Virus record (IMG/VR): IMGVR_UViG_3300042352_000270
Coordinates: 1 to 22,025 of that record
Strand: one strand, 5' to 3'
DNA from: a virus
DNA: 22,025 nt
Below are positions 1-22,025 of the stretch, piece by piece. Both the position numbers and the translations under genes were made by a program. The number at the start of each line of letters is the position of its first letter. Within the stretch, counting starts at the first letter, position 1. The notes beneath the pieces were generated by a model, which was not told the origin of the DNA, did not search any database, and was given only the letters and a program-made list of their open reading frames with translations.

Positions 1-576
1 GTCAGCAATTCCATGAACGTTAGTAGTGTCAGAGCTGTGTGTTGAGAGAGCAGATGCTGCGGTGGCCTCTGCGGCTGCTTGAGCAGCATTGGCCTTGGTT
101 GTAGCATCTGAAGCGGCATTTGAAGCTGCTGTTGAAATTGCTGAAGTTACATCAGCTGAATTAGCCTTTGTTCCGAGAGCAGTTGTAATAGTTGTTGTGT
201 AATTAGCATCGTCATTAATTGCTGCTGCTAATTCATTTAATGTATTAAGTAGGTTTGGAGCTCCGTCTACAAGTCCATCTACTGCAGCTGAAATTGCTGT
301 ATTGCGATTTGAAACCTCTGTTGATATTGCAGTTGAAAGTGCTGATGCTGCAGTGGCCTCTGCGGCTGCTTGCGCTGCATTTGCCTTAGTTGTAGCATCT
401 GTCGCTGCTGCAGAAATAGCTTCTGACTTAGCGGTTGCTACATTTGATGTAGTAGCTAATAAGGATGTGTCTGCAATTCCGTGTACGTTAGTAGTGTCAT
501 CGTTATGTGTTGAAAGTGCTGATGCTGCAGTTGCTTCTGCAGCTGCCTGAGCGGCATTAGCCTTTGAAGTAGCGTC
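1..576 (-). repeat. Long-period internal repeat in the tail fibre gene
   Basis: The stretch encoding KANAAQAAAEATAASALSTH followed by a TNVHGIAD motif occurs at about 1-108 and again at about 469-576, an offset of 468 nt (156 codons). A third, partial copy without HGIAD lies near 330-405. Synonymous differences separate the copies, so the repeat is old or selected at protein level. Such repeats can expand or contract by recombination and so change fibre length. Confidence 0.75.
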
Positions 577-981
577 TGCTGCTGCAGTTGAAACTGAAGC
601 TGCGTCGCCTGATACTCTAAGTGCTGCTTCTGCTGCTACCTTAGTTGTAGCATCTGTTGCTGCAGCAGTAATTGCTGCAGACTGTGCTGCGTTAGCCTTT
701 GATGTGGCATCAGATGCTGCTGTGGCTTCTGCTGCAGATTGTGCTGCTGCTGCTGCGCCTGCTGCATCAAATACGCCAGATTTTACAGATAGTTTTCCAG
801 CGCCGCTTACTTCAAGCTGTGTCGCCTCTACTGATTTTACAAGAGTTGCTCCACCTACAAGGTTGAGAATATAAGCATCTCCGCCTGTCTCTGTAAGTAT
901 ATTTTGGCCATTGATTGTACCTGTTGCACCCTCAACTACAAGGCCTGATTTAATTCTAAAGTTTTTTACTACTGTTGCCAT
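1..981 (-). CDS. Ala-rich repetitive tail fibre protein (C-terminus outside window)
   Basis: The reading frame is open for 327 codons from an ATG at 981-979, preceded by AGAGGAG, to the window edge, so the C-terminus is missing. The first ~70 residues look like a beta-rich attachment domain. The rest is Ala/Thr/Ser-rich repeat (DATTKANAAQAAAEATAASAL) of the sort that forms trimeric coiled fibres, with two copies of an HxxDTTNVHGIAD motif common in siphovirus tail fibres. It is the most downstream gene in the window of a minus-strand tail block, which fits a host-recognition fibre. No catalytic motif is seen. The exact fibre type is inferred from composition and position. Confidence 0.8.
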   Translation of the reverse strand, partial: MATVVKNFRIKSGLVVEGATGTINGQNILTETGGDAYILNLVGGATLVKSVEATQLEVSGAGKLSVKSGVFDAAGAAAAAQSAAEATAASDATSKANAAQSAAITAAATDATTKVAAEAALRVSGDAASVSTAAADATSKANAAQAAAEATAASALSTHNDDTTNVHGIADTSLLATTSNVATAKSEAISAAATDATTKANAAQAAAEATAASALSTAISTEVSNRNTAISAAVDGLVDGAPNLLNTLNELAAAINDDANYTTTITTALGTKANSADVTSAISTAASNAASDATTKANAAQAAAEATAASALSTHSSDTTNVHGIAD

Positions 982-1008
982 TTATATGACTCCTCTTGTT
1001 GCTTTTTT

Positions 1009-1554
1009 TTATGCTTTAAGCGCTGTTCTTATAAATCTTACTGAGATTGAACCAGAAACAGGGGTGACCCTGAAACTAATTATACCTGAATTTTCTTCAA
1101 ATGCATAAGTAAATAAGCTTGTGTTTGTGTTTGATATTATGTTTGACTCTGAAACCATAATGTCTGTTCCGTTATGTGAAGCTAGTATTTCTGATGCGTA
1201 AACATCTGAGTTTTTTACTACCTGGATGTTATACCTTACGGTTCTCCAGGCACTTTTTGCAAATGAATCTATGCTTGTTGGATTTTCAATACCATAAACT
1301 GTAAGATCGTTATTGCCTTCTAGTCCAAGAAGCTCTGCTGCGTTCTCGGAATCAATGGCTGCCAAGTTTGATTCAAGTTGTGTGATTTTATAATCTATTG
1401 AATTTGCATCTGTCGATCCATCAATTCCTAGCTTTAACTCTAGGGCTTCAATTGCGTCATTTACATTGCTATGCAATGCTGCATGGCCTGCCATTGAGTC
1501 ATTTGATTCTGGATTAGATAGATTATCTATAGATGTTGGGTAATTAGTTGCCAA
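1009..1554 (-). CDS. Minor tail protein, HAALHSNVNDAIEALE family
   Basis: This is a 181-residue protein. Near residues 24-50 it has the pattern HAALHSNVNDAIEALELKLG, resembling the H-x-x-x-H-x-x-x-NDAIEAIE-x-x-LG motif seen in many actinophage tail or fibre-associated proteins. The rest is beta-rich with no enzyme motif. The start is a TTG at 1554-1552 with GGAGG upstream, and the gene overlaps the end of the preceding gene by 11 nt, so it is probably translationally coupled. It likely forms part of the tail tip or a fibre connector; the precise role is unknown. Confidence 0.75.
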   Translation of the reverse strand: MATNYPTSIDNLSNPESNDSMAGHAALHSNVNDAIEALELKLGIDGSTDANSIDYKITQLESNLAAIDSENAAELLGLEGNNDLTVYGIENPTSIDSFAKSAWRTVRYNIQVVKNSDVYASEILASHNGTDIMVSESNIISNTNTSLFTYAFEENSGIISFRVTPVSGSISVRFIRTALKA

Positions 1555-1921
1555 TTTGTCCTCCGTCCAACAATGTTAACTGTGTATAATTTGGTTTTAC
1601 ATACGATGATGTTGGAGAACCACCGTCTATGCCAATTATAGCAGGAATTGTTTCTACTACGCTGGCATTATTATTAATATCAGTATTAAAGTTAATAGTT
1701 TCCTGAAGGTTAATAGTATGAACATCTCCGTCGTATGTATGTGTGTGCATGTAGAATGGAGCGGGATCTGAAGAGCCTGGAGTTAAGTCAACCCACACTG
1801 CACCGTTGTATATCTTAATGTTTTTACTTGTAACATTAAAGTAAACATCTCCAGTTGATCCGATAAGCGGATCTTCTGCAAGTGTAAGAAGATTTAATAA
1901 GGACTTAAACTTTTTGGCCAT
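1544..1921 (-). CDS. Small tail/appendage protein
   Basis: This 125-residue protein begins MAKKFKSLLNLLTLAEDP and continues with GSTGDVYFNVTSKNIKIYNG, a pattern shared by many phage fibre subunits (DxYxNxxxxxxxxxNGxxW). A His-containing stretch, HTHTYDGDVHTIN, follows near residues 59-71; similar clusters sometimes bind metal in trimeric fibres, but that is speculation here. The start ATG has AAGGA upstream. It lies between a large fibre gene and the HAALHSNVN protein, so a tail role is well supported by context only. Confidence 0.7.
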   Translation of the reverse strand: MAKKFKSLLNLLTLAEDPLIGSTGDVYFNVTSKNIKIYNGAVWVDLTPGSSDPAPFYMHTHTYDGDVHTINLQETINFNTDINNNASVVETIPAIIGIDGGSPTSSYVKPNYTQLTLLDGGQIGN

Positions 1922-1931
1922 TTTAAAATCC

Positions 1932-3212
1932 TTATCCTATTACAACTACTCTATATTCTCCAGATGCTGGTGCAACTGCAAATTTAATTGTTGCTGCTGT
2001 ATCTGATGTATGCTCTACGTCTGCAATAATTTCTGCAAATGGAGAAGCAACTTCATATATAGAAACGACTATATCTTTTGTACCTAAATTATGAGTTACA
2101 GTATAAGATGTTGCTGATGTATTAAGAGTTGTCTTATACTTTCTTGTAATTTCATGATAATTTGTTCCATCATTGGTTAATGTCCATTGATCTGAAGTTT
2201 CATTCCACAGCAACTCTACGTCTGCTGAAGTTCCACGATTTACCTTTAAACCAGCATCTGCTGATGGTGCTCCAGTTACATTTGTATTGAGAACAACTTT
2301 ATTATCAACAATATTAACTTCAGTTGTGCTGATTGAGTTAATAGATCCCTGTACATCAAGATTTCCATTTACTGTCAAGTCTCCAGCAACTGTTAAATCA
2401 TCTGGTAATCCAATTGTTACTGCCGCTGACTCTGATCCTGAACCTGAAACAATAATTTCACCAGGTGTACCAGTAATTGTTGAAATGTAGCTTCCAGTTG
2501 TGTCAGTTCCTAATGCAACAGAGTTTGGCTCAATTGTAGTTGATATTGTAACATCACCTAAATTGGTCATTGTTGCTGATCCAGTCACATCTCCTGAGAG
2601 TGTGATTACTGGATCTTTATTAAGAGATACTGCCCCTGCTGTAACTGTAAAATCTGTTGAACTAAATGAAGCTACACCTTTATTTGTATAGGTTGCATCT
2701 TCAGCTGAAACTGTAATTGTGTTATCTGTTACAGCAACATCAATTCCTTCTCCTCCTGCAACAGTTAATGTATCAGTTAATAAGTTAACTGTGTCTGTTC
2801 CAGTGTCACCAGCTATTGAGAGGTTTGTAGCTACATCTGCTTCATTTGCAGCTGTTAAACGACCTTGTCCGTCTACTGTAAATGAAGGAATCTTTGTTGT
2901 AGATCCATATGTTCCAGCAACGACTGATGTATCGTTTAGTCTGATTGTATGGCTACCTGCTGGATCATTATAAGTTGCTGTTAAACCAGTTCCAGCAACT
3001 ACGGTTGACCCAATTACGTCTTGAATAACTTCTGTAGATCCAGATGTGGGGGTCCACTCTGATCCATTGTAGAAGAAAAGAATATTTGTACCAGTGTTGT
3101 AGTATATCTGACCTGATACTGGATTTGAAGGCGCAGCGCCTAAGTTTTGAATTCTAGCATTGAGCAACTCATTCTTGTTGAGATCAACGCTAACTAAAAA
3201 TTTTCTTGCCAT
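1932..3212 (-). CDS. Large tail fibre / appendage protein
   Basis: This 426-residue protein is rich in Thr, Val, Gly and Asn. The N-terminus contains GQIYYNTGTNILFFYNGSEW, the same sugar-fibre-like pattern as its neighbours. The centre is a long beta-repeat. Residues ~270-345 hold LTVAGDLTVNGNLDVQGSINSI and IVDNKVVLNTNVTGAPSADAG, a segment widespread in phage fibre and capsid-decoration proteins. The C-terminal ~70 residues look like a beta-sandwich. The ATG has AGGAG at good spacing. It probably builds a receptor-binding or tail-tip fibre. Plus-strand ORFs inside it are shadows. Confidence 0.8.
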   Translation of the reverse strand: MARKFLVSVDLNKNELLNARIQNLGAAPSNPVSGQIYYNTGTNILFFYNGSEWTPTSGSTEVIQDVIGSTVVAGTGLTATYNDPAGSHTIRLNDTSVVAGTYGSTTKIPSFTVDGQGRLTAANEADVATNLSIAGDTGTDTVNLLTDTLTVAGGEGIDVAVTDNTITVSAEDATYTNKGVASFSSTDFTVTAGAVSLNKDPVITLSGDVTGSATMTNLGDVTISTTIEPNSVALGTDTTGSYISTITGTPGEIIVSGSGSESAAVTIGLPDDLTVAGDLTVNGNLDVQGSINSISTTEVNIVDNKVVLNTNVTGAPSADAGLKVNRGTSADVELLWNETSDQWTLTNDGTNYHEITRKYKTTLNTSATSYTVTHNLGTKDIVVSIYEVASPFAEIIADVEHTSDTAATIKFAVAPASGEYRVVVIG

Positions 3213-3223
3213 TTGCTATCTCC

Positions 3224-3664
3224 TTATGACAGGTATGCTGTCCCTGAAAATGGTTGAGCCATTGTCAGCGTTATCTGATTAGTACTATTGTAGTCTATTC
3301 CAGTTTCCAAAATATCTCCAGCGCTTGATTTAACCGTTACGTTTGGCTGATAGCCTAGTCCGTGAGTTATAACAAGAGAATAAATTCCATTGGATGGTCC
3401 TGTAAGCTGAGATAGCTCCCAGGAATAAGCCAACGTGTTATTTGTTAGAAATATCTTATTAGATCCCGACCAAGTAGTGTCAGACACTTTTGGTCCGTGA
3501 AAAGCTGCTGATGTTGTATCAAAATAAAAATCCCCAGTAAGACCTAGATTTGCTGCTGGGTCTCCCGTACCATTAAGTATGGTTCTTCCTCTTGGACCTT
3601 GGGGTCCAGGAGAAGAAATTACAACTTTATTTATTTGCTCTTTAACAACTACAGATTCAATCAC
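3224..3664 (-). CDS. Tail protein with short collagen-like segment
   Basis: This is a 146-residue protein. After about 17 residues it has GPQGPRGR, a short Gly-X-Y run typical of trimeric phage fibres, then the GDFYFDTTSAAFHGPK pattern found in appendage proteins, and a beta-rich C-terminal domain. The start is GTG at 3664-3662 and shares one base with the upstream TAG stop (TAGTG), so the two genes are translationally coupled. It is probably a tail-tip or fibre-linker subunit. Confidence 0.75.
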   Translation of the reverse strand: MIESVVVKEQINKVVISSPGPQGPRGRTILNGTGDPAANLGLTGDFYFDTTSAAFHGPKVSDTTWSGSNKIFLTNNTLAYSWELSQLTGPSNGIYSLVITHGLGYQPNVTVKSSAGDILETGIDYNSTNQITLTMAQPFSGTAYLS

Positions 3665-4011
3665 TATATAGTTACCGATCTATTTAGGGTCATAAACCCT
3701 TCAAGGAGCTTAATTTTATTACCATTAGAATCTACAACCATTATGTCATATACTGACTTAGGATAAAAAAGTTTATTTGTTTGAGTTGGTGTAAGTGTTA
3801 CAGTTAATTTTCCAAGGGATCCGTTTATTACAATTCCACCACTTGGAGATGTTAAAGTTACTGCTAGCTTCGAGCCACCCTTTACATCACGTACCTGCAT
3901 TTTTGCAGATGCGCCAGTTAGATCAATCACATTATCATTTTCGTCTTTATATTCTACTACAAAGCTAAATGTTGCATTTTGATCTACGTCGAAATTTTTT
4001 TGTCCTGCCAT
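3664..4011 (-). CDS. Baseplate/tail-tip protein, BppU N-terminal-like
   Basis: This 115-residue protein consists of predicted beta strands: FVVEYKDENDNVIDLTGASAKMQVRD, then LTVTLTPTQTNKL and a final strand. The layout resembles the N-terminal domain of baseplate upper proteins (BppU-like), which anchors appendages to the tail tip. The match is by pattern only. The ATG has TAGGAGA upstream. It is the first of the tail genes downstream of a strong hairpin, and it ends by overlapping the collagen-like gene. Confidence 0.65.
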   Translation of the reverse strand: MAGQKNFDVDQNATFSFVVEYKDENDNVIDLTGASAKMQVRDVKGGSKLAVTLTSPSGGIVINGSLGKLTVTLTPTQTNKLFYPKSVYDIMVVDSNGNKIKLLEGFMTLNRSVTI

Positions 4012-4033
4012 TTGCCATAGTCTCCTAAATAGG

Positions 4034-4067
4034 AATACTCCTGTACTAATTTTAGCACAGGAGTATT
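4034..4067. terminator. 11-bp perfect hairpin between holin-like gene and tail genes
   Basis: AATACTCCTGT (4034-4044) pairs perfectly with ACAGGAGTATT (4057-4067) around a 12-nt loop. There is no clear T-tract on the minus-strand side, and the tail gene's ribosome binding site follows directly. It could be a partial terminator, an attenuator or an mRNA processing/stabilising hairpin. Confidence 0.55.
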
Positions 4068-4086
4068 TCTAATTGACTATTTTTGT

Positions 4087-4320
4087 TTACTTGTTTGTAA
4101 ACCCGAATGACTTCTCATTTGGGTTTAATGCCTTCAAAATTACGGGTGCTGTGGCAGCAAATCCGCCCAATAGTAGGTCTCTTGGACTAGTGTTGCCAGT
4201 CATGTATAGGGCAATTGCTGCTCCTAGAAAATGACGTCCATAACTTGCTAGTGCTGCTAGAATCTTCTCTTGCATTGTAACCTTTCCATCTCCGTTTAGA
4301 TCTTCTTTAGCTTTTGCCAT
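4087..4320 (-). CDS. Holin-like small membrane protein with EF-hand-type loop
   Basis: This 77-residue protein starts with a charged segment that contains DLNGDGKVTMQE, matching the DxNxDGxVxxxE calcium-binding EF-hand loop at about residues 7-18. Two hydrophobic segments follow (about 30-42 and 48-64), then a C-terminus ALNPNEKSFGF that resembles known actinophage holin-like proteins. Holins open the cytoplasmic membrane so that the muralytic enzyme can reach the wall. AGGAGG lies at good spacing from the ATG. The gene sits between ribonucleotide reductase and the tail genes, with the lysin on the opposite strand 2.2 kb away. The holin role is inferred from size, topology and context. Confidence 0.65.
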   Translation of the reverse strand: MAKAKEDLNGDGKVTMQEKILAALASYGRHFLGAAIALYMTGNTSPRDLLLGGFAATAPVILKALNPNEKSFGFTNK

Positions 4321-4336
4321 TTTTTGATCCTCCTTA

Positions 4337-4377
4337 TTTCTAGGCGGGAAGCCTAGGAATTTTGGGTGTTAGCCCAA
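4337..4377. terminator. Two adjacent hairpins between RNR and holin-like gene
   Basis: CTAGGC (4340-4345) pairs with GCCTAG (4351-4356), extendable to 9 bp with one G-U pair. TTGGG (4362-4366) pairs with CCCAA (4373-4377). In minus-strand transcripts these follow the RNR stop and precede the holin gene's AGGAGG. Neither has a strong U-tract, so partial termination or RNA processing is as likely as full termination. Confidence 0.5.
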
Positions 4378-4393
4378 TTATATTATTGTACCA

Positions 4394-6328
4394 CTATGCG
4401 CTGATATCTACCAATTCGCAATTACCATCTGAGCTACAGGCTAGAGTTGCTGTTGGTGAAGTTCCGTCCTCTATCTCATAAAATGACAAGTCTTCCCAAC
4501 GAATACTTTTAGGCATTTTTGAAACAAGAGCATCATATTCTTCTTTTGTAACTTCCTGATAAGGAGCTTGCTTGTAAGTATGCTCCGAATGAGGCAAGAA
4601 TGATATTCCAGAAACCTCATCAAAGTTTTTATAAACCCAAGCTCCAACCTCCATCCATTCATCTTCTTTTACAGAAACTGTAATTGAAGGCTTGTGTTCG
4701 CACCAGGCTCTCTGGTAGACTAACCAAATGTTAAGGTGATCAATAGCTGTTAAATCATTTCTAACAATTGCTCCTTCTGGAGCTTTTACTGGAAATGAAA
4801 ACACGTATGTATCGTTTGGTTTCATTACGTCATCTTCTACTGGAATTCCAACTTCCTTTAAAAATGTAGAGATTGGATCTCCCTTTGAGCCACGCACTGT
4901 ACGAATATAATATGGCGAATGCCATGGATGCATTCCTGAAGATACCCCGACCAATTGAGACACTGTTCCAGAAGGCTTTACGCATGTAATAGCTGCAGAC
5001 TCAGGAATCCCAATTTTCCCAGACTCTTCTTTATTTACTTCTCTTGCACGATCACGCATTGACATTAAAAATGCTTCAAGAGCAATAATATCTTGCTTTC
5101 CAGACATAAACTTATGTCCGAACTGTCCTGTTAAAGATACCCCAAGCAGTCTTTCTTCTTCCGTATTATCTTTCCATATTTTACGAAGATATTTGAAGTC
5201 TGTTAATGTTGACTGCCACGTTCCAAGGATTGTAGCAAGCTCAACTTTGCGCTGGATATCTTCCTTTGTATCACTTTCACGTAATACGACTTCTGAAAGA
5301 TTACAAAACTGATAAGGACGAAGAATAATTTCTGAACATGGGTTCGTTCCATAATGGATTTCAGGGTTTCTACGACCAAATTTAGCTGCTTGCGCCTGCG
5401 CTGCCGCAACATTATAGATTCCACGTTCGCCAGATTTTGAGTCATATAAAGACTTCCATTCTGCAATAAATTGTTCCATCTCTGGTTTACGAGAATACGC
5501 AACAGAGTTATTTGACAAAGCACGTTGTGGACTTGCTTCCCACCAATTTCCTGCTTTTGCTTGAGCCATTTCAATATCATTAATGTTAGATAAAGAAATC
5601 ATTGCTGAGCGTCTTACGCCTCCAACAACTACTACTTCACCAATCTTGCACATAATGTCATGGCATTCGATTGGCTTAAGGCTTCTTCCAGCTGCATTCT
5701 TAAATTTTGCAATAGTAAAATCAAAAAGATTGACTAATGGCTGTGGACCTGAAGATCTTCCACCCATTGTCTTAAGTCTTGCTCCAGCTGGACGAACTTT
5801 AGAAACATCAATTGCTGGAATGTGTCCTGTCCAAAGCAAAGCAAGTAATTCACGATAAGCTTTAGCCCAACCTTGTTTTGAATCTTCAACAACAATTACA
5901 GTATCTGATTTTTCAAGTTTTTCTGGTACTGGTGGTAGCTTATTGATATACTTATATTCTACCGAGAATCCAACACCAGTTCCACACATAAGTACATACA
6001 TTGTCTCATCAAATGAGCGAGGGGAATCAACTGGCAGAAAAGCGCAATTATATCCAGCAACATTATCTCTTTCAAGTGCGGCTCCAGAGGTCATAACAGA
6101 TCTCATGGAGGGCATTACATTTCGTTCAAATACGAACTCTTTTAATTCCGCAACTAGCTTTTCATTTGGAATATAATTGTGATTTGCTTTTAAGTGATTG
6201 GTCATAAAAGAAAAATATCGATCTACTGTTTCTCCCCATGTTTCTCTACGACCTTCTGCCTCTACCCATTTTGCATATCTAGATAGAGCAATAAAATTTT
6301 CATAAGGATTTTCAATAGTCTGCGACAT
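4394..6328 (-). CDS. nrdJ: Class II (adenosylcobalamin-dependent) ribonucleoside-triphosphate reductase
   Basis: This 644-residue enzyme would convert ribonucleotides to deoxyribonucleotides by B12-generated radical chemistry, supplying dNTPs for phage replication. The active-site block NPCSE holds Asn329, Cys331 (radical cysteine) and Glu333. Cys95 lies in GYNCAFLP, where the family has a disulfide-forming cysteine, with Cys342 in FCNLSE as the candidate partner. PSGT at 452-455 is in the phosphate-binding region. The tail CSSDGNC (Cys631, Cys637) matches the C-terminal redox shuttle. The length is near that of the monomeric Lactobacillus-type reductase but about 95 residues shorter. No intein or frameshift is seen. 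It heads the minus-strand block that leads into the holin-like and tail genes, an unusual place for a nucleotide-metabolism gene. Confidence 0.93.
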   Translation of the reverse strand: MSQTIENPYENFIALSRYAKWVEAEGRRETWGETVDRYFSFMTNHLKANHNYIPNEKLVAELKEFVFERNVMPSMRSVMTSGAALERDNVAGYNCAFLPVDSPRSFDETMYVLMCGTGVGFSVEYKYINKLPPVPEKLEKSDTVIVVEDSKQGWAKAYRELLALLWTGHIPAIDVSKVRPAGARLKTMGGRSSGPQPLVNLFDFTIAKFKNAAGRSLKPIECHDIMCKIGEVVVVGGVRRSAMISLSNINDIEMAQAKAGNWWEASPQRALSNNSVAYSRKPEMEQFIAEWKSLYDSKSGERGIYNVAAAQAQAAKFGRRNPEIHYGTNPCSEIILRPYQFCNLSEVVLRESDTKEDIQRKVELATILGTWQSTLTDFKYLRKIWKDNTEEERLLGVSLTGQFGHKFMSGKQDIIALEAFLMSMRDRAREVNKEESGKIGIPESAAITCVKPSGTVSQLVGVSSGMHPWHSPYYIRTVRGSKGDPISTFLKEVGIPVEDDVMKPNDTYVFSFPVKAPEGAIVRNDLTAIDHLNIWLVYQRAWCEHKPSITVSVKEDEWMEVGAWVYKNFDEVSGISFLPHSEHTYKQAPYQEVTKEEYDALVSKMPKSIRWEDLSFYEIEDGTSPTATLACSSDGNCELVDISA

Positions 6329-6381
6329 TTATTATACGACCTTTTCTCCGCCTTGCGGTGCTATTTTTTGAATGAAGTCCT

Positions 6382-6410
6382 AGTGTATCAAACTTTTATT
6401 TAGCGGTCTA
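6382..6410 (-). promoter_or_regulatory. Possible RNR promoter
   Basis: On the minus strand TAGACC (6410-6405) and TACACT (6387-6382) are 17 nt apart. The -35 match is weak. It is the best candidate in the divergent RNR-lysin gap. Confidence 0.4.
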
Positions 6411-6457
6411 GGGGTTAAAAATATTTTTATATATATCAATATGTGAGATGCAATTTC

Positions 6458-6465
6458 AGTCAACT
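6458..6465 (+). promoter_or_regulatory. AGTCRACT motif upstream of lysin promoter
   Basis: AGTCAACT begins an inverted repeat AGTCA-AC-TGACT directly upstream of the lysin -35. The same TTKCAGTCRACT core occurs on the minus strand upstream of the sulfotransferase-like gene (9676-9683) and the JmjC-like gene (10605-10612). It is a possible operator for a shared regulator. Confidence 0.45.
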
Positions 6466-6468
6466 GAC

Positions 6469-6498
6469 TTGACATATATATCAATGCAATGCTATTCT
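6469..6498 (+). promoter_or_regulatory. SigA-type promoter of the lysin operon
   Basis: TTGACA (6469-6474), an 18-nt spacer and TATTCT (6493-6498) with an extended TGC just before the -10. The expected start is near 6505, leaving a short leader before AGGAGG at 6518. Confidence 0.7.
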
Positions 6499-6531
6499 TA
6501 GAGTTCGTTATCTCTATAGGAGGAAATGCCA

Positions 6532-7080
6532 ATGGAGAATATAAAAACGCAGTTTAGCGATTTGGTTCGTGACTGGACAATAATAGCAGTGGTAACACTG
6601 TTTTTGTTTTCTGGAACTCAACCAGCAATTGCTGTAACTGCAGTAAAACCTTTAGTGAAAACTGAAGCCCAATTAAAGCAAGAAGTCTTAGATAGTTTTA
6701 GTAAAGAGATTTACAAGCCATCTGAGATGCTTACAGACGAAGAGCTAGTTAAACTACTTAAGACTGTAGGATTCGAAGGACTAGGCCTTAAGAAAGCCTG
6801 GTCAATAGCAAAGCGTGAATCTAATGGAAGACCGCTTGCATATAACGGGAATAGGAATACAGGAGATAATTCTTACGGATTATTTCAAATAAATATGATT
6901 GGAAATCTTGGTCCTGAAAGACTTGAGAAATTTAATCTGCAGAGTAACAAGGAGTTATTCGACCCAGTAACAAACGCAGAGATAACGTACTATATGACCG
7001 ATGGCGGTAGTGATTGGTCAGCTTGGAAGGGTATGACCCCAAGAGCAAAGGAATTTTACTTAAAATTTCCAAACAACTAG
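6532..7080 (+). CDS. Secreted lysozyme-like / SLT-type muralytic enzyme
   Basis: This 182-residue protein has a signal peptide or N-terminal anchor: hydrophobic residues ~15-34 end in PAIA, a plausible cleavage site. The catalytic domain follows, with SIAKRESNGRP (candidate acid Glu96) and SYGLFQINM (~114-122), the two hallmark motifs of lytic transglycosylase/lysozyme-like folds. It would cleave peptidoglycan glycan strands, either as endolysin or as tail-associated lysin; the signal peptide suggests export independent of the holin. The ATG at 6532 lies 8 nt from AGGAGG, while the in-frame ATG at 6526 is only 2 nt away, so 6532 is preferred. It is the first gene of a plus-strand operon. Confidence 0.85.
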   Translation: MENIKTQFSDLVRDWTIIAVVTLFLFSGTQPAIAVTAVKPLVKTEAQLKQEVLDSFSKEIYKPSEMLTDEELVKLLKTVGFEGLGLKKAWSIAKRESNGRPLAYNGNRNTGDNSYGLFQINMIGNLGPERLEKFNLQSNKELFDPVTNAEITYYMTDGGSDWSAWKGMTPRAKEFYLKFPNN

Positions 7081-7090
7081 AGGAGGAAGT

Positions 7091-7303
7091 ATGAAGATAC
7101 AGTATGTGTCTAAGTACATCTCCTTATCAGAAGAGGGCCTTGTTCCAAGGATATATTGTCCAACGGATCAGGGCTCTCTTCTATGTAACACAGATCAAGA
7201 TGATCAAATATTTCTATATTGCTTGTCATGCAATTATAAAAAATATATAGGATTGCAGTTTTACGATAACATAAAGGGGTTAGTAGACAATGCCATACGA
7301 TAA
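7091..7303 (+). CDS. Small zinc-ribbon-like protein
   Basis: This 70-residue protein has cysteines near 23 and 32 and a clear C-x2-C pair (CLSC, ~44-47), suggesting a small metal-binding fold. No family is recognised. GAGGAGG lies just upstream, 10 nt after the lysin stop, so it belongs to the lysin operon. The role is unknown. Confidence 0.75.
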   Translation: MKIQYVSKYISLSEEGLVPRIYCPTDQGSLLCNTDQDDQIFLYCLSCNYKKYIGLQFYDNIKGLVDNAIR

Positions 7304-7481
7304 AGATTTACTTAGAGCTGTTGGAATGGGAATTCCATGCATGCACATGCCAGCTCTTCCTATGGCTCTAAAAGCCATTAAAGAGTTTAAGCAATACATT
7401 GATTCAGCTATTGAAACAGAAAAAACTTTACTTGATTTATCCCAAGATTTGGAAAGGATGATTAGTGAACGAGAGCAGTAA
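7290..7481 (+). CDS. Unknown small protein, helical C-terminus
   Basis: This 63-residue protein overlaps the previous gene by 14 nt. The N-terminus is rich in Met, Pro and Cys (GMGIPCMHMPALPMAL). Residues ~28-63 are charged and probably form one long helix or coiled coil. AAGGGG lies about 10 nt upstream of the ATG. No family is recognised. The minus-strand ORF here is a shadow. Confidence 0.65.
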   Translation: MPYDKDLLRAVGMGIPCMHMPALPMALKAIKEFKQYIDSAIETEKTLLDLSQDLERMISEREQ

Positions 7482-7659
7482 TCTAGAAGACAATCTTCCA
7501 ATGGTAAACTACATAATGCTTCATAGAATATATGACATGATGACATTAATGGCTAAAGCAACTGCTGGTCCTGAAGATGTCGCAAAAATGGTCAAGTATC
7601 ACGAAGATGGATTCCTGCTTGGGCCAGCTCCTGCATTTAGAGGAAATGATGATGTATAA
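7465..7659 (+). CDS. Unknown small protein with GTG start
   Basis: This 64-residue protein starts at GTG (7465) with GGAAAGG at 7451-7457, overlapping the previous gene by 17 nt. An ATG at 7501 is an alternative but lacks a ribosome binding site. The sequence is Met-rich with a C-terminal GFLLGPAPAF segment. No family is recognised. Confidence 0.6.
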   Translation: MNESSNLEDNLPMVNYIMLHRIYDMMTLMAKATAGPEDVAKMVKYHEDGFLLGPAPAFRGNDDV

Positions 7660-7667
7660 TTATATTT

Positions 7668-7829
7668 ATGAGCCCAAGACATTTTTCCAAAATGATGCAA
7701 AGTCCTTACTTTCAAACTGATCATTACAAGAATGAGACTTATGCTGGAAAGCTTGAGCAAAAAATTCAATTAAAATTTTACAACGCTATTTATATAATAA
7801 AGAAAAAAATACTTTTCAGAAACCGTTGA
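7668..7829 (+). CDS. Possible 53-residue basic protein
   Basis: The frame encodes MSPRHFSKMMQSPYFQTDHY and ends in a hydrophobic, Lys-rich tail (YNAIYIIKKKILFRNR). It fits the gap after the previous gene, and its stop overlaps the -35 of the small-RNA promoter. It lacks a clear ribosome binding site. A 23-codon frame from 7649, which does have AGAGGA upstream, overlaps it and could be a leader peptide. Confidence 0.4.
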   Translation: MSPRHFSKMMQSPYFQTDHYKNETYAGKLEQKIQLKFYNAIYIIKKKILFRNR

Positions 7830-7854
7830 CTTAAACACAATACTATCTTATAAT
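7826..7854 (+). promoter_or_regulatory. SigA-type promoter of a candidate small RNA
   Basis: TTGACT (7826-7831), exactly 17 nt, then a perfect TATAAT (7849-7854). The predicted start near 7861 coincides with the first base of a hairpin. No plus-strand gene follows. Confidence 0.75.
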
Positions 7855-7860
7855 AATATA

Positions 7861-7943
7861 CGTAAGTTGAGCTTTTAGTTCCTTACGTGCACGAAGGTGC
7901 AGAATAGGCTCCATACGAATCCGCCTTTGTATGGGGCCTATTT
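7861..7943 (+). ncRNA. Candidate small structured RNA (three hairpins)
   Basis: The stretch begins where the strong promoter at 7826-7854 would start transcription and contains no ORF. Hairpin 1: CGTAAG (7861-7866) pairs with CTTACG (7882-7887), with an inner GAGC/GTTC stem. Hairpin 2: TGCAC-GAAG-GTGCA (7888-7901). Hairpin 3: a 14-bp stem, 7903-7916 with 7929-7942, one G-U pair and a 12-nt loop, then TTT, which would act as terminator. Its 3' end overlaps the last codons of the convergent oxygenase gene. A phage regulatory RNA is the simplest reading; the target is unknown. Confidence 0.65.
7903..7943. terminator. Bidirectional terminator hairpin between convergent units
   Basis: The 14-bp stem (7903-7916 / 7929-7942) contains the TAG stop of the minus-strand oxygenase gene and sits at the convergence of both transcription units. 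The plus-strand T-tract is short (TTT), so efficiency is uncertain. Confidence 0.65.
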
Positions 7944-8537
7944 ACCTAATAGCCATCCAGTTATAGTATATCTGTTTCCTTCAATTACATCAAAAACCTC
8001 ATGAAGAACTCGTCCAGAATGTATAACTATGTCTCCTGGTTCTGGTATATGGGTATACTCTAGCTCTGGGTAGTTTATTTCACCACCCTTAAAGTCACTT
8101 AAATAAATTGTGTAGGCACATTGAATTGTAAATTCTTGTTTAGTCTCCACATCAAGATTATGATCCCCATCTCTATTATCTCTATGAGACTTCATGTTAT
8201 GTCCAGGCTTAAGTCTGACAACTTTATACTCTGGAAGAAAAACATAATCTGGTGAAAAAAGAGATTTGAGCTTTGCATTAATATTTGTTACTGAAGGAAT
8301 AAGAACTGGAGGGCTAACCTTGTCGCTCCACCATTCCGCAATAGGCTTTTCAGAGGAAGCTTCGTTTTTATAAAATAATGTTCCTTGATGCCTAGCCCAT
8401 CCATCTAGCCAGTCTTTTTCCTCAAAGGAATCTACGTGGTGCATTATCTCCTTGCAGTCTTCTGGAGAAACAAAGCCCTTGCCTATCCACACTCCTTCTT
8501 CTTTTACCTTAACTATATTTGGATCATCATAGAACAT
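7938..8537 (-). CDS. 2-oxoglutarate/Fe(II)-dependent oxygenase (prolyl-4-hydroxylase-like)
   Basis: This 199-residue double-stranded beta-helix protein has the facial triad His118-x-Asp120 (SHRDN) and His179 (VLHEV), plus Arg189 (GNRYTITGW), which would bind the 2-oxoglutarate carboxylate. The segment GGEINYPELEYTHIPEPGD is typical of P4H-like phage oxygenases. It would hydroxylate a protein, nucleotide or sugar substrate using O2, Fe(II) and 2-oxoglutarate. It is the third gene of a minus-strand operon behind a sulfotransferase-like protein, with GAGGAG upstream. The substrate is unknown; a modification cassette is plausible. Confidence 0.85.
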   Translation of the reverse strand: MFYDDPNIVKVKEEGVWIGKGFVSPEDCKEIMHHVDSFEEKDWLDGWARHQGTLFYKNEASSEKPIAEWWSDKVSPPVLIPSVTNINAKLKSLFSPDYVFLPEYKVVRLKPGHNMKSHRDNRDGDHNLDVETKQEFTIQCAYTIYLSDFKGGEINYPELEYTHIPEPGDIVIHSGRVLHEVFDVIEGNRYTITGWLLGK

Positions 8538-8540
8538 AAT

Positions 8541-8804
8541 TTACTCCTCATTTAAGTGCGAAAAAAGTGCGGCGGAAAATAGAGAGCACCCCATATTTCC
8601 TTTGACCCTATACATCTCGTCGGATGTAAGATCATATAACATATTCATAATTATACTACAGTCATCATGCTTCCACAATAAATCACATATGCCACCATTT
8701 GCAGAAGCATTCAGACAAAGGCCTAGCTTGCCCTGTAAATACTTTTTAAGTATCTCCTGGGCTTCTGGGCCAAGAAGATGAAGTTCGTGTCTTATATTAG
8801 CCAA
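8541..8804 (-). CDS. Unknown 87-residue protein between sulfotransferase and oxygenase
   Basis: The start is TTG at 8804-8802, giving an 8-nt overlap with the sulfotransferase-like gene, and the stop lies 3 nt before the oxygenase start. The protein is helical with cysteines at about 30, 40, 49 and 73 and the pattern LNASANGGICDLLWKHDDC. No family is recognised. Tight packing suggests it works with its neighbours. Confidence 0.65.
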   Translation of the reverse strand: MANIRHELHLLGPEAQEILKKYLQGKLGLCLNASANGGICDLLWKHDDCSIIMNMLYDLTSDEMYRVKGNMGCSLFSAALFSHLNEE

Positions 8805-9633
8805 GGAGAGCTTTTCCCGATTCTATGCAATTTGAGCAATATGAATACTTCTTCCAGGATGAGTCGAATTTAGTAGTATATGAGTACTCTCCACAGAATG
8901 AGCATACATTATCTAGTTGACTAAAAATACTATGATTGTTATAGATTTCATTGTCTATATCAAACATCTGTCTTATCTCGATCTTATCTTCTTCAGTTAG
9001 ACTGTTATATAGATTAGTTGATGCCATATTGTGGTAAGTTAAAGTATCTTTCTGGATTTCCCCCGCCAATTCTATGTTTAAGTCATCACATAGTTTTTTG
9101 ACTATGCTTTCTGGATTTTTAAGAGATACTTGTCTTACAAGAAGATTGATTCTATTTAATCTTTCATATAATAACTCTTTGTCGACATTATTATCTTTAG
9201 AATATTTTTTAATTATTATATTTAGGATATTGTTATATTCTTCTGAAGTATGTAGTATTTCTTTGCTTTGTAGATTATGAGTCCATTTGTTATATCTTAT
9301 CCACTCAAACATATACTTCTTGTCTAGTTCAATATTTACTATATTATCTTTTATAGAATCTGTATGCTTGCCGTTTTCATTTGATGGATGAAGCAATCCA
9401 GCTCTAGTAGATATCATATGTGCATAAACACTGCATATGTACTCTACTGGATCTCTTAGTATTGAAAAGACATATGTGTTATCGTCTATTTCTTTCTTCC
9501 AGCCTTCATGTCTATCTTTAATTGGAAGTTTTTCTACTTTGTCTTCGAGCTGCTTTAAAATGTATTCTTTAAAGTATCTTCCGCCAGTTTTTCTTATATG
9601 TAAAAAATAAAAGTTCTTAAATTCGTTTGTCAT
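8797..9633 (-). CDS. Sulfotransferase-family protein with C-terminal zinc ribbon
   Basis: This is a 278-residue protein. HIRKTGGRYFKEY (12-24) matches the 5'-phosphosulfate-binding loop (HxPKTGGTS-like) and SILRDPVEYICSVYAHM (57-73) matches the RDPVxRxxSxY 3'-phosphate-binding helix of PAPS-dependent sulfotransferases. The middle is helical. C244-x2-C247 and C266-x2-C269 form a separate zinc ribbon, an unusual addition. It would move sulfate from PAPS to a sugar, lipid or protein acceptor. Upstream are a TATAAT -10 and a duplicated regulatory block. Activity is inferred from motifs; the Arg replacing Pro in HIRKTGG is tolerated in viral homologues by my recollection. Confidence 0.75.
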   Translation of the reverse strand: MTNEFKNFYFLHIRKTGGRYFKEYILKQLEDKVEKLPIKDRHEGWKKEIDDNTYVFSILRDPVEYICSVYAHMISTRAGLLHPSNENGKHTDSIKDNIVNIELDKKYMFEWIRYNKWTHNLQSKEILHTSEEYNNILNIIIKKYSKDNNVDKELLYERLNRINLLVRQVSLKNPESIVKKLCDDLNIELAGEIQKDTLTYHNMASTNLYNSLTEEDKIEIRQMFDIDNEIYNNHSIFSQLDNVCSFCGEYSYTTKFDSSWKKYSYCSNCIESGKALLG

Positions 9634-9658
9634 TTATTTAATCCCCATCTCTTTATCA

Positions 9659-9687
9659 ATTATACTATATATTCTAGTTGACTGAAA
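9659..9687 (-). promoter_or_regulatory. Promoter of the sulfotransferase/oxygenase operon
   Basis: On the minus strand TATAAT (9664-9659) is preceded at 17 nt by TTTCAG (9687-9682), a weak -35 that overlaps the AGTCAACT motif (9676-9683). A regulator may replace the -35 contact. Confidence 0.55.
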
Positions 9688-9717
9688 TATCAAGATCTCA
9701 TAAATGTTAATAAAATT
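9676..9717 (-). repeat. Duplicated upstream block, copy A
   Basis: About 40 nt here (AGTTGACTGAAATATCAAGA and onward on the plus strand) recur with few changes at 10605-10650, each time upstream of a minus-strand gene. The shared core includes AGTCRACT and AATATCAAGATCT. Confidence 0.75.
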
Positions 9718-9904
9718 TTTTTCAGCTATTGCCTATTGCCTATATATATTATATTCTTTATATTGATTACTTGGGAATTAGATTTTTTAGCAAACCCCCC
9801 CTACCCCCCAAATTTTAACTTTTTGGAAAGATAGGAGAGAGTCTGAAATCAAATCCCAAGTACTACTTGGTGTATTGAGTTCCTTAGTGTAACCCCCCGA
9901 AACC

Positions 9905-9926
9905 TTCCTAAGTATAACATTAGGAA
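9905..9926. terminator. Weak hairpin downstream of JmjC-like gene
   Basis: TTCCTAA/TTAGGAA, 7 bp with an 8-nt loop, 20 bp beyond the minus-strand gene's stop. There is no good U-tract in either direction. Confidence 0.4.
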
Positions 9927-9945
9927 AATTCATGAGTCAATAGGT

Positions 9946-10578
9946 TTAGTGGTTTTTATTTAAACCTTCAAGGAAATCTGCTCTTTGTTTCTTATTAAAA
10001 GCTTCCCGCTCTTCTTCAGTTTTTAAGCTTCCAGTAATATAATCTGGAAAATCGTCATACGATAAATTCATAAATATTAAAGAACCTCTATCTGATAAAG
10101 GAGTAGTCTCATGTAAGACAAATCCTCTCATGTATAGAACATCTCCAGCTTCCAGTACGATTCTGTACTCCTGCTTATCTTCTGGATCAATTAGTAGCCA
10201 TTCTACGCTTCCATAGCAAGCTAAATGGACTACATCAGATTGATCACAATGTAGGCTTGCATGTACTTTGCCAACTGAGTAATGATTTGTTTGCATTAAG
10301 CTATTGTAGGCTTTAGTAGGATTTCCGTAGATCTTAATTAGTGCTCTTTGAATACTGTTCCATTCTTCAAAGTAGCCTAAGTTTTCTTCTGAGATACCGA
10401 CTCTTGATTGCTGAGTGCCAAGCTGCTTTTTAAATTCATTAAAAACTTCTTCAGTAGGAGGATTTTGAACTCCCCCCTTTAATATTGCAAAAGGCAAATT
10501 TTCTAACTTAGCTTCTAAAACCAGCTTAGTTATGTTTTGTGGAGTTGATAAATTGGTGTCTCTAAATTTTTCATTCAT
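9946..10578 (-). CDS. JmjC/cupin-type 2OG-Fe(II) oxygenase
   Basis: This is a 210-residue protein. LHCDQSDVVHLACYGSVEWLLIDP (from residue 109) carries His110-x-Asp112 followed by the Gly-x-x-x-W strand seen in JmjC ribosomal-oxygenase-like cupins, and RGFVLHETTP carries the third ligand His156. AGDVLYMRGFVLHE fits the distal beta-helix strands. It would be a protein hydroxylase or related oxygenase. The family is distinct from the P4H-like oxygenase at 7938-8537, so this region encodes two different Fe/2OG enzymes. It has its own TATAAT and the same duplicated block upstream as the sulfotransferase operon. The substrate is unknown. Confidence 0.75.
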   Translation of the reverse strand: MNEKFRDTNLSTPQNITKLVLEAKLENLPFAILKGGVQNPPTEEVFNEFKKQLGTQQSRVGISEENLGYFEEWNSIQRALIKIYGNPTKAYNSLMQTNHYSVGKVHASLHCDQSDVVHLACYGSVEWLLIDPEDKQEYRIVLEAGDVLYMRGFVLHETTPLSDRGSLIFMNLSYDDFPDYITGSLKTEEEREAFNKKQRADFLEGLNKNH

Positions 10579-10584
10579 GTATAA

Positions 10585-10593
10585 ATTATACCA
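10585..10593 (-). promoter_or_regulatory. Extended -10 promoter of JmjC-like gene
   Basis: On the minus strand TGG-TATAAT (-10 at 10590-10585). No good -35 lies at 17 nt; the AGTCGACT motif (10605-10612) is at that place, as if an activator were used. Confidence 0.5.
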
Positions 10594-10604
10594 TCATATT
10601 TTTT

Positions 10605-10650
10605 AGTCGACTGCAATATCAAGATCTATAAAATGTTAATAGAAATTTTA
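10605..10650 (-). repeat. Duplicated upstream block, copy B
   Basis: Second copy of the block at 9676-9717, with AGTCGACTG, AATATCAAGATCT and ATGTTAATA in the same order. Confidence 0.75.
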
Positions 10651-10673
10651 CATGTATGATACACAATCTGGGC

Positions 10674-10684
10674 AAATCGGACAT
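10674..10684 (+). promoter_or_regulatory. AATTCGGACAT-type motif (variant AAATCGGACAT)
   Basis: First of six copies found in promoter regions; one mismatch to AATTCGGACAT. Confidence 0.4.
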
Positions 10685-10716
10685 TTCGGATAGTGCGCCC
10701 ATGTTTTGGGGTGTTT

Positions 10717-10732
10717 TGTGACCTATCTCACA
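10717..10732 (+). promoter_or_regulatory. CRP/GlxR-like palindrome
   Basis: Perfect TGTGA-N6-TCACA (spacer CCTATC), centred about -95 from the predicted start of the 10855 gene and 25 bp from the next site. Confidence 0.65.
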
Positions 10733-10741
10733 CGATTTTTT

Positions 10742-10757
10742 TGTGACTTACCTCACA
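10742..10757 (+). promoter_or_regulatory. CRP/GlxR-like palindrome
   Basis: Perfect TGTGA-N6-TCACA (spacer CTTACC), centred near -70, a position typical of CRP activation from upstream. Confidence 0.65.
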
Positions 10758-10768
10758 ATGTCCGAATT
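10758..10768 (-). promoter_or_regulatory. AATTCGGACAT motif (reverse orientation)
   Basis: ATGTCCGAATT on the plus strand abuts the CRP-like site and ends 24 nt before the TGTCAG box. Confidence 0.5.
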
Positions 10769-10791
10769 ATACACATTTTAGAGTTGCAATT

Positions 10792-10813
10792 TGTCAGACC
10801 CCCGTGTTATGCT
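10792..10813 (+). promoter_or_regulatory. TGTCAG promoter 1
   Basis: TGTCAG at 10792-10797, 10 nt, then TATGCT (10808-10813). Drives the 10855 gene. Confidence 0.75.
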
Positions 10814-10854
10814 TAAGGTATAAAGAAAAACAAATTAAAGAAAGGTGGTCTAAA

Positions 10855-11070
10855 ATGACTACACTAGATAAAAATACAATTAAACACTCAAAGTTTGGTC
10901 ACCTTGACCTCGAACAGCGTATCCGACTAGGTGCGGAAATGGTCGCTAATGGCGAACTAGTTTCTTTCCGTGGTGCTAGTGCCGATACCTATAACAAGGT
11001 TATGGCTCTCGCTAATCGTATCAAGCAAGAGCGTGAGTTTCCTCAATGCCCTTGCGGAGAGTGTGACTAG
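10855..11070 (+). CDS. Unknown 71-residue protein ending in CPCGECD
   Basis: The ATG at 10855 has GAAAGGTGG upstream and follows TGTCAG promoter 1; the longer frame from 10804 would overlap the promoter and is rejected. The protein is helical, with LEQRIRLGAEMVANGELVSFRGAS in the middle and a Cys-rich end (CPCGEC) that may bind metal. It opens the plus-strand small-gene region behind two CRP-like sites. No family is recognised. Confidence 0.7.
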   Translation: MTTLDKNTIKHSKFGHLDLEQRIRLGAEMVANGELVSFRGASADTYNKVMALANRIKQEREFPQCPCGECD

Positions 11071-11077
11071 TATCACA
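11062..11077 (+). promoter_or_regulatory. CRP/GlxR-like palindrome over a stop codon
   Basis: Perfect TGTGA-N6-TCACA (spacer CTAGTA) that includes the TAG stop of the 10855 gene; centred about -63 from promoter 2. Confidence 0.6.
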
Positions 11078-11104
11078 CGACACACCCCCACGACATCCCC
11101 AAAA

Positions 11105-11126
11105 TGTCAGACCCCTATGCTACACT
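11105..11126 (+). promoter_or_regulatory. TGTCAG promoter 2
   Basis: TGTCAG at 11105-11110, N10 ending in TGC, TACACT (11121-11126). Leader with AACAACAACGAAAGG. Confidence 0.8.
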
Positions 11127-11158
11127 TACAACATAACAACAACGAAAGGTCAGAATAA

Positions 11159-11272
11159 ATGACACTAGATGAATACAAGCAAATGGTAGAGGCTCAACGC
11201 CTTGCCTCCCTCGCAATCGCCCTAGAGGCACTTACCAAATCAGAGGCTATCGCTAAGGAGATGAATAAATAA
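11159..11272 (+). CDS. Unknown 37-residue helical protein
   Basis: The ATG at 11159 follows ACGAAAGG and promoter 2. The protein MTLDEYKQMVEAQRLASLAI... is probably a single amphipathic helix. Its TAA overlaps the next ATG (TAATG). No family is recognised. Confidence 0.65.
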   Translation: MTLDEYKQMVEAQRLASLAIALEALTKSEAIAKEMNK

Positions 11273-11460
11273 TGTCATACGCATACTCATACGAAACTAA
11301 TAGCGTGTCTAAGTGGGATACTATCCAACAAGATGTCGCAGACGCATACACATACCTAGATGAGTCAGATGAGCAACCACCTGCTGATGACTTTGATGAT
11401 TTTGATGACTCAGATGATGAGGCACTAGCAAAACTATTCGCACTAACATGGGAGAACTAA
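11272..11460 (+). CDS. Very acidic small protein
   Basis: This 62-residue protein has an Asp/Glu-rich centre (PPADDFDDFDDSDDEAL, residues ~36-52). The N-terminus MSYAYSYETNSVS resembles that of the 12143 gene (MSYDDYYENESVS), so the two cassettes share a leader-like start. Strong acidity is seen in DNA-mimic inhibitors, but function here is unknown. Coupled to the upstream gene by TAATG. Confidence 0.65.
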   Translation: MSYAYSYETNSVSKWDTIQQDVADAYTYLDESDEQPPADDFDDFDDSDDEALAKLFALTWEN

Positions 11461-11462
11461 TA

Positions 11463-11630
11463 ATGACTATCACTTACTCAATTTGGCAAGGCTCTAAACT
11501 AATCTCAATCGACAATGTAGCGCATGAGATTAAAGCAATCGACCACTTAATACAATCGCTCAATGATAGCGAATTAGGCAAGGGTAAAAAGTTTACCGCT
11601 AATGTAATGGACATAAAGGTGACCGCATGA
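11463..11630 (+). CDS. Unknown 55-residue protein
   Basis: The ATG at 11463 has GGAG 8 nt upstream; the in-frame ATG at 11448 lies inside the previous gene without such a site. Sequence MTITYSIWQGSKLISIDNVA suggests a small alpha/beta fold. It ends by ATGA overlap with the next gene. Confidence 0.65.
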   Translation: MTITYSIWQGSKLISIDNVAHEIKAIDHLIQSLNDSELGKGKKFTANVMDIKVTA

Positions 11631-11749
11631 ATAGACTACTAACAACACTAGTGCAACTATCTATCGCTATCCCCGCCCTATACATGGCGAGGATCGTGTG
11701 GCATGATTTCAGAGCAGAGATGCGAGAGATGTGGCAAGAATCACACTAG
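11627..11749 (+). CDS. Small single-span membrane protein
   Basis: This 40-residue protein has a hydrophobic segment at ~4-25 (LLTTLVQLSIAIPALYMARIVW) followed by a charged tail. The ATG overlaps the previous TGA (ATGA). It is last in its operon, directly before the first three-block element. No family is recognised. Confidence 0.6.
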   Translation: MNRLLTTLVQLSIAIPALYMARIVWHDFRAEMREMWQESH

Positions 11750-11753
11750 CCTA

Positions 11754-11816
11754 ACGGCGTGTCGGCTTGACAAAGTCAAGCTGGCCCGCAAAAGAGCGGG
11801 GTCGGGCGTGTCGTTA
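11754..11816 (+). repeat. 63-nt perfect repeat, copy 1
   Basis: It is identical to 12534-12596, 780 nt downstream. It contains GCTTGAC-AAA-GTCAAGC and CCCGC-AAAAGA-GCGGG hairpins between two GGCGTGTCG direct repeats. It forms the left part of a three-block element. Confidence 0.9.
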
Positions 11817-11846
11817 CGGGTGTGATTTTAATCACCCAGGATTTTT
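11785..11846 (+). other. Three-block element E1
   Basis: CCCGCAA (11785), TTACGGG (11814, 29 nt later) and CCCAGGATTTTT (11835, 21 nt later). It lies after the last gene of one operon and before promoter 3. Confidence 0.6.
11821..11836 (+). promoter_or_regulatory. Imperfect CRP-like site
   Basis: TGTGA-N6-TCACC, also readable as GTGATT-TT-AATCAC; one mismatch to the palindrome. Confidence 0.4.
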
Positions 11847-11862
11847 GAGCGTAGATTTACAA

Positions 11863-11878
11863 TGTGATATTAAACACA
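11863..11878 (+). promoter_or_regulatory. Imperfect CRP-like site
   Basis: TGTGA-N6-ACACA, centred near -75 from promoter 3; one mismatch. Confidence 0.4.
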
Positions 11879-11885
11879 TTTCAAA

Positions 11886-11896
11886 ATGTCCGATTT
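11886..11896 (-). promoter_or_regulatory. AATTCGGACAT-type motif (reverse, variant)
   Basis: ATGTCCGATTT on the plus strand, ending 22 nt before the TGTCAG box of promoter 3. Confidence 0.45.
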
Positions 11897-11917
11897 GACC
11901 GATTACTGGTCAGTAGA

Positions 11918-11939
11918 TGTCAGACCCCCCTGCTATACT
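11918..11939 (+). promoter_or_regulatory. TGTCAG promoter 3
   Basis: TGTCAG 11918-11923, N10 ending in TGC, TATACT (11934-11939). Confidence 0.8.
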
Positions 11940-11972
11940 AGCGACATACAAACAAAAAGAAAGGTGGTCAAT

Positions 11973-12143
11973 ATGACTACACTAACCGAAACTCTATTCT
12001 CTACAATCGTTCACGATTACCATAACGGCGGTGTTAAATCGTCTTATGGATTAGATGCTTACACTCGTAAAGAAATCCTTACTTACTTAATTCGTTCTAA
12101 GGGTTGCCAATGTATCAACTGCCTAGATAAGGAGAATAACTAA
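11973..12143 (+). CDS. Unknown 56-residue protein with CxxC end
   Basis: The ATG at 11973 follows GAAAGGTGG; the frame from 11886 would cross the promoter and is rejected. MTTLTETLFSTIVHDYHNGG... ends with CQCINCL, a C-x-C-x2-C cluster that may bind metal. It shares the MTTL start and GAAAGGTGG leader with the 10855 gene. Function unknown; ends by TAATG. Confidence 0.65.
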   Translation: MTTLTETLFSTIVHDYHNGGVKSSYGLDAYTRKEILTYLIRSKGCQCINCLDKENN

Positions 12144-12244
12144 TGTCATACGATGACTACTATGAAAACGAAAGCGTTAGCGATGTTAATTCTTGCTATT
12201 GCACTAACCATTCTATTTGCACAATATGTAAGAAAGGCTACTAA
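12143..12244 (+). CDS. Cys-rich 33-residue protein
   Basis: Starts by TAATG overlap. MSYDDYYENESVS is like the start of the 11272 protein; the tail CYCTNHSICTICKKGY has four cysteines in C-x-C...C-x2-C and could form a tiny zinc knuckle. Another frame encodes a hydrophobic peptide over the same DNA. Confidence 0.55.
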   Translation: MSYDDYYENESVSDVNSCYCTNHSICTICKKGY

Positions 12245-12248
12245 ATAA
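12162..12248 (+). CDS. Possible overlapping 28-residue membrane peptide
   Basis: In the +1 frame inside the Cys-rich gene, an ATG at 12162 opens MKTKALAMLILAIALTILFA followed by QYVRKATK. It is a textbook single membrane span, and its TAA overlaps the next gene's ATG (TAATG), the usual junction in this phage. There is no clear ribosome binding site. Dual coding or chance. Confidence 0.35.
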   Translation: MKTKALAMLILAIALTILFAQYVRKATK

Positions 12249-12436
12249 TGATGACCAGAAAAGACTATGTGCGTTTTGCTTATCTACTTAATTCCATGCA
12301 CCATGGATTCCCCGCCGATATGTTTAGCATAGAGGCTAAAAAGTTTCTAGTAAATAACATGTGCGAGATATTCGAAACGGATAATAAAAACTTTAATAGA
12401 GAAACATTTAAGGAGGCCGTATATGCAGAACGATAA
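12248..12436 (+). CDS. MTRKDYV family small protein, paralogue 1
   Basis: This 62-residue protein MMTRKDYVRFAYLLNSMHH... ends with a DNKNFNRETFKEA motif. It is a clear paralogue of the 13633 protein. Similar small phage proteins (MTRKDY ... NPRFDRxRF) are common in actinophages as hypotheticals. Helical; no function known. Starts by overlap with the hydrophobic frame above. Confidence 0.7.
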   Translation: MMTRKDYVRFAYLLNSMHHGFPADMFSIEAKKFLVNNMCEIFETDNKNFNRETFKEAVYAER

Positions 12437-12530
12437 AGACCCATTTGGTTTTGGTGATGCAATTAGCATCGATCATCTTAACGATGAGCAAATAAATCAA
12501 TTAGAAGAAATCTTTAAAGATTTTAAATAA
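12423..12530 (+). CDS. Unknown 35-residue acidic protein
   Basis: The ATG at 12423 has a strong AAGGAGG (12410-12416) and overlaps the previous gene by 14 nt. MQNDKDPFGFGDAISIDHLN and an acidic helix follow. It is last in its operon before element E2. No family is recognised. Confidence 0.6.
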   Translation: MQNDKDPFGFGDAISIDHLNDEQINQLEEIFKDFK

Positions 12531-12533
12531 TTG

Positions 12534-12596
12534 ACGGCGTGTCGGCTTGACAAAGTCAAGCTGGCCCGCAAAAGAGCGGGGTCGGGCGTGTCGTTA
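12534..12596 (+). repeat. 63-nt perfect repeat, copy 2
   Basis: Identical to 11754-11816, again directly after an operon's last gene. The two sequences diverge right after the TTA of the middle block. Confidence 0.9.
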
Positions 12597-12625
12597 TGAA
12601 GATGTTATAAATTCCCTGGAATTTT
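12565..12625 (+). other. Three-block element E2
   Basis: CCCGCAA (12565), TTATGAA (12594, +29, degenerate middle block) and CCCTGGAATTTT (12614, +20). ACGGCGTGTCG recurs just beyond at 12626-12636. Confidence 0.6.
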
Positions 12626-12647
12626 ACGGCGTGTCGATTTGACAGAC

Positions 12648-12658
12648 AATTCGGACAT
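12648..12658 (+). promoter_or_regulatory. AATTCGGACAT motif
   Basis: Exact copy, 5 nt before a perfect CRP-like palindrome upstream of promoter 4. Confidence 0.5.
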
Positions 12659-12663
12659 TTTTA

Positions 12664-12679
12664 TGTGACCTTTATCACA
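12664..12679 (+). promoter_or_regulatory. CRP/GlxR-like palindrome
   Basis: Perfect TGTGA-N6-TCACA (spacer CCTTTA), centred about -84 from promoter 4. Confidence 0.65.
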
Positions 12680-12727
12680 TGGCTTGAGCGTCTTACTATG
12701 TGGACTTACTGGCTAGTAATGTGAAAA

Positions 12728-12749
12728 TGTCAGTCCGTTCTGGTAAAAT
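12728..12749 (+). promoter_or_regulatory. TGTCAG promoter 4
   Basis: TGTCAG 12728-12733, N10, TAAAAT (12744-12749). The spacer lacks the C-run (TGTCAGTCCG). Confidence 0.75.
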
Positions 12750-12780
12750 ACTCTTATAACAACAACGAAAGGCGGACACC

Positions 12781-12981
12781 ATGTCAGCAAATGTTTATAC
12801 AGTCGAAAGCCTCTTAGTAGGCAAGCCCTATCAGTCCAATTCGGTTAAGGGAGAAATTATCTCAGCCGAAAAAAATAATGATGTTTGGTATTCCGAGTGC
12901 GATACTTATAAGGTTCAGGTTCGACCTTATAATTCGATTAAAGATACTTATCGTTATTTAGCCGTAAAAACTTCCGATTAA
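12781..12981 (+). CDS. Unknown 66-residue protein
   Basis: ACGAAAGG precedes the ATG. MSANVYTVESLLVGKPYQSN... is beta-rich and Tyr-rich and probably forms a small barrel. It is followed by an attenuator-like hairpin rather than by direct overlap. No family is recognised. Confidence 0.65.
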   Translation: MSANVYTVESLLVGKPYQSNSVKGEIISAEKNNDVWYSECDTYKVQVRPYNSIKDTYRYLAVKTSD

Positions 12982-13006
12982 ATAAAATCGAAACAGGGGC
13001 AGTTTA

Positions 13007-13056
13007 GAGAGTGTTCTCGCCCAATGTCGTAAGTAAGAACTCTCACCAATTTTTTT
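13007..13056 (+). terminator. Intercistronic attenuator/terminator
   Basis: GAGAG-TG-TTCT (13007-13017) pairs with AGAACTCTC (13036-13044) with a 2-nt bulge, followed 5 nt later by T7 (13050-13056). The next gene's ribosome binding site comes right after, so this may set the expression ratio between the two genes. Confidence 0.6.
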
Positions 13057-13071
13057 AACGAAAGGAAAACT

Positions 13072-13236
13072 ATGTTAAACATAATCGACAAAACCGATTT
13101 TTATGAAATCGCAGATGAGCAACATTTTTGCTGTGATGAAAGTCAGTTTAAGTATTACTGTATCGAGCACCTAGAGTTTATGGGTTGCTACTTTTGCGGA
13201 TTTGACTATGACAAGGATTGCGAGGAACAACACTAA
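13072..13236 (+). CDS. Cys/His-rich 54-residue protein
   Basis: ACGAAAGG lies upstream of the ATG. Cysteines at 20, 21, 30, 39, 42 (C-x2-C) and 50, with nearby His, suggest a small zinc-binding fold. Acidic. It has no promoter of its own except read-through of the attenuator. Ends by TAATG. No family is recognised. Confidence 0.65.
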   Translation: MLNIIDKTDFYEIADEQHFCCDESQFKYYCIEHLEFMGCYFCGFDYDKDCEEQH

Positions 13237-13379
13237 TGGGATACATTGAAATTTTTAGAATGGATCAAAATGGGGCAGGCTGGGTAGATTTATCCGAAGC
13301 CACTCCAGATGAGATGTTTAACATTGAATTAGGCTTACTTAATGAGGGAGCCTTATTCAGTACCCCCGAATCTGACTAA
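13236..13379 (+). CDS. Unknown 47-residue acidic protein
   Basis: Starts by TAATG overlap. MGYIEIFRMDQNGAGWVDLS begins a small alpha/beta protein with an acidic second half. The stop lies directly before the box of promoter 5. No family is recognised. Confidence 0.6.
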   Translation: MGYIEIFRMDQNGAGWVDLSEATPDEMFNIELGLLNEGALFSTPESD

Positions 13380-13381
13380 TT

Positions 13382-13403
13382 TGTCAGACCCCTCTGCTAC
13401 AAT
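13382..13403 (+). promoter_or_regulatory. TGTCAG promoter 5
   Basis: TGTCAG 13382-13387, N10 ending in TGC, TACAAT (13398-13403). No CRP-like site is seen upstream. Confidence 0.8.
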
Positions 13404-13432
13404 ACTCTAAACAACTACGAAAGGGAAAACCT

Positions 13433-13636
13433 ATGTATCAAATAACTGTCGCCTATGACGGCAAGCCTATCCACTTCAATAAGAACTATGCAGACGCCTT
13501 AGAAGCGTTCACCGCATTTCTTTCATTTGTTGATTGGGGCTGGGCTAACGAATACTCAACTGTAAATCTTATGACGCCAACTGGCAAAATGTATACCAAA
13601 AATTTCTATCGTACAGGATTGGTCGTATCAAAATGA
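13433..13636 (+). CDS. Unknown 67-residue protein
   Basis: ACGAAAGGG precedes the ATG. MYQITVAYDGKPIHFNKNYADALEAFTAFL continues with a Trp-rich stretch (VDWGWANEY) and a beta hairpin, consistent with a small alpha/beta fold. Ends by ATGA overlap with the MTRKDYV paralogue. No family is recognised. Confidence 0.7.
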   Translation: MYQITVAYDGKPIHFNKNYADALEAFTAFLSFVDWGWANEYSTVNLMTPTGKMYTKNFYRTGLVVSK

Positions 13637-13827
13637 TGACTCGTAAAGATTATGTCGCAACCGCAGAAATTCTAAAGTATGCAAGCAACAAAACGCACCC
13701 CGCTTTATTTTCTAAAATGGTAAATGATTTTGCAGAAATGTTTGCAAAAGATAATCCGCGTTTTGATGTTGTAAAATTTCACGAAGCAAGCAACTACACA
13801 ACTGTATTTGGAAAGGTAGAAAAATGA
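13633..13827 (+). CDS. MTRKDYV family small protein, paralogue 2
   Basis: This 64-residue protein MMTRKDYVATAEILKYASNK... ends with DNPRFDVVKFHEAS, a paralogue of the 12248 protein with the family's NPRFD-x-x-F motif better kept. Both copies lie late in similar small operons, suggesting cassette duplication. Function unknown. Confidence 0.75.
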   Translation: MMTRKDYVATAEILKYASNKTHPALFSKMVNDFAEMFAKDNPRFDVVKFHEASNYTTVFGKVEK

Positions 13828-13967
13828 TTTTGCAAATGTCAGCAATTTATTGCGAGGAATGTAATGACTCTGCTTTTATTGTAGAGCATGAGGACATGAT
13901 AGAAATTTCTGCGTGTGAATGTTCACAAGAATTACAAGAGATAGCGGAGTGGATAAATGAGCCTTAA
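13824..13967 (+). CDS. Small zinc-ribbon-like protein
   Basis: This 47-residue protein starts by ATGA overlap. C10-x2-C13 (CEEC) and C31-x-C33 (CEC) give a four-Cys pattern suited to one zinc, followed by an acidic helix. No family is recognised. Confidence 0.65.
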   Translation: MILQMSAIYCEECNDSAFIVEHEDMIEISACECSQELQEIAEWINEP

Positions 13968-14076
13968 AGAAAAAGTAAAACGCATTCAGGAATTGCGTCG
14001 CAGTAATGCGGCGCAACCTGTTCGCAATAAAAAAAAATACACACGCAAGCGCAAGCATAAAAATTCAAAGTATTGA
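13957..14076 (+). CDS. Very basic 39-residue protein
   Basis: It overlaps the previous gene by 11 nt. MSLKEKVKRIQELRRSNAAQ is a helix, then KKKYTRKRKHKNSKY is highly basic, so nucleic-acid binding is likely. Last gene before element E3. No family is recognised. Confidence 0.6.
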   Translation: MSLKEKVKRIQELRRSNAAQPVRNKKKYTRKRKHKNSKY

Positions 14077-14088
14077 ATATTTATGCAG

Positions 14089-14149
14089 CCCGCAATAGTG
14101 CGGGGTTATCCACAGGGTTACGGGGCTTATCCACAACCCCTGGAATTTT
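14089..14149 (+). other. Three-block element E3 with DnaA boxes
   Basis: CCCGCAA (14089; stem CCCGC-AATAGT-GCGGG), TTACGGG (14118, +29), CCCTGGAATTTT (14138, +20). The last T is the first T of a perfect CRP-like site. Two TTATCCACA boxes lie inside it. Confidence 0.65.
14106..14135 (+). other. Two perfect DnaA-box sequences, 21 bp apart
   Basis: TTATCCACA at 14106-14114 and 14127-14135, same strand, two helical turns apart. They match the E. coli consensus. They may recruit host DnaA for an origin or for transcription control. Confidence 0.55.
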
Positions 14150-14164
14150 GTGATCATTCTCACA
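14149..14164 (+). promoter_or_regulatory. CRP/GlxR-like palindrome
   Basis: Perfect TGTGA-N6-TCACA (spacer TCATTC), centred near -69 from promoter 6. Confidence 0.65.
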
Positions 14165-14197
14165 AAAGCTGCGACACGCCGAGGATGGATTAGATAA

Positions 14198-14219
14198 TGT
14201 CAGTGCCATCCGCTATAAT
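14198..14219 (+). promoter_or_regulatory. TGTCAG promoter 6
   Basis: TGTCAG 14198-14203, N10, perfect TATAAT (14214-14219). Confidence 0.8.
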
Positions 14220-14248
14220 ACTCTTATACCAACAACGAAAGGCAAAAA

Positions 14249-14455
14249 ATGACAACAATCGAACATGTACTACGCTTCGTAACTGAAGTAGATGAAACTA
14301 ATCCAACAGGTGCTCGCTTATTGGCACTTGATAAGGCAGACCAAATTGCTATGCTAGAAGGAATGCTAAAAGAACTTATTGCACCAACACTACAACCTGC
14401 ACTAGATGAAATTAATGCAGGTGGCTCATGGGCAATTCTAAAGGTGGCTAACTAA
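14249..14455 (+). CDS. Unknown 68-residue acidic helical protein
   Basis: AACAACGAAAGG precedes the ATG. The protein MTTIEHVLRFVTEVDETNPT... is mostly helical and ends AGGSWAILKVAN. Ends by TAATG with the next gene. No family is recognised. Confidence 0.7.
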   Translation: MTTIEHVLRFVTEVDETNPTGARLLALDKADQIAMLEGMLKELIAPTLQPALDEINAGGSWAILKVAN

Positions 14456-14724
14456 TGGGATACACAACAGCATTAGCATTAGAAGAAGAATTGTCATTAG
14501 AGGCAGGACTTGCTTATCACTTGCAGGGTAATCATTACCCACCCGTTCCCGTATCAATGGTGCAACCTTGCATCGAGGCTATTGATGCATTCTATGATGA
14601 GGAGTATAGTCGAGAGATTAATCTTCCAGAAGGTATCACTTGGCGTGGGCAGACTTCATGCCCAGCGTCTGCAATCGTAGATGCTCACCACTTAGAGGCG
14701 TGGCTTCCAGAATACGAGGACTAG
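14455..14724 (+). CDS. Conserved phage hypothetical with HYPPVPVSM motif
   Basis: This is an 89-residue protein. LQGNHYPPVPVSMVQPCIEA, then INLPEGITWRG and a final AIVDAHHLEAWL, match a pattern I know from many phages of aquatic bacteria as an uncharacterised family. The invariant-looking His, Pro and second HHLE suggest a binding or catalytic site, but none is known. TAATG coupling to the previous gene. Confidence 0.75.
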   Translation: MGYTTALALEEELSLEAGLAYHLQGNHYPPVPVSMVQPCIEAIDAFYDEEYSREINLPEGITWRGQTSCPASAIVDAHHLEAWLPEYED

Positions 14725-14732
14725 GGATCAAA

Positions 14733-14764
14733 ACCAGGCGTGTGAGATTAATCACACGCTTGGT
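14733..14764 (+). promoter_or_regulatory. CRP-like palindrome within a 13-bp inverted repeat
   Basis: TGTGA-GATTAA-TCACA (14741-14756) is perfect and is extended on both sides to 13 bp (14733-14745 with 14752-14764, one G-U). It may also act as a hairpin at the end of the previous operon. Centre near -74 from promoter 7. Confidence 0.65.
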
Positions 14765-14794
14765 ATCTCAAATAGTAAGATAGGGCTTGATAAA

Positions 14795-14816
14795 TGTCAG
14801 ACCCCAATGCTACAAT
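14795..14816 (+). promoter_or_regulatory. TGTCAG promoter 7
   Basis: TGTCAG 14795-14800, N10 ending in TGC, TACAAT (14811-14816). Confidence 0.8.
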
Positions 14817-14844
14817 ACTAACCTAACAAAGAAAAGAGGCAAAA

Positions 14845-15027
14845 ATGACAATCAACGACAAGTTGTATCAGGTTGGAGATTTATTCACAACCCTAAAGTC
14901 AAAAAAGACAGGTGTGATTAAAGAAATCCACCCACAAACATCTGGCTCGGTGCGTGTGCTATTGGAAATGCCCAACAAGGAAACTCGTTGGACTTCCGTA
15001 TCTGCTCAAACACTACTAGGCGTATAA
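14845..15027 (+). CDS. Unknown 60-residue SH3-like basic protein
   Basis: AAAGAGG precedes the ATG. YQVGDLFTTLKSKKTGVIKE then VRVLLEMPNKETRWTSVSAQ gives the beta-strand order of a small SH3/KOW-like barrel, often nucleic-acid or protein binding. It is the only gene of its transcription unit. The fold is a guess from the strand pattern. Confidence 0.7.
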   Translation: MTINDKLYQVGDLFTTLKSKKTGVIKEIHPQTSGSVRVLLEMPNKETRWTSVSAQTLLGV

Positions 15028-15052
15028 TCTAAAGGCAGGGGGGTCGCAGATT

Positions 15053-15074
15053 TGTCAGACCCCCCTGCTATAAT
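15053..15074 (+). promoter_or_regulatory. TGTCAG promoter 8 (closest to consensus)
   Basis: TTGTCAG-ACCCCCC-TGC-TATAAT; box 15053-15058, -10 at 15069-15074. No CRP-like site in the short gap upstream. Confidence 0.85.
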
Positions 15075-15110
15075 ACTCATAACACAAACCAACCAACGAA
15101 AGGTAACACA

Positions 15111-15527
15111 ATGTCAAGAGCAATCACAGTAAAGGTGGCAACACCAAAGGTAATCAAGGCTTTGGAAACAAAGTTAGCAACAATCAAGAAGGACTATGCA
15201 GAGCAAGGTGCAAACGAGGCTAAGTATGAAAAGGCTCGTAAGGCTTGGCAGAAAGAACTTCAGGACTATGCAATCGCAAACATCAAGAAGTCAGAGAACC
15301 TTCGCACCTCTTATCGTTCTTGGAATAACACACTCAACATTGACTTTGATTTGACAGTATCCGAAAAGGATTTGCCAAAAGAGCCTGAGCGTGATTATAC
15401 AGTTATGCACCAGCACTCATACAATGAAATTGTAGAGGACATCACAAATGCTCTCACAATTCTCAAGATGACAGATGAGGAAACAGTAAATGCTTCTACT
15501 ATGAAGCAAATTGCTCGTTATCTCTAA
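15111..15527 (+). CDS. Unknown 138-residue charged protein
   Basis: AACGAAAGG precedes the ATG. The N-terminal ~75 residues are Lys/Glu/Ala-rich and probably coiled coil; the C-terminal half has a small mixed domain (NTLNIDFDLTVSEKDLPKEP) and a helix. Codons here are strongly biased to ACA, AAG and CAA, as if highly expressed under the best-consensus promoter of the set. No family is recognised. Confidence 0.75.
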   Translation: MSRAITVKVATPKVIKALETKLATIKKDYAEQGANEAKYEKARKAWQKELQDYAIANIKKSENLRTSYRSWNNTLNIDFDLTVSEKDLPKEPERDYTVMHQHSYNEIVEDITNALTILKMTDEETVNASTMKQIARYL

Positions 15528-15534
15528 ATAATTT

Positions 15535-15604
15535 GGGGGGCAGAACTAAAGTCCTGAACCCAAACGACCTGAGTAAGTCGCCAAACTGCTCTCCCTTCGG
15601 GGAC
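15535..15604 (+). promoter_or_regulatory. Structured intercistronic leader with competing helices
   Basis: GGGGGGCAG (15535-15543) can pair with CTGCTCTCC (15586-15594), enclosing CGAC-N8-GTCG (15565-15580). The 3' arm also forms TCCC-TTCG-GGGA (15592-15603), which excludes the end of the first helix. It sits between two genes with no promoter, like the attenuator at 13007. A switch or attenuator is possible. Confidence 0.5.
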
Positions 15605-15626
15605 AACTACTAACAAAGGCAACAAG

Positions 15627-15881
15627 ATGAAAAATCGTTTTCGTGTAGAAATCTATGACGCAAACAAAATGAATGATGTAACAATTTATTCAGAGCAAGG
15701 TGTAGACAAAGAATATTTAACTGAGTTGGCTTTTTCAAACCGAAGTAATTTCTTTGGTGATGTACGTGCTTATGTATACGATACATTAAAGAAGACAAAG
15801 ACAACCGCTCTTTATCTGCCGTCCGAAGTTATTAACTTCAATCGAAAGAATCAATTGACTAGGGATGAGCTGGGTCTGTAA
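15627..15881 (+). CDS. Unknown 84-residue protein
   Basis: AAAGG lies about 8 nt before the ATG and the structured leader just upstream. MKNRFRVEIYDANKMNDVTI... suggests an alpha/beta fold. It shares a transcript with the 138-residue protein unless the leader terminates. No family is recognised. The minus-strand ORF here is a shadow. Confidence 0.7.
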   Translation: MKNRFRVEIYDANKMNDVTIYSEQGVDKEYLTELAFSNRSNFFGDVRAYVYDTLKKTKTTALYLPSEVINFNRKNQLTRDELGL

Positions 15882-15891
15882 GGATCCAGCA

Positions 15892-15911
15892 CCAGGCGCA
15901 CATGTGCCTGG
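15892..15911. terminator. CCAGGC/GCCTGG hairpin
   Basis: CCAGGC (15892-15897) pairs with GCCTGG (15906-15911) with an 8-nt loop, 10 bp after the operon's last stop. No T-tract; it abuts element E4. Confidence 0.45.
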
Positions 15912-15972
15912 CCCGCAAAGCTAAGGGGTTATCCACAGCGTTACGACTGCCTGTGGATATCCCTGGAATTTT
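15912..15972 (+). other. Three-block element E4 with DnaA box pair
   Basis: CCCGCAA (15912), TTACGAC (15941, +29), CCCTGGAATTTT (15961, +20), then a perfect CRP-like site sharing its last T, as in E3. TTATCCACA (15929-15937) sits at the same offset (+17) as in E3; TGTGGATAT (15952-15960) faces it, so TATCCACAG/CTGTGGATA is a 9-bp inverted repeat with TTACGAC in its loop. Confidence 0.7.
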
Positions 15973-15987
15973 GTGATATTTGTCACA
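15972..15987 (+). promoter_or_regulatory. CRP/GlxR-like palindrome
   Basis: Perfect TGTGA-N6-TCACA (spacer TATTTG), centred near -74 from promoter 9. Confidence 0.65.
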
Positions 15988-15993
15988 TGGATC

Positions 15994-16004
15994 AATTCGG
16001 ACAT
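15994..16004 (+). promoter_or_regulatory. AATTCGGACAT motif
   Basis: Exact copy, 6 nt after the CRP-like site and ending 21 nt before the TGTCAG box. Confidence 0.5.
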
Positions 16005-16025
16005 ATTGTAACTATCTATTGATAA

Positions 16026-16047
16026 TGTCAGTGGCACCTGTTATACT
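16026..16047 (+). promoter_or_regulatory. TGTCAG promoter 9
   Basis: TGTCAG 16026-16031, N10, TATACT (16042-16047). First of the TGTCAGTGG subtype, which dominates from here on. Confidence 0.8.
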
Positions 16048-16078
16048 TACAACTAATCAAACGAAAGGTAATAAATAT

Positions 16079-17086
16079 ATGGCTCACAATCTCGAAACCG
16101 AAAACGGCGAAGTTGCATTTGCATTGCGTGGCGCTCCTGCGTGGCACAATCTTGCAAATCGTATTTTCACAAAGGATGAGGAAGTTACAACTAGCCTAAT
16201 GCTTGAAGAAGCAAAGTTGGCAAATTGGAATGTTCGCCTCTCTCCACTAACCGACCACATCTCAGAATCTTGGAATGATGTATCTAATGCATCTCTCGTG
16301 ATTCGTGATAACCCATTCAATGGCGGAACTGATGTTCTTGCAACTGTTGGTAAGCGTTACAAGCCAGTGCAGAATGAAGAACTATTTGCATTCGCTGATG
16401 CAATTCACGATGCCAATGCTGACTGCCGTTGGGAATCTGCTGGTTCTCTTAAGAAGGGCAAAGTTGTATTCGGCACTGTCGATATTCCTCGCACAATGGT
16501 TCTTGACCCACAAGGCGCTAATGATGCGACAAAGTTATATCTAATCGTATGGACATCACACGATGGTTCTGTTGCCGTTCAAGCAGCGGTTACCCCTGTT
16601 CGTGTTGTGTGCCAAAATACATTGAATCTTGCAATGCGTAATGCAAAGCAATCTTTCAAGATTCGCCACACGCAATCTGTTGAAGGTCGCATTCAAGTTG
16701 CTCGTGAAACTCTTGGGCTTGCTCTTGGGTATTTCGATGAATTTGAGAAAGAAGCACAAGCGATGTTTAATCAAGCAATCACTGATGCAGAATTCTCAAA
16801 GTTGATTCAGACAATCTATCCAAAGCCTGACAAGGATGCGGCTAAGGTTGCGCTAACTAAGTGGGAAAATAAGGTTGTCTTGCTTGATGAACTTTATCAT
16901 AACTCACCAACGAATGCTAATATCAAGGGAACAAAGTGGGGTGCATTTAATGCACTTACTGAGCGCCTTGACTACTATCGTTCAGGTCGCGGAAATTCAG
17001 AAACACTTATGGCTGGTGCATCTGGTTTTGACCCACTCTTAACCGCAGAAAAAAATAAAATTAAGAAATTAATTTCTGCGTTTTAA
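16079..17086 (+). CDS. DUF932 / TIGR03299-type phage/plasmid protein
   Basis: This is a 335-residue protein. The start MAHNLETENGEVAFALRGAPAWHNLANR matches the opening of the phage/plasmid-like family TIGR03299 within DUF932. The conserved middle, WTSHDGSVAVQAAVTPVRVVCQNTLNLAMRNAK, is the family hallmark. Such proteins are common next to replication or recombination genes on phages and plasmids; the biochemical role is not established. The true ATG is 16079, after ACGAAAGG; the longer frame from 15980 crosses the promoter. It is the only gene of its operon and ends inside a terminator. Confidence 0.88.
   Translation: MAHNLETENGEVAFALRGAPAWHNLANRIFTKDEEVTTSLMLEEAKLANWNVRLSPLTDHISESWNDVSNASLVIRDNPFNGGTDVLATVGKRYKPVQNEELFAFADAIHDANADCRWESAGSLKKGKVVFGTVDIPRTMVLDPQGANDATKLYLIVWTSHDGSVAVQAAVTPVRVVCQNTLNLAMRNAKQSFKIRHTQSVEGRIQVARETLGLALGYFDEFEKEAQAMFNQAITDAEFSKLIQTIYPKPDKDAAKVALTKWENKVVLLDELYHNSPTNANIKGTKWGAFNALTERLDYYRSGRGNSETLMAGASGFDPLLTAEKNKIKKLISAF
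17044..17084 (+). terminator. Terminator inside the 3' end of the DUF932 gene
   Basis: CGCAGAAA (17044-17051) pairs with TTTCTGCG (17073-17080), followed by TTTT that includes the last codon and part of the stop. Confidence 0.6.
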
Positions 17087-17097
17087 TAAAATAATCC

Positions 17098-17120
17098 TGA
17101 GCATGATTTAAAACTGCTCA
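17098..17120. other. Hairpin before the tRNA
   Basis: TGAGCA (17098-17103) pairs with TGCTCA (17115-17120), 7 nt before the tRNA. It may mark a processing point if the tRNA is co-transcribed with the DUF932 gene; no separate tRNA promoter was found. Confidence 0.4.
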
Positions 17121-17126
17121 CCACTA

Positions 17127-17203
17127 GGTCCGTTAGCTCAGTTGGTTAGAGCGCTACCCTGTCACGGTAGAGGTCACGAGTTCAAGTCTCGTACGGATCG
17201 CCA
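17127..17203 (+). tRNA. tRNA-Asp (anticodon GTC), CCA encoded
   Basis: It is 77 nt with the 3' CCA. The acceptor stem GGTCCGT/ACGGATC is complete with one G-U pair. The D arm is TAGCTCAGTTGGTTAGAGC, the anticodon arm CTACC-CTGTCAC-GGTAG gives GTC, and the T arm is ACGAG-TTCAAGT-CTCGT. The discriminator base is G, as expected for tRNA-Asp. No intron or mismatch is seen. It may support Asp codon (GAC/GAT) decoding in the many acidic phage proteins. Confidence 0.95.
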
Positions 17204-17204
17204 G

Positions 17205-17267
17205 GCGCCCGCAATGCTAAGGGGCGCAAAAGTGTGTTACGACTCACAAAGATTTTCCCTGGAATTT
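17205..17267 (+). other. Three-block element E5
   Basis: CCCGCAA (17208), TTACGAC (17237, +29), CCCTGGAATTT (17257, +20). The first block is in a GCGCCC/GGGCGC stem (17205-17210, 17222-17227) directly after the tRNA. The element runs straight into the TGTCAG box 9 nt later. Confidence 0.65.
17233..17248 (+). promoter_or_regulatory. Imperfect CRP-like site overlapping TTACGAC
   Basis: TGTGT-N6-TCACA, one mismatch, centred near -63 from promoter 10. Confidence 0.35.
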
Positions 17268-17275
17268 ATTGTAAA

Positions 17276-17297
17276 TGTCAGTGGGGTCGTGTACAAT
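17276..17297 (+). promoter_or_regulatory. TGTCAG promoter 10
   Basis: TGTCAG 17276-17281, N10 ending in TG-T, TACAAT (17292-17297). Confidence 0.8.
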
Positions 17298-17326
17298 ACT
17301 CTATATACAACAACGAAAGGTATAAA

Positions 17327-17752
17327 ATGTCATCACGAACTAAAGGCTACATGGGAACACTAGTAGACGGCAAGAAGCTTGCCACAATTGCAAATGGTAT
17401 ATATAACTTACAATACAGTTCAGACTTTTCTGAATGCACAGTAGACAATCTGCTATTTATTGAACTTGAAGAGAAGAATGTATTTGGGGATCCTAAATAT
17501 GCTCTCGTATGTTCTGAAGGAGTAGGCTGGGAACAAGATACATATGGTTGCCTAGAGGTACCTACAAACATCGGGCCTATGGGTCTATGGAATGGCCGTG
17601 TCTTTATCTCAGTAGATACTGTTAAGTCTTGCTTAACTGATCAGACTGAGGATATATCAGATTACATTAGAGTTTTTGGTGATCGTCTAGATAGAAACTG
17701 TAGCCTGTGGCAATCAAAAATGTCAGTGGTCCCTGCTACAATAGCGCTATGA
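17327..17752 (+). CDS. Unknown 141-residue protein
   Basis: The ATG at 17327 follows ACGAAAGG; the longer frame from 17234 overlaps E5 and the promoter. MSSRTKGYMGTLVDGKKLAT then beta-rich sequence with a GVGWEQDTYGCLEV segment and a helical end. Its last codons (KMSVVPATIAL) are encoded by promoter 11, so coding and promoter share DNA. The TGA overlaps the next ATG (ATGA). No family is recognised. Confidence 0.75.
   Translation: MSSRTKGYMGTLVDGKKLATIANGIYNLQYSSDFSECTVDNLLFIELEEKNVFGDPKYALVCSEGVGWEQDTYGCLEVPTNIGPMGLWNGRVFISVDTVKSCLTDQTEDISDYIRVFGDRLDRNCSLWQSKMSVVPATIAL
17721..17742 (+). promoter_or_regulatory. TGTCAG promoter 11, predicted leaderless
   Basis: TGTCAG 17721-17726, N10 ending in TGC, TACAAT (17737-17742). 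The next ATG begins at 17749, only 7 nt after the -10, where transcription should start. Confidence 0.75.
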
Positions 17753-18372
17753 CCAACTATCAGAAGTATACCTGGGTGTGCACGGGCGACTGTGACGCAC
17801 TAATCGAATATACAATTAAAGATGGATATGGATGGCCTGCAGGTGTGATGGACCTCACATGCCGTTGTAATTCAAATTGCACATTATTGTCAGTGGAAGA
17901 TGCTACAATACCTTATACAGATTCACCCCTACCAACGAAAGAAGATAAAATGGAAACAACAACACCACAGGTAATGACACTTGATTGGATTGAGAACGAT
18001 GTAGTTACCAACAAGACATATACTGAATCAGATGTTCGTCACATGGTGTGGCAACTTAAGAATCTTACAACAAAGCAGAACGAGTGGTTCAAGAAGGAAT
18101 CACAACTTCGTACATTTATTCACGACAACTTTGAAGACTCAGAGGACCAAGAGTCTTTGACTGCTATTGCAGAAATGTTTGACATTCCTTTAACTAAGGA
18201 GATTGAATATACTGCATGGGTTCGTGTAGACATGACAATCGAAGTTGAAATCGGCGGAGATATGGATGCCATTGAAGACTTTATCTCATCTAATCTAACT
18301 GTTGATTCATATGACTCTATGATTCAGGTTAATAATCATGAGATTGATAGAGTAGAAGAAGGTGCCTACTAA
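17749..18372 (+). CDS. Two-part protein: Cys-rich N-terminal module plus internal-start module
   Basis: It is 207 residues from the ATG at 17749. Residues 1-67 have Cys11, 15, 38, 40 and 44 (VCTGDC ... CRCNSNC), a likely zinc-binding module, with the family-like run TLLSVEDATIPY. Residues 68-207 begin at an in-frame Met (17950) with its own promoter and ribosome binding site and are acidic with a helix (VRHMVWQLKNLTTKQNEWFK) and a C-terminal alpha/beta part. There is no Shine-Dalgarno at 17749, so translation is leaderless or coupled through ATGA. A frame starting at 17707 is not supported. Function unknown. Confidence 0.75.
   Translation: MTNYQKYTWVCTGDCDALIEYTIKDGYGWPAGVMDLTCRCNSNCTLLSVEDATIPYTDSPLPTKEDKMETTTPQVMTLDWIENDVVTNKTYTESDVRHMVWQLKNLTTKQNEWFKKESQLRTFIHDNFEDSEDQESLTAIAEMFDIPLTKEIEYTAWVRVDMTIEVEIGGDMDAIEDFISSNLTVDSYDSMIQVNNHEIDRVEEGAY
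17844..17859 (+). promoter_or_regulatory. CRP/GlxR-like palindrome inside coding sequence
   Basis: Perfect TGTGA-N6-TCACA (spacer TGGACC), read as GVMDLTC in the protein; centred about -64 from promoter 12. Confidence 0.6.
17888..17909 (+). promoter_or_regulatory. TGTCAG promoter 12, intragenic
   Basis: TGTCAG 17888-17893, N10 ending in TGC, TACAAT (17904-17909). It lies inside the 17749 frame and reads as LLSVEDATI. Confidence 0.75.
17950..18372 (+). CDS. Internal in-frame gene (short isoform, 140 residues)
   Basis: The ATG at 17950 follows AACGAAAG and sits ~34 nt after the predicted start of promoter 12, in the same frame as the 17749 ORF. Thus the acidic module METTTPQVMTLDWIENDVVT... 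can be made alone, without the Cys-rich part. The presence of a CRP-like site, promoter and ribosome binding site in the normal order argues that this start is real. Function unknown. Followed by TAATG. Confidence 0.7.
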   Translation: METTTPQVMTLDWIENDVVTNKTYTESDVRHMVWQLKNLTTKQNEWFKKESQLRTFIHDNFEDSEDQESLTAIAEMFDIPLTKEIEYTAWVRVDMTIEVEIGGDMDAIEDFISSNLTVDSYDSMIQVNNHEIDRVEEGAY

Positions 18373-18575
18373 TGTACTTTGAACTTACCGCTCCTGATAG
18401 GCTCTCTCTTGAGAGGGCCTATTGGGATGCACAAATCACAGGGCTTGACCCTGAATTTATTCCACCGTTGACATTCAACATCGGAACTGGTAGTATTGAG
18501 AAAGTAAGTCGCATTCGTGACAAGTACAATCTAACTGAAAGTTACTGGTCAGAAAAAGAAGCGACAGGATATTAG
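18372..18575 (+). CDS. Unknown 67-residue protein
   Basis: Starts by TAATG overlap. MYFELTAPDRLSLERAYWDA... has a central FNIGTGSIEKVSRIRDKYNL helix. No family is recognised. Same operon as the acidic module. Confidence 0.65.
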   Translation: MYFELTAPDRLSLERAYWDAQITGLDPEFIPPLTFNIGTGSIEKVSRIRDKYNLTESYWSEKEATGY

Positions 18576-18583
18576 GAGAGAAC

Positions 18584-18730
18584 ATGTCAGATTATAAAGA
18601 TGGTTGGGACGACGGGTATAAGTTTGCTCGTGAAGAAATCATGGAGAAGTTGTCAGAGATTGATATCAATGACATTGACTCATGGATTCTTGACCGTCTT
18701 TCCGAAATGATTGAAGGAGGCTCGCTATGA
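18584..18730 (+). CDS. Unknown 48-residue acidic protein
   Basis: AGGAGAG precedes the ATG. MSDYKDGWDDGYKFAREEIM is a GWDDGY-x-x-A-type helix-turn seen in small phage proteins, then an acidic helix. Ends by ATGA overlap with the zinc-ribbon gene. No family is recognised. Confidence 0.65.
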   Translation: MSDYKDGWDDGYKFAREEIMEKLSEIDINDIDSWILDRLSEMIEGGSL

Positions 18731-18921
18731 ATGAATGGATCGGTTGCGATAAATGTAATTCAGTAGTACCTGCAATGTATTTAGTTAAGATGGTCAGCGG
18801 CGAGCTTGCTTTCTGTGGTCATCATTTTAACAAGTTTAAGCCAGGCCTTGACAAGGTCTCGTATGAAGTGATAGAATTGAATAAGGCAGAAGTAATACCT
18901 CAACTAGAAACGGCGGAATAA
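18727..18921 (+). CDS. DUF7455-like zinc-ribbon protein
   Basis: This 64-residue protein has C7-x2-C10 (CDKC) and, after a beta hairpin (MYLVKMVSGELAFC), C30-x-H-H (FCGHH), the pattern of the short actinobacterial DUF7455 proteins (CDRC ... LFCGHH). It should bind one zinc. The function of the family is unknown. This is one of the better clues to an actinobacterial host. Confidence 0.75.
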   Translation: MNEWIGCDKCNSVVPAMYLVKMVSGELAFCGHHFNKFKPGLDKVSYEVIELNKAEVIPQLETAE

Positions 18922-18922
18922 A

Positions 18923-19288
18923 ATGGGCGACAGAGCAAACTTTGGATTTAAAGATTCTAAAGGCGATACACTATATCTATATGGACACTGGGCGGGCTAT
19001 GACATGCTAGCAAAACTAGCCAATGCTGTAAGCGCTGCAGAGCCAAGGTGGCAGGACCCTTCATATGCAACACGTATTGCTATCTCTAATTTAGTTGGAG
19101 ATGAGTGGGCCCAAACAACTGGATGGGGCCTTAGCATTAATCACATCCTAGACAACGAGCACAAGATTCCTGTAATCAATTGGGCCACACAAACGTTTAC
19201 ACTGTATGAAGAGGACCTCCAAACAGTTGTATTTACTTTATCATTAGCCGCATTTGTCGATAAATATAGTAGGCTAGTTATGGTATAA
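18923..19288 (+). CDS. MGDRAN-type conserved phage hypothetical
   Basis: This is a 121-residue protein. MGDRANFGFKDSKGDTLYLYGHWAGYDM and later ATRIAISNLVGDEWAQTTGWGLSINHILDNEHKIPVINW match a pattern I recall from many phages (MGDRANV ... LYGHWAG ... TGxGIS ... DNEYP). No function is established. It begins 1 nt after the previous stop and ends before a strong terminator. Confidence 0.75.
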   Translation: MGDRANFGFKDSKGDTLYLYGHWAGYDMLAKLANAVSAAEPRWQDPSYATRIAISNLVGDEWAQTTGWGLSINHILDNEHKIPVINWATQTFTLYEEDLQTVVFTLSLAAFVDKYSRLVMV

Positions 19289-19294
19289 TTAAAC

Positions 19295-19316
19295 CAGGAC
19301 CTATGGTCTTGTTTTT
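19295..19316 (+). terminator. Intrinsic terminator
   Basis: CAGGACC-TAT-GGTCTTG (7-bp stem, one G-U), then TTTTT (19312-19316), 6 nt after the operon's last stop. Confidence 0.8.
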
Positions 19317-19412
19317 AATGAAGAATGAAATGGTGCATCTATTAGTCTACGGGCCAGGTGCTAAGTAAAGCGGTTTATTTCTTTCGTTGGAAATCTAGCA
19401 GCCATATTCATA
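19317..19412. other. Unassigned gap between two terminators
   Basis: No gene is supported; the only plus-strand ORF is 16 codons. A short ATTTC/GAAAT hairpin (19377-19394 region) resembles a T arm and GCAGCCA a tRNA end, but no tRNA fold could be drawn. It may be a decayed RNA gene. Confidence 0.3.
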
Positions 19413-19454
19413 CCCCCTAGTCAGCTTCAACTCTGATCCTAGGGGGATTCTTTT
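19413..19454 (+). terminator. Strong second terminator
   Basis: CCCCCTAG (19413-19420) pairs with CTAGGGGG (19439-19446), followed by ATTCTTTT. With the terminator at 19295 this isolates the two operons. Confidence 0.65.
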
Positions 19455-19455
19455 G

Positions 19456-19517
19456 CCCGCAAAGACTTGAGGGTAGCATATTTGTTTTACGACTGTCAAT
19501 TATATTCCCTGGAATTT
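19456..19517 (+). other. Three-block element E6
   Basis: CCCGCAA (19456), TTACGAC (19487, +31), CCCTGGAATTT (19507, +20), followed 2 nt later by an imperfect CRP-like site. Confidence 0.65.
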
Positions 19518-19519
19518 GC

Positions 19520-19562
19520 TGTGATATCGACCACAATGATCAAAAATGTGGTGTGACTCACA
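19520..19562 (+). promoter_or_regulatory. Two imperfect CRP-like sites
   Basis: TGTGA-N6-CCACA (19520-19535) and TGTGG-N6-TCACA (19547-19562), one mismatch each, centred near -81 and -54 from promoter 13. Confidence 0.45.
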
Positions 19563-19580
19563 CCCATTTGCTATTCCATT

Positions 19581-19602
19581 TGTCAGTGGTCTAGTCTATA
19601 AT
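19581..19602 (+). promoter_or_regulatory. TGTCAG promoter 13
   Basis: TGTCAG 19581-19586, N10, TATAAT (19597-19602). Confidence 0.8.
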
Positions 19603-19630
19603 TAGAACATATCAACGAAAGGATATTCAT

Positions 19631-20404
19631 ATGCCAAATTGGGTGTATAACACATTAACAATCCAAGGTCCGAAGGACCAAGTAGATTCAATTAAAGATA
19701 GATTGAATGCTCCATTTACTCTAGCACAAGAGACATTCGGTATGGGTGATATTAGTTCTATGGGCTTTCCTACTAAGATTGAACAGGTATCTTATTCTAA
19801 TCCCGTTTTTTCTTTCTTCAACATTCATTCATATAAGGATGACGGAATTACTGATGAGGAATATGCCTGCCAGCCAACACGTTCAGGTGCAGATACAAAA
19901 GACCCTGATTGGTTTGCACAAGAAATTGCTCACGCTAAAACTCAGAAGGATTGGTATTCTTGGAATAACACCAACTGGGGAACTAAATGGGATGTAGCCG
20001 TCCGTGACGGAGATGAGTATCCAAATACAGAATTACTTGAATATAAGTCAGATGGCGATGACAACTGGGTTGTATATAAGTATGAGACTGCATGGTCACC
20101 TGCTGTAACTATTCTAACTAAACTATCATTACTTGTTCCTAACTGTGTTCTAACTTTAGAATACGAGGAGGAAACAGGCTGGGGTGGGGAGTATGAGATT
20201 GTTCGTGGTGATGTAAAAGAATTAGTTGAATGGGAGAATCGTTGCTATGCATGCCAATCTTATGACACATTAAGTTACTGCGAAGATGACTGTGGAGAAT
20301 TCTGCTCAGAATGTAGCCAAGGTTCTTGGCAAGATGAAGAGGCTATGAAAAAATGTCAGACCCACATGGTATTATTGGAATCTACAGAAAAGGTGGAAGC
20401 ATGA
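19631..20404 (+). CDS. YubB/DUF1281 ferredoxin-like protein with Cys-rich tail
   Basis: This is a 257-residue protein. MPNWVYNTLTIQGPKDQVDSIKDRL is the typical opening of the YubB ferredoxin-like (DUF1281, Api92-like) family, and SWNNTNWGTKWDVAV with WSPAVTILTKLS and EETGWGGEYEI are its later conserved strands. The last ~55 residues add CYACQSYDTLSYCEDDCGEFCSEC, a putative zinc-binding tail. Function of the family is unknown. The start follows ACGAAAGG. Promoter 14 is encoded in its last codons. Confidence 0.85.
   Translation: MPNWVYNTLTIQGPKDQVDSIKDRLNAPFTLAQETFGMGDISSMGFPTKIEQVSYSNPVFSFFNIHSYKDDGITDEEYACQPTRSGADTKDPDWFAQEIAHAKTQKDWYSWNNTNWGTKWDVAVRDGDEYPNTELLEYKSDGDDNWVVYKYETAWSPAVTILTKLSLLVPNCVLTLEYEEETGWGGEYEIVRGDVKELVEWENRCYACQSYDTLSYCEDDCGEFCSECSQGSWQDEEAMKKCQTHMVLLESTEKVEA
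20354..20375 (+). promoter_or_regulatory. TGTCAG promoter 14, intragenic
   Basis: TGTCAG 20354-20359, N10 containing ACCC, TATTAT (20370-20375), inside the end of the DUF1281-like gene; predicted start about 19 nt before the next ATG. Confidence 0.6.
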
Positions 20405-20550
20405 CAAAAACAGAAGTATTTAATGAAGTAATTAATACAATCTATCAAGACAACTTTGGCCATGTAGATTTTATGGATAATATGGGTGGAGATTGTGATT
20501 GCAATATTCATAATGTACTAAACTATTTACATGAATACGAGGTGGATTAA
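20401..20550 (+). CDS. Unknown 49-residue acidic protein
   Basis: The ATG at 20401 follows AAGGTGG and overlaps the previous TGA (ATGA); the frame from 20353 crosses promoter 14. MTKTEVFNEVINTIYQDNFG then GGDCDCNIHNVLNYLHEYEV. The CDC-x-x-H group may bind metal. Ends by TAATG. No family is recognised. Confidence 0.65.
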   Translation: MTKTEVFNEVINTIYQDNFGHVDFMDNMGGDCDCNIHNVLNYLHEYEVD

Positions 20551-20735
20551 TGCTAGGTTATGAAATGTCTGATATCAATGAGATGATTAATGCTGTACAT
20601 GACGCTAAGTTATTCTACATTAGGACCCCGTCCGATTTGATCGACAAGGAGCCATTAGTTAAAAGCTTGGAAAAGACAAATGATTTCTTACAAGGCCTGT
20701 GGGCAGAAGGGTATTTTGATGGCTACCAAGACTAG
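20550..20735 (+). CDS. Unknown 61-residue protein
   Basis: Starts by TAATG. MLGYEMSDINEMINAVHDAK... helical, ending in GLWAEGYFDGYQD. No family is recognised. Confidence 0.65.
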   Translation: MLGYEMSDINEMINAVHDAKLFYIRTPSDLIDKEPLVKSLEKTNDFLQGLWAEGYFDGYQD

Positions 20736-20955
20736 TACATTTCTAGAGTATATGAAGTTACATCTAATTAGTTTAGAACAAGATTCTGAACGGGTTCAAG
20801 AAGAAATGTCTCAGTTTGAATATAACATGGATTCAAAGGACTATCAGTCATTAGAGATTGAAGACATATCTTTAAATGGACAGATTATAGCAACCAGGCA
20901 TTTATTGTCAGTGGCTACTGATATAATGAACTCTTCTAGCGAAAGGTATGAATAA
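20719..20955 (+). CDS. Unknown 78-residue coiled-coil-like protein
   Basis: The ATG at 20719 has AGAAGGG at good spacing and overlaps the previous gene by 17 nt; the frame from 20680 lacks such a site. MATKTSTFLEYMKLHLISLE and the following charged residues likely form a helical hairpin. Its last codons (LLSVATDIMN) are promoter 15. No family is recognised. Confidence 0.65.
   Translation: MATKTSTFLEYMKLHLISLEQDSERVQEEMSQFEYNMDSKDYQSLEIEDISLNGQIIATRHLLSVATDIMNSSSERYE
20906..20927 (+). promoter_or_regulatory. TGTCAG promoter 15, intragenic
   Basis: TGTCAG 20906-20911, N10, perfect TATAAT (20922-20927), followed by AGCGAAAGG before the next ATG at 20955. Confidence 0.75.
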
Positions 20956-21242
20956 TGCAATTTTATCCAGAAGTAGAGGAAGACCCTGTGCTCCCTCCCC
21001 ACTTGCAACGTTTGGTTAATGCAGGTGTTAGTGGATTAGATATAATGCACGGTGAACTAAAGAATCTAATGTTAATTGCTGAGCAAGACTTAGCAAGCGC
21101 ATTAGAGCAGGAGGAGTTGTCTGAAGAGGCAATGGATTCTATGGTCCGAACAGAATGTGAAGGGCGCCTAGATATGCTGGTAGAACTGTATCAACTAACA
21201 TATGATTTATCATTTGCGATAGGAGCACGAGATGAAGCCTGA
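20955..21242 (+). CDS. Unknown 95-residue acidic helical protein
   Basis: Starts by TAATG with GAAAGG upstream and promoter 15 inside the previous gene. MQFYPEVEEDPVLPPHLQRL then long acidic helices. Overlaps the next gene by 11 nt. No family is recognised. Confidence 0.7.
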   Translation: MQFYPEVEEDPVLPPHLQRLVNAGVSGLDIMHGELKNLMLIAEQDLASALEQEELSEEAMDSMVRTECEGRLDMLVELYQLTYDLSFAIGARDEA

Positions 21243-21549
21243 AGATAAAGATAAACTAAACAAATGTCTAGAGATTCTTGACACCACCGACCTTGGCTTA
21301 TCTATGGTTTGGCTATGGACGTGGTCGACCATTAATAACATCCTAGAGGATGAGACATATAAAGCCAAGGTAACCCAAGACCAGATGTGGGAACACCTGT
21401 GCGAGGCTGTAGAGGCTGGACACGGGTTCTCCCTGGAATACGGGGCAGAGCAACATCAAGACGATGTGCTTGAATGGATGACTAATCGTGACTACATTGT
21501 AGATACAATGTTTGAAGATGATGAGGAGGACGAAGATGAAGATGAGTGA
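21232..21549 (+). CDS. Unknown 105-residue protein with poly-acidic tail
   Basis: AGGAG lies 6-7 nt before the ATG. Trp-rich centre (MVWLWTWSTIN), a QMWEHLCEAVEAGHGFSLEY segment, and a C-terminal FEDDEEDEDEDE tail. The tail's GAGGAGG-rich codons double as the ribosome binding site of the next gene. No family is recognised. Confidence 0.7.
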   Translation: MKPEDKDKLNKCLEILDTTDLGLSMVWLWTWSTINNILEDETYKAKVTQDQMWEHLCEAVEAGHGFSLEYGAEQHQDDVLEWMTNRDYIVDTMFEDDEEDEDEDE

Positions 21550-21679
21550 TGAGTACATTAACGATCAATTAAATAAAGCCCAAAAGCTTTTGTGGGGTGG
21601 GTCAGAAACAGAAAACATCGAGGCCCATAACATCATTGCTAAATTAATTAAAGATAGAGTAGAACAGGTAGGACTATGA
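21536..21679 (+). CDS. Unknown 47-residue protein
   Basis: The ATG at 21536 is 6 nt from AGGAGG (21524-21529); an in-frame ATG at 21542 is less well spaced. MKMSDEYINDQLNKAQKLLW and a helix follow. Overlaps both neighbours. No family is recognised. Confidence 0.6.
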   Translation: MKMSDEYINDQLNKAQKLLWGGSETENIEAHNIIAKLIKDRVEQVGL

Positions 21680-21870
21680 GCAATCAATACAAAGTCTATG
21701 GCGATGTAGTACAGGAGTATTACATTGTTATCACCGCCGAGAATCGTGATGAGGCTTGGTATGCTGCGGAGGCAACTCCGAAATCAGAATGGAAGAAACT
21801 TCCTGCTCGCAACAAGGGAAACCTTATCGAGCCCTATAACATCGAAGAACTAGAACTTACAACTAAATAA
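21676..21870 (+). CDS. Small conserved phage-type hypothetical
   Basis: This is a 64-residue protein. YKVYGDVVQEYYIVITAENRDEAWYAAE follows the pattern of a widespread small phage family (Y-x-V ... V-x-A-x-x-x-x-E-A-x-x-x-A), a beta hairpin plus helix. No function is known. Starts by ATGA overlap; last gene of its operon before E7. Confidence 0.65.
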   Translation: MSNQYKVYGDVVQEYYIVITAENRDEAWYAAEATPKSEWKKLPARNKGNLIEPYNIEELELTTK

Positions 21871-21873
21871 AGA

Positions 21874-21920
21874 TAGCATGGGCCGTTATGGACAATTCGG
21901 ACATAACGGTCATTATGCTA
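21874..21920. terminator. Large two-part hairpin after the operon
   Basis: TAGCAT (21874-21879) pairs with ATGCTA (21915-21920), and inside it CCGTTATG (21883-21890) pairs with CATAACGG (21902-21909). The loop holds most of an AATTCGGACAT motif (21894-21904). No T-tract, so it may be an operator or RNA structure rather than a terminator. Confidence 0.5.
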
Positions 21921-21944
21921 AGGGACACGGGCAAAAATATTGCT

Positions 21945-21974
21945 TTACGACCCTATTTACAAATCCCCGAAATT
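21945..21974 (+). other. Partial three-block element E7
   Basis: TTACGAC (21945) and CCCCGAAATT (21965, +20). The first block is degenerate (CGGGCAAAAA near 21928). The last block abuts the -10 of the next promoter. Confidence 0.5.
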
Positions 21975-21984
21975 CGGATATAAT
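21956..21984 (+). promoter_or_regulatory. SigA-type promoter for the next operon
   Basis: TTTACA (21956-21961), 17 nt, TATAAT (21979-21984). No TGTCAG box, unlike all upstream promoters in this region. Confidence 0.7.
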
Positions 21985-22020
21985 ATATATAACAACTCGA
22001 TCTAGAAAGGATCAAATCAA

Positions 22021-22025
22021 ATGAC
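22021..22025 (+). CDS. Start of a gene cut by the window edge
   Basis: ATGAC after CTAGAAAGG at the usual spacing and downstream of the SigA-type promoter. Only the first codon and two bases are visible. Confidence 0.6.

Follow-up and report, generated by a model that had tools for sequence, protein, structure and literature searches.

Phage T4 RegA is a protein that represses several phage replication genes at their initiation regions. Among small RNAs (sRNAs), the actinobacterial 6C/B11 RNA (B11 in M. abscessus) uses C-rich loops to pair with ribosome-binding sites and to repress its targets (PMC10470900), and the phage sRNAs PreS of lambda and VpdS of VP882 bind Hfq and include host targets (PMC12197685). 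The sRNA described here, found in a 22,025-nt stretch of viral DNA (the window), resembles each of these regulators in part. Like 6C/B11 (RF01066), it is a free-standing sRNA with a C-rich hairpin loop, for which we propose pairing with ribosome-binding sites and consequent repression. Unlike 6C/B11, which has two C-rich loops, it has one UCCGCC loop, placed in its terminator, in an RNA of other sequence and layout that is phage-encoded, has proposed targets among phage genes, and matches no Rfam family. It shares with PreS and VpdS the character of a phage-encoded, putatively trans-acting sRNA, and PreS is also tied to replication; by contrast, those RNAs bind Hfq and have host genes among their targets, whereas the targets proposed here are phage mRNAs. 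As with RegA, one repressor would act on several replication genes of a phage at their initiation regions, but RegA is a protein and the present repressor would be an RNA with exact complementarity to its sites. Judging by the open-access literature, conserved phage targets for a phage sRNA appear to be a variant not described before. If our reading is correct, these freshwater phages contain a virus-wide RNA regulon, found in hundreds of metagenome contigs, in which one sRNA has a seed conserved to the base and its sites co-evolve before replication genes. A phage in an actinobacterial host would then be able to tune its replication programme through an RNA that pairs with the phage's mRNAs.

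The small RNA gene and its homologues

The sRNA, predicted to span ≈83 nt at positions 7861–7943 on the plus strand, is supported by its fold, its homologues, and a covariance-model match of 79.7 bits. Its promoter (7826–7854, plus strand) consists of a −35 hexamer TTGACT (7826–7831) and a −10 hexamer TATAAT (7849–7854) separated by a 17-nt spacer. A scan of positions 6000–10000 ranked it as one of the two top-scoring sigma-70-like sites, in agreement with the near-consensus promoter reported in the initial annotation of this DNA. The three hairpins that the same annotation had placed from position 7861 were recovered at −40.6 kcal/mol for 7861–7943 (z = −7.0 relative to 200 shuffles), and the reverse strand of the region folds less well (z = −3.4). 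Hairpin P1 (7861–7887, plus strand) comprises an outer stem, a 2-nt 5′ bulge that follows an invariant G-C pair and reads UU, UC, or UA across homologues, and an inner hairpin. Hairpin P2 (GCAC/GUGC; 7888–7901, plus strand) is variable and is missing from some homologues (L040 and L101). Hairpin P3 (7902–7943, plus strand) is the terminator stem and displays a near-invariant loop AUCCGCCU (7919–7926, plus strand), of which the unpaired UCCGCC (7920–7925) is the proposed mRNA-pairing seed. This last stem had been described as a terminator-like helix of 14 bp with a 12-nt loop. Its nature as an intrinsic terminator stands, given that the stem is followed by a U-rich tail in many homologues, the tail of the window copy being short (UAUUUACC); its geometry required revision, as P3 is best drawn with 18 pairs (counting G-U) and the 6-nt loop UCCGCC.

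Outside the last stem, 7861–7943 contains no AUG, and the next gene downstream, which encodes a 2OG-Fe(II) oxygenase (7938–8537, minus strand), is convergent, confirming the claims that the element lacks a start codon outside its final stem and is followed by no plus-strand gene. The stop codon of the oxygenase gene lies inside the P3 stem, overlapped by its 3′ arm, and we regard this gene as flanking sequence rather than as part of the regulator. Since the downstream gene is convergent and not on the same strand, a cis-acting leader or riboswitch was rejected. The syntenic neighbour upstream is a phrog_12271-like gene (7465–7659, plus strand). Homologues share no open frame: AUG frames range from 0 to 22 codons and are absent in 31/84 of them. 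Each phage genome has several 2OG-Fe(II) oxygenase-like relatives (window 7938–8537; records G002–G005).

A scan using the oxygenase neighbour yielded nine loci with protein identities of 68–100%, all nine with the sRNA element, and scans with two small neighbour genes enlarged the collection to 84 distinct homologues. All members of this set, which was selected for a paired P3 stem, have the exact loop AUCCGCCU and the stem. A promoter-plus-loop pattern search brought in more distant members; L040 and L101, for example, have no P2 and are followed by different genes but keep the promoter, P1, and the loop. A promoter pattern with the TTGACA variant returned 88 stretches, among which L101 was the one clear new member. 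The promoter hexamers are present in 70 of the 84 distinct homologues (69 with 17-nt spacing and one with 18), and a recognizable promoter is absent in 14. Both hexamers are conserved between homologues, and the sequence of the 17-nt spacer diverges. When the question was asked regardless of promoter or P1, the loop hairpin was located 3′ of the phrog_12271-like gene in 135/156 loci, mostly 100–440 nt downstream, and several of the 21 loci without it are cut off.

In a 16-sequence alignment, 13 of the 18 consensus pairs, in P3 and P2, show two-sided (compensatory) changes, to be read with caution for P3 given how members were selected, and the outer stem pairs of P1 vary with compensation among 56 distinct P1 sequences. 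A MAFFT alignment of all members placed P1 wrongly, and the covariance model was therefore built on a subset. With this model, the window and eight phage records (104.6–116.2 kb) gave a single match each, and Streptomyces phage Jay2Jay and the examined parts of Naboo and Navo gave none. Two of the checks proposed in the initial annotation, base-pair conservation and a covariance search for homologues, thus both came out positive and, along with the conserved promoter and structure, support its reading of a stand-alone sRNA. The terminator loop UCCGCC is almost unchanging, with the exception of a variant clade (L201/L230) that has ACCCGCCU, and the other loops of the sRNA are variable. One subfamily (e.g. 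L182, L183, and L298) has a conserved AUCCCAC in the apical loop of P1, possibly a second pairing loop. Comparative sequence evidence establishes the sRNA gene, with its promoter, structure, conservation, and synteny, as well as the conserved sites complementary to it.

Complementary sites before phage genes

The complement of the terminator loop, AGGCGGA(U), recurs ahead of the start codons of particular phage genes. Based on initiation sites called by a simple purpose-written script, GGCGGA is present in the initiation regions of 33/34 distinct MGDRANF genes and 20/28 distinct DNA polymerase III alpha genes, compared to 0/55, 0/27, and 1/51 distinct regions of three control genes (1/133 together). 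Among the DNA polymerase III alpha exceptions, two distinct regions have GGUGGA and one has GGCGGG, which could still pair with the loop through G-U pairs. In the aligned leaders of ribonucleotide reductase (RNR) genes, the count is 75/97 distinct sequences, and several of the leaders without the motif are mis-anchored on a longer protein. A third gene also has the motif in most of its initiation regions. In the MGDRANF and DNA polymerase III alpha regions, the motif stops 5–6 nt short of the start codon and is preceded by a variable base, where flank columns for this comparison were drawn from site-bearing sequences only. In the reading frame that runs in from upstream, the MGDRANF site is spelled with infrequent codons: GCG, at 5.4% of Ala codons, and in many cases ACG, at 4.5% of Thr codons. 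Conserved complementarity of this kind is expected of a base-pairing regulator of phage mRNAs, and the RNA is probably such a regulator of phage development.

Target prediction from the single-stranded loops had also been suggested in the initial annotation. It points to the terminator loop, whose likely role in target binding had gone unnoticed and which matches sites ahead of phage genes, including three in the window. One proposed site (6347–6352, minus strand) lies within AGGCGGAG (6353–6346) in the leader of the RNR gene (4394–6328, minus strand; Pfam PF02867 and PF21995), a proposed target. A second (18912–18917, plus strand) is 5 nt before the start of an MGDRANF-family gene (18923–19288, plus strand), also a proposed target, whose homologues have a conserved GGCGGA before the start; this site falls in the last codons of ORF 18727–18921, which ends LETAE. 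The third (12771–12776, plus strand) precedes the small ORF MSANVYTVESLLVG (12781–12981, plus strand), a possible target, and is predicted to pair more stably than any other site in the window (−15.4 kcal/mol with the window's own loop). The G003 ortholog of this ORF also has GGCGGA, and other orthologs are without it.

Proposed mode of action and alternatives

The best explanation of these observations, to which we assign a probability of about 0.68, is that a phage sRNA acts in trans to mask the Shine-Dalgarno sites of replication genes of the same phage and so represses them. We infer that the sRNA would be transcribed from its own promoter, end at its intrinsic terminator, and act in trans, with the P3 apical loop UCCGCC (within AUCCGCCU) pairing in the cell with GGCGGA in the initiation regions of phage mRNAs. 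The proposed targets are the mRNAs for DNA polymerase III alpha, RNR, and MGDRANF, that of the 'DNHWFNP' gene, and some further mRNAs. In most cases GGCGGA occupies the Shine-Dalgarno position, so that pairing is expected to keep the 30S subunit from binding and would lower translation of the target genes. Shine-Dalgarno occlusion, and with it repression rather than activation, is favored because of the placement of the sites before start codons. The purpose, we infer, would be to adjust when or how strongly the replication genes are expressed. A stronger version, which we put forward tentatively, is a riboregulated replication regulon, built by a large clade of phages, in which GGCGGA replaces the normal Shine-Dalgarno sequence of several replication genes and genes without assigned function, one sRNA switches the genes together, and lineages without the sRNA are losing their sites.

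The covariance model found no match in 15 of the 29 records searched, many of which are fragments without the sRNA neighbourhood. Six records (G026, G027, G028, G030, G031, and G038) have the neighbour gene, after which a different small gene and an ordinary terminator stand in place of the sRNA, and these six together with the near-identical G029 constituted the sRNA-less set. Among distinct initiation regions of four target families, GGCGGA occurs in 43/45 from sRNA-bearing records compared to 4/11 from sRNA-less records (Fisher p = 4e-5, uncorrected for relatedness and with two or three lineages on the sRNA-less side). Within the sRNA-less set, two of the four sites are still present in G038, and the RNR and DNA polymerase III alpha sites persist in one lineage. 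By this comparison of sequences, complementary sites partly decay where the sRNA is missing. This decay bears on a reading in which the sRNA is real and acts mainly on host mRNAs, with the phage sites secondary or incidental. Such a role would have a precedent in PreS, a known phage sRNA that acts on host mRNA (PMC12197685). However, incidental sites would not predict both conservation before specific phage genes and partial decay in the absence of the sRNA, and we consider this reading unlikely.

The RNR leader departs from the usual placement, in that GGCGGA often lies ≈25 nt upstream of the start in a small hairpin (CCGC pairs with GCGG), and this hairpin may account for part of the conservation of the motif there. 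In the window, the hairpin (6346–6360, minus strand) is CCGCNAGGCGG, and its variants CCAUAAGGUGG and CGCUAAGCG carry changes that are apparently compensatory. Counting loci with both features, the RNR site is present in 86 of 89 loci with a canonical sRNA; canonical-sRNA loci L278, L182, and L205 and record G035 have no RNR site. The site is likewise lacking in L274, L275, and L284, where the covariance model finds no sRNA, and in L201, L229, and L238 of the variant-loop clade, and three short loci without a detected sRNA have it. The frequent CCGC/GCGG mini-hairpin would suit an sRNA that activates, for example by opening the RNR-leader hairpin or by protecting mRNA 5′ ends. Activation is also unlikely, as the MGDRANF, DNHWFNP, and most DNA polymerase III alpha sites are at the Shine-Dalgarno position and have no such hairpin.

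Repression by an sRNA that covers Shine-Dalgarno sites was further weighed against motif usage in the initiation regions of 148 gene families in the eight phage records and the window. Of the 30 hexamers obtained by permuting its bases, GGCGGA is the commonest: it scores 35 family-genome hits and reaches four or more genomes in 3 families. The near-Shine-Dalgarno variants GGTGGA and GGGGGA have 7 and 4 family-genome hits, respectively, in the same regions. By duplex energy with the 8-nt core of the loop, four families (RNR, DNHWFNP, MGDRANF, and DNA polymerase III alpha) stand out in four or more genomes, a result of moderate specificity in that 3/120 shuffled loops also reach four families. 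The loop:site duplex has an energy of −10.2 kcal/mol compared to −2.5 kcal/mol for the 16S anti-Shine-Dalgarno pairing CCUCC:GGCGG. Per-genome k-mer counts do not clearly set the sRNA carriers apart, since AGGCGG enrichment is also seen in the sRNA-less Streptomyces phage Jay2Jay, where the motif is mildly enriched before genes (6 compared to 1.2 expected). This last observation would fit GGCGGA serving as a weak Shine-Dalgarno sequence or as an operator for a RegA-like repressor protein, with coincidental complementarity to the loop. We find such a coincidence unlikely as well, because GGTGGA and GGGGGA are not comparably used, the conserved core is an exact match to the 6-nt loop, and the sites decay where the sRNA is missing. 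Finally, the overlap of P3 with the convergent oxygenase stop codon in the window might point to nothing more than a bidirectional terminator that serves two convergent genes. Such a reading, without any RNA regulator, is highly improbable, as the promoter, P1, and the loop are conserved and the sRNA is still there in L040, which lacks the convergent oxygenase gene, and in L101, where a different gene order follows.

Several DNHWFNP leaders (e.g. L588, L592, and L598) carry GGCGGA twice in tandem (AGGCGGAAGGCGGA). Another motif that recurs often, AACGAAAGG, occurs before many genes in the eight records and is not explained by Shine-Dalgarno function alone.

Class assignment and probable hosts

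Rfam returned no match at the gathering threshold in the window or in seven homologue loci, and nothing relevant around the window copy when the cutoff was relaxed to E = 10. Identity with 6C RNA (RF01066) was rejected, as its Rfam model did not match and the RNA has a single UCCGCC loop rather than two loops with C runs. Mimicry of the 16S 3′ end by the loop region was also rejected, because the GG of GGAUC is not conserved (the window has an A-U closing pair). BLAST searches with the flank or a typical sRNA found no match among annotated phages and plasmids, and GTDB genomes contained no relative of the neighbour gene; one exact P3-pattern match in GTDB, in an Akkermansia MAG, has no 5′ stem and was attributed to chance. 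The Stanwilliamsviridae examined (Streptomyces phages) were rejected as carriers, since they have other non-coding sequence at the corresponding place and no model match. Jay2Jay (L156 4195–4430) and Naboo (L157 3240–3480) share a different stretch 3′ of the phrog_12271-like gene, seemingly with several hairpins of which the last is a terminator, and possibly a positional analogue of the sRNA.

WhiB has been described as restricted to Actinobacteria and serves to mark phages of that group (PMC10202952, PMC6802176). It is encoded in 9 of the 14 records checked and in all eight sRNA-bearing records of 104.6–116.2 kb, and the window record, a 22-kb fragment, has no WhiB match. The nearest phage matches of the RNR encoded in the window are from Streptomyces phages (65–66%). 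Together, these two lines of sequence evidence imply that the sRNA-bearing freshwater phages probably infect Actinobacteria. The window also contains a tRNA-Asp(gtc) gene at 17127–17203.
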